From the NCBI GenBank assembly GCA_016933675.1, contig JAFGAM010000048.1, positions 1 to 55,770 of the forward strand: a DNA stretch of 55,770 nt, read 5' to 3'. Source of the stretch: Candidatus Anaeroferrophillacea bacterium. Its GTDB lineage: Bacteria; Desulfobacterota; Anaeroferrophillalia; Anaeroferrophillales; Anaeroferrophillaceae. A program made the position numbers and the translations under genes. This document shows positions 1 to 55,770 of this stretch, piece after piece. Under the pieces are notes generated by a model. It was not told where the DNA came from and did not search any database. It saw only the letters and a program-made list of their open reading frames with translations. Within the stretch, counting starts at the first letter, position 1. Each line of letters opens with the position of its first letter.

Positions 1-457
1 AGGCTTCGATCAGGGTGCCGTCAACGGAAAAGTGTTCGTTGGAAAGCAGACCAGCTGCCTGCGCCTGCCGGCAGATGGCCGAAAGGAAGGAGGCGGCGAT
101 ATCGCCGGCCAGCAGGCGATCCCGGTTTTTGCTGAAGACCAAATGGTTCCACACCGGTTCGTCAATGGTCATGCCGACAAACCAGCGGAACAGCAGATTG
201 TAGTCAAGCTGTTCAACCAGCTGCCGTTCACTCCTGATGGTGTAGAGCACCTGCAGCAGCAGGGCGCGAATCAGGCGCTCCGGGGCAATGGACTGCCGGC
301 CCAAGCGGGAATACAGCTCGTCGAAACGTGGTGATAACTCTTTCAATGCCTGGTCGCCCATGGCTTTGATGGCTCGCAGGGGATGATCTTGGGGAATCCG
401 GTTTTCCAAGAGAACGTAGCTGAATATTTCCGGTTGCTGATCGTCCATTCCGCGCAT
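1..457 (-). CDS. Transposase, IS1182-like (IS5/DUF772 type), N-terminal part only
   Basis: Reading frame open from ATG 457 to the window edge, about 152 residues. It begins MRGMDDQQPEIFSYVLLENR and continues through an N-terminal DUF772-type region with the motif WFVGMTIDEPVWNH, ending near FSVDGTLIEA, which is where the first catalytic Asp region of IS1182-like DDE transposases starts. A second in-frame ATG lies at 448. The rest of the catalytic domain is outside the window, so intactness cannot be judged. The AT-rich leader at 458-540 contrasts with the GC-rich host sequence, as expected for an insertion. Family assignment rests on remembered similarity of N-terminus and element end. Confidence 0.8.
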   Translation of the reverse strand, partial: MRGMDDQQPEIFSYVLLENRIPQDHPLRAIKAMGDQALKELSPRFDELYSRLGRQSIAPERLIRALLLQVLYTIRSERQLVEQLDYNLLFRWFVGMTIDEPVWNHLVFSKNRDRLLAGDIAASFLSAICRQAQAAGLLSNEHFSVDGTLIEA

Positions 458-561
458 CTGTTAACCACTTTTCTTCTATAATATCAATTAATTATAATAT
501 ATCACAATAACATTTGCCACTCAATAACAAAGTCGTTAAAGAAGGACTTTTTCAACAGTCC
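1..561 (-). mobile_element. IS1182-family insertion sequence, one end and 5' half of transposase
   Basis: The element's outer end lies at about 535-561. Read on the minus strand it is CAGGACTGTTGAAAAAGTCC, which resembles the terminal inverted repeats of IS1182-type elements. It is followed by an AT-rich leader with plausible promoter-like sequence and then the transposase start at 457. CTAG flanks the end at 562-565. The opposite terminus is outside the window, so target duplication cannot be verified. Confidence 0.65.
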
Positions 562-1264
562 TGCTAGTGTTGCCACTAACCCGCGACCACTGCTTCTGTT
601 TCTCACCGGGCCACACCCGGTTCACACCTGAATCACGACTATCATGGCACAATTATCATGGCACCATCATCAGAAATGAACATGACGGAAAAAACCGGTA
701 CAAAAAACATCTCATCTTTCACATTAGAACAACGGTTGTCAACCCACCATTTCAGTTATCTTTTCACATTAACACATCAATCCACCGCCTGCGCCGTCAG
801 AAACAGGGATTTTTCCAGCGCGGCTAAGAACTGTTGATACGGTTCCGGGTCACTGACCGGCGTCACCTGACACTGGGCGCTGGCCCGGACCAGCAGCCGG
901 GTCTCGCCCCGGGGCCGGACGGTCGCGCAGGGCGTACTGGTTCAGTTTCGTTGCCGTCACGCTTTCCCTTCCTCCCTCTCCAATGGTTGCGGCATCCCGG
1001 CAAACCCATAATCAGAAAAACCGAAATACCAATCATTATATCACAGGGGGTGGCGCACCACGTGAGCCTGGCAAGGGGAAAAATGCGGGAATTTGACAAA
1101 AATTCAGGGAAAATTGCGGAAAATTGCGGCAGGCAAAAAAATGGGGTGGATCACCTGGTGAGCCACCCGCATAATATTCGACCGATATCATTTTCACCAC
1201 AAAGTCATCTGCCACACGAAAACCTGAACCCCGGCAGCAGATATTGACACTATTCAGGTGACAG
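458..1264. other. Intergenic region between IS element and truA
   Basis: 807 bases. 458-561 is the leader and end of the IS element. 566-776 has no convincing gene. 777-960 holds a possible frameshifted small reading frame on the minus strand (separate entry). 961-1264 has no recognisable coding or RNA feature. A weak dyad (ACCTGAA ... TTCAGGT, about 1220-1260) lies just past the end of truA but lacks a U tract, so it is not called a terminator. Confidence 0.6.
777..960 (-). pseudogene. Possible frameshifted small conserved gene (about 60 codons)
   Basis: On the minus strand a GTG at 960, preceded by a purine-rich GGAGGGAAGGGAAAGC, starts VTATKLNQYALRDRPAPG. That frame soon degenerates and stops. 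The adjacent frame continues from about 905 as GETRLLVRASAQCQVTPVSD and runs to TGA at 777-779, ending FLTAQAVD. The two halves join into one plausible 60-residue protein if a single base is removed near 905; the span is 184 bases, one more than a multiple of three. I do not recognise the family. It lies about 215 bp from the IS end. Alternatives are a sequencing error or no gene at all. Confidence 0.3.
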
Positions 1265-2020
1265 CTATTCGGTGGCCGGCATAGAGGGGTAATGCACCGT
1301 GCGCAGGATCAACCCCTTCGCCGGGGCGGTGATGCCGGCGGCGGCGCGGTCGCGGGCGGCGATAATGGCGGGAAAATCTTCAGGAGAGCGTTTGCCGAAG
1401 CCGCATTCCACCAGGGTGCCGGTGATGACGCGTACCATGTTCTTGAGAAAGCCGGTGGCGGTGACCAAAAGGAGGACGTAGCGGCCGCGGCGCCAGACGC
1501 GCAGGCCGGTGATGCGGCGGGTGCTGGTGGCGGTTTCACCGTCGGCGGCCTTGAAGGAGGCGAAGTCGTGCTCGCCGACAAGAAAGACGGCGGCGCGGCG
1601 CATAGCCGCCACATCCAGCGGCCGACGAACGTTCCAGGCATAACGGGCGGTCAGCGGATGATGCGGCCGGCGATTGTCGATGCAATAGCAGTAGGTCTTG
1701 CGGCGGGCACCTTTGCGGGCATGAAAATCGGGGGCAGCAACCTCGATCCGGCGGCAGACGATATCTCCCGGCAGCAGGGCGTTGAGACCGGGGAAGAATT
1801 CCGCCGGGCCCAGGCGGGAAGCGGTGTGAAAATGGGCCACCTGGCCCCAGGCGTGGACCCCGGCATCGGTACGGCCGGAGCCGTGCACGACGATGTCTTC
1901 ACCGGTCATCCGGCCCAGTTCCCGTTGCAGCACCTCCTGGATCGTCAACCCGTTGGGCTGCACCTGCCAGCCGTGGTAGGCGGTGCCGTCGTAGGCAACG
2001 GTCATTCTGAATGAAGCCAT
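1265..2020 (-). CDS. truA: tRNA pseudouridine(38-40) synthase TruA
   Basis: Converts uridines 38, 39 and 40 of the tRNA anticodon arm to pseudouridine. The 251-residue protein has the usual family length. It opens with MTVAYDGTAYHGWQ, typical of TruA, and carries the catalytic motif GSGRTDAGVHA with the nucleophilic Asp at residue 52. The second half contains FLKNMVRVITGTLVECG, also characteristic. It is the last gene of the pyr-car-greA run, 14 bases after greA, so probably co-transcribed. The start is uncertain: ATG 2020 and ATG 2005 are both in frame and neither has a strong ribosome binding site; the family N-terminus fits either. Confidence 0.96.
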   Translation of the reverse strand: MASFRMTVAYDGTAYHGWQVQPNGLTIQEVLQRELGRMTGEDIVVHGSGRTDAGVHAWGQVAHFHTASRLGPAEFFPGLNALLPGDIVCRRIEVAAPDFHARKGARRKTYCYCIDNRRPHHPLTARYAWNVRRPLDVAAMRRAAVFLVGEHDFASFKAADGETATSTRRITGLRVWRRGRYVLLLVTATGFLKNMVRVITGTLVECGFGKRSPEDFPAIIAARDRAAAGITAPAKGLILRTVHYPSMPATE

Positions 2021-2034
2021 GCCGGCCGCCGACG

Positions 2035-2523
2035 TCAGCGGACGCCGAAATCCACCACCAGATACTGTTTCAATCCGCCGGGGGTGCGGACCCGCACCTC
2101 GTCATCCAGACGGCGGCCGATGAGTGCCCGGGCCACAGGGGAATTGACCGACAACTTGCCGGCCTTGATGTCGGCCTCGTCCTCGCCGACAATGCGGTAA
2201 ACCACTTCGGCACCGCTCTCCTCCTCCTCGAGGGTGACGGTCATGCCGAAGACCACCCGGTCGCTGTCGGCAATGTCCGCCGGCAGGATGACATTGGCCC
2301 GGCTGAGACGGTCGTCGATGGCACTGATCCGCCCCTCGATGAAGGACTGCTTCTCCTTCGCCGCCTCGTATTCGGCGTTCTCGCTCAGATCGCCGTGGGC
2401 CCGGGCCTCGGCGATAGCCTGGATTACCGCCGGACGCTCCACTGTCTTCAGCCGTTTCAGTTCCTCCTTGAGCTGCTGAAAGCCCTCGGCGGTCATGGGT
2501 ACTTTCGCGGAATCGGCGCACAT
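2035..2523 (-). CDS. greA: Transcription elongation factor GreA
   Basis: Rescues backtracked RNA polymerase by stimulating cleavage of the nascent RNA. With the ATG at 2523 it has 162 residues, close to the family's 158. The N-terminal coiled coil contains the tip motif HGDLSENAEYEAAKE, including the acidic residues that reach the polymerase active site. The C-terminal FKBP-like domain ends TPGGLKQYLVVDFGVR. The start at 2523 is preferred because GAGGAG sits 12 bases upstream. An upstream in-frame ATG at 2547 would overlap the end of carB, and a downstream one at 2496 (VPMTAEGF) is also possible. Position after carB is typical for Geobacter-like genomes. Confidence 0.95.
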   Translation of the reverse strand: MCADSAKVPMTAEGFQQLKEELKRLKTVERPAVIQAIAEARAHGDLSENAEYEAAKEKQSFIEGRISAIDDRLSRANVILPADIADSDRVVFGMTVTLEEEESGAEVVYRIVGEDEADIKAGKLSVNSPVARALIGRRLDDEVRVRTPGGLKQYLVVDFGVR

Positions 2524-2539
2524 GGTATCTGCATGCTCC

Positions 2540-5500
2540 TCAATCATGAATGGTTGTATGGCGGTCGTCGTACAGGTAATCCTGCAACGCACGCACGGAA
2601 AGCGGCCCGGCGCACTGCACCCGGATCGCCCGGGCCGCGGCCCGGGCGCCTGCCAGGGTGGTGAAATACGGCACCCCGTGATCCACCGCCGCCCGCCGGA
2701 TGTAGAGGGAATCCTCCCGCGACCGCCGGTCGCCGGGGACATTGATGATCATCGCGATCTCGCCGTTGAGAACATAGTCAACGACATTGGGCCGCCCCTC
2801 CTGCTGCTTGCGGATCGCTTCGGCAGTAACCCCGTGTTCCGTAAGCCAGGCGGCGGTACCCGCCGTCGCCCGGATGGTGAAACCGCAGTCGGCCAGAATC
2901 CCGGCCACCTCTTCGATGCCGGGTTTCTCTTTCACGCTCAGGAAAACACCCCCTCCCACCGGCAGCGGGCCACCGGCGGCGTCCTGGGCCTTGGCAAAGG
3001 CGGCGGCGAAATCGGGATCGATTCCCATCACCTCGCCGGTGGATTTCATCTCCGGCCCGAGCATCGTGTCGACGCCGGGAAATTTCAGAAACGGAAACAC
3101 CGCCTCCTTCACGGCAAACTGCGGCGGCCGCAGGCGCTCTACCACTCCCAGTTCATCGAGGGTCCGGCCGCTCATCACCCGGGCGGCGACATCGGCGAGC
3201 GAAATCCCCACCGCCTTGCTGACGAAGGGCACCGTGCGCGAGGCCCGGGGGTTGACCTCGAGGATGTAGATAACCCCGTCCTGAACCGCGAACTGGACAT
3301 TCATCAGGCCGCGGACGTCCAGTTCGAGGGCCAGCGCCCGGGCCTGGCGGGCGATCTCGTCGACGATAGCGTCATCCAGGGTATAGGGCGGCAGAGAACA
3401 GGCTGAATCTCCCGAATGCACCCCGGCACGCTCGATGTGCTCCATAATCCCGCCGATGACCACCCGCCGACCGTCGCAGACGGCATCGACATCCACCTCC
3501 ACCGCGTCGTGAAGAAACTTGTCGACGAGCACCGGGTGGTCGAAGGACACCTTGACCGCCTCGCGCATGTAACGCCGCAGGGCCTCCTCGTCGTAGACGA
3601 TCTCCATGCCGCGGCCGCCGAGCACGTAGGACGGCCGCACCAGCACCGGGTAGCCGATCCGGTCGGCGACCGCCACCGCCTCGTCCACCGCCACCACCGT
3701 ATCGCTCTCGGGCTGGCGCAGGCCGAGTTTGTCCAGCAGCTCGCGAAACCGCCGCCGGTCTTCGGCCCGGTCGATGCTGTCGGGCGAGGTGCCGAGGATG
3801 GGCACCCCGGCATCCTGCAGGGCGCCGGCGAGCTTTAACGGCGTCTGGCCGCCGAACTGGACGATGACCCCCATCGGCCGCTCACGGCGGACGATCTGCA
3901 GCACGTCCTCCCGGGTGAGCGGCTCGAAGTAGAGTCGGTCGGAAGTATCGTAGTCGGTACTCACGGTCTCCGGATTGCAGTTGACCATGATGGTTTCATA
4001 ACCCTCACGGGCGAGAGCGAAAGAGCAGTGCACGCAGCAGTAGTCGAATTCGATCCCCTGGCCGATGCGGTTCGGACCGCCGCCAAGGATCATCACCTTC
4101 GGGCGCTCGGTCGGCGCCGCCTCGTCCTCCAGCTCGTAGGTGGAGTAGAGGTAGGGGGTATACGCCTCGAACTCGGCGGCACAGGTATCCACCCGCTTGT
4201 AGACCGGCAACAGGCCGAATTTGTCGCGCCGCGCCGCGACCTCCAGCTCCGTCAGCCCCAGCAGTTCACCGAGCCGGCAGTCAGAGAAACCCATCGCCTT
4301 GGCCTGCCGCAACGTTTCTTCCGTCAGCGCCGCGGCACCGATACCGGCCAGTTCGGCCTCGAACTCGATGATCCCGGCAATCTGACGCACGAACCACGGG
4401 TCCATGCCGGTCAGTTCACAGATCCGGTCGACGGTATAACCATGCCGCAGAGCGTCGCCCAGGTACCACAGGCGCTCCGCCCCGGGCTGGCGCAGGTTCC
4501 GCTCAAGCAGCAGGATGTCGTCAGCGCCGGGCACCGCGGGCAGCCGCGGCTCGAAGCCCCAGGAATCGATCTCCAGCGAGCGCATGGCCTTCTGCAGCGA
4601 CTCCCGGAAGGTGCGGCCGATGGCCATCACCTCGCCCACCGACTTCATCTGGGTGGTCAATACGGGGTCGGCCAGGGGAAATTTTTCAAAAGTAAAACGG
4701 GGAATCTTGGTGACCACGTAGTCGATGGTGGGCTCGAAGCTCGCCGGCGTCTCCCGGGTGATGTCGTTGGGGATCTCGTCCAGGGTGTAGCCCACCGCCA
4801 GCTTGGCGGCGATCTTGGCAATGGGAAAACCGGTGGCCTTGGAGGCCAGGGCCGAACTGCGGGACACCCGGGGGTTCATCTCGATGACCACCAGCCGCCC
4901 GTCCCGCGGGTTGACGGCGAACTGGACGTTGGAACCGCCGGTATCGACACCGATCTCGCGGATAATCGCCGTAGCGGCGTCACGCATCACCTGGTATTCC
5001 TTGTCGGTGAGGGTTTGCGCCGGGGCGATGGTGATGCTGTCGCCGGTATGCACCCCCATGGGGTCCATGTTCTCGATGGAGCAGATGATCACCACGTTGT
5101 CGGCGTGGTCGCGCATCACCTCCAGCTCGTACTCCTTCCACCCGGCGATGGATTCCTCGATGAGAATCTCGTGGGTCGGGCTGAGCTCCAGGCCGCGTTT
5201 CACCAGGGGCTCGAAATCCAGGGCGTTATAGGCAATGCTCCCACCGGTGCCGCCGAGGGTAAAGGACGGTCGCAGGATGGCCGGGAAGCCGATTTCGGCG
5301 ACGATCCCCCGCGCCTGCTCCAGGGTGGTGGCATAACCGCTTTGCGGCAGGTCAAGACCGATGGCAAGCATCGCCTCCTTGAAGAGCTGCCGGTCCTCGG
5401 CCTTTTTGATCGCCCCCAGACTGGCGCCGATGAGTTCGACGCCGTATCGCTCCAGCACGCCGCTTTCCGCCAGCGCGACGCCGACATTGAGGGCCGTCTG

Positions 5501-5776
5501 GCCGCCAAGGGTGGGCAGCAGGGCATCGGGCCGCTCGGCGGCGATGATACGCTCCACCACCGCGGGGGTAATGGGCTCAACATAGGTGCGATTGGCGAAC
5601 TCGGGATCGGTCATGATGGTGGCCGGGTTGCTGTTGACCAGCACCACCTCGTAGCCCTCCTCCCGCAACGCCTTGCAGGCCTGGGTTCCCGAATAATCGA
5701 ACTCGCAGGCCTGGCCGATGACGATGGGCCCCGAGCCGATGAGCATGATGCACTTGATGTCAGTTCTTTTCGGCAC
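2540..5776 (-). CDS. carB: Carbamoyl-phosphate synthase large subunit CarB
   Basis: Makes carbamoyl phosphate from bicarbonate, ammonia and two ATP for pyrimidine and arginine synthesis. It partners with CarA, encoded upstream. Two homologous ATP-grasp halves are visible, each with a GSGPIVIGQ or GGGPNRIGQ opening and an EFDY motif, plus a C-terminal MGS-type allosteric domain around [17 protein letters not shown]. The start chosen is GTG 5776 ([12 protein letters not shown]), because AAGGAA lies seven bases upstream and the family normally begins MPKR(T)DI. A TTG at 5812 would add 12 residues with no ribosome binding site. With GTG the protein is 1078 residues, against a usual 1070 or so. 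Its stop lies 16 bases before the preferred greA start. Confidence 0.97.
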
Positions 5777-5993
5777 TGAATATTTCCTTGTCGATCTCGT
5801 CGATTCGATCAATTATCGCTTCGTGCAGGACAATGGTCAGCGATCAGTCCATGCCCGGTTTTTCGGCTTTTCGGCTATTCATCGGTACACATCCAGCATC
5901 CCGTATCCGAATTCCATCACCCGCGTCCTTTGATCCCGATACCGATTTCGACCCCGACACCGATGTCGACGCCACCCGGATTCTCCCCGGCAC

Positions 5994-6023
5994 TTGACAA
6001 CCACCGCCCCGGCGGTCTATGAA
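5994..6023 (+). promoter_or_regulatory. Sigma70-type promoter of lpxH with a dyad in the spacer
   Basis: TTGACA (5994-5999), an 18-base spacer and TATGAA (6018-6023). The spacer holds a dyad, ACCGCC-CC-GGCGGT (about 6003-6016), centred between the two boxes where a repressor or MerR-type activator could act. It points toward lpxH, 213 bases downstream. Boxes are seen directly; activity and regulator are inference. Confidence 0.6.
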
Positions 6024-6037
6024 CGAAGGCGGCCGTC

Positions 6038-6071
6038 GGAATACAGGCCGGAATACAGGCCGGAAGACAGG
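6038..6071. repeat. Short tandem repeat, unit GGAATACAGGCC
   Basis: Two perfect 12-base units followed by a third partial unit with one change (GGAAGACAGG). It lies in the leader between the lpxH promoter and the lpxH start. Confidence 0.75.
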
Positions 6072-6123
6072 AATGAAAAGGGCAACATGCTAACCCCGTC
6101 TCCTGCTCCCGTCCCCTGAGTAC

Positions 6124-6143
6124 GGGCACGGCGCGCCGTGCCC
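6124..6143. repeat. Perfect palindrome GGGCACGGCGCGCCGTGCCC (dispersed palindrome family)
   Basis: A 20-base self-complementary sequence. Close relatives recur at 12719-12737, 14877-14897 and 41966-41984. It belongs to a family whose outer arms resemble (G)GGGC...GCCC(C) while the core differs between copies. Confidence 0.8.
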
Positions 6144-6235
6144 CTGCAACTCCTGACCGCTGACTTCTCTGTCTTCCGACTCTGACTTCTGTCTTCTGAC
6201 CGCTGAATTCTGACCTCTGCCGGAACATCGCCACC

Positions 6236-7000
6236 ATGAGCCGAGCCGTATTTCTCGCCGACGCCCATCTCGTCCGGCCCGCCGACCCCGCCTACGGGGA
6301 TCTGCTGACCTTTTTCGCCGCGCTGCCGGCGGACCTGGGTCACCTGTTCATTCTCGGCGATTTCTTCGACTTCTGGTTCGGCTACGAAACCGTGGTCGAT
6401 GTCGACTGCATCCCCGTGCTGCAAGCCCTCGCCGGCCTGGCCGACCGCGGCGTCCGGCTCTGGTTCGTCGAGGGCAACCACGAGTTCCACCTCGGCCCCT
6501 TCTTCACCCGGCGCCTCGGCACCCACCACCAACAGCGCGAACTGTTCGTCACCCTGGACGACCTGCACATCTACCTCGCCCACGGCGACCACCTGGCTAC
6601 CGCCGGCCGGCTGCACAGTCTGTGGACCGCGCTGCTCAAGGGTCCGGCAGGCCGCGCCATCCTTTCCCTGGCACCGCCGGCACTGACGAAAAAAATCGCC
6701 CGGTGCCTGTCCGCCGCCAGCCGCAAGGCCGGCGGCGAAAGCCGCGGCGTACCGGAAGCAGTCTGGGAAGCGGCGGGGGCAAAGATTGCCGCCGGCGCCG
6801 ACGCGGCGATTATCGGCCATTTCCATCGACAGGAGGAGCGGGAAATCGACCTGCCGCAGTACGGGCGAAAAATTTTTCGCCCCTGTCGCCGCCGGATGTA
6901 TGCCCTCGGCGATTGGGCCACCGACCGCACGTACCTCGAATACCGCGACGGCGCCTTCACCTGGCGCCGCTGGACCGAAGACTGCCGGCATCGCCCATGA
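6236..7000 (+). CDS. lpxH: UDP-2,3-diacylglucosamine diphosphatase LpxH-type metallophosphoesterase
   Basis: Probably hydrolyses UDP-2,3-diacylglucosamine to lipid X and UMP in lipid A synthesis at the cytoplasmic face of the inner membrane. The 254-residue protein carries all calcineurin-like metal motifs: DAH at residues 9-11, GDFFDFWFG from residue 41, GNHE, AHGDH and GHFHR. The GDFFDFWFG form fits LpxH rather than a generic phosphoesterase. It runs opposite to its neighbours, between carA and carB, and its 3' end overlaps the 3' end of carA by 44 bases. It has its own promoter at 5994. A broader UDP-sugar-lipid phosphatase role (LpxG-like) cannot be excluded. Confidence 0.85.
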
Positions 7001-8117
7001 GATCGACAAAACGCTGAAACAGATAGGCCGAATCGTGCGGCCCCGGCGAGCTCTCGGGATGGTACTGGACCGAGAAAATCGGATATTCCCGATGGCGAAG
7101 TCCCTCCACCGTACGGTCGTTCAGGTTCACATGGGTCACCGCCACCCGGTCGCCGAGGGAATCGGTATCGACACAGAAACCGTGGTTCTGAGAGGTGATT
7201 TCCACCTTACCGGTGGCCAGGTCCAGCACCGGCTGATTACCGCCGTGGTGGCCGAACTTCAGCTTGTAAGTGCGGCCGCCGAGAGCGAGGCCGATGAGCT
7301 GATGGCCGAGACAGATGCCGAACAGCGGTTTTTTACCGATGAGCTGCCGCAACTCGGCGATAACCCCCGGCAGGGCGGCGGGATCACCGGGTCCGTTGGA
7401 CAGAAAAACCCCGTCCGGATCCATTTCCAGCACCGCCCCGGCGGCGGTGCCGGCGGGCACCACCGTCACCCGGCAGCCGGCCGCCGTCAGCAACCGGAGG
7501 ATATTGTACTTGATACCGTAGTCATAGGCCACCACCCGGGGGCCGCCGTCGTTCGCCACCTCCTCCCGGTAACCTGAATCCACCCGCCAGTCCCCCTGGA
7601 ACCACCGATACGGTGATGCACAGCTCACCCCGCTCACCAGGTCGACGCCCTCGATCCCGGGCCAGGCGGCAAGCTTCTCCAGCAGCCGCCGGTGATCGAA
7701 CTCCACCGTCGAGATGATTCCCGGCATCGCCCCGGCATGACGGATATGGCGAGTCAGAAAACGGGTGTCGATACCCTCGATCCCCACCACCCCAGCGGCC
7801 GCCAGACCGTCGCCGAGATCGCCCCGCGCTCGCCAGTTGCTCGGCACCGGACAGTATTCCCGCACGATGAATCCGGCAAGAAAAAGCCCGCGGGACTCCA
7901 CGTCCTCGGGGTTGATGCCGTAGTTACCGATGTGCGGACAGGTCATGGCCACCATCTGGCCGCGGTAGGAAGGATCGGTCAATACCTCCTGGTAGCCGGT
8001 CAGGCTGGTGTTGAATACCACTTCACCGACGGCTTCGCCGTCGGCGCCGAAGCCGCAGCCGTGAAGCGCGGTACCGTCGGCCAGCAGCAAAAGGGCCTTC
8101 TTCCGTGCAATAGCCAT
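6957..8117 (-). CDS. carA: Carbamoyl-phosphate synthase small (glutaminase) subunit CarA
   Basis: Hydrolyses glutamine and channels ammonia to CarB. With ATG 8117 ([15 protein letters not shown]) the protein has 386 residues, as usual for the family. The N-terminal CPSase_sm domain has [20 protein letters not shown]. The C-terminal class I glutaminase has the nucleophile elbow FGICLGHQL with its catalytic Cys, and [12 protein letters not shown] with the His/Glu pair. An in-frame ATG at 8210 lacks a ribosome binding site and would add an atypical extension. The stretch directly upstream of 8117 is a CTGACTCC-type repeat rather than a strong ribosome binding site. The tail overlaps convergent lpxH. 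Confidence 0.96.
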
Positions 8118-8277
8118 AGTCAGAATCCAGGAGTCAGGGTCAGCGCCCCACGCTGCCCGCGGCAGCGATACATCATCGGGTAACTTCGCGCTGAACTCGG
8201 CAAACGTCATTTATAGGTAAAAAAATATAGCTTCATAGATCAAGTACTGAGCGGTAATTCATCTGGAAGGAGGAAGA

Positions 8278-8349
8278 ATGCTGCATGCGGGGAAGTATGG
8301 GCGACCGGCCGGTCGCCCCTCCAGATTCGCCGTGCGCAACATAATCTGA
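8278..8349 (+). CDS. Possible 23-residue leader-like mini-ORF
   Basis: ATG 8278 follows GGAAGGAGGAA at good spacing and encodes MLHAGKYGRPAGRPSRFAVR plus three residues before TGA. Its middle is the 20-bp palindrome. There is no plus-strand gene downstream for it to regulate (pyrC and carA are minus), so it may be a chance ORF created by the repeat. Only the ribosome binding site speaks for it. Confidence 0.15.
   Translation: MLHAGKYGRPAGRPSRFAVRNII
8299..8318. repeat. Perfect palindrome GGGCGACCGGCCGGTCGCCC
   Basis: A 20-base self-complementary element, followed by CTCC. Same architecture as the palindromes at 6124, 14744 and 33651: GGGC...GCCC arms with a different self-complementary core (GACCGGCCGGTC). 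Confidence 0.8.
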
Positions 8350-8350
8350 A

Positions 8351-8392
8351 GGCTCCGTCACAACCCCGTCTTCCTCGTTGCGATGCCGTTCC
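8351..8392 (-). repeat. Dispersed intergenic repeat (AACGAGGAAGACGGGGTTGT part)
   Basis: The minus strand reads GCATCGCAACGAGGAAGACG followed by GGGTTGTGACGGAGCC, matching the segment AACGA(A/G)GA(A/G)GA(T/C)GG(G/A)GT(T/G)GTTACGAAGCCATC seen at 12650-12690, 17612-17655, 42151-42190 and 52937-52977. Confidence 0.6.
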
Positions 8393-8453
8393 CTTGCGGG
8401 CACAGTCGCAGCGGCACGGTCATCTTCCGGCGCCTGAATCTGCCAGGGGCGGG

Positions 8454-8520
8454 TTCGAGGGGCGAGGAACGAGCAAAGATGGCGCAGCTCTCGCCCCTAA
8501 CCCATCGACCCGAACCCCAG
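8454..8520 (+). repeat. 67-bp repeat, copy 1 (GACGAGCAAAGATGG family)
   Basis: The sequence (G)AACGAGCAAAGATGGCGCAG followed by CTCTCGCCCCTAACCCATCGACC recurs with few changes at 11781-11855 (same strand) and 12499-12568 (opposite strand). All copies lie immediately downstream or upstream of genes, never inside them. Confidence 0.8.
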
Positions 8521-8526
8521 AGGATT

Positions 8527-9867
8527 TCAGGAGGCACCAGCGGCCGCGTAAACCACCTCGCCGGCAACCACAGTGTACGCCGCCCGGCCCTGCACCCGCC
8601 ACCCCGCGAAGGGGGTGTTGCGGGCTCTGGAACGGAACCTCTCCGGCTCCACCACCCACCGGCACCCCGGGTCGATGACGGTCACATCGGCATCCATCCC
8701 CGGAGCCAGGCTCCCCCGGCCCGCAAGGCCGAGAATCCGTGCCGGCGCGCCGCTGAGACAGTCAACCATCCGGGCAGGGGTCAGAACCCCCTCCCGCACC
8801 AGCGCCAGCACCAGCGGCAGGGCCGTCTCCAGGCCCACCACACCGAAGGGGGCGGATGCAAACTCGACCTCCTTCTCGTTTTGCTCATGGGGCGCGTGAT
8901 CGGTGGCAACGGTGTCGATGACGCCCTCGGCCAGGGCCCGGCGCAGGGCAACGACATCCTCCGGCTCGCGCAGCGGCGGACTCATCTTGGTCCAGGTATT
9001 GAAACGCCGCGGCCAGTTGCGGGCCGCATGAACATCCTCCGGGAAATAATACAGGTCGTGCACCGCCCGGTGATCGAGCATCAGATGGTGCGGGGTCACC
9101 TCGGCGGTCACCGCCACCCCCCGCGCCTTCGCCGCGGCGATGATCGCCACCGCCCCGCGGGTGCCGACATGGGCGATGTGCAGCGGCGCGCCGACATACT
9201 CCGCCACCCGGATGCAGCGATCGATGTCCACCTCTTCGGCGATGGCCGGGATGCCGGGCAGGCCCAGCGACGCCGATACCCGGCCCTCGTGCATCACCCC
9301 GCCGCCGAAGAGCCGGTCGTCCTGGCAGTGACAGATAATCGTCCGCCCGAGGACGGCGGCATACTCGAAGGCATGACGCAGCAGGGCGCTGTCGACCACC
9401 GTTCTGCCGTCATCGGAGAAAGCGGCAACGCCGGCATCGATCATCTCCCCCATGTCCACCAGTTGCTTCCCCGCCAGCCCCCGGGTCACCGCGCCGACGG
9501 GATAGACCCGCACCGGGGCGGTGGCGGCCCGCTCCAGGATAAAACGCGTCACCGCCGCGTGATCGTTCACCGGCACCGTGTTCGCCATGCAGGCCACCCC
9601 GGTAAAACCGCCGGCGGCGGCGGCTTCGGCGCCGGTCCGGATGGTTTCCTTGTATTCCTGGCCCGGCTCCCGCAGGTGGACGTGCATATCGATGGCACCG
9701 GGAATCACCCAGCCGCCGGTAGCGTCAATCTCCCGATCGGCGGCGGCGCCGACGGCTGGCGGCCCGATCTCCGCCACCTTGCCGTCCACCAGCAGCAGGT
9801 CGGTCACTTCGTCGCGGCCGCAGGAAGGATCGATCAGCCGGCCGCCGCGGATCAGCAGTCGCTTCAT
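8527..9867 (-). CDS. pyrC: Dihydroorotase PyrC (class I type)
   Basis: Interconverts carbamoyl aspartate and dihydroorotate, the third pyrimidine step. The 446-residue amidohydrolase has the metal-binding motif [15 protein letters not shown], a further His in IICHCQD and in PLHIAHVGT, and the Asp in VATDHAPH. The length and sequence are those of the bacterial PyrC/AllB-like class I group. It overlaps pyrB by four bases (ATGA), so translation is coupled. The start at 9867 has AGGTTCGCGCTC upstream. All catalytic residues look present, unlike the inactive dihydroorotase homologues that accompany some PyrB proteins. Confidence 0.95.
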
Positions 9868-10799
9868 GAGCGCGAACCTCCCAGCAGATAAAGGATGGCC
9901 ATGCGCACCGCGACGCCGTTCTCCACCTGGTCGAGGATCACCGCGCGGCGGCCGTCGGCGACGTCGCCGGCAATCTCCACCCCGCGGTTCATCGGCCCGG
10001 GATGCATGACGACGGCATCGGCGGGGGCACGGGCAAGCCGTTCACGGTTCAGGCCGTAGCGCCGGGCATATTCCTCCAGGGAGGGGAACAGACCGGTCCC
10101 CTGGCGCTCGAGCTGAAGACGCAGCATCATGATGACATCGGCGGTGGCGATGGCATCCTCGGGCCGGGAACAAACCTCGACCTCGCCGAAATCGGCCAAA
10201 TCCCTGGGCATCATGCTCGGCGGCCCGCAGACCCGCGCATGTATCCCCAGCGTCCGACAGGCCCAGAGATTGGAACGCGCCACCCGGCTGTGGGCAATGT
10301 CGCCGATGATCGCCAGTCTCAACCCCTCGAGCCGGCCGCAATGCTGACGCATGGTGAGCAGGTCCAGCAGCGCCTGGGTCGGATGCTCGTGAGCCCCATC
10401 GCCGGCATTGACCACCCCGGCGGCGATGATCCCGGCGACATATTCCGCCGCCCCGGCGCAGGCGTGACGCATGACGACGATATCCGGCGCCATCGCCTGG
10501 AGGTTACGCACCGTGTCGGCCAAAGTTTCCCCCTTGACGACGCTGCTGGTGGAGGCCGAGATGTTCACCGCATCGGCGCTCAGCCGCTTGGCGGCAATCT
10601 CGAAGGAAGTGCGGGTACGGGTACTGGGTTCGTAGAACAGATTGATCACCGTCTGCCCGCGCAGGGACGGCACCTTCTTGATCGGCCGACGGGAGACCTC
10701 CTTGAAGGACTCGGCGGTATCGAGAATCATCACGATCTCGTCCCGACCCAGGTTCCGGATGCCCAGCAGATCCTTGTGGGGAAAAACCGCCTTGATCAT
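9864..10799 (-). CDS. pyrB: Aspartate carbamoyltransferase catalytic subunit PyrB
   Basis: Condenses carbamoyl phosphate with aspartate. The 311 residues include the carbamoyl-phosphate loop [13 protein letters not shown], the SSVVKGETL loop, and [11 protein letters not shown] and HPGPMNRG signatures. No regulatory chain pyrI is present nearby, so the enzyme is probably unregulated by the E. coli mechanism. It overlaps both pyrC and pyrR by four bases. The start ATG 10799 is preceded by AGGAAG in the pyrR end. The gene pair follows the usual pyrR-pyrB-pyrC order. Confidence 0.97.
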
Positions 10800-11356
10800 A
10801 GATTCGCTTCCTGCCCGCGGGTACCGTATTCCACCATTACCGCATCGAAGCCATCCCGTTCCCCGACCCTCACCTTGACCTTGTCGCGGGGCGAGGAGTG
10901 CACATGGGTACCGACATAATCCGGCCTTATGGGCAGCTCGCGGCCGCCACGGTCGACCAGGACCAGGAGTTGAATCGCCCGCGGCCGGCCGAAATCCATC
11001 AGCCCGTCCAGCGCCGCCCGGACGGTACGGCCGGTGTGGATGACGTCATCCACCAGGATAACCGTCTTCTCCTCCAGGGAGAAGGGAATCTCCGTCCGTT
11101 CCAGCACCGGATTGCCGGCCCCCAACCCGAGATCATCGCGGTACATGGTGATATCGAGGATGCCCAGCGGCAGGGTCACGCCGCTCAGCTCCGCCAGCCG
11201 ACATTGCAGCCGCTCCGCGAGATGGACCCCGCGGCTGCGCACCCCGACGAGGACGAGATTGTCCAGCACCGGGTGGTGTTCGATCACCTCGTGGGCCATG
11301 CGGCCCAGCACCACTTCCAAACCGCGGGCGTCGAGAATCGTCTGATCCGGAGTCAT
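10796..11356 (-). CDS. pyrR: Bifunctional pyr operon regulator / uracil phosphoribosyltransferase PyrR
   Basis: RNA-binding attenuator protein and weak uracil phosphoribosyltransferase. The 186-residue protein has the PRPP loop [19 protein letters not shown], a [14 protein letters not shown] segment, and a C-terminal [10 protein letters not shown]. It stands first in the pyr operon. The gap to the upstream STAS gene is only 25 bases and contains no room for a classical PyrR attenuator, so if PyrR acts by RNA binding here its target should lie elsewhere. No strong ribosome binding site precedes ATG 11356 (CGGAAAACACGCTT). Confidence 0.95.
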
Positions 11357-11381
11357 AAGCGTGTTTTCCGCGATTCACGAT

Positions 11382-11726
11382 TCAGGAAACCGCCGGCACG
11401 TCGGCCAGCGAAGTTTTTACCGGAATTACCTTCTCCATGTGCGTCACCCGCAGCAGGTCGTTTATCGCCTCGTTGGGATTGAGCAGATAGCAGGAGGTAC
11501 CGTACCTGGCGGCGTGCTTGTAGACCGCGAAGATCGCCCCAAGTCCCGACGAATCGATCGCCGGCACCCCGGCGAGATCGATTACCAGCTGCCCGAACGT
11601 CTCTTGATCGAGCTGTTCGACCACCCGGTGCTGGAAATCATCACGGACCAATACCGTGATACTGCCCGCAACCTCCGCTACCAGTCGCCTACCGTAATGC
11701 CGAAAGGTGATATCGAGCTGTTTCAT
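11382..11726 (-). CDS. STAS-domain anti-sigma factor antagonist-like protein
   Basis: A single STAS domain of 114 residues. The phosphorylatable Ser region VPAIDSSGLGAIFAVYKHA is intact, which fits a SpoIIAA/RsbV-like switch protein that binds an anti-sigma kinase. No RsbW-like kinase, phosphatase or sigma factor lies within the window, so the partner must be encoded elsewhere. The start ATG 11726 (MKQLDITFRHYG) has AAGGAG five bases upstream; a longer in-frame reading to 11915 runs through the dispersed repeat and is not believable. It is 25 bases upstream of pyrR and probably in the same transcript. Confidence 0.85.
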   Translation of the reverse strand: MKQLDITFRHYGRRLVAEVAGSITVLVRDDFQHRVVEQLDQETFGQLVIDLAGVPAIDSSGLGAIFAVYKHAARYGTSCYLLNPNEAINDLLRVTHMEKVIPVKTSLADVPAVS

Positions 11727-11780
11727 CAGCACTCCTTCCCCGGCTTCCACCACCGGGTCAGTTGACAATCGTCTCTGCAA

Positions 11781-11855
11781 GGGGCGAGTATCGAGGGACG
11801 AGGGACGAGCAAAGATGGTGCAGCTCTCACCCCTAACCCCTCGACCCTGACCCCT
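11781..11855 (+). repeat. About 70-bp repeat, copy 2 (GACGAGCAAAGATGG family)
   Basis: Contains CGAGGGACGAGCAAAGATGG then TGCAGCTCTCACCCCTAACC and CCTCGACCCTGACCCC. It sits between the STAS gene and the 3' end of lepB, and an inverted copy lies just upstream of lepB (12499-12568), so lepB is bracketed. Confidence 0.85.
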
Positions 11856-12477
11856 AATGGATGATCTGCGCCAGCCGGCGGAAACGTACCTTGTCCAGCA
11901 ACCGCCGGGCCTCACGGTTCCACGACCAGTAGATGATCATCGCCTTGCCCCTGATCTTGCCGTAATCGACGAAACCCCAGAAGCGACTGTCATAGCTGCG
12001 ATCGCGGTTGTCACCCATGACGAAAACGCTTTCCGGCGGCACCGTCACCGGGCCGAAATTGTCTCGCGGCACCTGGTCCACCACATTCGGGGCACGAAAT
12101 ACCGCGTGAGGATTGTCGTAGGGTACGCCATCTATGTATACCTGCTTCTGGCGGATTTCAACCGTTTCGCCCGGCAGGCCGACCACCCGTTTGATGAAGT
12201 CCTTGCGCCCGTCGACGGGATAGCGAAAAACAATGATATCGCCGCGTTCGGGGTGCCGGAAAACGAACAGTTTCTTTTCCGTAAGCGGCACCTGGACGCC
12301 GTAAACAAACTTGTTCACCAGCAGGTGGTCGCCGACCAGCAGGGTCGGTTCCATGGAACCCGACGGAATCTTGAAGGCCTGAACGATGAAGGCCCGAATC
12401 AACAGGGCGATGATGACGGCAATGACGATCGACTCGACCCACTCCCGGATCATCCCGCCGGAACCACGGTTTTTCAT
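11854..12477 (-). CDS. lepB: Signal peptidase I LepB
   Basis: Cleaves signal peptides of secreted proteins at the periplasmic face of the inner membrane. With ATG 12477 it has 207 residues. The N-terminal membrane segment is about residues 15-32. The catalytic Ser is in KIPSGSMEPTL (Ser41) and the general-base Lys in KDFIKRVVGLPGE (Lys96). GDNRDRSYDSRFWG is the conserved late box. AAGGAG stands seven bases upstream of the chosen start. A longer reading to 12621 translates the dispersed repeat and was rejected. It lies downstream of lepA, a common arrangement in which both serve membrane protein biogenesis. Confidence 0.96.
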   Translation of the reverse strand: MKNRGSGGMIREWVESIVIAVIIALLIRAFIVQAFKIPSGSMEPTLLVGDHLLVNKFVYGVQVPLTEKKLFVFRHPERGDIIVFRYPVDGRKDFIKRVVGLPGETVEIRQKQVYIDGVPYDNPHAVFRAPNVVDQVPRDNFGPVTVPPESVFVMGDNRDRSYDSRFWGFVDYGKIRGKAMIIYWSWNREARRLLDKVRFRRLAQIIH

Positions 12478-12498
12478 GTAAACGCTCCTTAAATCATC

Positions 12499-12568
12499 AG
12501 GGGTCAGGGTCGAGGAGCTAGGGGTGAGAACTGCACCATCTTTGCTCGCCCCTCGACACTCGCCCCTT
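12499..12568 (-). repeat. About 70-bp repeat, copy 3 (inverted, upstream of lepB)
   Basis: On the minus strand it reads CGAGGGGCGAGCAAAGATGG then TGCAGTTCTCACCCCTAGCT and CCTCGACCCTGACCCC, nearly identical to the copy at 11781-11855 but in the opposite orientation. Confidence 0.85.
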
Positions 12569-12610
12569 TCAGATTCAGAATTCAGAACCCGGAAGTCGGA
12601 AGACGACAGA

Positions 12611-12690
12611 AACGCAACCACTGCCGGAATGCGCCGCCAGGGGGCTGCACCATAACGAAGAAGACGGCCTGGTTACGATGCCTTCGGAAT
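12611..12690 (+). repeat. Dispersed intergenic repeat, longer copy
   Basis: Both halves of the family are visible: ACGCAACCACTGCCGGAATG-type start and then ATAACGAAGAAGACGGCCTG followed by GTTACGATGCC. Compare 52816-52870 and 52937-52977, where the halves are separate. Confidence 0.65.
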
Positions 12691-12789
12691 ATGGCGGACA
12701 CCACGAATCCGGTGCGGAGGCACGGCGCGCCGTACCCGTACGTCATCGCCGGTCGCCGGCATTCTGGCTTTTGAGTTCCGTCTCCTGAT

Positions 12790-14595
12790 TCACGATTCCC
12801 GGTGCAGCATGGCCAGAAACGCATCCTGCGGCAGATCCACCTTGCCGATGCGCTTCATCCGCTTCTTGCCGGCCTTCTGCTTTTCCAACAGCTTCCGTTT
12901 GCGGGTGATGTCGCCGCCGTAGCACTTGGCGGTAACATTCTTGCGCAGCGCCTTGACCGTGGTACGGGCGATGATCCGGGTACCCACCGCCGCCTGAATG
13001 GCAACCTCGAACATCTGCCGCGGTATCAGTTCCTTCATCTTCACCGCCATCTCCTGGCCGCGATCGAAGGACTTGGATTCGTGGACAATCAGCGACAGGG
13101 CGTCCACCAGGTCACCGTTGACCAGAATATCCAGCTTCACCAGCCGGTCCACCCGATGGCCGGCAGGTTCGTAGTCGAAGGAGGCATAACCACGGGTGAT
13201 GGACTTCAACTGGTCGTAGAAATCCAGCACGATCTCATTGAGCGGCAGCTCGTATTCCAGCATCACCCGGGTCTCGTCGAGGTAGGTCATGTTGCGCTGA
13301 ATGCCGCGGCGCTCGTCACAGAGCTTCATGATATTGCCGATATACTCCTTCGGCACGTGGATGGTCGCCCGAACCACCGGCTCGGCGATGGACTCCACCG
13401 CCTGCACCGGCGGCAGCTTGCTGGGATTGTCGATCTCCAACAGGGTACCGTCCTTGAGCGTGACCCGGTAGACCACCGTCGGCGCGGTGGTGATGAGATC
13501 GAGATCGTATTCCCGCTCCAGGCGCTCCTGGACGATCTCCATGTGCAGCAGGCCGAGAAACCCGCAGCGGAATCCAAAACCCAGGGCAACAGAGGTTTCC
13601 GGCAGATACTGAAACGAGGCGTCGTTGAGGCTGAGCTTCGACAGGGCGTCGCGCAGCGGCTCGTAGTCCACCGAGTCCACCGGGTAGAGGCCGCTGAAGA
13701 CCATCGGCTTCACTTCCTTGAAGCCGGGACAGGGCACGGCAGCGGGACGTTTCACCCCGGTAATGGTGTCGCCCACCCGGCAGTCGGCCACGTCCTTGAC
13801 CCCGGCAATGACAAAACCCACCTCACCGGCGGCAAGTTCGTCCACGTCCACGGTCAGCGGTGTCTTGATCCCCAGACGCTGGACCTCGTACTCCTTGCCG
13901 ACGGCCATCATGCGTACCTGCATCCCGGTGCGGATGGTGCCTTCGAACACCCGCACCAGCGCCACCACCCCCTGGTAGGAATCGTACCAGGAGTCGAAGA
14001 TCATCGCCTTCAGCGGCGCCTCGCGGTCGCCCCGCGGCGGCGAGATGCGATCGACAACGGCCTGAAGCAATTCGGGCACCCCAAGACCGGTCTTGGCACT
14101 CACCGGCAGACAGTCGTCCGCCGGCAGACCGATAATATCGGCGATCTGGCGCTTGACGCGCTCGGGCTCGGCCACCGGCAGGTCGATCTTGTTGAGCACC
14201 GGGATGATCTCCAGATCCTGGTCGATGGCATGGTAGACATTGGCCAGGGTCTGGGCCTCGATTCCCTGGGCGGCATCGACCACCAGCACGGCGCCCTCGG
14301 TGGCCGCCAGGCTGCGCGACACCTCGTAGGCGAAATCCACGTGCCCGGGCGTATCGATGAGGTTCAGCTGATAGTCGCCGCCGTCCGCCGCCCGGAAGAC
14401 GATGCGCACCGCCTGGGCCTTGATGGTGATCCCGCGCTCCCGCTCCAGATCCATGGAATCAAGGACCTGCTCCTTCATGTCCCGGGAGCTGAGGGCACCG
14501 GTCAGTTCCAGCAGCCGGTCAGCCAGGGTCGATTTGCCATGGTCGATATGGGCAATGATGGAAAAATTTCTGATCTGTTCACGTCTGGTGGACAT
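12790..14595 (-). CDS. lepA: Elongation factor 4 LepA
   Basis: Ribosome-associated GTPase that affects translocation and assembly under ionic stress. With ATG 14595 ([14 protein letters not shown]) it has 601 residues, the family norm. G1 is [11 protein letters not shown]2/G3 [14 protein letters not shown] and DTPGHVDF, G4 NKIDLP, G5 SAKTG. The unique LepA C-terminus [20 protein letters not shown] is intact, ending MLHRES. GGAGGGCA lies directly before the start. A longer reading to 14712 begins inside repeats and adds residues foreign to the family. It is upstream of lepB, separated by 312 bases of repeats. Confidence 0.98.
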
Positions 14596-14743
14596 TGCCC
14601 TCCGGAATTCCGCATCGCGGCCTTCGGGCCGCGTCAACACAACATTCAATGACTTCACCCTGGCGAACACACTTCGCCAAGAAAAACATCCGGGCTCTCC
14701 CCGGCGGCCCATGCTCTTCTTCGCCCGGCAAGTCGTGTTTAAC

Positions 14744-14764
14744 GGGCGGGTTTCAAACCCGCCC
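14744..14764. repeat. Palindrome GGGCGGGTTT-C-AAACCCGCCC
   Basis: 21 bases with a single central base, followed by CTCC. Same arms as the palindromes at 8299 and 33651 but with a GGGTTT/AAACCC core. Confidence 0.8.
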
Positions 14765-14837
14765 CTCCGCCTGCGGCCGGCGCCCCCTCACCAGGCAGGG
14801 AAGCCGATGCAGGGGCACGGCACGGCGCGGCGCGCCC

Positions 14838-14897
14838 TTACGGTGCCATCCTTTTGCGCCCCATTTCGGCAGTGCAGGGGCACGGCGCGCCGTACCC
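14838..14897 (-). repeat. Dispersed repeat copy fused to a GGCACGGCGCGCCGTACCC palindrome
   Basis: 14838-14876 on the minus strand reads CTGCCGAAATGGGGCGCAAA followed by AGGATGGCACCGTAAG, the right half of the 50-60 bp dispersed family. The palindrome at 14877-14897 abuts it directly. Confidence 0.7.
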
Positions 14898-15016
14898 GTA
14901 CCATCTGGTGGCCGGCATGATCATGGCCGCCCGACTTCCCGCTCAGCGGGGTGAGCAAGGTGCAATTCCGCTTGCATCCCGGCAAAAATTCCCGGCAGGC
15001 GGAACACAGGAACCCG

Positions 15017-15058
15017 ACTCCTGAATCCTGAATTCCGACTCCTGAATCCTGAATCCGA
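15017..15058. repeat. CTGAATCC/CTGAATTCCGA degenerate tandem tract
   Basis: Five to six back-to-back units of CTGAATCC, CTGAATTC or GACTCCTG. Related tracts occur at 6155, 8115, 12568, 12763, 20522, 26560 and 33133, mostly close to gene starts. Confidence 0.7.
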
Positions 15059-15093
15059 GCACCAGGAGGATGGTTCCATTACCAGTACCCGGG

Positions 15094-15924
15094 TCACCGG
15101 GAAACAATCATTGTCTGCAGACCTTCACGATCCGCCAGCCGGCGGCGAAGCACCTCGGCAGCCTCCCGGCTGGCGATGCCGGTAATCCGCACCCGGTACC
15201 AGGTCCCCTTGCCGGGGATGTCCGCCGATTCCACCACCACGGGAGCATAGCCGGCGGTCTCCAGCCGCTGGCGCAGCAGCCGGGCCGCGCCCTCGCGGGA
15301 AAACGACCCCGCCTGGAGGATAATCGTTCCCGCGGCCGGTGCCGTTTCCGGCGCCGGTTGCGCTTGTCGGGACGATTCATGTATCGCTCCGGCCGGCGGC
15401 GGCGTTACCGCTGCTGCCGGTCCCGTCCCCGTCAAGGTTTCCGCCCCGGCAGCGGTTTGCGCCGACCCCGGCTGACGCTTCTTCTCGACCGAGGACTTCT
15501 TCTCACCCCCCTCGGGGGCCATCACCGGCAAACTCACCGGCGGCTGCTGAGCGGCGGTCAGAGAGGTATAGAAGGTCAGCTGCACATCCTTATCCGGCGG
15601 CGCAGGATCCGCCGCGGCACGATCCGCCGGCGAAGATTTCGGTTCTTCCGCGTTACCGTCCGCCGTCGACGACAGTTCGGATACCACGGTACCGTCCACC
15701 GCCGGGGCCTGCGGTTCCGGCGTCGCGGTGCCGTCCGCCGCCGGCAGATCGGCGACCTGAATCACCTCCCGGGCCCCCGGCTCGGACCCCGCTGCCGGGG
15801 ATTCCGCCACCGCCGTCTGCGCCGGCCGTGAATGCCGCTCCAGAGCTCGTCCCACCATGATGCCGGCGACAAAAATAACCACCCCAAGCACACCGATGAC
15901 AACGATATTTCTAAGTTGCAGCAT
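15094..15924 (-). CDS. SPOR-domain membrane protein
   Basis: A 276-residue bitopic protein: a membrane segment at about residues 6-24 (IVVIGVLGVVIFVAGIMVG), a long low-complexity Pro/Ala/Glu linker, and a C-terminal SPOR domain of about 70 residues starting QAGSFSREGAARLLRQRLE. SPOR domains bind denuded peptidoglycan glycans at the division septum, so a role in cell division or wall remodelling is likely. The ATG at 15924 has GGAGG four bases upstream. The longer reading to 16104 overlaps argS and was rejected. It follows argS by 13 bases, an arrangement common in this bacterial group; co-transcription is likely. Confidence 0.88.
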   Translation of the reverse strand: MLQLRNIVVIGVLGVVIFVAGIMVGRALERHSRPAQTAVAESPAAGSEPGAREVIQVADLPAADGTATPEPQAPAVDGTVVSELSSTADGNAEEPKSSPADRAAADPAPPDKDVQLTFYTSLTAAQQPPVSLPVMAPEGGEKKSSVEKKRQPGSAQTAAGAETLTGTGPAAAVTPPPAGAIHESSRQAQPAPETAPAAGTIILQAGSFSREGAARLLRQRLETAGYAPVVVESADIPGKGTWYRVRITGIASREAAEVLRRRLADREGLQTMIVSR

Positions 15925-15937
15925 GTCGCCTCCCCCG

Positions 15938-17599
15938 CTACATGGATTCCGGAGCATCCACCCCGAGAAGCTCCAGTCCGGACTGTAGGATGTTCCGCAC
16001 CGCCTGGACCAGCACCAGCCGGGCGGCGGTAACCGCTCCGTCCTCGGATACCACCCGGTGACGATTATAATACGAATGGAACAGGGCCGCCAGCTCGGAA
16101 ACATAGTAGCTGACCCGGTGAGGCTCGAAGACCGCAGCCGCGGTTTCCACCACCACCGGAAAAGCGTCGAGCTTGCGGATCAACTCCAGTTCTTCCTCGA
16201 GGTGCAGTGAAGACAGGTCAAAGGCCGCCGTCTGAGGAATGGCGACCCCTTTCTCCGCCGCTGTCCGCAGGATACTGCAGATGCGTGCGTGGGCATACTG
16301 GACGTAGTATACCGGGTTTTCATTGCTCTGTGATTTGGCCAGCTCGAGATCGAAATCCAGGTGACTGTCAGGTCGGCGCATGAGGAAGAAAAAACGCGCG
16401 GCATCCTTGCCGACCTCGTCGATAACCTCACGCAGGGTAACAAACTGCCCCGCCCGGGTCGACATCGCCACCGGCTGCTCGCCGCGCATCAGGCTCACCA
16501 GTTGCACGAGGATGACCACGAAGCGCGCCGAATCGATGCCGACCGCCTGCAACGCCGCCGCCAACCGGGGCACATAGCCGTGGTGATCGGCGCCCCAGAC
16601 ATCCACCATGACATCGAAACCACGTTCGTCCTTGTCCCGATGATAGGCAATATCCGAGGCGAAATAGGTCTTGACGCCGTTGCTGCGCACCACCACCCGA
16701 TCCTTCTCATCACCCATCCGGCTGGCGGGGAACCACAGCGCACCATCCTGTTCGTACAACTGACCACGCTCCCGGAGCTCGGCGATCAGGCGATCGACCC
16801 GACCGTCCTCGAAGAGTTGTTTTTCACTGGTCCAGTTGTCGAAGCGGATACCGAAGGCCGCCAGGTCGTCGCTGATGCCGTCGAGGATCAGGCGGCCGGC
16901 ATACTCGGTGAACAGCGGCAGCGAAGCGTCGGGGTCGGTGGGATCGACCAGTTCGGTCCCGCGCTCCTCCCGCAGCCGGCGGGCCAGATCGACGAGATAT
17001 TCACCCTGATAGTAGGTTTCAGGGTAGGACTCGTTGATTTCACCCGCCAGTTCGAGGTAGCGCCGCTGGAGCGAACGCCCGAGGGTTTCCATCTGGTTGC
17101 CGGCATCGTTGATGTAATATTCGCTGATCACGGTATAGCCGGCCTTGCGCAGGATACGCACCAGGGAATCGCCCACCGCCGCACCGCGGCCATGACCGAT
17201 GTGGAGCGGCCCGGTGGGATTGGCGCTGACAAATTCGACCATCACCCGCCGGCCGCGGCCGCCCTCGTCCTCGCCCCAGCGCGTCCCGCGCTGAAAGATC
17301 CGCCGCAACTGCCCGGTCCAGGCGGACGGCGGCAGAGTGATATTGATGAACCCCGGCCCGGCGACATCGACCGCGGCGATATCCTCCCGTTCACCGAGCA
17401 TCGCCGCCAGTTCGACGGCGATATCGCGGGGGTTACGCTTCAGCACCCGCGCCAGCTGCATGGCGATGTTGCTGGCGAAATCACCGAACTGCCGGTCACG
17501 GGGCGGCTCGACAACCACCTCCGGCAGGATATCGGCGGCAACATCGGCGGCCAGGTGACCAACCGCTTCTTCGAGGCAGGTTCTGATCAGATTTCTCAT
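15938..17599 (-). CDS. argS: Arginyl-tRNA synthetase
   Basis: Charges tRNA-Arg. The 553-residue class I synthetase has the N-terminal Add-1 domain, the signature FVSANPTGPLHIGHGRGAAVGD containing HIGH, and an anticodon-binding DALR domain at the C-terminus (HRVSYYVSELAALFHSYYN). The KMSKS loop reads AMSTRAGQFVTL, a variant that occurs in ArgRS where KMSK is often degenerate. ATG 17599 (MRNLIRTCLEEAV) is preferred to GTG 17605, though neither has a strong ribosome binding site; upstream in-frame sequence to 17680 lies in a dispersed repeat. The gene precedes the SPOR gene. Confidence 0.96.
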   Translation of the reverse strand: MRNLIRTCLEEAVGHLAADVAADILPEVVVEPPRDRQFGDFASNIAMQLARVLKRNPRDIAVELAAMLGEREDIAAVDVAGPGFINITLPPSAWTGQLRRIFQRGTRWGEDEGGRGRRVMVEFVSANPTGPLHIGHGRGAAVGDSLVRILRKAGYTVISEYYINDAGNQMETLGRSLQRRYLELAGEINESYPETYYQGEYLVDLARRLREERGTELVDPTDPDASLPLFTEYAGRLILDGISDDLAAFGIRFDNWTSEKQLFEDGRVDRLIAELRERGQLYEQDGALWFPASRMGDEKDRVVVRSNGVKTYFASDIAYHRDKDERGFDVMVDVWGADHHGYVPRLAAALQAVGIDSARFVVILVQLVSLMRGEQPVAMSTRAGQFVTLREVIDEVGKDAARFFFLMRRPDSHLDFDLELAKSQSNENPVYYVQYAHARICSILRTAAEKGVAIPQTAAFDLSSLHLEEELELIRKLDAFPVVVETAAAVFEPHRVSYYVSELAALFHSYYNRHRVVSEDGAVTAARLVLVQAVRNILQSGLELLGVDAPESM

Positions 17600-17611
17600 A
17601 TGCACCCAGGT

Positions 17612-17655
17612 TCGATGGCTTCGAAACAACCCCATCTTCATCGTTGCGCTGCAAG
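17612..17655 (-). repeat. Dispersed intergenic repeat (AACGATGAAGATGGGGTTGT half)
   Basis: The minus strand reads CAACGATGAAGATGGGGTTG then TTTCGAAGCCATCG. It lies just upstream of the argS start, which the repeat nearly touches. Confidence 0.75.
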
Positions 17656-17843
17656 TCGAGTCACGGCGGCGTACGTCCACGTACGCCTTTCCTCAACTTT
17701 GATGATTTCGCCAAAAGCCTGTTCTGAACATGTAGCGTCATTGCCGCAAAAGCGGAAATTCAATAGATCCAATCATTGCGGGATTCCCACCGGCGCTGAT
17801 TTGAATTATTGCGCGGCCATCATCTGTCGTACGCCGCGAATCC

Positions 17844-17908
17844 GGAACGGTTGCGGTGCCATCCCGTTTTGCCGCGTACCGGCAATGGTTACGGTTTCGT
17901 CAGGCCTG
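17844..17908 (-). repeat. Dispersed intergenic repeat, long copy
   Basis: The minus strand from 17908 begins CAGGCCTGACGAAACCGTAA and ends AAAACGGGATGGCACCGC. It matches 33211-33270 along about 60 bases, with the same CAGGCCTGA(T/C)GAAACCGTAAC opening and ACGGGATGGCACCG close. Confidence 0.85.
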
Positions 17909-18170
17909 AATGGCCTCATCATCAGGATTTATTACCTGGGCGGCGCCCCCGGTCAGCGTCGTCATCGTCATCCCCGCTACGGGGAAGACTGACATCCCGG
18001 CAGAAATCCGGACAGCGGACCTCCCCGAGCGGCAGGCTGAATTTCTTCCGGCAGCTTTCCCGCCAGGCACAGACAACGCACAGACTTTTGGCATCTATTC
18101 CCATGGGCACCCGCGTGCGGCACGCATCCCGGCCACGACTCCACGACCGGGAACGACGGTCGCCGGTCAC

Positions 18171-18199
18171 AAAAAACCCCCCAAGGAAACAATGGGGGG
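18171..18199 (-). terminator. Intrinsic terminator downstream of ftsB
   Basis: On the minus strand, CCCCCCA, a nine-base loop, TGGGGGG, then six Ts. It lies 49-77 bases past the ftsB stop and closes the phoH-to-ftsB gene run before argS. Confidence 0.85.
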
Positions 18200-18222
18200 C
18201 ATCCGCTTCAATGTGGGAAAAA

Positions 18223-18251
18223 TAGTAACGCACTGCAAAACAACATGTCAA
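18223..18251 (-). promoter_or_regulatory. Promoter-like TTGACA-17-TTACTA overlapping the ftsB stop
   Basis: The minus strand has TTGACA at 18251-18246, a 17-base spacer and TTACTA at 18228-18223. The box overlaps the ftsB stop codon. A transcript would start near 18216 and meet the terminator after roughly 45 bases, so it could only yield a very short RNA. It may be a chance match. Confidence 0.35.
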
Positions 18252-18529
18252 GGTTTTTTACCCGGAAAAACAAATACCCGCTCTCCCGGCGCCACCATGC
18301 CCAGTTCCCGGCGCACGGCCAGTTCCTGGGCGACCGGATCGTACTGCAGCCGCCACACCCGGAGCTCGAGTTGCCGGTTCTCATCCTCCACCGCCCGAAT
18401 CTGCCGCTCAACCCGGTCGATATCCCGGTTCAGACGCCAGTGATGCAGCATGCCGTTGCGGCCGAAAGCGGCCCATAACACCAGCAGCAGCGCGATGCCG
18501 AACACGAGGTAACGCAGCCAGGAAGTCAT
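18248..18529 (-). CDS. ftsB: Septum formation initiator FtsB/DivIC-family protein
   Basis: A small bitopic division protein, 93 residues. A membrane segment at about residues 6-24 is followed by a short coiled coil (RDIDRVERQIRAVEDENRQL) and a C-terminal basic/aromatic part that includes RRELGMVAPGERVFVFP, the usual DivIC/FtsB ending. Such proteins bridge FtsL and FtsQ in the divisome. AAGGGGCG precedes ATG 18529. It is the last gene of the minus-strand run and is followed by an intrinsic terminator. Confidence 0.85.
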   Translation of the reverse strand: MTSWLRYLVFGIALLLVLWAAFGRNGMLHHWRLNRDIDRVERQIRAVEDENRQLELRVWRLQYDPVAQELAVRRELGMVAPGERVFVFPGKKP

Positions 18530-18548
18530 CGCCCCTTATCACGAAATA

Positions 18549-18584
18549 TCCCCCCGGCCGGCGGTACCGACCTCCCCGGGGGGA
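18549..18584 (-). terminator. GC-rich hairpin between tonB and ftsB
   Basis: Arms TCCCCCCGG (18549-18557) and CCGGGGGGA (18576-18584) are fully complementary with an 18-base loop. No U tract follows, so it could be a weak terminator, an mRNA-stabilising hairpin or part of the ftsB leader. Confidence 0.35.
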
Positions 18585-18636
18585 CTACTGCCCACCGGCG
18601 GGAGAATCACCGGGAAACCGCAACGCGAGGACGGAA

Positions 18637-19482
18637 TCAGTCGATGGTGAACCGGATGGTGATCGTGCCCCACTGGTCGACCTGCGGCACCGCCGCGGAA
18701 AGGCTGTTGAACCGCCAGGCCTTGAGGTAAAGCTCCGCCGCCTTCATCAGCGACAGGCTGCCGATGAGTACCGGTTCGACCCGGACCACCGTCCCGTCGG
18801 GACGAACCCAGAACCTGAGCTTGACTTCCGCCACCTGCTCCACCGCCACCCGCGGTAATTCCGGGCGGTAGACCACCGTCCGAGTTTCGGCCACGGGGCC
18901 CGCCAGCTCCAGGTGCCGGTCGACTTCCCGGGGCTTGTCGGCCTGATCCAGACGCCGGTGGAAGGCGGCAAAAAAACGCTCCGCGGGGGCATCGTCGTGT
19001 ACCGCGGTAGGCGGCAGGGAATCGTCGATGCCCAGCCGCTCACCGCTGGGAACGCCAGCGTACAGGGTGCCGAACTCGGACACCAGATCGCGGTCGGCGG
19101 GGACCGTGGCCGGCAGCGGCGGCATGGCCAGTTCCCCGGCGGCCGGCGGCGGGCCGGCGGCGGGCAGATCGACGGGCGGCGGCGGGGGCGCCACCACGTC
19201 ACCCAGGGCCAGCAAATCGGCGGCCCGCTGTTCGATAAGCGCAACGACCGGAATCTCCGGACCGGCCGTCGGAGACCCGGTGGCCGCCACCGGCGGCCGC
19301 AACGGTTCGGTATCGGGCCGGTGCTTGAGCAGGGTCACCTCGATCTGTTCTTCGGGCAACAGTTCCCGGTGCAGCACCCGGATGGCGAAAAGTCGCGACA
19401 GATCCGGCAGGACCGCCAGCACTACCGTATGCAGCAGGAACGACAGCACTACGGCAATGAGCATGCGGGAGGTTGCCGGCAT
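18637..19482 (-). CDS. TonB-family energy transducer
   Basis: A 281-residue protein with an N-terminal membrane anchor (about residues 7-30, LIAVVLSFLLHTVVLAVLP), a Pro/Ala-rich periplasmic linker, and a C-terminal TonB_C-like domain of about 80 residues (VEQVAEVKLRFWVRPDGTVV to GTITIRFTID). It transmits proton-motive force from ExbB/ExbD, encoded directly upstream, to an outer-membrane or periplasmic partner. The His in SFLLH within the anchor matches the functional His of TonB. It starts two bases after the exbD stop. The substrate receptor is not encoded here; the neighbouring giant TPR protein is a candidate partner. Confidence 0.85.
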   Translation of the reverse strand: MPATSRMLIAVVLSFLLHTVVLAVLPDLSRLFAIRVLHRELLPEEQIEVTLLKHRPDTEPLRPPVAATGSPTAGPEIPVVALIEQRAADLLALGDVVAPPPPPVDLPAAGPPPAAGELAMPPLPATVPADRDLVSEFGTLYAGVPSGERLGIDDSLPPTAVHDDAPAERFFAAFHRRLDQADKPREVDRHLELAGPVAETRTVVYRPELPRVAVEQVAEVKLRFWVRPDGTVVRVEPVLIGSLSLMKAAELYLKAWRFNSLSAAVPQVDQWGTITIRFTID

Positions 19483-19484
19483 GG

Positions 19485-19895
19485 CTATTTTTTGTCCTTC
19501 GGCTCCGTGGCGATGGCCAGCTTGTGGAGGCCGGCACTCTTGGCCGCGTCCATGACGGCAACGACAATCCCGTGATACACCTTCTTGTCCGCCTCAATCA
19601 CCACCAGCGTTTCGGCATCCTTTTTCGCCTGCCCGGCAAAAAATTCACTCAATTGTTCGACCGTGATGCGGCTGCCGTCGGCGTATATCCGCCCGGATGC
19701 CTCGATGGCCACCCGAACCGAGACCTTTTTGCGCTTCACCTGCTCGGCGGAGGACTTGGGCAAATCCACCTTGATGCCGGGATTGATGGACAGGGTCGTC
19801 GACAGCATGAAGAAGATCAGCAACAGAAAGACGACATCGACCAGCGGCGTGATATCCAGCTGCACATCGTCACGATCGCGAACCTGAAATCGCAT
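19485..19895 (-). CDS. exbD: Biopolymer transport protein ExbD/TolR family
   Basis: A 136-residue inner-membrane protein. A single TM helix after DITPLVDVVFLLLIFFMLS carries the proton-conducting Asp at residue 20. The periplasmic domain includes LPKSSAEQVKRKKVSVRVAI and ends EPKDKK. It forms the stator ring with ExbB, whose stop codon is one base before its start. Sequence alone does not separate TolR from ExbD; the TonB-type third gene supports ExbD. Confidence 0.92.
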   Translation of the reverse strand: MRFQVRDRDDVQLDITPLVDVVFLLLIFFMLSTTLSINPGIKVDLPKSSAEQVKRKKVSVRVAIEASGRIYADGSRITVEQLSEFFAGQAKKDAETLVVIEADKKVYHGIVVAVMDAAKSAGLHKLAIATEPKDKK

Positions 19896-19896
19896 A

Positions 19897-20505
19897 TCAT
19901 TCCCCGACTTCCCGGAAAAGATCGATGATATCGATGGAGATGTGCTCCATCCGGAGGACCATCTTGTCCACCCGCGAACGCAGGTACTTGTAGAATACGA
20001 AGGAAGGAATCGCCACCGTGAGGCCGGCGGCGGTGGTGATCAATGCCTCGGAAATACCCCCGGCCAGCAGCTGCGGGTTGCCCACCCCGGCCTGAGAAAT
20101 GACCGTGAAGGCCTTGATCATCCCGGTAACGGTACCAAGCAGCCCCAGCAGCGGGGCGATGCCGGCGATGGTGCCCAGGGTGGTGAGAAACCGTTCGAGG
20201 GCGGCCGCCTCGATGCGCCCCACCTCCTCGATGGCCTCCTTGATCGCGTCGCGGCGCTTGCCGTAATTCCGCAACCCGGCATGGAGGATACGGGCAACAT
20301 GGGTGTCGTTGAGCTTGCACAGCGACATCGCCTCGCTGATCTTCTGCTCGCGGATGAGGCTGTCGATCTCGCGGACGAAGTTTCCCGGGATGACGCGGCT
20401 GCGCCGCAGGGCCCAGAGGCGTTCCAGGAGAATCGCCAGCGACAGTACCGAACAGATGAGGATCGGGTACATCAGCACCCCGCCCTTGAAAACAAACTGG
20501 TACAT
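19897..20505 (-). CDS. exbB: MotA/TolQ/ExbB proton channel protein
   Basis: A 202-residue inner-membrane channel with three TM helices: about residues 12-30 (YPILICSVLSLAILLER), 110-135 (TTLGTIAGIAPLLGLLGTVTGM) and 150-175 (EALITTAAGLTVAIPSFVFY). The GTV and GLTVAIP signatures are typical. With ExbD it converts proton flux into rotation for TonB. AAGGAG precedes ATG 20505. The gene lies downstream of the TPR gene and starts an exbB-exbD-tonB unit with gaps of one to two bases. Confidence 0.94.
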   Translation of the reverse strand: MYQFVFKGGVLMYPILICSVLSLAILLERLWALRRSRVIPGNFVREIDSLIREQKISEAMSLCKLNDTHVARILHAGLRNYGKRRDAIKEAIEEVGRIEAAALERFLTTLGTIAGIAPLLGLLGTVTGMIKAFTVISQAGVGNPQLLAGGISEALITTAAGLTVAIPSFVFYKYLRSRVDKMVLRMEHISIDIIDLFREVGE

Positions 20506-20521
20506 GATTGAACTCCTTCTC

Positions 20522-20575
20522 GACCGGAAGTCAGAAGTCAGATGTCAGAGGTCAGAAACCAGCCGACGGAAATCG
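20522..20575. repeat. GGAAGTCAGAAGTCAGATGTCAG degenerate tract
   Basis: In the direction of exbB it reads as CTGACTTCTGACTTCC-type units, ending 16 bases before the exbB start. Same family as the tracts at 6155, 26560 and 33133. Confidence 0.65.
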
Positions 20576-20659
20576 GAATACCGTAACCGGAGGCACGTCC
20601 TCCGGCGGTACCGGCAACGCCGACCGGCTACCGGAAACCGGAATTTACCAGAACCGGGG

Positions 20660-23600
20660 CTATTTGTCCAGTTCGGCCAGGTGGCTCTCCACCTGTTTGC
20701 GGCGCTCGTCGCCCAGCGGCTGATCGAGCAGCTTGCGATAGCAGAGTACCGCGGCCTGAAAATCGCCCTGCTCCGCCGCCAGCGCCGCCGCCGCCAGCAG
20801 CCCCTCGATGACCCAGGGGTGCTGGTCGGGAAACAGATAGGGCAGGCGCAGGTAATTCCTGCGCGCCGCGTCCCGGTCACCGGCAAGCTCCCACACCCGG
20901 GCAAGGTTGAACCGGGCCGCCGCGGCACGCTCGGGATCGGGATTGCGGGCACCCTGCTCGTAGTAGAAACGGGCCTGCTCATACCGCCTACCGGCGGTCA
21001 TCAGCGACCCGAGGCCGTCATAGGCGGCATAGGCAAGGGAATCGCCGCTGCCGCCGGCAAGCACCTGCTGGAACCATCCCGCGGCGGTTTTGGCGTCTCC
21101 CTGCCGGGCGTACACCCGGGCCAGCAGGAGCTGCATCTGCCGCCGGATATGCTGATCGCCGCAGAGTGACAGAGGCTCCTCGAGATGACCACGGGCGGCA
21201 TCCAGATCCCCCGCCTCCCACGCCTGCCGGCCCAGCAGCAGGTGACAATCGCAAATGTATTTGCTGTCCGCCGCAAAGGCGATGATTTCCCGCGCCCAGC
21301 GCGCCGCCGCCTCCCGATCACCGCGGGTGCGGGCACTGTCAAGCCGGCGGTACAGCGCCTCCAGTCTGACCGCGGCGGGGAAATCACCCGCCAGCACCTG
21401 GGCGAGAATGTCGTCCAGGGGCTGCCACTCGCGGCGTTCCTGGTAAACGTCGGCGAGGAGGAGAATCAGCGGGGTGACATAGGAGGAACGGGGGAAGCGC
21501 TCCAGAAACCGCCGGGCTTCGGTTTCCAGGTAGCCGTAATTCTGCTGTTTCAGGGCCAGCAGCAGCAGGCCGTAGCGCGCCTGCTCCTCGATCTCGGTGC
21601 CGGCGAAGGTCTGGGCCGCCCGCAGGTAGGCCAGCTTGGTCTGCAGCCACGCGCCGGCGTTGAAGCGGCTTTCGCCGATCCGGAGCATCGCCGGGCCGGC
21701 CTCGGGGGCGGCAGGGAAGCGACGCAGCAGCAACTCGAATGATTCCACTGCCCGGGGATAGTCGGCCATGGCAAACCTGGTCATGCCCCGCTGATAGAGC
21801 ACCGCGCTCTGCAGGCCGGTATCCGGATACTCCGCCAGCACCCGGTCGAAAAATTCCAGGGCCGCGGCGTGTTCACCACGCCTCAGACTGATCCAGCCGA
21901 GATAGTAGCATGCCCGATCACCGTAGGGACTGGCGGGAAAACGACGCCGGAAATCTTCGAAGACGGCTGCCGCCTCAATGTCCCGATGGAGATTGAAAAG
22001 GCACTCGCCGCGATTGAGAACGGCGTTGTGCAACAGTTCCGGCACCGCGACGGCAGCGGACTCGCCGTAGCCGGCGAGGAATTCCTCGAAGGCCGTCAGC
22101 GCGGCGGCGTATTCACCCAGACGAAAACAGGCCCAGCCATGCTCGTAGGCAGCGATCACCGCCTGCTCCCGTGCTTCCGGCGGGAAAGGGCCGGCAACCG
22201 CGGCCTGGGCCTGGCGCCACGCCCCGAGCGCATTGTACGCCCGGGCGAAAAGCACCCGCAGCCGTGACCGGTGGTCGGCGGCGAGATCCCGGTCCCGGAC
22301 CAACTCCAGCACCGCCACCGCCTCCTCGTGCCGCCCGAGACGCGACAGCAGCCGGGCACGTTCGAGGGTCAGAACGATATCATCGGCCACCGTCCGCCCG
22401 GCGAATGCCACCCCCTGCAGGACTGCGTCAAGGGCCTGACCGGTCTGGGCGAGGATTTCGCAACGTTCCGCCAGGCCGAGAAAATCGGCGGTTTCGAGCA
22501 GGCGATCGGGAAAATCGGCCAGCAGCATCCGGGCGGCGACATTGGCATCGGCGGGGCGGTCGGCCGCGGCAAGGGCGGCGACGGTCCGCCGCAGCACCGC
22601 CGCCGCGGCGGGAACCTGACGCAGACCTTGAGGCCGCTGCTCGACCAGGGCCAGGGCCTCATCCGGCCGGTCGAGGCGGATCAGGGTCATGCCGCGGCCG
22701 AGAAACGCCGGAGACATGGTCTCCGGCGGCGGACCTGCCGGCGGCAGCAGCAGGGCAAAACGCGTCAGGGCAGGTTCGTAGTCGCCGAGATAGTAAAGGC
22801 ACCAGGCATCCGCCAGCAGCGCCTGGCGGCCCAGGTCGTCGTCCGGAAGGACGCCGGGAGCGGACCCGACAATGCGCGTCAGGTACTCCCGGGCGGCGGC
22901 GTACTCCTGGCGATTGAAGGCCATGGAAGCCAGCAGATAGCTCGCCTCGCGAATATAGGCCGAGTGCGGGAAGCGCTCCAGCAGGTCGTCGAGCACCGCC
23001 GCCGCCGCGACCCGGTCATCGGCGCGAAAACGGGATTCTCCCTGCCAGAATGCCGCCGCGGGCTGCAGGGACGCGGGTTCACTGCCGGCCACGGCGGCGA
23101 AGTGTTGCGCGGCCTCCCGGTAGTCCCCGGCGGCGTGGGCCAGCCAGCCGAGGGAATAAAAGGCATAGCCCCGGTACTGTCCGGCGGAATCGGCGACGGC
23201 GGCGAGAAAGTGCGTGGCGGCGCATTGACGATCCTGCTGCCGGAAGGCGATCTCGCCGAGCCAGTAGTGCGCCGAAGAACTGAACCCGCTTTCCGGGTAG
23301 CGGCGCAGCATCTCGTCAAGGTAGTAACGAGCCTCATTTTGCAGGCCCTCGAGATACTTCTGCTTGCCGCTCAGGTAATACCCCTCGGCGCCGGTAAAAC
23401 CACGGGCGACGTAGGCAGTCACGGCGTTGCGATAGGCGCATCCGGGAGAGGATACCGCCGGCGCGGTCCACTGGGGATCGACATCGGGCTTGCGGGCCGC
23501 CAGTTCCAGGCGATCTTCCTGCGGCTCGAGCTTCCTGCCCGGGGCGATCAGCGGCATGAGGGAAAAATCGCGGAAGCCTTCCAGCACCACCGTGTCCCGG

Positions 23601-23836
23601 CCGACCACCACCACCTCCGGCAGTTCGATCCCGACATCGTCGGCACCGGGTGAACGCCCGGTCCAGGAGGCCGTCAGCGGCAGGATGAGGAACAGCACCA
23701 ACACCGCCAGACGTACCGCCGGCGGAATCGGGTTCGCCGCCGCCGGCACCCGCCCCGGACACCATCGCCAGTACCGGCGTTCGCTTGCCGGCGGAAGCCG
23801 CCGGGCTGTCGTCACCGGCAATGAACGTCGTTCCAT
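20660..23836 (-). CDS. Large tetratricopeptide-repeat protein of a TonB-linked module
   Basis: A 1058-residue protein composed mostly of TPR/Sel1-like helical hairpins (for example YPRAVESFELLLRRFP and HAAALEFFDRVLAEYPDTG). A hydrophobic segment at residues 42-60 (VRLAVLVLFLILPLTA) suggests export, preceded by an unusual 40-residue basic N-terminus; a GTG start near VPAAANP would give a normal signal peptide. Directly after the cleavage region comes IELPEVVVVGRDTVV, similar to the TonB box of TonB-dependent proteins. It is encoded 10 bases after the DUF39 gene and upstream of exbB-exbD-tonB. A periplasmic scaffold for the TonB system is my inference. Confidence 0.8.
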   Translation of the reverse strand: MERRSLPVTTARRLPPASERRYWRWCPGRVPAAANPIPPAVRLAVLVLFLILPLTASWTGRSPGADDVGIELPEVVVVGRDTVVLEGFRDFSLMPLIAPGRKLEPQEDRLELAARKPDVDPQWTAPAVSSPGCAYRNAVTAYVARGFTGAEGYYLSGKQKYLEGLQNEARYYLDEMLRRYPESGFSSSAHYWLGEIAFRQQDRQCAATHFLAAVADSAGQYRGYAFYSLGWLAHAAGDYREAAQHFAAVAGSEPASLQPAAAFWQGESRFRADDRVAAAAVLDDLLERFPHSAYIREASYLLASMAFNRQEYAAAREYLTRIVGSAPGVLPDDDLGRQALLADAWCLYYLGDYEPALTRFALLLPPAGPPPETMSPAFLGRGMTLIRLDRPDEALALVEQRPQGLRQVPAAAAVLRRTVAALAAADRPADANVAARMLLADFPDRLLETADFLGLAERCEILAQTGQALDAVLQGVAFAGRTVADDIVLTLERARLLSRLGRHEEAVAVLELVRDRDLAADHRSRLRVLFARAYNALGAWRQAQAAVAGPFPPEAREQAVIAAYEHGWACFRLGEYAAALTAFEEFLAGYGESAAVAVPELLHNAVLNRGECLFNLHRDIEAAAVFEDFRRRFPASPYGDRACYYLGWISLRRGEHAAALEFFDRVLAEYPDTGLQSAVLYQRGMTRFAMADYPRAVESFELLLRRFPAAPEAGPAMLRIGESRFNAGAWLQTKLAYLRAAQTFAGTEIEEQARYGLLLLALKQQNYGYLETEARRFLERFPRSSYVTPLILLLADVYQERREWQPLDDILAQVLAGDFPAAVRLEALYRRLDSARTRGDREAAARWAREIIAFAADSKYICDCHLLLGRQAWEAGDLDAARGHLEEPLSLCGDQHIRRQMQLLLARVYARQGDAKTAAGWFQQVLAGGSGDSLAYAAYDGLGSLMTAGRRYEQARFYYEQGARNPDPERAAAARFNLARVWELAGDRDAARRNYLRLPYLFPDQHPWVIEGLLAAAALAAEQGDFQAAVLCYRKLLDQPLGDERRKQVESHLAELDK

Positions 23837-23846
23837 GTCCCGTCCG

Positions 23847-25025
23847 TCAGCCGCCGAACAGCTCGCTGCCGGGCAACGGCATCTGCGGCTCGCCGAGGGT
23901 GAACATACCGTTGGCGATCCACGTTTTCAGGGTTTCGGCGATCTCCCGCGCCCGGGAGTAGCTCGACAAGGGCACCGCCGGCACCTTCCGGCCGTTGATC
24001 TGCACCGTACCGCGGCGCAACTCGCCGTAGGACACCTCCTGGACGATGTTGCCGGTGCCCATGGGATAGTCGTAGCTGTAATCGACCACCGGAGCGAAGA
24101 TATCGTCGTCACGCACCGCGGTAAAGCGGGCCATATGCTCGTCGATGATGGGAATCGGGATGCCGATGCCCACCGCCAGGCTGCAACCGTAGCCGACGAT
24201 GCTCACCCCCATGAGCCAGCGTGGCGACATCTTTTTCAGGTCGCCCATGACGAAGAGGGTGCCGCCACCGCCGCGGACAACGCCGTTTTCGCCCCGGGGC
24301 ACCGCGGGATTGTGCTGGGTCCCGTACCAGGTGACGTAGCCCTCGGCGCCGCCGAGAAAGATGCGCGTACCGAGCCCGATGGTCCGGTAATAGGGATCGT
24401 TGAGCAGCGGACTGAGCTGACCGGCGCTGGAGAAGGTGACATTACCGCCGTTCGGCCGCAGGATCCCCATGTAGGTGTAGATCGTCCGGTCGGAGAGATT
24501 GATGCCGCAATTGTAGTTCTGGTAGCAGTTGCGGGGGTTGCAGAGGATCGCCTGGGGCAGATCGGCGAGCACCACGTCCTTCTCCACCACCTTGTTAGGA
24601 TAGCAGGCGGTGCCGTAGCTTTCGAGGTAGACGTGCACCTTCCGGCCGGCGACCAGATCCTCGATGACATGGCCGCCGCCGTAGCGGAACTCACCGGGAT
24701 GGACCTTGTTCAGCGGGTCGTCCTCGGTCGGCTCGGTGGCACCAAGATAGAGATCGACCGCAGCGATACCGCCGCAGGCGGGAACATTGTTGAGCCACAC
24801 CTTGCTGGCGCGGATGCGCGGTTTGGCATGCCCGAGGTTGAGGAAGGCGCCGGAGGAGCACATCGGACTGAAGGTGCCGGTGGTCACCACGTCGACGTGC
24901 CGGGCGGCATCTTCGGCGCCGTTGTCAGCGACGATGCCGATCATCTCCTCGGCGGTGACCACCACCGCCTCGCCCTTCCTGATCCGCTCGTTGATCTCGC
25001 GGATGGTCTTCTTCACTGCGGCCAT
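23847..25025 (-). CDS. DUF39 / homocysteine biosynthesis protein (L-aspartate semialdehyde sulfurtransferase-like)
   Basis: Belongs to the HcyBio family, shown in methanogens to convert aspartate semialdehyde and sulfide to homocysteine without the O-acylhomoserine route. The 392-residue protein carries the family motifs TGTFSPMCSSG (Cys56) and SYGTACYPNK (Cys141), the likely catalytic cysteines, plus a glycine-rich RGGGGTLFVMGDLK. It lacks the C-terminal CBS pair found in many homologues, and no ferredoxin/NIL partner gene is adjacent. ATG 25025 (MAAVKKTIREINER) follows GGATGGGGTAGCG. It is 36 bases after ybeY. Assignment of the family is firm; the activity in this organism is inference. Confidence 0.85.
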   Translation of the reverse strand: MAAVKKTIREINERIRKGEAVVVTAEEMIGIVADNGAEDAARHVDVVTTGTFSPMCSSGAFLNLGHAKPRIRASKVWLNNVPACGGIAAVDLYLGATEPTEDDPLNKVHPGEFRYGGGHVIEDLVAGRKVHVYLESYGTACYPNKVVEKDVVLADLPQAILCNPRNCYQNYNCGINLSDRTIYTYMGILRPNGGNVTFSSAGQLSPLLNDPYYRTIGLGTRIFLGGAEGYVTWYGTQHNPAVPRGENGVVRGGGGTLFVMGDLKKMSPRWLMGVSIVGYGCSLAVGIGIPIPIIDEHMARFTAVRDDDIFAPVVDYSYDYPMGTGNIVQEVSYGELRRGTVQINGRKVPAVPLSSYSRAREIAETLKTWIANGMFTLGEPQMPLPGSELFGG

Positions 25026-25061
25026 CGCTACCCCATCCCTTCCACCGTCCGGTATCAGCGT

Positions 25062-25559
25062 TCAGCCGTCCGGGGCGTTATCCTCTTCCCTGCGGGTATC
25101 CCGCGGCGCGTCCAGCAGGCGGTCGAAGATCTCGTCTTGAAGCCGAAACATGCGCGCCGCGCTTTCCTCGTCCACCCCGACATGTTCGTGGCCGGCCAGA
25201 TGCAGAAAACCGTGCACCAGGTAATACAGCACCCCCTCCTCGGTGGTATATCCCCGACCCGCGGTCTCCCGCTGCACCGTCTCCACCGAAACGATCACCT
25301 CGCCAAGCAGATTGTCGGTCAGGTCGATTCCGGCACCACCGCCAGCGACCACACCATGGACCAGGGAGATCACCGTCGTCGGCCGATCATGGCCGAAGCA
25401 GTCACGGTTCAGCGGGGTGATGAACGCATCGTCGACCAGCGCCGCCTCCACCCGCCGCGCGCCGATGCCGGCACCTGCCGCCGCCTGCGCCGCCAGACAC
25501 TTCAGCTGCGCCAGGTCGAGCGGGATCCGGGTCTGGCGGTTCAGCAGGTCAACCGGCAT
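25062..25559 (-). CDS. ybeY: Endoribonuclease YbeY (rRNA maturation)
   Basis: A metalloprotein for 16S rRNA 3' end processing and ribosome quality control. With ATG 25559 (MPVDLLNRQ) it has 165 residues. The zinc motif reads HGFLHLAGHEH with all three His. The conserved Arg-equivalent helix region and EVIVSVETVQR are recognisable. It overlaps the end of phoH by 11 bases, the usual phoH-ybeY pairing. An upstream reading to 25655 lies inside phoH and is not needed. Confidence 0.93.
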   Translation of the reverse strand: MPVDLLNRQTRIPLDLAQLKCLAAQAAAGAGIGARRVEAALVDDAFITPLNRDCFGHDRPTTVISLVHGVVAGGGAGIDLTDNLLGEVIVSVETVQRETAGRGYTTEEGVLYYLVHGFLHLAGHEHVGVDEESAARMFRLQDEIFDRLLDAPRDTRREEDNAPDG

Positions 25560-26547
25560 TCGCTTCCCCCGCCACGGCGGCCGCCTGGCGCTGGCGGGCG
25601 TCTTCCCGGTCGTAGGCGGCGATGATCTTCTGCACCAGGGGATGGCGCACCACATCCCGGGCAGTAAAGTAACGGAAATCGATCCCCTCCACCCCGGCGA
25701 GGATCCGCCGGGCCGCCACCAGCCCCGAGGAGGTGCCGCCGGGAAGGTCGATCTGGGTCACATCGCCGGTAATCACCGCCCGGGAACCAAAGCCCAGGCG
25801 GGTGAGAAACATCTTCATCTGCTCGGCCGAGCTGTTCTGCGCCTCATCGAGGATGACGAAGGAATCGTTCAGGGTACGGCCGCGCATGAACGCCAGCGGC
25901 GCCACCTCGATGACCCCCTTGTCCAGCAGCTGCCGGGCACGGGTAAAATCCACCATGTCATGGAGCGCGTCGTAGAGCGGCCGCAGATAGGGGTTCACCT
26001 TCTCCAGCAGGTCGCCGGGCAGGAAACCGAGCCGTTCGCCGGCCTCCACCGCCGGCCGGGTAAGAATGATACGGTCGACCTCCTTGGCGGTCAGCGCGGC
26101 GATGGCCATGGCCATGGCGAGATAGGTCTTGCCGGTACCCGCCGGGCCGATGCCGAACACGATATCGTGGCGGCGGATGGCGTCGATGTATTCCTTCTGA
26201 CCGACGGTCTTGGGGGTAATGGGCCGCCGGCGGCTGCCTTTCTGACTGATGTAGGCCTGATCGAGAAAGATCTCCCGGAGCGAGGTGGAACTGTCGGCCG
26301 CCTTGATGCGATAGGCGAAGGTTACATCCGTCGCGTAGAGCGGATACCCGGACGCCAGCAAGCCGGCCAGATCGTGCAGCAGGGCGACGACCACCTGCAC
26401 CTGGCAGTCCTCACCGTCCACCATCAGGGTCGTACCGCGGGTCTTGAGGGTCACCCGGGCGGCATCGGCAAGAATCTTCAGGTGCTGCTCGTGCTCGCCG
26501 ATCAGCTGGCGAAAGACGGCCGGATCACTGAATTCAAGTTTCTCCAC
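25549..26547 (-). CDS. phoH: PhoH-family ATPase / RNA helicase-like protein
   Basis: A 332-residue PhoH-like protein. An N-terminal region is followed by Walker [13 protein letters not shown] (about residue 136), Walker [10 protein letters not shown] (about residue 229) and the arginine-containing [10 protein letters not shown] motif. The family acts in RNA metabolism and is almost always next to ybeY, as here. The reading starts at GTG 26547 (VEKLEFSD), without a strong ribosome binding site; a CTGACTTC-type repeat tract lies directly upstream. No 7TM-HD phosphohydrolase gene (pgpH), a frequent neighbour, lies between the two. Confidence 0.92.
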
Positions 26548-26559
26548 GGCGGTTACTGC

Positions 26560-26592
26560 AGTCAGAAGTCAGGAAACAAAGGTCAGAAGATC
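26560..26592. repeat. CAGTCAGAAGTCAGG tract upstream of phoH
   Basis: In gene direction it reads CTGACTTCTGAC-type units 13-45 bases upstream of the phoH start. Member of the dispersed degenerate family. Confidence 0.55.
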
Positions 26593-26705
26593 ACGAGCAT
26601 CGGTACTCTATGTCATTCGCGATTACAGGTCAAGGGCAATCAGCAGCGGGCCGGCGCCGCCGGCCACCGCCACTCGTCCCGGCCGGGCACATTGCATCCA
26701 TCATC

Positions 26706-27797
26706 TCATCCCGCCGCGGCCAGCACCGCGGCGATGACCCCATCGACCTCGGCGGCGGTCAGAAAGGGGTGTACCGGCAACGCGAAGATGTCGCCGCACA
26801 CCGCCTCGGTCACCGGCAGCTGGCCGTGACGATAGCCCAGGTCGGCGAAGGCCGGCTGTAGATGCAGCGGCACCGGATAGTAGACCGCGGTGGGAATTCC
26901 CGCCTCCCGCAGGTGTTCGATGACCGCGTCCCGGCGCGGATGGCGCAGGCAGTACTGGGCGTACACCGAGCGCTGCGGCGCCCGTTCCGCCGGCACCGTA
27001 AACGCATCGGCAAAGGCCGCCGAATAGCGTGCCGCGATCTCCCGCCGGCGCTCGATCTCGGCGGCAAAATGAGACATTTTGGCCAGCAGAACGGCGGCCT
27101 GGAGGGTATCGAGGCGGCTGTTCACGCCGATGACCGCGTGATGGTAGCGCGCCGCCTGACCGTGATCCCGCAACTGCCGCAGGCAGCGGGCAATCTCCTC
27201 CTCATGGGCGAAAACCATGCCGCCGTCGCCGTAACCACCCAGCGGCTTGGCGGGAAAGAAGGAGGTCGTCGCCAGGGTGCCGAAGGAACCGCAGCGGCGC
27301 TCACCCAGGGCCCCGCCCATGGACTGGGCGGCATCCTCGATGAGGGCGATACCATGCTTGTCGGCAAGGGTCTCGAGACGGTCGTAAGCCGCCGGCAGGC
27401 CGAAGATATCCACCGCAATGATCGCCTTCGTCCGCGGGTTGACGGCGGCGGCCACCCGCTCCGGGTCGATGTTGTAGCTCTCCGCTTCGATATCGACGAA
27501 CACCGGCGTCGCCCCCGCCAAAGCGATGGTTTCGGCGGTGGCGATGAAGGTGAAGGGGGTGGTGATCACTTCATCACCGGGACCGATGTCCAGGGCCATC
27601 AGCGCCAGCTGCAAGGCGTCGGTTCCCGAGGCGCAGGCCACCGCCTGCGGTACACCGACGAACGCCCCCAGGCGTTCCTCCAATTCGGCCACTTCGGGGC
27701 CGTTGATGAAGCGGCACGATGCCATTACCGCCTGCACCGCGGCATCGATCTCCTGCCGATAGTGCCGGTATTGGGCCACAAGATCGACAAATTCCAT
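26706..27797 (-). CDS. DegT/DnrJ/EryC1/StrS aminotransferase
   Basis: A 363-residue PLP-dependent sugar aminotransferase, of the type that makes amino sugars (WbpE/WlbC-like UDP-3-oxo-glucuronate aminotransferase is the nearest I can name). The active-site Lys is in SFFPAKPLGGYGDGGMV (about residue 182). N-terminal ACASGTDALQLAL and EDAAQSMGG motifs bind PLP. The start ATG 27797 (MEFVDLVAQYRHY) has AAGGAG nine bases upstream. It stands alone, with no other sugar-nucleotide genes nearby, so the pathway (O-antigen, capsule or glycan) cannot be stated. The closest gene is phoH, 159 bases downstream. Confidence 0.88.
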   Translation of the reverse strand: MEFVDLVAQYRHYRQEIDAAVQAVMASCRFINGPEVAELEERLGAFVGVPQAVACASGTDALQLALMALDIGPGDEVITTPFTFIATAETIALAGATPVFVDIEAESYNIDPERVAAAVNPRTKAIIAVDIFGLPAAYDRLETLADKHGIALIEDAAQSMGGALGERRCGSFGTLATTSFFPAKPLGGYGDGGMVFAHEEEIARCLRQLRDHGQAARYHHAVIGVNSRLDTLQAAVLLAKMSHFAAEIERRREIAARYSAAFADAFTVPAERAPQRSVYAQYCLRHPRRDAVIEHLREAGIPTAVYYPVPLHLQPAFADLGYRHGQLPVTEAVCGDIFALPVHPFLTAAEVDGVIAAVLAAAG

Positions 27798-28205
27798 CTC
27801 TTCTCTCTCCTTGTCAGACATCCAGGGGCAAACAGAAACCACCATCCGCGTCCATGGACCCATGATGTGGCGTGATTCAACCTCGATGGACGCGCAAAAC
27901 CTCGAACAAGACGTCCTTCCCGCACCGACGGGAATCCGTGACTGACTGCATCCAGCGGATTACCGCTTCCGCGGGGATGACGGCAAGTGGTCTGAACAGG
28001 CTTGTAGCGAAACCATCAACCATGATGGAACCGTAACAACCGCCGGATGGCGCCGAAATGGGCCGGCACCACCAGCGGGGGCGATTCGTTATTAACCGCC
28101 CCGCCGGATTCGCGGTGCGCCAAACCTGAGGGTTGCGGCGTGACCCCAAGCCGCGGTGACGCGGGTTGTAAGGCACCGCAGAGGTATGGGGTGGTTACGA
28201 AGCCG
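27798..28205. other. Intergenic region aminotransferase / TrkA with repeat copies
   Basis: 408 bases. 28004-28072 is a good copy of the dispersed repeat (ATGATGGAACCGTAACAACC then GCCGGATGGCGCCGAAAT). A second partial copy, GTATGGGGTGGTTACGAAGCC, occurs at about 28182-28205. 28073-28140 holds a degraded GGGGCGATTCG...CCGCC sequence reminiscent of the palindromes. No gene or RNA seen in 27798-28003. Confidence 0.6.
28004..28072 (+). repeat. Dispersed intergenic repeat, full copy
   Basis: GCGAAACCATCAACCATGAT followed by GGAACCGTAACAACCGCCGG and ATGGCGCCGAAATGGGCCGG. Matches the core of 33211-33270, 52816-52870 and 49299-49330. Confidence 0.8.
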
Positions 28206-28871
28206 TCAACCTTTCTCCACCCGGGTGCGGATCCTCTCCAGGTTCTCGTTCTCGCCGATAAGCACCAGCGAATCGCTGTCCTTGATGACGAAGTCGGGCG
28301 CCGGGGCAACGTGGAAGCGCTCGGGCACCAGTTCGCGAATGGCGATCACCTGCACATGGTAGCGGTTGCGCAGCTTCAGCTCGGCGAGGCTGTGGCCAAC
28401 GAACTCGGGCAGCGCCGCCAGTTCGATGATCCCGTACGCCCGGCCCAGGGGCAGATGGTCGATGATATTGGGCGAATGCAGGTTTTCAGCAACCCTGATA
28501 CCAGTATCCTTCTCCGGAAAGATGATGCCGTCGGCGCCGATCTTCTGCAGAATGCGGCCATGATCCTCGGTGATCGCCTTGACCATCACCTCGCGCACCT
28601 TGAGTTCCTTGAGGTAGAGGGTGATGAGGATACTGGCGTCCATGCGCTCGCCGACGCTGACCACCGCGACGTCCACATCCGCCACCCCGAGTTGCTGCAG
28701 GGTTTCGCGATCATCGGCTTCGGCCACCACCGCATGGCTGACCACGTCCTTGAGCAGCTGCACCCGCTCCGGGTTGCGGTCGATGGCGAGTACATCCTCC
28801 CCCAGCTCCGCCAGGTGGCGGGCGAGATAGTAGCCGAAGTTACCGATGCCGATTACCGCGAATTGACGCAT
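28206..28871 (-). CDS. trkA: TrkA/KtrA-like K+ channel regulatory subunit
   Basis: A cytosolic RCK protein that gates the K+ channel TrkH, encoded upstream. The 221-residue protein has a Rossmann fold with GIGNFG at residues 8-13 and the acidic VLAIDRN ribose-binding end, then a TrkA_C domain (about residues 140-221). A single RCK unit makes it KtrA-like. The start ATG 28871 (MRQFAVIGIGNFG) has GGAG nine bases upstream. It follows trkH after 138 bases, with a dispersed-repeat fragment in the gap, and is the last gene of the ParB-SPL-nucleosidase-Trk run. Confidence 0.9.
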   Translation of the reverse strand: MRQFAVIGIGNFGYYLARHLAELGEDVLAIDRNPERVQLLKDVVSHAVVAEADDRETLQQLGVADVDVAVVSVGERMDASILITLYLKELKVREVMVKAITEDHGRILQKIGADGIIFPEKDTGIRVAENLHSPNIIDHLPLGRAYGIIELAALPEFVGHSLAELKLRNRYHVQVIAIRELVPERFHVAPAPDFVIKDSDSLVLIGENENLERIRTRVEKG

Positions 28872-28944
28872 GATGTCAATCTCCGTTTGCCGCCGCCTGA
28901 TCCCGGCACCCGGTCCGGGAAAAAGGGGTACGGCGGAGGGGTCG

Positions 28945-28972
28945 ATTGGAGTTGTTGCGAAGCCATCCCGCA
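28945..28972 (+). repeat. Dispersed intergenic repeat fragment (GTTGTTGCGAAGCCATC)
   Basis: The 3' half GAGTTGTTGCGAAGCCATCC lies in the trkH-trkA gap. Confidence 0.5.
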
Positions 28973-29009
28973 TAAACCGTGAAAACCGCCGGATAACGAG
29001 GGAAAAACC

Positions 29010-30368
29010 TCAGCCGATCATCACCTGCTCCTCGACATAGGCGTAGCGCCCGCCCCGGCGCCGGGGGCCGGCGAGGAAAACCAGCGCCGTCAGCGGCCCC
29101 ACCCGGCCGATAAACATCAGCAGCACCAGCAGCACCTTGCCGGCGACGGACAGGGTCGGGGTGATGCCGGTGGAGAGTCCGACGGTACCGAAAGCGGACA
29201 CCGCCTCGAACATCAGATCCATGAAGCGGCCGCGGGACGCCAGCAGTGAACAGGCGACATCGGCATCGCTCAGGGACAGGGCGAAGATGAAGCCCAGCAG
29301 CACCACCAGCGACACCATGAAGATGGAAAAGGCCTGGTTCACCGTGTTCTGCGGCACCGTGCGCCGGAATCCGCTCACCGCGTCACGGCCGGAAAACCGC
29401 GTCCAGGCGGTGAGTACGAGAATTCCGAAGGTGGTTGTCTTGATCCCGCCGGCGCAGGAACCGGGAGAAGCGCCGATGAACATCATGAAGGCGATGAGCA
29501 GCAGCGAGGCGTCGCTGAGGGCGGCGATATCGACGGTATTGAACCCCGCCGTGCGGGCGCTCACCGCCTGAAACAGCGCCGCCGGCAGGCCGCCAGGGAT
29601 GCCGGCGGCGCCCTGGCCGGCGGTACGTTCGCACCACCACAGGCCGACGGTGCCGCCGACGATGAGCACCACGGAAACCGTAACCGCCAGCTTGGTGTGC
29701 AGCGACCACGGTCGCCGACGCAGCCCCGGATATTTCAGACGGTACCAGCCCTCGGTCAACACCAGGAAGCCGATGCCGCCGGCGACGATCAGCGCCATCA
29801 CCACGAGGTTCACCGCCGGCTGGCCGCGGCAACCCGTGAGACTGTCGGCAAACAACGAAAAACCGGCATTGCAGAAGGCCGAAACGGCGTGAAACAGCGC
29901 CAGCCAGGCGGCCTCGCCAGCCTCATGGCCGGGCCGCCAGCAGACGAAGAGCACCGCCGCCCCGGCCAGTTCACAGGCCAGGGTAAAACGGAAGATATTG
30001 ATCACCAGCCGCCGGGCGTCCAGACCCGGCAGTGACGAAAAGGTGTCGGAGATCAACAGCTTCTCGCGAAAACCCAGGCGCCGCCCGCGCATCAGGGCGA
30101 AAACCACCGAGAAGGTCATGATCCCGAGGCCGCCGGCCTGGATCAGCAGGAGGATGATGGCCTGACCGGCAAAGGAAAAACGGCTGCCGGTGTCCACTAC
30201 GATGAGCCCGGTGACGCACACCGCCGAGGTGGCGGTGAACAACGCGTCGATCCACCGCAGCGGCGGGCCCGCCACCATGAATGGCAGATGCAGCAGTACG
30301 GTACCGCCGAACACCAGGCCGATGAAACTCAGCACGATGATCTGCGCCGGCGTGAGGCGACGCATCAT
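29010..30368 (-). CDS. trkH: TrkH/KtrB-family K+ transporter channel subunit
   Basis: A 452-residue multi-spanning protein with four M-P-M repeats. Each pore loop retains its selectivity-filter Gly: TSAVCVTGLIV, SAFCNAGFSLF, SARTAGFNTVD and SAFGTVGLSTG. That length and filter set match Ktr-type systems and mean K+ (or Na+/K+) conduction. It begins MMRRLTPAQIIVLSFIG. Its start overlaps the nucleosidase stop by four bases, giving strong translational coupling with unrelated-looking upstream genes. trkA lies downstream. Confidence 0.94.
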   Translation of the reverse strand: MMRRLTPAQIIVLSFIGLVFGGTVLLHLPFMVAGPPLRWIDALFTATSAVCVTGLIVVDTGSRFSFAGQAIILLLIQAGGLGIMTFSVVFALMRGRRLGFREKLLISDTFSSLPGLDARRLVINIFRFTLACELAGAAVLFVCWRPGHEAGEAAWLALFHAVSAFCNAGFSLFADSLTGCRGQPAVNLVVMALIVAGGIGFLVLTEGWYRLKYPGLRRRPWSLHTKLAVTVSVVLIVGGTVGLWWCERTAGQGAAGIPGGLPAALFQAVSARTAGFNTVDIAALSDASLLLIAFMMFIGASPGSCAGGIKTTTFGILVLTAWTRFSGRDAVSGFRRTVPQNTVNQAFSIFMVSLVVLLGFIFALSLSDADVACSLLASRGRFMDLMFEAVSAFGTVGLSTGITPTLSVAGKVLLVLLMFIGRVGPLTALVFLAGPRRRGGRYAYVEEQVMIG

Positions 30369-31075
30369 CCGTGCCGCTCCGGCACCCCGGCCGCAGCCAG
30401 GAGATCGGCACCGGTGCCGGCAAGCCAGTCCAGCAACGCCGTCAGGGTCGCCGCGGCAGCGGCGAGCACAGTATCGGCATGGCGGGTGAATTCCTCCGCC
30501 AGGCCGCCTTCGCCAACATCGGTGATACCCCGGAACACCAGCGCCGGCACCCGGTTACGGTGCGCCACCCGGACCACCGCGGCGCCCTCCCAGTCGGCGG
30601 CCACGGCGCCGTGGTCCCGGTGCAGCCGGGCGCGCAGTTCGGGTTGGTCGGCATTGCGGTCGGCGGAGGCCACCGGACCGACAACGATTTCCGGAAAGGC
30701 ATCCCGCAGCCGGGCAACCAGTTCCGGGGCGCACTGCTGCCGCGGCACATCCCGGTGCAGGCTGGCGAAATCGTATTCGATCACCGCCGATGACAGCACC
30801 ACGGCACCCACGGCAAGCTCAGGTACCAGGCCGCCGGCGGAGCCGAAGTTGATCACCAGCCGCGGGCGGCGAACGGCAATGAGCTGCTGGGTGGTGGCCG
30901 CCGCCATCACCTTGCCAAGCCCCGACGAGGTGGCCACCAGGTCGAGACCGCCGTGGTCCCGACGGTACCAGGAGCGACCGTCAACGTCCTCCCGATCCCA
31001 CCCGACGGCGGCGAGCAGCGGCCGCAATTCGTGGCGGAAGGCGGTAACGATGCCGATCAACGGACGTTCAGACAT
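30365..31075 (-). CDS. MTA/SAH nucleosidase-family phosphorylase/hydrolase
   Basis: A 236-residue member of the 5'-methylthioadenosine/S-adenosylhomocysteine nucleosidase family. The N-terminus IGIVTAFRHELRPLL carries the likely catalytic Glu; AADWEGAAVVRVAHRN and RGITDVGEGG carry the purine-binding Glu and catalytic Asp. Family members cleave MTA, SAH and 5'-deoxyadenosine; futalosine hydrolase (MqnB) is a near relative and cannot be excluded. The ATG at 31075 (MSERPLIGIVT) has GGAGG 11 bases upstream and lies inside the last codons of the SPL-like radical SAM gene (19-base overlap). It overlaps trkH by four bases. Confidence 0.85.
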   Translation of the reverse strand: MSERPLIGIVTAFRHELRPLLAAVGWDREDVDGRSWYRRDHGGLDLVATSSGLGKVMAAATTQQLIAVRRPRLVINFGSAGGLVPELAVGAVVLSSAVIEYDFASLHRDVPRQQCAPELVARLRDAFPEIVVGPVASADRNADQPELRARLHRDHGAVAADWEGAAVVRVAHRNRVPALVFRGITDVGEGGLAEEFTRHADTVLAAAAATLTALLDWLAGTGADLLAAAGVPERHG

Positions 31076-32187
31076 GAATCCCCATACCTCCAGCATGCCC
31101 GGTCCAGCAACCGGGAGACGACATCGTTGTCCGCCGGCGCGGCGCCGAAGGTCCGGCGCCACATCTCCGGGTGCTCCATGCAGTAATACTGCCGCACCCC
31201 CGGGGCCCGACGGTTCAGCTGCCGCCGCAGATGTTCGTAGAGCCGCCGCCGCAGGCCCCAGAAGTAGCGCATCTTGCCGTCGAGACCGCGGATAAACTCA
31301 CCGTGGATGATGCAACTCGCCGGGTGACGATCACGGATCACCTCGCGCATGGGCGGCATGAAACGGAAGGCGCCGAGGGAGATCCAGATGATGTCATCCG
31401 GGCGCAGATAATCGAAAATCATCTCCACCGCCCGGGTATATCCCTCCTCCCAGCCGGCGAACCAGATCAGCGGGTCGAAGTGCAGACCGATACGGTAGCC
31501 GCGCTGCCGACAGGCCGCCGCCGCCGCCAGACGTCGTTCGATCCCCGGCGCCGTCCCTTCCTCCCGTTCCGCCACCGCGGGGGCGTTGACGCTCCAGGAA
31601 ACCACCGTCTCGCCGATGTCGCCGTCGTAGTCCAGCAGCCGGCGGATATTGACGCTCTTGGTCTTGAACTCCAGCACCGCCTGCCGCTGCCGGGCGAAGA
31701 ATTGCACCAGCCGCGGCGACAGGGCGGTGATGTCGTCCATAAACAGACTGTCGGTGAACTCCCCGGTGCCCACCCGGTAAAACCGGTCGCCGGCGGCAAA
31801 GGCGGTCTCCAATTCGCGCCAGGCATCCTCGAGGTTGACGAACTGGGTGATGAAAGGCCGGTTGAGATAGCCCTGCAACACGCAATAGGAACAGCCGATG
31901 GTACAGCCGAGCGCCAGGTGAAGAATGTGATACAGGCAGCAGCGGTAGCTTGCCGCGGTCCCCGGACAGGGCTTGAAGAAACGGCCCCGGTGTACCGCCA
32001 GCACCAGGGTCGGCAACTCCGGGTCCGGCAGTGCCGTGAGGGTCTCCGGGTCGGCCCGGTCGACGACCACCACCGGCACCCCGGCCAGCCGGTCACGGAT
32101 CGCGGCGGCGAAGGGATACCGTGCGACGTCCGTTTCCACCACCAGCCGCCGGGGGTGAAAATTGCCATCAGACGTCAAGGAGTTCAT
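31057..32187 (-). CDS. SPL-superfamily radical SAM protein
   Basis: A 376-residue radical SAM protein related to spore photoproduct lyase. The [4Fe-4S] motif is LGCTIGCSYCVLQGYLNRP (CxxxCxxC near residue 99). The following VGTGEFTDSLFMDDIT (about residues 140-155) stands where true SP lyases have the hydrogen-donor Cys (Cys141 in B. subtilis), and no Cys is seen there. GLHFDPLIWFAGWEEGY and IWISLGAFRFMP are group-specific. The ATG 32187 (MNSLTSDGN) overlaps the ParB-like gene by 20 bases; the longer reading to 32466 lies inside that gene. No sporulation gene lies nearby. Function is unknown; the repair role of SPL should not be transferred. Confidence 0.8.
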   Translation of the reverse strand: MNSLTSDGNFHPRRLVVETDVARYPFAAAIRDRLAGVPVVVVDRADPETLTALPDPELPTLVLAVHRGRFFKPCPGTAASYRCCLYHILHLALGCTIGCSYCVLQGYLNRPFITQFVNLEDAWRELETAFAAGDRFYRVGTGEFTDSLFMDDITALSPRLVQFFARQRQAVLEFKTKSVNIRRLLDYDGDIGETVVSWSVNAPAVAEREEGTAPGIERRLAAAAACRQRGYRIGLHFDPLIWFAGWEEGYTRAVEMIFDYLRPDDIIWISLGAFRFMPPMREVIRDRHPASCIIHGEFIRGLDGKMRYFWGLRRRLYEHLRRQLNRRAPGVRQYYCMEHPEMWRRTFGAAPADNDVVSRLLDRACWRYGDSCLNVR

Positions 32188-33133
32188 CCACCGTTTCCGG
32201 CGCGAGAGCGGCAAGCCAATCCCGCTGCGTGCGCCAGGCATCGCCCCCGGCAACCCGGCAGCGCAGTTCCAAAAAACCACCCTCGAAACCGGGGGCGGGC
32301 TGCAGGCATACCCCGGCGGGCAGCCCCAGGGCCGCCCGCCGCCGGTCGAACCGTTCCTCGGCCGCCCGCAGGTGGGGATAATACCACCCGCGCAGCCGGT
32401 CACGCACCGCCGCCGGGGTGTCACGGCCGGGACCATCACCGTCCTTGGCGCCGTTACCGGCGGCATCTTTCAGCCGGGTCAGCACCACCGCCGGCGGCTC
32501 TCCCTGCCGGCGGGCAACGCCGTCGACCAGCTCCACCAGTTCCCGCAACTGGTTGCGGTTGAGCGGCAATTCCGTAGCCCGGCGGGCGGCGGCGGCGATT
32601 GCCGCCGGCGACCATTCCCGCAGGCGGTCGACGGTCTCCCCGTCAACCCGGCCGCCGGCGGCCAGATCGCGCAGCACCTCGGGAAAATCATGCAGTGCCC
32701 GGCACCGTGCGAGGGTGCGTGCCCCGGAGGCAAGACCGAGTGCGGGCACGACATCCCGCGCCAGCTCCGCCGCCGGCAGCAGCGGTTCGAGAACGGTGAG
32801 GATATCCGCCGCCTCCACCGGGTTGAAGGACCGGCTGCCGGCGTTCTCCCAGAACACCCGCGGCAGCAGTTCGGCCGGATCGGCGGTTGTCAGCCGCCCC
32901 ACCGCGACCTCCGCCAAGCCGACCTCACCGGCGGCCAGAAGCCGCCGGCGGCCGCTGACAATGATCCACCCCTTCGTCCCCGGCGCCAGCAACGGCGGCA
33001 CCATGACACCGAGCCGCCGCACCGACGCCACCAGGCCCGCCGGCGGCGCTCCCCAGGAAAAGGGATAGGTACGGTCGGCGAAGTCGACCTCGGTGAGGGA
33101 AATGGGTTCAGGCTGGCACGATAATTCAATCAT
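32168..33133 (-). CDS. ParB/Srx-fold protein with HTH, no ParA partner
   Basis: A 321-residue ParB N-terminal-domain protein. It opens MIELSCQPEPISLTEVDF. The CTP/phosphate loop GxRR appears as VSGRRRLLAAGEVGL (about residue 61). The second motif, WENAGSRSFNPVEAADIL (about residue 94), matches the ParB ENxQRxxxNPxEEA box. A helix-turn-helix-like region follows (RTLARCRALHDFPEVLRDLA). These residues suggest a CTPase-type ParB-like DNA-associated protein, but no ParA is adjacent and the HTH is not assigned to parS. Its end overlaps the SPL-like gene by 20 bases, so both are probably made together. A repeat tract lies immediately upstream. Confidence 0.8.
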   Translation of the reverse strand: MIELSCQPEPISLTEVDFADRTYPFSWGAPPAGLVASVRRLGVMVPPLLAPGTKGWIIVSGRRRLLAAGEVGLAEVAVGRLTTADPAELLPRVFWENAGSRSFNPVEAADILTVLEPLLPAAELARDVVPALGLASGARTLARCRALHDFPEVLRDLAAGGRVDGETVDRLREWSPAAIAAAARRATELPLNRNQLRELVELVDGVARRQGEPPAVVLTRLKDAAGNGAKDGDGPGRDTPAAVRDRLRGWYYPHLRAAEERFDRRRAALGLPAGVCLQPAPGFEGGFLELRCRVAGGDAWRTQRDWLAALAPETVDELLDV

Positions 33134-33185
33134 GTATGAGAATCCGGAATTCAGAAGTCAGGAATCAGGAATCGGAACCCTGAAT
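33133..33185. repeat. GGAATTCAGAAGTCAGGAATC tract upstream of the ParB-like gene
   Basis: In gene direction it reads GGATTCAGGGTTCCGATTCC then TGATTCCTGACTTCTGAATT, starting at the gene's first codon. Member of the CTGA(A/C)TTC family. Confidence 0.7.
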
Positions 33186-33210
33186 CCAGCCGTTGTTTCG
33201 ACCTCGACGG

Positions 33211-33270
33211 CAGGCCTGATGAAACCGTAACAACTGCCGGACGGCACCGAAACGGGATGGCACCGTACGG
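33211..33270 (+). repeat. Dispersed intergenic repeat, best full copy
   Basis: Begins CAGGCCTGATGAAACCGTAA, continues CAACTGCCGGACGGCACCGA and ends AACGGGATGGCACCGT. The minus-strand copy at 17844-17908 matches along about 60 bases. Confidence 0.85.
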
Positions 33271-33650
33271 GCACCGGGCCGTTCGCCCCCGCATGCAGGG
33301 CTCAGGTTCCCGGCGCACACGGGATGCGGAAGGCGGTGTCACCGGACATCGCCCGACTCAATTTGCAGCGCTGTCCGGATGCGGCTCGCACGGGCAGACA
33401 GCGAAGCGGATGGCACCGGCAGGAAGCCATCGGGCGCCGCTGTACCGTGGTTCAGCTATACCACAGTACCGGGGTTCAGACAATACGGCCCCGGCCCGAC
33501 CGGGGCAACCAGGAACGAAAAAAACGTGGCAAGATACCATTCGCAATGATACAGGAAGTGCAAGCGGGCGGCGGGTGCCTTTTTCCGGACGCCCGGATTC
33601 CGATTCCTTCCCGGCAACTTGACGCCACGTGCCTGACCCGCAGTAGCCTG

Positions 33651-33692
33651 ATCCGCAGTAGGGGCGGTTCGCGAACCGCCCCTACTGCGGAT
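33651..33692. repeat. 42-base perfect palindrome, GTAGGGGC...GCCCCTAC family
   Basis: Starts ATCCGCAGTAGGGGCGGTTC at 33651 and is its own reverse complement through 33692. The core GGTTCGCGAACC differs from those of the other copies (GACCGGCCGGTC, GGGTTTCAAACCC, ACGGCGCGCCGT), while the GGGGC/GCCCC arms are shared. Confidence 0.9.
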
Positions 33693-33773
33693 GACATTTG
33701 CCGGGTTCAGCACAAAGTTACCTGCTGATGAATCACTGCCGCGGGCAGCGTGAGGCACTGACTCCTGGGATCC

Positions 33774-34532
33774 ATGCAAAGAAACCTTCCCCGCCGGCTC
33801 GCCGCCCTGCTGCGACGCCAGTACGACAACGCCGCCGCCAAACCCGCCGGCCTGCTGGCCGCCGTTCCTGTCGACCGCGGCGCCGCCCTGCTGACGGCGG
33901 TGGGCTATACCAGGGAAGAAACGGCTTTGCTGCGGCCGGAACAGCTTGCCGTCGCCTTCCCGTGCCACAGCCCGCTGCCCGTTATCCAGACCCTGCGGCC
34001 GGATGCGGTACTCGATCTCGGTTGCGGCGCCGGGGTGGATCTCTTCCTGCTGGCGGCCTCCCCGGCCCCGCCGCGGCGGCTGACCGGGCTGGATTTCAGC
34101 CGCGGGCTGCTGGCAATCGCCGGCCGGTGCCGGCCGGAGGCGGTCCGGATCGACCTGGTATGCGGCGACGGTACCCGGCCGCCCTTCGCCCGCGGCAGCT
34201 TCGAGCTCATCTCCATGAACGGCTCGTTCAACGTCATCGTCGACAAGCAGGCATTCCTGCGCCGTGCGGCCACGCTGCTGGTTCCCGGCGGACACCTGCT
34301 GATCAACGACCTGCTGCGTCTCGAACCCTTCCCCGAAAACTTCACCGACGACCCGGTCAACTGGACCTGGAACGTCGCCGGCGCCCTGTCGGCGGAGGAA
34401 TTCAACCCCCTGGCCGCCGCCACCGGCCTCACCATCGAGCGGCTGGAAATCCACGAACCCCTGCCGCCGGTGGCCCGCGCCGGCATCCTCCTCAGCCGTT
34501 CTCCCGCTCCGCCGGTTTCAGCCGGCGGCTGA
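33774..34532 (+). CDS. Class I SAM-dependent methyltransferase
   Basis: A 252-residue Rossmann methyltransferase. The SAM motif is AVLDLGCGAGVDLFLLA (about residue 78), followed by GLDFSRGLL, GDGTRPPFARGSFELISMNG, and LLVPGGHLLINDL. It resembles UbiE/ArsM-like small-molecule methyltransferases. The arsenite-methyltransferase cysteine set was not established, so no substrate is assigned. ATG 33774 follows only weak GGGA; the longer frame to 33698 is a different frame. The 3' end overlaps the 3' end of nadB by 41 bases. Confidence 0.8.
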   Translation: MQRNLPRRLAALLRRQYDNAAAKPAGLLAAVPVDRGAALLTAVGYTREETALLRPEQLAVAFPCHSPLPVIQTLRPDAVLDLGCGAGVDLFLLAASPAPPRRLTGLDFSRGLLAIAGRCRPEAVRIDLVCGDGTRPPFARGSFELISMNGSFNVIVDKQAFLRRAATLLVPGGHLLINDLLRLEPFPENFTDDPVNWTWNVAGALSAEEFNPLAAATGLTIERLEIHEPLPPVARAGILLSRSPAPPVSAGG

Positions 34533-36141
34533 AACACTGATCCTGACGCAGCATGGTGTCCACCAGCCAGTCGGCGTCGTCACGGGCGGGAAAGTCGATA
34601 TTGTAGTGCAGGCCACGGCTTTCGCGGCGGTACATGGCGGCGGTGATGATCAACTGGGCCACCTCGACTATGTTGCGCAGCTCCAGCAGGTCGCTGGAGA
34701 GTACATGGTCCCAGTAAAACTCACGAATCTCATGGCGCAGCAGTTCGATCCGGTTGCGGGCCCGGAGGAGCCGCTTGTGAGAGCGGACGATACCCACGTA
34801 GCTCCACATCAGCCGCCGGATCTCGTCCCAGTTGTGGGCGATGATAACGTTCTCGTCCTGATCGGAACGATGGGTGTAGACCCAGGCGGGAAACTCCGGC
34901 GGCACTCCGTTCTCCCCGTCAAGCACCGCGGCGGCCGCGGCCGCCGCCCGGGCGGCGTAGGCCACCGCTTCCAGCAGGGAATTGCTCGCCAGCCGGTTGG
35001 CACCGTGGAGCCCGGTGCAGGCGGACTCGCCGCAGGCCAGCAGCCGCGGCAGCGTGGTGCGGCCGTCATGGTCCACCACCACCCCGCCGCACATGTAGTG
35101 CGCCGCCGGCACCACCGGAATCGGCGCGGTGGTGATATCGATGCCCAGTCGCAGACAGGTGCCGTGGATGTGGGGAAAGCGACGGCGGATGAAGTCGGCA
35201 TCCAGGTGGGTGATATCCAACAGAACGTAGTCGTCGCCGCTGGCCTTCATCTCGCTGTCGATGGCCCGGGCGACGATATCCCGCGGGGCCAAATCCTTGT
35301 ACTGGTGATATTTCTCCATGAACGGCTGGCCGTTGCGGCGTTTGAGAATACCGCCCTCGCCGCGGACCGCCTCGGAGATGAGAAAATTCTTCACCTGGTG
35401 GTGATAGAGGCAGGTGGGATGGAACTGGAAGAACTCCATGTTGGCCACAGCCGCCCCGGCGCGGTAGGCGATGGCGACGCCGTCACCGGTGGCGATGTCG
35501 GGGTTGGTGGAGAAAAGATAGACCTTGCCGGCGCCGCCGGTGGCAAGCAGCGTCTGCCGGGCGGTGAAGGTGTGGACCACGCCGCTTTTGCAATCGTAGG
35601 CGTAGGCCCCCCAGCAGACGTCGTCCTGAATCGGAGCATCGAGATACTTCGCCGCCGTCAACAGGTCGATGGCGGCCATATTCTCGAAGATCGTGATGCG
35701 CGGATGCTCCCGGCAGCGCTCGGCCAACACCTGCTCGATCTCCCGCCCGGTCCAGTCGTCGGCATGGAGGATACGGCGCCGCGAATGCCCGCCCTCGCGG
35801 GTCAGGTCGTAGTCACCGCCGTCATCCTCCCCGGCCGGGGTGAAGCGGACTCCGAGCCGCACCAGTTCGCCGATGAGATCCGGGCCGTCGTTGATCACCT
35901 GTTCCACCACGTCCCGGTGACACAGCCCGGCACCGGCCTGAAGCGTATCCCGGATATGCCGCGCGCAGGAATCGGCGGCATCCATCACCGCGGCGATCCC
36001 GCCCTGGGCGAGGTTGGTGTTGGTGTTTTGCATCTCCTTCTTGGTGATCACCGCCACCGAGCCGGATTCAGCCATCCGGAGAGCGAAGAACAGGCCGGCA
36101 ACCCCGCTGCCGATCACCAGAATATCGAAATCGTGGATCAT
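34492..36141 (-). CDS. nadB: L-aspartate oxidase NadB
   Basis: FAD enzyme converting L-aspartate to iminoaspartate for NAD synthesis. The 549-residue protein has the FAD motif ILVIGSGVAGLFFAL at the N-terminus, NTNLAQGGIAAV, REGGHSRRRILHADDWTGREIE, and the active-site Arg-containing HPTCLYHHQ region with ACGESACTGLHGANRLASNS, all signatures of NadB rather than the related succinate dehydrogenase flavoprotein. ATG 36141 has GGGAG nine bases upstream. No nadA or nadC is adjacent. The tail overlaps the convergent methyltransferase. Confidence 0.96.
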   Translation of the reverse strand: MIHDFDILVIGSGVAGLFFALRMAESGSVAVITKKEMQNTNTNLAQGGIAAVMDAADSCARHIRDTLQAGAGLCHRDVVEQVINDGPDLIGELVRLGVRFTPAGEDDGGDYDLTREGGHSRRRILHADDWTGREIEQVLAERCREHPRITIFENMAAIDLLTAAKYLDAPIQDDVCWGAYAYDCKSGVVHTFTARQTLLATGGAGKVYLFSTNPDIATGDGVAIAYRAGAAVANMEFFQFHPTCLYHHQVKNFLISEAVRGEGGILKRRNGQPFMEKYHQYKDLAPRDIVARAIDSEMKASGDDYVLLDITHLDADFIRRRFPHIHGTCLRLGIDITTAPIPVVPAAHYMCGGVVVDHDGRTTLPRLLACGESACTGLHGANRLASNSLLEAVAYAARAAAAAAAVLDGENGVPPEFPAWVYTHRSDQDENVIIAHNWDEIRRLMWSYVGIVRSHKRLLRARNRIELLRHEIREFYWDHVLSSDLLELRNIVEVAQLIITAAMYRRESRGLHYNIDFPARDDADWLVDTMLRQDQCFSRRLKPAERENG

Positions 36142-36805
36142 GAAGATCTCCCGTCGTTAGCGTATCACCCGGTTTCCCATGCCGCAGTCATCTCTCCCGG
36201 ACGTGCTTCGGCACTTGTTATAGGACCATCGATGCCCGGCGAGCGGCCCGATCCCGGCTTCCCCGAAGTCGGGGTCGGGATCGGTCCCCGTTGTTTACGG
36301 TGCCCGGTCAGCACCAACAGCGTCGCCTCGCAATCCGCGCTTCACCAGCAGCGGCGTCGTGATGCGACCGCGCCGATTTCACTGCCGCCCCCGACCCATC
36401 CGGCCGCTCGTGGCCACATCCCGTCCCCCATCCGTTCGCTGCCCATGCCGACCGCGGTCCCGACGCCGATTACCACCGCCGGCGGACATACCGGGTCATG
36501 AATTGACGGGCCGATACTAGTGCAAAACGACGGCCGGTGCAAGCAGGATCAGACCCCATGATGTCCGGAATGATTTTTTCGAAACAACCTTCCGTTCAGG
36601 GAAATAGGCAGGGAAACGGGCAAGAATAGATCCCCTGCAAGCATAGCGGTCAAAAGCGGGTAAAACCGGGAGGATATAAATCGGTGGGGGTGAACCGGGC
36701 GAAAAAACCACCCGGGCGCCCGTCCGCCGCTTGCCCGGACCGATGGAATGTGGTAGATGGGAGGGCACTGTTGCCGCCCCGGTACGGGGCGTTGAAGGGG
36801 GATGT
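36142..36805. other. Intergenic region nadB / IMPase-like gene
   Basis: 664 bases between divergent nadB and the phosphatase gene. It holds CGATCCCGG...CCGGGATCGG-like inverted words at about 36247-36284 (the same CCGATxCCGA vocabulary as 5935-5975), further 'GACCGCGGTCCCGACGCCG' words at about 36450-36475, and unremarkable sequence elsewhere. The phosphatase ribosome binding site is at the right edge. No promoter pair was convincing. Confidence 0.6.
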
Positions 36806-37630
36806 ATGGATACCCGGTTCTGGCTCGACACCTTTCGCCTCCTGGCTGGGCGAATCGGTGAACAGATGGCCCGCTACGCCGGCACGAAGGAAGGCGCGCT
36901 GATCATCGGCAAGGGTGCCGGCGGCGATATGACCCTGAAGGTCGACAAGATCGCCGAAGATATCGTCGTCGACAAGCTCGAAACCCTGCATACCAACTAC
37001 GGCCATGATTTCGAGCTGATCTCCGAGGAACTCGGCCGCCGCTCCTACGGGGAAGATCCCGCCGGCCGCATCGTCATCGACCCGATCGACGGCAGTTTCA
37101 ACGCCCGCCAGGGAATTCCCTACTACGCCACCGCGCTGGCGGCGGCCGGCGGCGGCACGGTCGGCGACGCCGTGGTCGCCCTGGTGAAGAACCTGGCCAC
37201 CGGCGACGAATTCCACGCCGTCCGCGGTCAGGGGGCGTTTCTCAACGGCAAACCGCTCCAGTGCCGCAAGGTCGAGGTACCCCGCGCCTTCGTGTTCGAG
37301 GCGGCGCACAACAAGGTGGGCATCAAACGCATCATCCCGCTGCTGGAGATGTTCGAACGCGCCCGTTCCCTGGGCTCCACCGCCCTGGATATCTGCTACC
37401 TGGCGGCGGGCAGCATCGACGTCTTCTTCTACCCGGTACCGTCACGCACCATCGACTATGTCGCCGGCAAACTGATCCTCGAGGAAGCTGGCGGCGTGAT
37501 GACCGGCATGTCCGGGGAGAATCTCGATCTCCTGACCCTCGATCTCGAGCGCGGCTGCCCCATCGTTGCCGCCGGCAGCCGCGAGACGATACAGAAGATG
37601 ATGGACATCATCTCGCTGTCACGCATCTGA
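36806..37630 (+). CDS. Inositol monophosphatase-family phosphatase (IMPase/FBPase IV-like)
   Basis: A 274-residue Mg-dependent phosphatase. Motifs are KVDKIAEDIV, ISEELG (metal-binding Glu), IDPIDGSFNARQGIPYYA (about residue 90), and a late TIDYVAGKLILEEAGG with the third metal site. The DPIDG form and GIPYY context resemble archaeal-type inositol monophosphatase / fructose-1,6-bisphosphatase proteins more than SuhB. Substrate is not assigned. The ATG at 36806 (MDTRFWLDTFRLL) has AAGGGGGATGT upstream; a longer reading to 36731 adds a segment lacking family similarity. The tail overlaps the hybrid kinase gene by 12 bases. Confidence 0.85.
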   Translation: MDTRFWLDTFRLLAGRIGEQMARYAGTKEGALIIGKGAGGDMTLKVDKIAEDIVVDKLETLHTNYGHDFELISEELGRRSYGEDPAGRIVIDPIDGSFNARQGIPYYATALAAAGGGTVGDAVVALVKNLATGDEFHAVRGQGAFLNGKPLQCRKVEVPRAFVFEAAHNKVGIKRIIPLLEMFERARSLGSTALDICYLAAGSIDVFFYPVPSRTIDYVAGKLILEEAGGVMTGMSGENLDLLTLDLERGCPIVAAGSRETIQKMMDIISLSRI

Positions 37631-40567
37631 GCTCAGCACCTCACTGATGGCGGCGGCAAGCTTGTCGATGGTAAAGGGCTTCACCAGTGCCGCCCGGAAC
37701 CCGAAATCCCGGTAGCGGGACAGGCATTCGTCGTTGGAATAGCCGCTGAAAACGATCACCCGGACAGCGGGATCGCGCTCCAGCAGGCGCCTGATGCCCT
37801 CCCGGCCGCCCATGCCCCCGGGAATCGTCAGATCCATGAAGACGATATCGAAGGCGCGGTTTTGCGCCCGGGCTTCCTCACAGGCCGCCAGCATCTCCTC
37901 CCCATTGGTCGCCTCCGCCACCGTGTGCCCCAGGCAGCCAAGCATCTCCGCGGCCACCATCCGCACCACGTCGTCATCGTCCATGACCAGGATACGCAGT
38001 CCCGGGTGGTTACCCGGTGCCGCCGCCGGCGGCGGCACCGGCGGGATCCGGTCGACCGCCGGCAGATAGAACGTAAAGGCCGCCCCGGCACCCGCCGATG
38101 AGCGGACAAACATGTGTCCGTCGTGTTTTTTGACAATGGAATGGCAGACCGAAAGCCCCAGGCCGCTGCCCCCGGGTTTGGTGGTGAAAAAGGGATCGAA
38201 GATCTTCTCGAGGGCCCGCGGCGGAATCCCCGGCCCGGTATCGGCAACGGTGACCCGCACGAAGCGCGCCGCCGGAAGGCCGGGAAATGATTCGCTGCCG
38301 CCGTCGGCGACATTGGCGGCGGCAACCGTCACCCGGCCGCCGCCCGGCATCGCCTGGCGGGCGTTGAGAATCAGATTGTGCACCACCTGGTCGATCTGCC
38401 CCCGGTCGATTTCCACTGGCCACAGATTGTCCGGAATCGCGATGGAACCGACGATATTGCCGCCGTGAAGGACGAACTCCACCGACTCCCGAAGCAGGGG
38501 CCCGAGTGCGGAGAGTTCCTTTACCGGCTCGCCGCCGCGGGCGAAGGTCAGCATCTGCCGGGTCAGACCGCGGGCGCGCTGGGAGGCATTCTCCGCCTTT
38601 TGCAGCAGCGCCGCCACCGGACTGTCGGCCGCCAACCGGCTGCGGGCCAGACTGATATTGCCGAGAATGCCCATGAGAATGTTATTGAAATCATGGGCGA
38701 TACCGCCGGCGAGAACGCTAATGGATTCGAGCTTCTGGGCCTTGCGAAGCTCCTCTTCGGTACGCAGTTGCGTGGTGATGTCGCGGAACACCTGGACAGT
38801 GCCGATGATCGCCCCGTCACGGCCGCGAATAGGAGCGCCGCTTTCGGCGATCAGCCGCCGGTGGTTTTCCGAACCTTCCAGTACGCCCGGCGTTTCCCGC
38901 GCCCGCGACAAGCCGTCCGCCATTACCTGATCCGCCAGCACCGGCAGCCGCATACCGGTTTCCTCGTCGACGAGCGGCAGCACCTCGCCCACCGGCCGGC
39001 CGCGGGCGAGGTGCTGATTCCAGCCGGTAAGCTCCTCGGCGGCGACGCTCATGAGCATCACCCGGGCCTCGTCATCGGTGGCGATGACGCCGTCGCCGAT
39101 GCTGCGCAGGGTCACCGCCAGGCGCTCGGTCTCCGCCGTCAGAGCCTGCTCCACCTCCTTGCGCCAGGTGATATCGGTGGCGATTTCCAGCCGCGCCGGC
39201 CGGCCGTCGGTCCAGCGGATCGCCTGATCGCGACACTCGTACCAGCGGCCGTTGACAGTATTGCGAAACTCCCACAGGCAGCCGCCATCCACCGGTTCGC
39301 CGGCCGCCGTCAGCAGCCGGTCGTTGGTACAGAACGGACACGGCCCCCGCTGGTCTTTCTGGAGCACCTCCCAGCATTTCCTGCCTTCGAGATCACCGCG
39401 GTAATGGATGGCATTCCGCAGGTAACGATTGACCATCAACAGCTCGTGTGATTCCATGTCGGCGGCATAGACCACCGCATCGAGACTGTCGAGGATGGTG
39501 GAAATCTGGGCGGAGATGCGGTTCACCGCCTGATCGCGGGCACCGATGGCGGCGATGATTTCGTCGAGTTCGGCGATGCCCGCGGCCATCTCCGGGGCCA
39601 GGGAAAGGGCACGGCGGTCGCCGGACCGCCGCAGTACCGCGGTCACCCGGCTGACGGGATCGGCAAAGAAACGGGCGAGGTAGAAATGGACGACGGCCAG
39701 AAAACCGGCGAACAGCAGCGCCAGCAGGCTGGCCTGAAGCAGCACTGCCCGGGCGATACGCAACAGCAGTTCCGTCCGCGGCACAGCATAGTACATCGTC
39801 CAGCCGTCGGGCTGCCTGATGGGCAGCCGACGGGCAATGAAACCGACGCCGTCATAACGATAGGAAAAGAGCCCGTCGCCGCCATCGGCACTCCGCTCCT
39901 TGATGTCGAAACCGAGATTGTGCCGCGTCCGCACCAGCCGGGAGTCGGGGTGGTAGATTACCCGGCCGGACGGGGAAAGCGCGAAGATCGCCTCACCGGC
40001 CAGCAGCGGGGTACGGATGAAGGGTTCCATGGCGGTGGTCACGTGCTGCAGATCCCGTTCGACCACCAGCGTCCAGTCGCGGGGCAGACGGTATGCGAGG
40101 CCGATGACCGCGCTCTGCGTCAGCAGCGACTGGTAGTGCCCGACCTGCGGTTCACCGGGCGCCGCCGGGGCGGCGTCCTCCAGCGGCACGGCGCCGAGAT
40201 CGAGTCCGAGATAATCGTCGTGACCGGAAGAAATCGACCGCACCCGGCCGCGGCCATCCAGCAGGTAGCAAACGTCGCCCAGGGTATGGAACTGCAGGCG
40301 GCGGCCGATGAGCGCCGGCAGCGACGAAGCCGGTCGGGAATCATCGATATCGGCGATGATCCGCCGGACGACGGCATCGTAACGATAGATTTCCCCGCGC
40401 ATCACCGAACCGGCGAGGACAATGCGGGTGTCCATCGCCGCTGCCAGCCGGGCGCGATCCCGCCGGTACTGCACCACCGCACTGGTGAACGCCATCGCCG
40501 CGAAGCCGACGATGAAGAGCACCAGCAGCGCCCGGATGATCTTGCGGCGCAGGGACACCGGCCTCAT
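37619..40567 (-). CDS. Hybrid sensor histidine kinase (periplasmic sensor, two PAS, receiver)
   Basis: A 982-residue hybrid kinase. TM1 is at residues 8-28, a periplasmic dCACHE/Cache-like sensor follows to about residue 270, TM2 is at 277-299, then a HAMP-like linker. PAS 1 contains GRKCWEVLQKDQRGPCPFC, a Cys-rich motif near residue 397; PAS 2 starts at about residue 490 (GDGVIATDDEA). HisKA has GGIAHDFNNILMG with the phospho-acceptor His near residue 628. HATPase N and G boxes are visible, and the C-terminal receiver has VMDDDDVVR and FMDLTIPG (phospho-acceptor Asp near 910). It overlaps the upstream binding-lipoprotein gene by four bases, so the two are likely one signalling unit. No response regulator gene follows; the receiver may relay elsewhere. 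Confidence 0.9.
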   Translation of the reverse strand: MRPVSLRRKIIRALLVLFIVGFAAMAFTSAVVQYRRDRARLAAAMDTRIVLAGSVMRGEIYRYDAVVRRIIADIDDSRPASSLPALIGRRLQFHTLGDVCYLLDGRGRVRSISSGHDDYLGLDLGAVPLEDAAPAAPGEPQVGHYQSLLTQSAVIGLAYRLPRDWTLVVERDLQHVTTAMEPFIRTPLLAGEAIFALSPSGRVIYHPDSRLVRTRHNLGFDIKERSADGGDGLFSYRYDGVGFIARRLPIRQPDGWTMYYAVPRTELLLRIARAVLLQASLLALLFAGFLAVVHFYLARFFADPVSRVTAVLRRSGDRRALSLAPEMAAGIAELDEIIAAIGARDQAVNRISAQISTILDSLDAVVYAADMESHELLMVNRYLRNAIHYRGDLEGRKCWEVLQKDQRGPCPFCTNDRLLTAAGEPVDGGCLWEFRNTVNGRWYECRDQAIRWTDGRPARLEIATDITWRKEVEQALTAETERLAVTLRSIGDGVIATDDEARVMLMSVAAEELTGWNQHLARGRPVGEVLPLVDEETGMRLPVLADQVMADGLSRARETPGVLEGSENHRRLIAESGAPIRGRDGAIIGTVQVFRDITTQLRTEEELRKAQKLESISVLAGGIAHDFNNILMGILGNISLARSRLAADSPVAALLQKAENASQRARGLTRQMLTFARGGEPVKELSALGPLLRESVEFVLHGGNIVGSIAIPDNLWPVEIDRGQIDQVVHNLILNARQAMPGGGRVTVAAANVADGGSESFPGLPAARFVRVTVADTGPGIPPRALEKIFDPFFTTKPGGSGLGLSVCHSIVKKHDGHMFVRSSAGAGAAFTFYLPAVDRIPPVPPPAAAPGNHPGLRILVMDDDDVVRMVAAEMLGCLGHTVAEATNGEEMLAACEEARAQNRAFDIVFMDLTIPGGMGGREGIRRLLERDPAVRVIVFSGYSNDECLSRYRDFGFRAALVKPFTIDKLAAAISEVLSSDA

Positions 40568-41733
40568 GGCCCGATCACCCCCTGGGTACGCATGGCACCG
40601 CCGCGCACCACCACCTCGTACAGCGGCCGGATCACATCGCCGCAGGCATCAAAAGCCACCCGGCCGAGGATGGTGTCGTAGGACCGGGCCAACAGCGCCC
40701 GCTTGAGCGCCACGCTGTCAAAGGAATCACAACGACGCAGGGCATCGGCAAGAATCGTCACCAGCTCGTAGGCACGCGCCGAACGAGCGCTGGCCGGCCG
40801 ATTGAACTGTTCCTCCATGCGGCGGGCAAAGGAAAGAAAATCTGGACGGGAATTTTCCGGGTCGATAAAGGTGATGATGGCCAGTCCCTCGGCAGCGGCG
40901 GCGGCATAGCGCAGCAGGCCGGGCGCCTGGGCCCAGACGGTCGCGAGTCGGAGACCGCAGTAGCCGGCAAGCTGGAGTTTCTGCAGCGCAACGCCGGTCA
41001 TGCTCGCTTCGGTGAGCAGCAGGACGGCGTCCGGCGACGACTCGATCAGGGCTTCCACCAGCGCCTGCCAGTCGACCGGAGCGGTGGAATCGAAAGGCAC
41101 CATACGGATCTCACCGGCAAATGATGCCGCCACCTGCCGTTCGTAATCGTTGACGAAGTCGGCGTTCGACATGTCCATCAGGCAGACGAGCGACTGCACC
41201 CCCCGCGCCTGCAGCAGCACCGCGGTACTCCGGCCGTACTGGACGCAGTCCACGGACGTCCGGACGAACAGATCGTCCCGGCCACTGAGGGCAGCGGCGG
41301 CGGTATAGGCGGTCAGCAGCAGCGTCCGACGGCCGGTGACCAGGGGATAGGCCTTCAGCGTATTGGCGGAATAGCTGTGACCGATGACCGCCACCACGCC
41401 GGCATCGACGAGTTCACCATCAACCCGTTGGATAATTTCGGACCGGTTTTCATCGTCACGCACCAGGAGCCGCAGGGGCCGGCCGGCGATCCCCCCCCGG
41501 CGGTTGACATCGTCCACCGCCAGCAGGGCGCCGTCCCGGATGTGTTCCCCGGCCTCGCCGCCGATGCCGCTGAGATTGACCGCCAGACCGATGATTATCG
41601 GTTCGGGAGGGCCGCTGCAGGCATTGACGAAGACCAGCAGCAACCCGATCACCAACCAGAGCGCCGGAAAGCGTCGGCGCCGGAGCGGATACGGAACAAC
41701 CGCAGCAAACCGTTTTCGCGGACTACCAGCCAT
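40564..41733 (-). CDS. Periplasmic-binding (LIVBP-type) lipoprotein paired with the kinase
   Basis: A 389-residue type I periplasmic-binding protein of the branched-chain amino-acid/amide family. It has a signal with a lipobox LVFVNAC (lipid-attached Cys39), GLAVNLSGIGGEAGEHIRDG, and a typical two-domain fold. No ABC permease or ATPase genes lie nearby; instead the gene overlaps the hybrid kinase by four bases. This suggests ligand capture for signalling rather than transport. The start ATG 41733 (MAGSPRKRFAAVV) has GAGG three bases upstream; a GTG at 41760 is possible. A 10-bp hairpin lies upstream. Confidence 0.85.
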   Translation of the reverse strand: MAGSPRKRFAAVVPYPLRRRRFPALWLVIGLLLVFVNACSGPPEPIIIGLAVNLSGIGGEAGEHIRDGALLAVDDVNRRGGIAGRPLRLLVRDDENRSEIIQRVDGELVDAGVVAVIGHSYSANTLKAYPLVTGRRTLLLTAYTAAAALSGRDDLFVRTSVDCVQYGRSTAVLLQARGVQSLVCLMDMSNADFVNDYERQVAASFAGEIRMVPFDSTAPVDWQALVEALIESSPDAVLLLTEASMTGVALQKLQLAGYCGLRLATVWAQAPGLLRYAAAAAEGLAIITFIDPENSRPDFLSFARRMEEQFNRPASARSARAYELVTILADALRRCDSFDSVALKRALLARSYDTILGRVAFDACGDVIRPLYEVVVRGGAMRTQGVIGP

Positions 41734-41760
41734 CAACCTCACCGGGAAAAATCCGAACAC

Positions 41761-41784
41761 CGGGCCCGCGGCGGCGCGGGCCCG
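41761..41784 (-). promoter_or_regulatory. Leader hairpin upstream of the binding lipoprotein
   Basis: CGGGCCCGCG-GCGG-CGCGGGCCCG, two 10-base complementary arms with a four-base loop, 28 bases upstream of ATG 41733. On the minus strand it is followed by GGTGTTCGGATTTTTCC, so it could be an operator, a leader hairpin or a weak terminator. Confidence 0.5.
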
Positions 41785-41965
41785 TCATTTCCGCGGCAAC
41801 ATCCACGGAAACATATTAAACCACCCCGGCAGATCACCAAACTATGGTGGAACCCGGCAGTGCCCGACACGCATCCTGCCGATCATTCCTCGGCGGGCCG
41901 GAATCGGTGCCGACATCCCGATTTCTGCATTGTGCCCGCGCCGCGAAAATTGCCGGCTTCGCCCC

Positions 41966-41984
41966 TGGCACGGCGTGCCATGCC
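41966..41984. repeat. Degenerate GGCACGGCGTGCCATGCC palindrome
   Basis: TGGCACG-G-CGTGCCA is a 15-base dyad. It is related to the GGGCACGGCGCGCCGTGCCC element at 6124-6143 and followed, as there, by CCCTGCAAC. Confidence 0.6.
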
Positions 41985-42150
41985 CCTGCAACAGCGCCAA
42001 TTGCCGCGCTCCCCGCACCGGGAAATATTCTGCCGGGCGCCCGACAACCCGGGCAACCAACCAGGCGCCCGGCGCCAGTGCCGGCGGATACTGATCTGAC
42101 AGTATAATGCAGGCTGCATTTCCTGCAAGTGATTCGGGAAAAATTACCGG

Positions 42151-42190
42151 CTTCGCAACAACTCCATCTTCTCCGTTGCGCTTCAACCTG
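42151..42190 (-). repeat. Dispersed intergenic repeat (AACGGAGAAGATGGAGTTGT half)
   Basis: The minus strand reads AGCGCAACGGAGAAGATGGA then GTTGTTGCGAAG. Same half-element as 8351-8392 and 17612-17655. Confidence 0.65.
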
Positions 42191-42407
42191 AGTTGATCGG
42201 CAAACAGCCGGGTACGCTTCCGCAGGACGGGGGTTGATCCCGGCACCGCACCGGCCTCGAGGACGCGATCGGCAAACGGCCGGCCGCGCCTCCCCAGGGC
42301 AAGGAAACGCCGCGATTCCGCAGCCATTACGATGCCATCCCTGGTCGACGCACTTTGGCCGCGGAGGCGATTCCGTAAAAATCCGGTGAGAAATAGAACC
42401 CGACCGA

Positions 42408-43112
42408 TCAGCCCCACACCCCGTCGGAACCCAGGGGATCCGGCAGGCCGGCGGCGGCAAACCCCGCCGCCCGCAGGCGACAGCTGTCACAGGCGCCACA
42501 GGGGCGGCCGCCGGGACGCGGGTCGTAGCAACTGCGGGTCAGGGAGTAGTTGACGCCAAGCGCGGTACCCAGACGAATGATCTCCGCCTTGGTAAGATCG
42601 ATGAGCGGCGCCCGCAGCCGGAACCAGGGCGTATCCGGATACTCGACGCCGAGCTTCGTACCGAGGTTGACCGCCTGTTCAAGGACGGCGATGAAGTCCG
42701 GGCGGCAGTCGGGATAGCCGCTGTAGTCGAGGGCGTTGACCCCGAGGAAGATGTCGCGGGCACCGAGGGCCTCGGCCCAGGACGCCGCCAGGGAGATGAA
42801 AACCAGGTTGCGCGCCGGGACGTAGGTAACGGGAATCTCGTCCGGCCCATCGAGGGGCCGGTTCCGGGGCACATCCAGGGTCGTATCGGTCAGTGACGAA
42901 CCGCCGAAGGCGGCCAGGTCAACCGCCAGCACCAGGTGGCGGATCGCTCCGAGGTCCGCCGCCACCCGTCGGGCGGCATCCACCTCACAGTCATGCCGCT
43001 GCCCGTAGGAAAAGCTGAGGCAGTACAGCGCAAACCCCTCGCGCCGGGCCACCGCCGCCGCCGTCGCCGAATCCAACCCGCCGCTGAGCAGCACCACCGC
43101 CGGCCGCTCCAT
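42408..43112 (-). CDS. queC: 7-cyano-7-deazaguanine synthase QueC
   Basis: ATP-dependent conversion of 7-carboxy-7-deazaguanine to preQ0 in queuosine synthesis. The 234-residue protein has the PP-loop [16 protein letters not shown] and a C-terminal zinc site with RSCYDP and [13 protein letters not shown] 43112 ([12 protein letters not shown]) lies two bases after the queE stop, so the pair is coupled; the longer reading to 43142 overlaps queE. queD is not present in the window. Confidence 0.95.
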
Positions 43113-43114
43113 AC

Positions 43115-43768
43115 CTATACCCCCCGATCCCGCTCCGGCCACAGGATGCGGTGCATCTGCAGCTGCAACCGCACCGGCAGCCGGCAGGAAAGAATCAGCT
43201 CCGCCAGCCGCGGCGGCGGCATCGTTTCGACCACCGGGCTGAAGAGCACCGGCACCCCGGCCGGCACCAGCCGCCCGACGACCTCCCGGCTCCAGTGAAA
43301 ATCGTCCTCGTCGACGATGACGAACTTCAGTTGATGCCGGGGACCGAGGTGCCGCAGGTTGTCCCAGCGCACCGCGGCCGCCATACCGCTGCCGGGGGTC
43401 TTGACGTCCATGATCACATGCAGCCGGGCATCGAGAGCGGCGATATCGAGTGCCCCGTTGGTTTCCACCAGTACCGTGCGGCCGGCATCGAGAAGCCGCG
43501 CCGCGAGTTCGCCGAAACCCCCCTGCAACAGCGGTTCGCCGCCGGTGATCTCTACCAGACGGGTGCCGAAATCCAGCAGCCGGGCCGCCACCGCGGCGAT
43601 TTCACGCACCGTTCCGGCTGCCGGGTCGCGGGCATAGGCGGTATCGCAGTAGCTGCAGGAGAGGTTGCAGCCGGCACAGCGGACAAACGCACAGGGGAGC
43701 CCCGCAAACGTGGACTCCCCCTGCAGACTGCAGAACATCTCGACGGTCGAAACGCTACCCATGTTCAT
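43115..43768 (-). CDS. queE: 7-carboxy-7-deazaguanine synthase QueE
   Basis: Radical SAM enzyme forming the deazapurine ring of queuosine precursors. The 217-residue protein has the cluster motif [16 protein letters not shown] (CxxxCxxC), TGGEPLLQ and VETNG motifs, and ends [10 protein letters not shown]. The start ATG 43768 ([18 protein letters not shown]) is alternative to 43762. It is followed directly by queC. No preQ1 riboswitch is recognisable upstream. Confidence 0.95.
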
Positions 43769-43974
43769 TGGCCCGACGGTAACACCATCATCTTCATCTT
43801 CGCGTCACCACGCACCGGCAAGCGGCGGCTCAAAACCGCACACACCCGAGGGCACCATCCTGGCGCATCCGTCCCTTCCCGGCATCCGGGGACTTGTCGG
43901 GGGCATCGTGTTTCACGCCGGCGGGCGTAGGGACGGCCCCCCCGTGGCCGCCCGTACGCCCCGCCTCCCCGTCC
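43769..43974. other. Intergenic region queE / secF
   Basis: 206 bases. 43920-43977 is a GTAGGGACGG...CCGTCCCTA dyad with a GC-rich middle, perhaps a decayed member of the palindrome family with an insertion. A degraded dispersed-repeat fragment lies at about 43775-43850. No riboswitch, gene or convincing promoter was seen. Confidence 0.5.
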
Positions 43975-44898
43975 CTAGGCCTTCTGGGTCTTCGGCTGGA
44001 AGAACTTGATATCCCGCATGGCGATGACGATGGGACTGGCGATAAAGATGGAGGAATAGGTTCCGACAACGACCCCGACGATGAGAGCGAAGGCAAAATC
44101 GTGAATCACCCCGCCGCCGATGAAGAAGAGCGCCAACAGCACCAGCATGGTGGTCAGGGACGTCAGGATGGTGCGGCTGAGGGTTTCGTTGATCGCCGTG
44201 TTGATCACCTCGACGTAACTCCGGCGCCCGGCGCGCTTGAGGTTTTCGCGGATGCGGTCGTAAACGACGATGGTATCGTTGAGCGAGTAGCCAATGATCG
44301 CCAACAGGGCGGCGATGATCGAGAGGTTGAACTCCTTGTTCAGCAGGGCAAAAATCCCTACGGTGATCAGCACGTCGTGGGCCAGGGCGGCGATGGCGCC
44401 GACGGCAAACTTGAACTCGAAGCGGACGGTGATGTAGACCAGGATGCCCGCCAGGGCGTACATGATCGCCAGCAGCCCCTTGCGGCGCAGGTCGCTGCCC
44501 ACCTTGGGACCGACCATCTCCGCCCGGCGGATGTCCACCCGGCCCTCGCCGTAGGTCTGTGCCAGTTTGCCGCCGATGTCATCGGAAATGCCCACCAGGT
44601 CGGCCTTGGAACGCTCGACGCGGATGAGAAATTCGAGACCGTCGGTCTCCTCGAACTTCTGAATCGTGCAGTCGCCGAGATCGAGGCCGGTCAACGCGGT
44701 GCGGATGGCGTCGCTGGTGGTCGCCGCGCTGAAGCGCACCTGAACCAGGGTACCGCCGGCAAAATCGATGCCGTAGTTGAGACCGCCGCGGAACAACAGC
44801 GCGGCGATGCCGATAAGAATAACGATCGCTGAAAGGGCCATGAATTTGAACCGCCGGCCGACGAAATCGATGGCGGTTCCCGCTTTCACCAGTTGCAT
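43975..44898 (-). CDS. secF: Protein translocase subunit SecF
   Basis: Inner-membrane subunit that uses proton-motive force to assist preprotein export. A 307-residue protein with the first TM, GGLNYGIDFAGGTLVQVRF, a periplasmic domain and five further TM helices; the SecF signature GYSLNDTIVVYDRIREN is intact. It follows secD by 22 bases, with AAGGAG at good spacing before ATG 44898. Confidence 0.96.
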   Translation of the reverse strand: MQLVKAGTAIDFVGRRFKFMALSAIVILIGIAALLFRGGLNYGIDFAGGTLVQVRFSAATTSDAIRTALTGLDLGDCTIQKFEETDGLEFLIRVERSKADLVGISDDIGGKLAQTYGEGRVDIRRAEMVGPKVGSDLRRKGLLAIMYALAGILVYITVRFEFKFAVGAIAALAHDVLITVGIFALLNKEFNLSIIAALLAIIGYSLNDTIVVYDRIRENLKRAGRRSYVEVINTAINETLSRTILTSLTTMLVLLALFFIGGGVIHDFAFALIVGVVVGTYSSIFIASPIVIAMRDIKFFQPKTQKA

Positions 44899-44920
44899 GG
44901 GACTGTTCTCCTTGGACGCT

Positions 44921-46513
44921 TCAGATGCTCAGTTTGGCCGGGGCGCGCCGGGCCATGAGCAGATCGAACACCAGCCGGGTAACGAAGATGGCGGTGAACA
45001 GACTGGAAAGGATGCCGACGGACAGCGTCACGGCAAAACCGCGAATGGGACCGGTGCCGTACTGGTAGAGGACGATGGCGGCAATGAGGGTGGTGATATT
45101 GGCGTCCATGATGGTCAGAAACGCCTTGCCGTAACCGCCGTCAAGGGCCGCCAGCGGCGTCTTGCCGAGGCGGAGTTCTTCCTTGATACGCTCGAAGATG
45201 AGCACGTTGGCGTCCACCGCCATACCGATGGTCAGCACGATCCCGGCAATCCCCGGCAACGTCAAAGTCGCCTTCGCCAGCGACAGGATACTGAGAATGA
45301 AAAGCAGGTTGAGTACCAGCGCGAGGTTGGCCACGAGACCGCTGTAGCGGTAGTAAACCAGCATGAAGATAATCACCAGGGCGCCGCCGATGAGCATCGA
45401 CAACATCCCCTTGTTGATGGAATCCTGACCGAGGGACGGCCCCACGGCCCGTTTTTCGAGGATCCGGATGGGTGCCGGCAGGGCCCCGGCGCGCAGCACG
45501 ATGGCCAGATCGCGGGCCTCCTTGGCGGTGAAGCGGCCGCTTACCTGCGCCTTGCCGCCGGCGATGCGCTCCTGAATCACCGGCGCCGAATAGACGTTGT
45601 TGTCGAGGATGATGGCCAGCCGGCGCTTCACGTGCTGGGCGGTGAGGCGATCGAAAAGCTTGGCGCCCTGGGAGTTGAAGTCGATGGCGACGTACGGATC
45701 GCCGAACTGGGAGTTGAACCGCACCTTGGCATCGGCGATGTAGTCTCCGGTCATGAGGGTGCGATCTTCGACGACATAGGGCACCTTGCGGACCACCTTG
45801 CGGGTCTCGGGATCGAATTCCTGCTGATAGAGAATCTCGCTGCCTTCCGGCAGGGCGCCGTTTTCCAGCGTCCGCGGATCGACCCCTTCGCGCACCAGTT
45901 TGAACTCCAGCAGCGCCGTCTTGCCGATAAGGTCGATGGCGCGGCGGGTGTCCTTGATCCCCGGCAGCTGCACGAGGATACGGTTGTCGGCCTGGGGACG
46001 GATCTCGGGCTCGGAAACCCCGAACTGGTCGATCCGGTTGCGCATCGTCTCCACCGCCTGATCGATGGCCAGTTTTTCGATCCGCCGGCGCTCGTCGGCA
46101 CTCATGCGGATGACCAGCAGGGAATCGGTGGAGGAAACCGTCTCCCAGGCCGGCAGTTCGGTGTCGAGCAACGCCCGCACCTGGTCGATTTCACCGGTAA
46201 CCGCGGCGGAAAGCTCCAGCATCCCGGTCTCCGGGTGGCGGATGCCGACCTTCGGCAGCTCACGCTCCTCCAGCAGGCGGACGATCTCCTCCGACAGGCG
46301 GTCGGCGGAAGCGGCCACCGCCTCGTCGACGTCCACCTCCATGAGCAGGTGAATGCCGCCCTGCAGGTCGAGGCCGAGACGAATCTTCTCCACCGGCAGC
46401 AGCGACCGGGTCCAGGCCGGCAGCGCCCCGCCGAAGGTCGGAATCAGGTAGATGCACGCCAGCAGTATCGCCGCGGCAACGATCAGCAGTCTCAGTTTCA
46501 TGCTCTTGATCAT
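44921..46513 (-). CDS. secD: Protein translocase subunit SecD
   Basis: Partner of SecF in the SecDF complex. With ATG 46513 (MIKSMKLRLLIVAAA) the protein has 530 residues. After the first TM it has the P1 domain, RLGLDLQGGIHLLMEVDVDE, and the periplasmic loop; TM4-6 contain IAGIVLTIGMAVDANVLIFERIKEEL. GGAG lies 10 bases upstream of the chosen ATG; the ORF extension to 46570 begins in the yajC-secD gap. It is in the order queA-tgt-yajC-secD-secF, typical of this group. Confidence 0.96.
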   Translation of the reverse strand: MIKSMKLRLLIVAAAILLACIYLIPTFGGALPAWTRSLLPVEKIRLGLDLQGGIHLLMEVDVDEAVAASADRLSEEIVRLLEERELPKVGIRHPETGMLELSAAVTGEIDQVRALLDTELPAWETVSSTDSLLVIRMSADERRRIEKLAIDQAVETMRNRIDQFGVSEPEIRPQADNRILVQLPGIKDTRRAIDLIGKTALLEFKLVREGVDPRTLENGALPEGSEILYQQEFDPETRKVVRKVPYVVEDRTLMTGDYIADAKVRFNSQFGDPYVAIDFNSQGAKLFDRLTAQHVKRRLAIILDNNVYSAPVIQERIAGGKAQVSGRFTAKEARDLAIVLRAGALPAPIRILEKRAVGPSLGQDSINKGMLSMLIGGALVIIFMLVYYRYSGLVANLALVLNLLFILSILSLAKATLTLPGIAGIVLTIGMAVDANVLIFERIKEELRLGKTPLAALDGGYGKAFLTIMDANITTLIAAIVLYQYGTGPIRGFAVTLSVGILSSLFTAIFVTRLVFDLLMARRAPAKLSI

Positions 46514-46573
46514 TTTTTCTGCACTCCGGTTATCGTATTCACCGCCGCCGCACAGCGCCGGCGGGCGCAAGGC

Positions 46574-46900
46574 TCACAGTTCACCCTTGACCACGGTCAT
46601 AATCTGGCTGCGCAGCACCCGCACCCGCACCTTGTCGGCCACCTCGACGGTGATGGTCTTGTCGGTGATCGCGGTGATCTTGCCGAGCAGCCCGCCAACG
46701 GTGACCACCTCGTCACCGCGCTGCAGGTTGGCAATCATGCTCTTGTGTTCCTTCTGCTTCTTCTGCTGCGGCCGGATGAGCAGGAAGTAGAAGATCGCGA
46801 ACATCAGGACGAGGGGCAGAAACCCCTTGATCGCTTCCAGCCCGCCCGCCGGCGCCCCGCCGCCGGCCCCGGGCGCCATCGCAAACGCAATACCCAACAT
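46574..46900 (-). CDS. yajC: Preprotein translocase subunit YajC
   Basis: Small inner-membrane accessory of SecDF. The 108-residue protein has one TM (about residues 26-45, FLPLVLMFAIFYFLLIRPQQ) and the family's cytosolic motif RGDEVVTVGGLLGKIT. ATG 46900 has GAAGGAG upstream. It is 60 bases before secD and 140 bases after tgt. Confidence 0.93.
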   Translation of the reverse strand: MLGIAFAMAPGAGGGAPAGGLEAIKGFLPLVLMFAIFYFLLIRPQQKKQKEHKSMIANLQRGDEVVTVGGLLGKITAITDKTITVEVADKVRVRVLRSQIMTVVKGEL

Positions 46901-47040
46901 ACCGTACTCTCCTTCTTTTTCAGTAAATCGCGCCGGCTTCCCCCGGCGCCCGCCGGACCGGCAACCGGCCCGGCGCGGATTCGCCCGTCATTTCGCCCCT
47001 GAGGACACCATACATGTGTACCCGCCGGCACACCGGCTTT

Positions 47041-48168
47041 TCACCCGGCAGAACCAAACCGGTCTGCCATACCATATCCGGAAAAAAAATGCTTGCGAAA
47101 ATCCACCAGGGTACCGGCAATTATGTGTTCCCGCATCCGCGCCATCAGCCGCTGGTAGAAACAGAGGTTGTGCAGCGTCCCCAGCACCGCGGCGAGGATC
47201 TCGGAACTGGTGTAGAGGTGCCGCAGATACGCGCGGCTGAAGTGCCGGCAGGCGTAGCAGTCACACTCCGCGTCGATGGGGCGGTGATCGTCCCGGTAGC
47301 GCGCCTGCTTGATGACCAGCGGCCCGGCGGCGGTGAAGTACATGCCGTTGCGGGCGTTTCGCGTCGGCATCACGCAGTCGAACATGTCGATCCCGTGGGT
47401 CACCGCGAGCACCAGATCCTCCGGCCGACCCACCCCCATGAGATACCGCGGCCGCGCTGCCGGCAGCAGCGGCGCCGAGACGGCGATCATTTCAGCCATC
47501 GTCTCCTTGTCTTCGCCGACGCTGAGTCCTCCAAGGGCGTAACCGTCGAAGCCGATTGCCACCGTCCGTTCGGCGCTCTCGCGACGCAGCTCGGGATACA
47601 TCCCGCCCTGAACGATGCCGAAAAGCAGGTTGTCATCCCGCCGGCGGGCGGCCCGCGAACGGGCCGCCCAGCGCGCTGTCAGCAGCAGTGAGTCCCGCGC
47701 CTCGTCGCGGGTTGCCGGATAGGGCGTACATTCATCGAAGGCCATGATGATGTCGGCGCCGAGGGTCTCCTGGACGGCGACGGCGCGTTCGGGGGTAAGG
47801 CGGTGGCGGCTGCCGTCGATGGGCGAGCGGAAGGTGACGCCGTCCTCGTCAAGGGTTCTGAGCGCCGCCAGGCTGAAGACCTGGAAGCCCCCGCTGTCGG
47901 TGAGGATGGGTCCGTCCCAGCCGACGAAACGGTGCAGACCGCCAAACTCCCGCACCAGTTCCGGTCCCGGCCGCAGCAGCAGATGGTAGGTATTGGCGAG
48001 GATCACCCGGGCACCGACATCCTCGGCAAGCTGGCGCGGGGTCATCCCCTTGACGGTGCCGCGGGTGCCCACCGGCATGAAACAGGGGGTTGCGAACTCG
48101 CCGTGGGCGGTGGTCACCCGTCCGGCACGGGCGGCGCCGTCGACGGCATCCAGTTGAAAGGGATTCAT
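47041..48168 (-). CDS. tgt: tRNA-guanine transglycosylase Tgt
   Basis: Swaps guanine for preQ1 at the wobble position of GUN-anticodon tRNAs. With ATG 48168 (MNPFQLDAVDGAAR) it has 375 residues. Motifs: LTDSGGFQVFSL (substrate Asp), GGLSVGEDKETM, the nucleophile Asp in GIDMFDCVMPTRNARNG, and a zinc site starting CDCYACRHFSRAYLRHLY. AGGTGAAGTC precedes the start, which lies four bases after queA. It reads into the next genes yajC-secD-secF. queC and queE lie downstream of these on the same strand. Confidence 0.96.
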   Translation of the reverse strand: MNPFQLDAVDGAARAGRVTTAHGEFATPCFMPVGTRGTVKGMTPRQLAEDVGARVILANTYHLLLRPGPELVREFGGLHRFVGWDGPILTDSGGFQVFSLAALRTLDEDGVTFRSPIDGSRHRLTPERAVAVQETLGADIIMAFDECTPYPATRDEARDSLLLTARWAARSRAARRRDDNLLFGIVQGGMYPELRRESAERTVAIGFDGYALGGLSVGEDKETMAEMIAVSAPLLPAARPRYLMGVGRPEDLVLAVTHGIDMFDCVMPTRNARNGMYFTAAGPLVIKQARYRDDHRPIDAECDCYACRHFSRAYLRHLYTSSEILAAVLGTLHNLCFYQRLMARMREHIIAGTLVDFRKHFFSGYGMADRFGSAG

Positions 48169-48172
48169 GACT

Positions 48173-49216
48173 TCACCTGATGAACATCCCGTCGCCATAA
48201 CTGTAGAAACGGAAGTGGCGGGCGACGGCGTAGCGGTAGGCGTCGAGCACCGCCTCGCGGCCGGCGAAGGCGGCCACCAGCATGAGCAAGGTCGACCGCG
48301 GCAGATGGAAATTGGTGATCAGCGCGTCCACCAGCCGAAAACGGTAGCCGGGATAGATGAAGATATCGCACCAGCCGCCGGTTACGCCGCCGGCGGCGTG
48401 ATATTCCAGTGCCCGGGCGGCGGTGGTGCCGATGGCGACGACCCGTCCGCCGCGCCGCCGCGCATCCGCGATGGCGGTAACGGTCGCCGGCGGAATGGCA
48501 AACCATTCCGGATGCAGGCGATGCGCCTCGACCCGGTCGACCCGTACCGGCATGAAGGTACCGAGCCCGACGTGGAGGACCAGATCGGCAAAAACCATCC
48601 CCCGCTCCCGCAGCCGGGCGACAAGGTCCGGGGTAAAGTGAAGTCCGGCGGTGGGCGCCGCCACGGCGCCGGCGGCGTCGTCGGCGGCGAAGATGGTCTG
48701 GTAGCGCCGACGGTCGTCGGCATCCGGATCCCGGCGGATATAGGGCGGCAGCGGTACCCGGCCGTAGTGTTCAATAAGCTCATTGACCGTTTCCGGGGCG
48801 CGGGCACGCAGGGCGATCAACCCCGGCTCGTCACCAGCGGGAGCGCGGCATATCTCACCGCTGAAACCATCACCGAAGCCGATGACGGCACCCGGCCGGA
48901 GCGGTTTGGACGCCCGCGCCAGGCAGCGCCACCGCTGCTCGCGATCACCGTCGGCCCGGCGGTCGACGAGGAAGATCTCCACCCGGCCGCCGGTCGCCTG
49001 TTTCACCCCCGGCAGCCGCGCCGGGAGCACCCGGGTACGGTTGCAGACAAGGAGATCCCCGGGCGCAAGCCACCCGGCGAGATCGTGGAAACGGGATTCA
49101 TGCCGCCGGCCGGTATCGCGGTCGAGCACCAGCAGGCGGGAATGATCGCGCGGCGCCACCGGGTGCTGAGCGATGAGTTCGGGGGGCAGATCGTAGTTGA
49201 AGGAATCGACATCCAT
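48173..49216 (-). CDS. queA: S-adenosylmethionine:tRNA ribosyltransferase-isomerase QueA
   Basis: Adds the ribosyl moiety from SAM to preQ1-tRNA to form epoxyqueuosine. The 347-residue protein begins MDVDSFNYDLPPELIAQHP and contains APTAGLHFTPDL, HVGLGTFMPVR, VAIGTTAARALE and NFHLPRSTLLMLVAAF, all classic. It is the first gene of the queA-tgt-yajC-secDF run. The later epoxyqueuosine reductase gene (queG or queH) is not in the window. Confidence 0.96.
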   Translation of the reverse strand: MDVDSFNYDLPPELIAQHPVAPRDHSRLLVLDRDTGRRHESRFHDLAGWLAPGDLLVCNRTRVLPARLPGVKQATGGRVEIFLVDRRADGDREQRWRCLARASKPLRPGAVIGFGDGFSGEICRAPAGDEPGLIALRARAPETVNELIEHYGRVPLPPYIRRDPDADDRRRYQTIFAADDAAGAVAAPTAGLHFTPDLVARLRERGMVFADLVLHVGLGTFMPVRVDRVEAHRLHPEWFAIPPATVTAIADARRRGGRVVAIGTTAARALEYHAAGGVTGGWCDIFIYPGYRFRLVDALITNFHLPRSTLLMLVAAFAGREAVLDAYRYAVARHFRFYSYGDGMFIR

Positions 49217-49391
49217 GGATTTTCAAGGATCGAAGAGCGCCGGATAAAGGTTCACAAGGGAGGTGTTAAAGCACAGGTGGACGCCACAAGTCAAGTTTGA
49301 TGGCATCGTAACAACTGCCGGAATACCTCAGAATACACCGGCACCCGGCAACGGCTTCAGCTTTGCGGCGCGCAAAAGTTGAGGGATGCGG
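49217..49391. other. Intergenic region queA / DUF2065 gene
   Basis: 175 bases. It holds a dispersed-repeat fragment (49299-49330). No promoter or terminator is convincing. Confidence 0.5.
49299..49330 (+). repeat. Dispersed intergenic repeat fragment
   Basis: GATGGCATCGTAACAACTGC followed by CGGAATACCTC matches the left part of the 33211-33270 copy. Confidence 0.65.
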
Positions 49392-49586
49392 TCAACGCGG
49401 CAGATAGCGGCCGGCGACCAGCAGCAGCAGACCGCAGCACATGGCGGTGAGACCAAAGAAGCGGAGGGTGGTTTCCGGCTGGCCGGAAAGCGTCGCCAGC
49501 AGCTCCCGCAGACGCCGGGGAAAAAGAAAATAGGGCATCCCCTCGAGAATGAGGGCGAGACCCAGGGCAAGAAGAAACAGCTTCAT
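49392..49586 (-). CDS. DUF2065-family small membrane protein (YjeT-like)
   Basis: 64 residues with two TM helices: about residues 1-19 (MKLFLLALGLALILEGMPYF) and 43-59 (LTAMCCGLLLLVAGRY), separated by RRLRELLATLSGQPE. The pattern EGMPYFLFPRRLREL with a later GL and AGRYL fits DUF2065. It overlaps the TPR gene by four bases (ATGA), so the two may be co-translated. Function unknown; other members lie near proteins of envelope quality control. Confidence 0.75.
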   Translation of the reverse strand: MKLFLLALGLALILEGMPYFLFPRRLRELLATLSGQPETTLRFFGLTAMCCGLLLLVAGRYLPR

Positions 49587-51445
49587 GGCGACCCCTTTCC
49601 GACCGGTTCCGGCATATAGGAGCGCAACGCCCGGCGCAGTTCCTCATCCGTGGTCACCGCCGCCAGTTCGGCGGCCAGCCGCCGCTGTTTCTCGGCAAAC
49701 CCCCGGCGATGGTACAGCTGCACCAGCCGCAGCATGGTCAGCTCCCGCTGCCGGTCGGCGGTCAGGGGCAGCAGCTCCTCGAAGGTGCCGATGGCCGGGA
49801 TATCGTCCTGCAGGTGAAACAGGCTGTCACCAAGCACGAACAGGATCTGGCGCCGGAGTTCCGTCGCCGTTGCCGGCAGATTCTGCCGCAGCCAGGCGAG
49901 CGAGGGAAGCGCCTGATCGTAAGCGCCGGAACGGTAAAAACGATCCGCCACAGCATACACCAGATACGGGTGATCCCGCAACAGGGCGACATCCTCCCGG
50001 TTGTCGAGCGAATAATGCCGCAGCACCTCGGCGGCGATCCAGTCACGCCCCGCCGACCCCGGTTCCCGGGCCAGCGCATAGCCGCGGCCGAGCAGTAGCA
50101 AGCGGAATTCCGCCGCCGCCGGCCAGGCGTAGATCCGCTGCAGCAGTCGGAAGGCCTCCACCGGGCGTCCTTCCGTCCCGAGGCAGCGGACCAGGAGCAG
50201 ACCGATCCGTACATGGAAGGCATCCGGCGTCTCCAGGGCGGCGAAATCGACCCGCCGCGGCATCTCATCCACCAGTTCCGGGCAGCGCCCGGCGGCGGCG
50301 AGGGAATCGGCCAGAATAAATAGCTGGGAACTCTCGCCGGCGGTCTCGGGATAGCGATGGAACAGGGCACCGCAGGCGGCAACGGCGGCATCATACTCCC
50401 CGAGCCGGTACCGCAGGGCGGCCAGGGCCTGCAGATGGGAGCGGTGTTCCTTCGTCCCCTCCTCCTCCAGCGGCAGCAATTGCTCGATGATGCCGGCCAG
50501 TTCCGCTTCCCGATTTCCCTGCCGGGCCGCGCCGGCCAGCAGGCCGAGAGCCGCGTACCGGCCGCGGACGTCCAGCGCCGGATGCTCCACGGCGGCGCGC
50601 AGATACCCTCCGGCCGCCTCGTAGTCGCCGGCGGCGGCCAGCTTTTCACCCACCAGCAGCAGGCCGCGGGAAACCGCCCCGTCGTCCGGACAGGCACTCC
50701 GCCAGGCAGCGAGATGGCGTCGGGCGGCGGCGACATCATTCGCCCGAACCGCGGTTTCGGTCACCAGCGCGTGCCGGCGGCAGACATCCAGCGGCAGCCG
50801 CCGCCAGTCTCCGGAAGCCGTCAGACTTTCGAACAGGACCAGCGCCGCCGGATATTTCGCCTGCCGGTAGCGGGCCATCCCCAGCAGGTAAAACAGGTCC
50901 GCCTCGGGCACCCCGCAGGCGGTGCGGTCGGGCTCCTCGATCAGCGGCGCCAGCGCCGCCTCGGCACCGGCGAACTCTCCGGCGGCAAACAGGAGCCGGC
51001 CGAGATGGAAGCGGGCCGGCGATGCGACGGCGGTCCGGTGATAACGGGCCACGAGGTGCTCGAGAAACGGCCGGGCGGCGTTTCCGCGGTCGCTGCGCAG
51101 CAAACACAGGGAAAGCCGCAACAGGAGCTGCGGTACCGAGAAGCCGGCGGCGGCGACCTCCTCGTCACCGCCGAGCCGCGGCCAGATATCCGCCGCCTCG
51201 GTGCAGGCATGCACCTGCAGATAGGTGAGGAAGAGGATCAGCCGGATTTGGGAGATATGGGGAGACTCGGGGTAGGTGGCGACGAAGGTTTCCAGTTCCT
51301 GGCGGGCAACGTCATAAAACCCGTCGCGGTAGGCACCGATGGCCACCCGGGCCAGGGCGTCCTCCGACTGCCGGGCGGCCGCCGGAACCGCCAGCACGAT
51401 GATCAGGCAGCCGACCGCGACTGCAAGCCAGGACTTCATCTCCAT
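49583..51445 (-). CDS. Secreted TPR-repeat protein
   Basis: A 620-residue protein with an N-terminal signal peptide (KSWLAVAVGCLIIVLAVPAAARQ, about residues 3-25) and many TPR-like repeats (for example DVARQELETFVATYPESPH, YEAAGGYLRAAVEHPA). It resembles YbgF/BamD-type or PilF-like scaffolds only in architecture; no specific family was recognised. Start at 51445 (MEM) or 51439 (MKS) cannot be separated. It lies 15 bases downstream of the DAHP synthase gene and overlaps the DUF2065 gene by four bases. Confidence 0.8.
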   Translation of the reverse strand: MEMKSWLAVAVGCLIIVLAVPAAARQSEDALARVAIGAYRDGFYDVARQELETFVATYPESPHISQIRLILFLTYLQVHACTEAADIWPRLGGDEEVAAAGFSVPQLLLRLSLCLLRSDRGNAARPFLEHLVARYHRTAVASPARFHLGRLLFAAGEFAGAEAALAPLIEEPDRTACGVPEADLFYLLGMARYRQAKYPAALVLFESLTASGDWRRLPLDVCRRHALVTETAVRANDVAAARRHLAAWRSACPDDGAVSRGLLLVGEKLAAAGDYEAAGGYLRAAVEHPALDVRGRYAALGLLAGAARQGNREAELAGIIEQLLPLEEEGTKEHRSHLQALAALRYRLGEYDAAVAACGALFHRYPETAGESSQLFILADSLAAAGRCPELVDEMPRRVDFAALETPDAFHVRIGLLLVRCLGTEGRPVEAFRLLQRIYAWPAAAEFRLLLLGRGYALAREPGSAGRDWIAAEVLRHYSLDNREDVALLRDHPYLVYAVADRFYRSGAYDQALPSLAWLRQNLPATATELRRQILFVLGDSLFHLQDDIPAIGTFEELLPLTADRQRELTMLRLVQLYHRRGFAEKQRRLAAELAAVTTDEELRRALRSYMPEPVGKGSP

Positions 51446-51460
51446 GCCATCCCGCCGGCG

Positions 51461-52468
51461 CTACCGCCGCACCCGGCAGTAATGATCGATATGTTCCATA
51501 AAATTTTCGAAGGCGGGGAAATCGAGCGACTGGGCACCGTCGGACAGCGCCCGGGCAGGCTCGGGATGGACCTCGACCATGACGCCGTGGGCACCGACGA
51601 CGACGGCCGCCGCCGCCATCGGCGTCACCAGCCGGCAGTTGCCGGTGGCGTGCGACGGATCGACGATGATCGGCAGGTGACAGAGCGACTGCACCAGCGG
51701 CACCACCGCCAGGTCCATGGTGTTCCGGGTGGCGGTTTCAAAGGTGCGGATACCCCGTTCGCAGAGCACCACGCGGCTGTTGCCGGCAACGAGGATGTAC
51801 TCGGCGGCGGCGAGGAACTCGTCGATGGAGGCGCACATGCCGCGTTTGAGCAGCACCGGCCGGTCCAGTTTGCCGACCTCTTTGAGGAGATCGAAATTCT
51901 GCATGTTGCGGGCACCGATTTGCAGCATGTCGGCATAGCGGGCCACCAGCTCGAGCTGGCCGATGCGCATCACCTCGGTGACCACCGGCAGGCCCACGGC
52001 GCGGCCGGCGGCATAGAGGATGCGGAGCCCCTCCGCGCCCAGGCCCTGGAAATTATGCGGCCCGGTGCGCGGCTTGAAGGCACCGCCGCGCAGCATGTGG
52101 CCGCCGCGGCGCCTGACCTCCCGGGCGACGGCGACCATCTGCTCCTCCGATTCGATGGAGCACGGCCCGCCGATGACGACCGGCGGCTGCCCGGCACCGA
52201 TCTTCAGGCCGCCGATTTCGACCACCGTATCCTCGGGGTGAAAATCCCGGCTGACGAGTTTGTAGGGTTTGGTCACATGGATGACCTCATCGACCCCGGG
52301 AAGCCGCATGATGGCGGTATCGTCGACATAACCCCGGTTACCCACCACTCCGATGGCCACCCGGCCGGCACCGGGAATCGCCCGGGCCTCGAACCCCAGT
52401 TCCGCCACCGCCGCGGTCACCCCGGCAACATGCCCTTCCCCCGCCCCCGCGTTCATGACGATCAGCAT
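51461..52468 (-). CDS. aroF: 3-deoxy-7-phosphoheptulonate synthase (AroF/AroG class I, type with N-terminal ACT/ferredoxin-like domain)
   Basis: First step of the shikimate pathway: phosphoenolpyruvate plus erythrose-4-phosphate. The 335-residue protein has an N-terminal regulatory domain of about 70 residues (MLIVMNAGAGEGHVAGVTAA), then a KDO8P/DAHP TIM barrel with VVIGGPCSIES (metal Cys), KPRTGPHNFQGLG and VDPSHATGNCRLV. That domain order and length match the Thermotoga/Geobacter-like DAHP synthase, often feedback-sensitive. The start at 52468 has GGAGGT five bases upstream; the longer reading to 52540 lacks it. Confidence 0.95.
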   Translation of the reverse strand: MLIVMNAGAGEGHVAGVTAAVAELGFEARAIPGAGRVAIGVVGNRGYVDDTAIMRLPGVDEVIHVTKPYKLVSRDFHPEDTVVEIGGLKIGAGQPPVVIGGPCSIESEEQMVAVAREVRRRGGHMLRGGAFKPRTGPHNFQGLGAEGLRILYAAGRAVGLPVVTEVMRIGQLELVARYADMLQIGARNMQNFDLLKEVGKLDRPVLLKRGMCASIDEFLAAAEYILVAGNSRVVLCERGIRTFETATRNTMDLAVVPLVQSLCHLPIIVDPSHATGNCRLVTPMAAAAVVVGAHGVMVEVHPEPARALSDGAQSLDFPAFENFMEHIDHYCRVRR

Positions 52469-52815
52469 CGACCACCTCCCCCTCTCCACGGCGGGCGTTG
52501 AAAAACCGCCCCCCGACTCCATGGGGCCGCCCCGGTTCATCCGGACCCGGAACCAGTCCCCCGATTACTCGCGCCGGTCGCCCTGCGGTTTCCGGCCGGC
52601 ACGGTCGAAGAAGGCCGTGGACGGGCTTTTTCGACTTTCCGTTTCAGCAGGGAAAATACTGACACAGAACACCCGTCCGGTCAAGCACAAGGAAACGAGC
52701 CGGGAGTCCGGAGGCATTCTCCCCCTTGACAGGCCGGCCGTGCTCGGCTACAGCGGTAAAGATAAAAAACCGGCCGGCAGGCCGATAAGCCTGATTCCGA
52801 CACGAAGACCATACC

Positions 52816-52870
52816 GGACGGAACCATAACAACTGCCGAATGGCGCCGGTTAGGGATGACACCGTCACGG
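52816..52870 (+). repeat. Dispersed intergenic repeat, left half
   Basis: GGACGGAACCATAACAACTG then CCGAATGGCGCCGGTTAGGG and ATGACACCGTCACGG. Aligns to 33221-33270. Confidence 0.75.
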
Positions 52871-52936
52871 CGCGAGATTGGCGGCGCTTCCATGTTGATG
52901 AAAGCGGCGCCACCGGATCTTGAATGACTCAAATTG

Positions 52937-52977
52937 CATCCCAACGACAAAGACGGAGTGGTTACGAAGCCATCATG
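52937..52977 (+). repeat. Dispersed intergenic repeat, right half
   Basis: CATCCCAACGACAAAGACGG then AGTGGTTACGAAGCCATCATG, the counterpart of the minus-strand copies at 8351 and 17612. Confidence 0.75.
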
Positions 52978-52997
52978 CCAATTATTGAGAACATGCC

Positions 52998-53378
52998 ATG
53001 AACCATCTTCTCTGCATCGGCCTCGGCGGCTTTTGCGGAGCCGTCTGCCGTTTCCTCGTCAGCGGCCGGATACACGCGCTCGCCGGCACCGTCATGCCCT
53101 GGGGCACCCTGGCGGTGAACGTCGGCGGCTCGTTCCTCCTCGGCTTTCTGGTCCGCCTGCCCGCGGACCAGTGGTTCAGCCCGCAGTTGAAGGCGGCGGC
53201 AACCATCGGCTTCCTCGGCGCCTTCACCACCTTCTCGACCTTCAGCGTCGACACCCTCGAGCTGCTGCAACAGGAGGCCTGGCTGAAGGCGGCGGGCAAC
53301 GTCGCCCTGAACGTCGTCATCTGCCTGGCGGCCGCCGCCGCCGGCTTCGCCCTCTGCTGCCGGCTGCGCGGTGCCTGA
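52998..53378 (+). CDS. crcB: Fluoride ion channel FluC (CrcB)
   Basis: Dual-topology fluoride exporter. The 126-residue protein has four TM helices and the family motifs LGGFCGAVCRFLVSG, NVGGSFLLGFLV and GFLGAFTTFSTFS with the pore Phe/Asn residues. Start ATG 52998 (MNHLLCIGLGG) has only weak upstream complementarity. It is monocistronic on the plus strand and lies upstream of the acetoacetate-CoA ligase, which has its own promoter. No fluoride riboswitch is apparent upstream. Confidence 0.94.
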   Translation: MNHLLCIGLGGFCGAVCRFLVSGRIHALAGTVMPWGTLAVNVGGSFLLGFLVRLPADQWFSPQLKAAATIGFLGAFTTFSTFSVDTLELLQQEAWLKAAGNVALNVVICLAAAAAGFALCCRLRGA

Positions 53379-53428
53379 GCGGAATGGCGGCACCGCCCCC
53401 CCCGGCTTCCCGCCCGGCCCCAAAGACA

Positions 53429-53457
53429 TTGACAAGGGCGGTTCCATCGGGTATGAA
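53429..53457 (+). promoter_or_regulatory. Sigma70-type promoter of acetoacetate-CoA ligase
   Basis: TTGACA (53429-53434), 17-base spacer, TATGAA (53452-53457). It lies 124 bases upstream of ATG 53581. Downstream at about 53506-53516, GTTAACGTAAG resembles half of a LiuR-type operator; this is a guess. Confidence 0.65.
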
Positions 53458-53580
53458 AATGGCCGAAATTGCGGCTGTCAGGCGATTTCCGGATGAAATT
53501 CCGTCAGTTAACGTAAGGTGTCACAAGATAGTTCCGGCGTACCGCCGGCGCATCAGGGCATCCGCGAAGGAGAGAAAACG

Positions 53581-55533
<1,953 letters not shown>

Positions 55534-55770
55534 AGATGGGGCCAGGCCGGTGGGCACGACGAACACCACCGGCTCTGAAGAGCATCTCCTGAAAAACAAC
55601 ACCTATCCTTGACGCACAACGGGGGGCATCATGCCCCCCGTTCCACTATGGTTGCGATTGGACGGGATAATGGCGGGATTATCTGGTTTCAGGCACGTTA
55701 CCACCCGCACCCCTGACGTGCTCTCGTGACGTAGCCGGTCGCTTTCACCGGTCTTACCCGGCGCATACCG
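55534..55770. other. Region downstream of acetoacetate-CoA ligase
   Basis: 237 bases. It contains the hairpin at 55618-55642. Beyond it to the window end I see no gene, repeat copy or RNA. Confidence 0.6.
55618..55642 (+). terminator. Hairpin downstream of acetoacetate-CoA ligase
   Basis: AACGGGGGGCA-TCA-TGCCCCCCGTT, an 11-base stem with a three-base loop, 85 bases after the ligase stop. It is not followed by a T run, so it may be a factor-assisted or bidirectional terminator. Confidence 0.6.

Follow-up and report, generated by a model that had tools for sequence, protein, structure and literature searches.

A ParB-like protein, a radical SAM protein resembling spore photoproduct lyase (SPL) and a soluble GT2 glycosyltransferase form a three-protein system whose genes are kept or lost as a set, often with translational coupling between two of them. 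Their shared inheritance in about half of one large phylum and in part of another suggests a system of three parts that has not been described, perhaps one for modifying DNA without oxygen. No name for this tightly co-inherited, phylum-scale trio turned up in the curated libraries and open literature that were searched. The window, a stretch of 55,770 nucleotides from a Candidatus Anaeroferrophillacea bacterium, contains the first two genes at the head of a five-gene series, and the third is located on a different contig of the same genome:

33133-32168, minus strand: ParB-like gene, 321 aa
ATG 32187, stop ending 31057, minus strand: SPL-like radical SAM gene, 376 aa
ATG 31075, stop ending 30365, minus strand: MTA/SAH-nucleosidase-like gene, 236 aa
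30368-29010, minus strand: TrkH-family K+ uptake subunit gene
ATG 28871, stop ending 28206, minus strand: TrkA/KtrA-type regulatory subunit gene, about 221 aa
G000:C97:5631-6437, different contig of the same genome: GT2 glycosyltransferase gene, the third co-inherited gene

The ParB-like and SPL-like genes overlap by 20 bases, the SPL-like and nucleosidase genes by 19 and the nucleosidase and TrkH genes by 4, and a 138-base gap separates TrkH from TrkA; the description of these five same-strand genes in an earlier note on this DNA was exact to the base. No RNA families or tRNAs were found in the window.

The distribution of the three genes was analysed in 345 Thermodesulfobacteriota genomes, of which 178 carried all three, 141 none and 26 a mixture, giving pairwise phi values of 0.88-0.93 on species counts that are not phylogenetically independent. 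At the family level, 53 families were mostly all-three, 42 mostly none and 6 other, and nine families held all-three genomes as well as genomes with none. The trio recurred, more weakly than in Thermodesulfobacteriota, in a second phylum (labelled Omnitrophota, 97 genomes), with phi of 0.61-0.71 for GT2-SPL, 0.60 for GT2-ParB and 0.40-0.51 for ParB-SPL. The GT2 and SPL-like genes were adjacent in all 13 loci read from this phylum; the ParB-like gene was mostly unlinked there and was missing from 16 of the 40 GT2-bearing genomes. Throughout the window's order and in many other families, the ParB-like and SPL-like genes adjoin each other, an arrangement not due to chance. An adjacent pair was present in 39 loci of a ranked set of 80 from named genomes, and 34 of these 39 pairs overlap or sit within 10 bases; few-base overlaps were seen for each of the ParB-SPL, GT2-SPL and GT2-ParB pairings. 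The earlier note had named absence or unlinking in related genomes as the observation that would speak against the ParB-like/SPL-like pairing. Most of the window's order carries the pair, and genomes in which the two genes are unlinked, Desulfobulbus rhabdoformis and D. elongatus among them, have both nonetheless; a real, ancient functional pair is supported.

A constant fourth partner was sought among the neighbours and rejected: the repeated neighbours, namely PurC, NadB, SSB, DnaJ-like, leucyl aminopeptidase and folate genes, are local and do not extend across families. The SSB gene lies directly after the SPL-like gene in many Desulfobulbales loci, and outside the window's lineage the next gene after the SPL-like one may encode SSB, a NifU-like protein, CheW/CheR or others. 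No relatives were found in viral contigs, distant SPL relatives occurred in only 2 phage and 16 plasmid records, and no defence-system family of PADLOC covered the core proteins. A mobile, phage or defence element was rejected on these results.

The SPL-like protein carries the CxxxCxxC motif and matches PF20903 (SPL) with 90 bits. Its Foldseek match to the SPL structures 4rh0/4fh* (TM 0.75-0.82) was specific: it reached E 1e-21, and the radical SAM enzyme ranked next reached 1e-5. The whole fold and the cluster motif are common to spore photoproduct lyase (SplB; TIGR04070, PF20903), and K174 and R273 of SPL correspond to the invariant K172 and R270. However, the catalytic Cys of SPL (C140 Gt / C141 Bs), which is kept by both the Bacillus SplB and the cyanobacterial SPL-family protein in the alignment, is replaced by Glu in 41 of 41 SPL-like sequences, and the radical-relay Tyr98 (Gt) is Ile in 36 and Val in 5 of them. 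A bona fide SPL was rejected on these catalytic residues; the SAM-recycling residues of SPL are lost, and the TIGR04070 equivalog score was 83 bits against a cut-off of 400. The protein further differs from SplB in four additional invariant Cys residues (C69, C78, C79 and C331, from column counts over the 41 sequences) and a C-terminal extension, and has an invariant DGKxRY hairpin near the position of SPL's C-terminal segment. Unlike SplB, it shows no sporulation context and is nearly always accompanied by GT2 and the ParB-like protein.

Despite a ParB_N profile score of 14.3 bits, below the cut-off of 26.3, the ParB-like gene product is a ParB-fold protein as judged by its boxes, profile comparison and predicted fold. 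It comprises a ParB N-domain with boxes I-III, a ParB-like helical middle domain and, in the AlphaFold2 model (pLDDT 92.5), a C-terminal helix-strand-strand-helix. The GxxR of box II, G61 and E107 (the box III Glu) were invariant in 33 of 33 relatives, the comparison with the genome's own canonical ParB by hhalign gave E 1.5e-13 over residues 10-180, and the top Foldseek matches of the model were ParB/Noc/KorB (E 4e-7). The predicted secondary structure of the C-terminal element resembles that of a ParB-type dimerisation domain, but the profile match ends before it, at residue 180. The N-domain boxes including GxxR, the helical middle domain and the order of C-terminal secondary structures are similar to those of the ParB/Noc/KorB CTPases (orphan ParB-fold proteins, PMC12704722). 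In contrast to these, the ParA-binding motif [LFI]G[KR]G[LFI] was found in 0 of 33 and 0 of 23 relatives, no ParA is nearby, the helix-turn-helix is degenerate and poorly conserved, and the protein is co-inherited with an enzyme pair. The chromosomal ParB of the same genome is a separate protein that carries LGRGL and adjoins ParA on another contig; a role in chromosome partition was rejected on this basis and on the missing motif. In the survey of orphan ParB-fold proteins, which names no SPL partner, 17 of the 28 proteins tested bound no NTP (PMC12704722).

The GT2 protein contains DSDD, and no membrane helix was found in it, which indicates a cytoplasmic acceptor. The protein of one genome reached E 0.002 against the DNA-associated TAGT family, but just 1 of 14 GT2 family members scored at all, a weak and uninformative match, and the relation was dropped. 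In one lineage, at locus L087, a GT4 lies between the SPL-like and ParB-like genes, and GT2 was not found there.

Taken together, we tentatively favour, at somewhat less than an even chance, a mechanism in which the ParB-like NTPase guides the SPL-type radical enzyme onto nucleic acid and a sugar is then added to what the enzyme produces. In its favour are the co-inheritance and close linkage of the three genes, the GT4 between the pair at L087, a GT2 free of membrane helices, the specific SPL fold with its matching Lys and Arg residues and invariant hairpin, and the altered catalytic residues with the four new Cys. The ParB-like protein would bind NTP (CTP or another), serve as a DNA clamp or loading switch and recruit the SPL-like enzyme, so that the pair would act as a DNA-directed unit. 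By analogy with SPL on thymine, the SPL-like enzyme would use SAM and its [4Fe-4S] cluster to generate a radical on a nucleic-acid base. Because the Cys/Tyr hydrogen-return path of SPL is missing, simple repair with SAM recycling would probably not be the outcome; the base would probably be functionalised and SAM consumed. GT2 would then attach a sugar to the modified product, and in the window's order the co-transcribed nucleosidase may clear 5'-deoxyadenosine. Stated in full, the proposal is an oxygen-independent DNA (or RNA) hypermodification of anaerobes, in which a ParB-type NTPase clamp loads an SPL-derived radical SAM enzyme, a thymine-like base is functionalised by it and a dedicated glycosyltransferase then glycosylates that base; its genes would belong to the core genome in roughly half of the Thermodesulfobacteriota genomes sampled and in some of a second phylum. 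In this complete form the proposal is rather unlikely. It would be the oxygen-independent counterpart of base-J-type DNA hypermodification. Base J synthesis combines a JBP hydroxylase, which needs O2, with a glucosyltransferase, and the likeness of functionalising thymine and then glycosylating it is one of logic only; no JBP homologue was seen here. Counted against these readings are the mostly envelope-glycan-building roles of GT2 enzymes, the repair function of the nearest real SPLs and the chromosomal location of the trio and its absence from viral contigs, unlike most known hypermodification systems. The poorly conserved helix-turn-helix, the lack of NTP binding in many ParB-fold proteins of the survey and the frequent unlinking or absence of the ParB-like gene in the second phylum also weigh against them. 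A precedent for a ParB-like NTPase serving a base-modifying enzyme is the ATPase DpdB of the Dpd 7-deazaguanine DNA modification (DpdA + DpdB; PMC12839542). In Dpd, however, the modifying enzyme DpdA resembles TGT and is no radical SAM protein, a glycosyltransferase is lacking, and the system is of the defence type, whereas the trio is chromosomal core. No DpdA-type TGT or DndACDE was matched by PADLOC beside the ParB-like gene or seen among its recurrent neighbours, many of which were judged from sequence only. Were the trio to modify DNA or RNA, a glycosylated base formed independently of oxygen would have gone unnoticed in cultured sulfate reducers, a base-modifying enzyme would be controlled by a ParB-type switch, and a second type of chemistry would be added to the SPL family. 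With any other target, the trio would still represent a core pathway absent from annotation.

Another target could lie in a glycoconjugate or small-molecule pathway. Here the SPL-like protein would produce or change an intermediate (a sugar, a lipid or a nucleoside) to which GT2 adds a sugar, and the ParB-like protein would regulate the operon or the enzyme in a nucleotide-gated manner. This is unlikely, although the best NCBIfam relatives of GT2 are TuaG, EpsE and WcaA (all far below cut-offs) and no pair in the second phylum is tighter than GT2-SPL, with the ParB-like gene located elsewhere. The hopanoid route offers an analogy, combining a radical SAM enzyme, a nucleosidase and a glycosyltransferase, and the window's nucleosidase scores 67 bits to HpnG (cut-off 187). 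Against it stand an SPL fold that is specifically of the DNA-lyase type, the lack of a membrane segment in GT2, the absence of any other sugar, lipid or polyprenyl gene recurring beside any of the three, and the loss of the ParB-like gene in step with the SPL-like and GT2 genes. Light-independent DNA repair would also suit the SPL fold: a variant SPL, loaded by the ParB-like clamp, would reverse another lesion such as a crosslink formed in anaerobes, with C69 as hydrogen donor, as discussed for C74 of Clostridium acetobutylicum SPL (PMC5368176). The Gt residue that lines up with C69 is S76, which has been mutated to Cys in 4rh0, and the SSB gene of the Desulfobulbales loci would fit as well. 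Yet the co-inherited glycosyltransferase would have no role, a different one (GT4) stands in an operon where GT2 was not found, many hosts are dark-living and the Cys/Tyr pair is lost, and repair is therefore improbable.

Two readings concern the unit itself. The three could simply be ancient core genes shared by the same clades, their joint distribution a matter of descent, their adjacency accidental and their functions separate, a view to which the non-independence of species counts and the ability of each gene to stand alone lend something. It is very unlikely, given the nine mixed families and the recurrence of coupled overlaps in differing pairings and in the second phylum. Least probable of all is the larger unit of the earlier note, in which nucleosidase and K+ channel would function together with the ParB-like and SPL-like proteins; gene order and overlaps in the window favour it, and the note itself allowed that the channel may be accidental. 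Outside the window's order the nucleosidase gene was not seen to follow the SPL-like gene, and TrkH/TrkA adjoin the pair in the window's family alone; they are therefore local passengers. A five-gene system was thus rejected by relatives: the ParB-like/SPL-like core stood, GT2 had been missed, membership of the K+ channel was refuted, and the nucleosidase was withdrawn as a member and could still assist locally. Its suggested task of product removal would fit only as a lineage-specific addition, the same genome also having an MTA phosphorylase and the SPL-like protein having lost the SAM-recycling residues. The nucleosidase scored 114 bits to PF01048 and 102 bits to its best NCBIfam model, NF004079 (cut-off 169), which places it in the superfamily and outside the MTAN equivalog. 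TrkH scored 199 bits to PF02386 and 344 bits to TIGR00933, above the cut-off of 331. TrkA, which pairs with TrkH in locus L061, scored 93 bits to TrkA_N, with PF02254 and PF02080 above cut-off.

Five genes lie on one strand of the window, beginning with a ParB-like gene and a gene for a protein resembling spore photoproduct lyase (SPL). The likely starts reproduced exactly the overlaps and gap that the earlier note had described. The conserved unit was the first two genes together with a GT2 glycosyltransferase encoded on another contig of the same genome.

33133-32168, minus strand, ParB-like protein (likely start)
start 32187, minus strand, SPL-like protein (20-base overlap with ParB-like)
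start 31075, minus strand, nucleosidase (19-base overlap with SPL-like)
start 30368, minus strand, TrkH (4-base overlap with nucleosidase)
start 28871, minus strand, TrkA (138-base gap after TrkH)
C97:5631-6437, GT2 glycosyltransferase

Family searches of the window proteins supported the SPL, PNP/MTAN superfamily, TrkH and TrkA assignments. The proposed pairing of ParB-like and SPL-like genes was conserved, the two being adjacent throughout the window's order wherever contigs permit. Among 80 loci from named genomes, chosen as the best SPL-like matches, ParB-like was directly upstream of SPL-like in 39, including those of Desulforhabdus sp. TSK and Desulfacinum infernum, and 34 of these adjacent pairs overlapped, often by 4 or 1 bases, or lay within 10 bases. 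The two genes were apart in Desulfobulbus rhabdoformis and D. elongatus, whose genomes carry ParB-like at another site. Absence or unlinking of the pair in relatives had been named as grounds for rejecting the proposal; the pair was present in most of the order, and separated genes still co-occurred.

The nucleosidase and K+ channel, which the earlier note had listed in its candidate system, the channel as a possibly accidental or regulatory partner, fell outside the unit: the former directly followed SPL-like only in the window's order, and TrkH/TrkA were in tow only in the window's family. In other lineages the gene after SPL-like encoded SSB, a NifU-like protein, CheW/CheR, 3-hydroxyacyl-CoA dehydrogenase or others, while the upstream gene was NadB in the window's order and PurC in other lineages. 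These flanking genes vary from clade to clade and look like ordinary neighbours. An MTA phosphorylase (locus L310, G000:C118:119313-120029) was the only further PNP-superfamily gene found in the incomplete window genome. PurC lay immediately upstream of ParB-like in many lineages other than that of locus L222, where a 671-aa open frame (L222:356-2371) fuses SAICAR synthetase (PurC) to ParB-like.

Neighbour clustering showed that in many lineages GT2 immediately precedes ParB-like or SPL-like, in some overlapping its downstream partner by 4 bases. Its members were mostly 40-57% identical end to end across deep lineages (alignment A4) and are therefore orthologues rather than arbitrary GT2 enzymes; DSDD was intact and no membrane helix was found. 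Across 345 Thermodesulfobacteriota genomes, in which GT2 was almost always single copy, 178 carried all three genes, 141 none and 26 another combination. The phi values, from species counts that are not phylogenetically independent and MAGs that are incomplete, were 0.88 (rounded) for both GT2-ParB and GT2-SPL and 0.93 for ParB-SPL at a ParB-like cut-off of 1e-26, which sits narrowly above the background of generic ParB proteins; when the cut-off was made stricter, the values involving ParB-like fell to 0.78-0.91. By family, 53 had mostly all three, 42 mostly none and 6 some other combination, and nine held both all-three and none members. In 97 genomes, of unstated completeness, from a second phylum entered via a MAG labelled Omnitrophota, the association was weaker yet clear, with phi of 0.61-0.71 for GT2-SPL, 0.60 for GT2-ParB and 0.40-0.51 for ParB-SPL, and GT2 adjoined SPL-like in 13/13 SPL-like loci read. 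SPL-like also occurred in 4/4 genomes from the phylum to which a MAG labelled Zixiibacteriota belongs; such single-MAG labels may be wrong. At locus L087 (5944-9171), SPL-like, a GT4 glycosyltransferase and ParB-like form a tight operon with GT4 in the middle. No GT2 turned up in that genome, where its part may therefore be played by a glycosyltransferase from a different family.

The window ParB-like protein scored under the ParB_N threshold, but its assignment stands on profile (hhalign E 1.5e-13 against the genome's own ParB), fold (Foldseek matches to ParB/Noc/KorB) and conservation (GxxR in 33/33 relatives), in agreement with the ParB N-domain originally proposed. In the model (pLDDT 92.5), the N-domain is followed by a helical domain like that of ParB and by a C-terminus of helix-strand-strand-helix form that resembles the ParB dimerisation domain; the profile alignment ended at residue 180. 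A distinct gene adjoining ParA encodes the canonical ParB, which carries the LGRGL motif, a motif never found in ParB-like family members; no NCBIfam, Pfam or PADLOC model spans the family as a whole.

The SPL-like model (pLDDT 88.9) matched SPL from end to end at E 1e-21, against 1e-5 for the next-best radical SAM enzyme. An alignment that included Bacillus SplB and a cyanobacterial member of the SPL family showed that the cluster motif is retained, as are K172 and R270 (Gt K174 and R273 in another alignment), while the hydrogen-donor Cys is Glu and the relay Tyr is Ile/Val in 41/41 sequences. In SPL, these two residues are described as the route of hydrogen return and SAM regeneration (PMC3742179, PMC5368176). 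The family gained invariant C69, C78, C79 and C331, which could ligate a second Fe-S cluster. C69 occupies the position of Gt S76, the site mutated to Cys in 4rh0, and may be the counterpart of C74 of the C. acetobutylicum SPL, a conserved Cys across the pocket from Tyr (PMC5368176). More divergent SPL-like proteins at two further loci, L070:723-1880 (GEL.DS where others have GEFTDS) and L085:2369-3331, were not near ParB-like and probably belong to other SPL subfamilies without partners.

Co-inheritance, coupling, folds and residue changes were observed directly. The three proteins very probably work together as a single functional system, whatever its exact role, and mere co-descent is highly improbable. 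What the system does is less certain. Modification of nucleic acid is our tentative reading: ParB-like would be an NTP-dependent nucleic-acid clamp or switch, for which the Dpd system, in which the ParB-like ATPase DpdB works with the DNA base-modifying enzyme DpdA, offers a precedent (PMC12839542), and the glycosyltransferase would perform a finishing step. With the SAM-return path lost, SPL-like would consume SAM and act as a radical modifier of a base, not as a recycling repair lyase. A glycoconjugate or small-molecule pathway is a less likely alternative, and a repair role for the trio is unlikely. SAM consumption by the proposed modifier would account for the addition of a nucleosidase to the operon in one lineage. 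An SPL partner does not figure in a survey of ParB-fold proteins (PMC12704722), and the combination was not found in the largely open-access literature searched. For each family compared, the trio fell short of at least one defining property; its function is putative.

Several repeats were observed in the window. A 25-base repeat, TGATGRAACCGTAACAACYGCCGGA, possibly a small repetitive element, flanks the operon on either end (28023-28047 and 33217-33241) and recurs at 49298-49322 and 52816-52840; its core had five matches in the window versus none in 100 shuffles. A 28-base perfect palindrome, GTAGGGGCGGTTCGCGAACCGCCCCTAC (33658-33685), separates the operon from a divergent methyltransferase gene. 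Elsewhere, a 64-base repeat, 89% identical, lies at 8455-8518 and 11791-11854, and a GC-rich palindromic 30-base repeat has three copies at 6118, 12712 and 14872.
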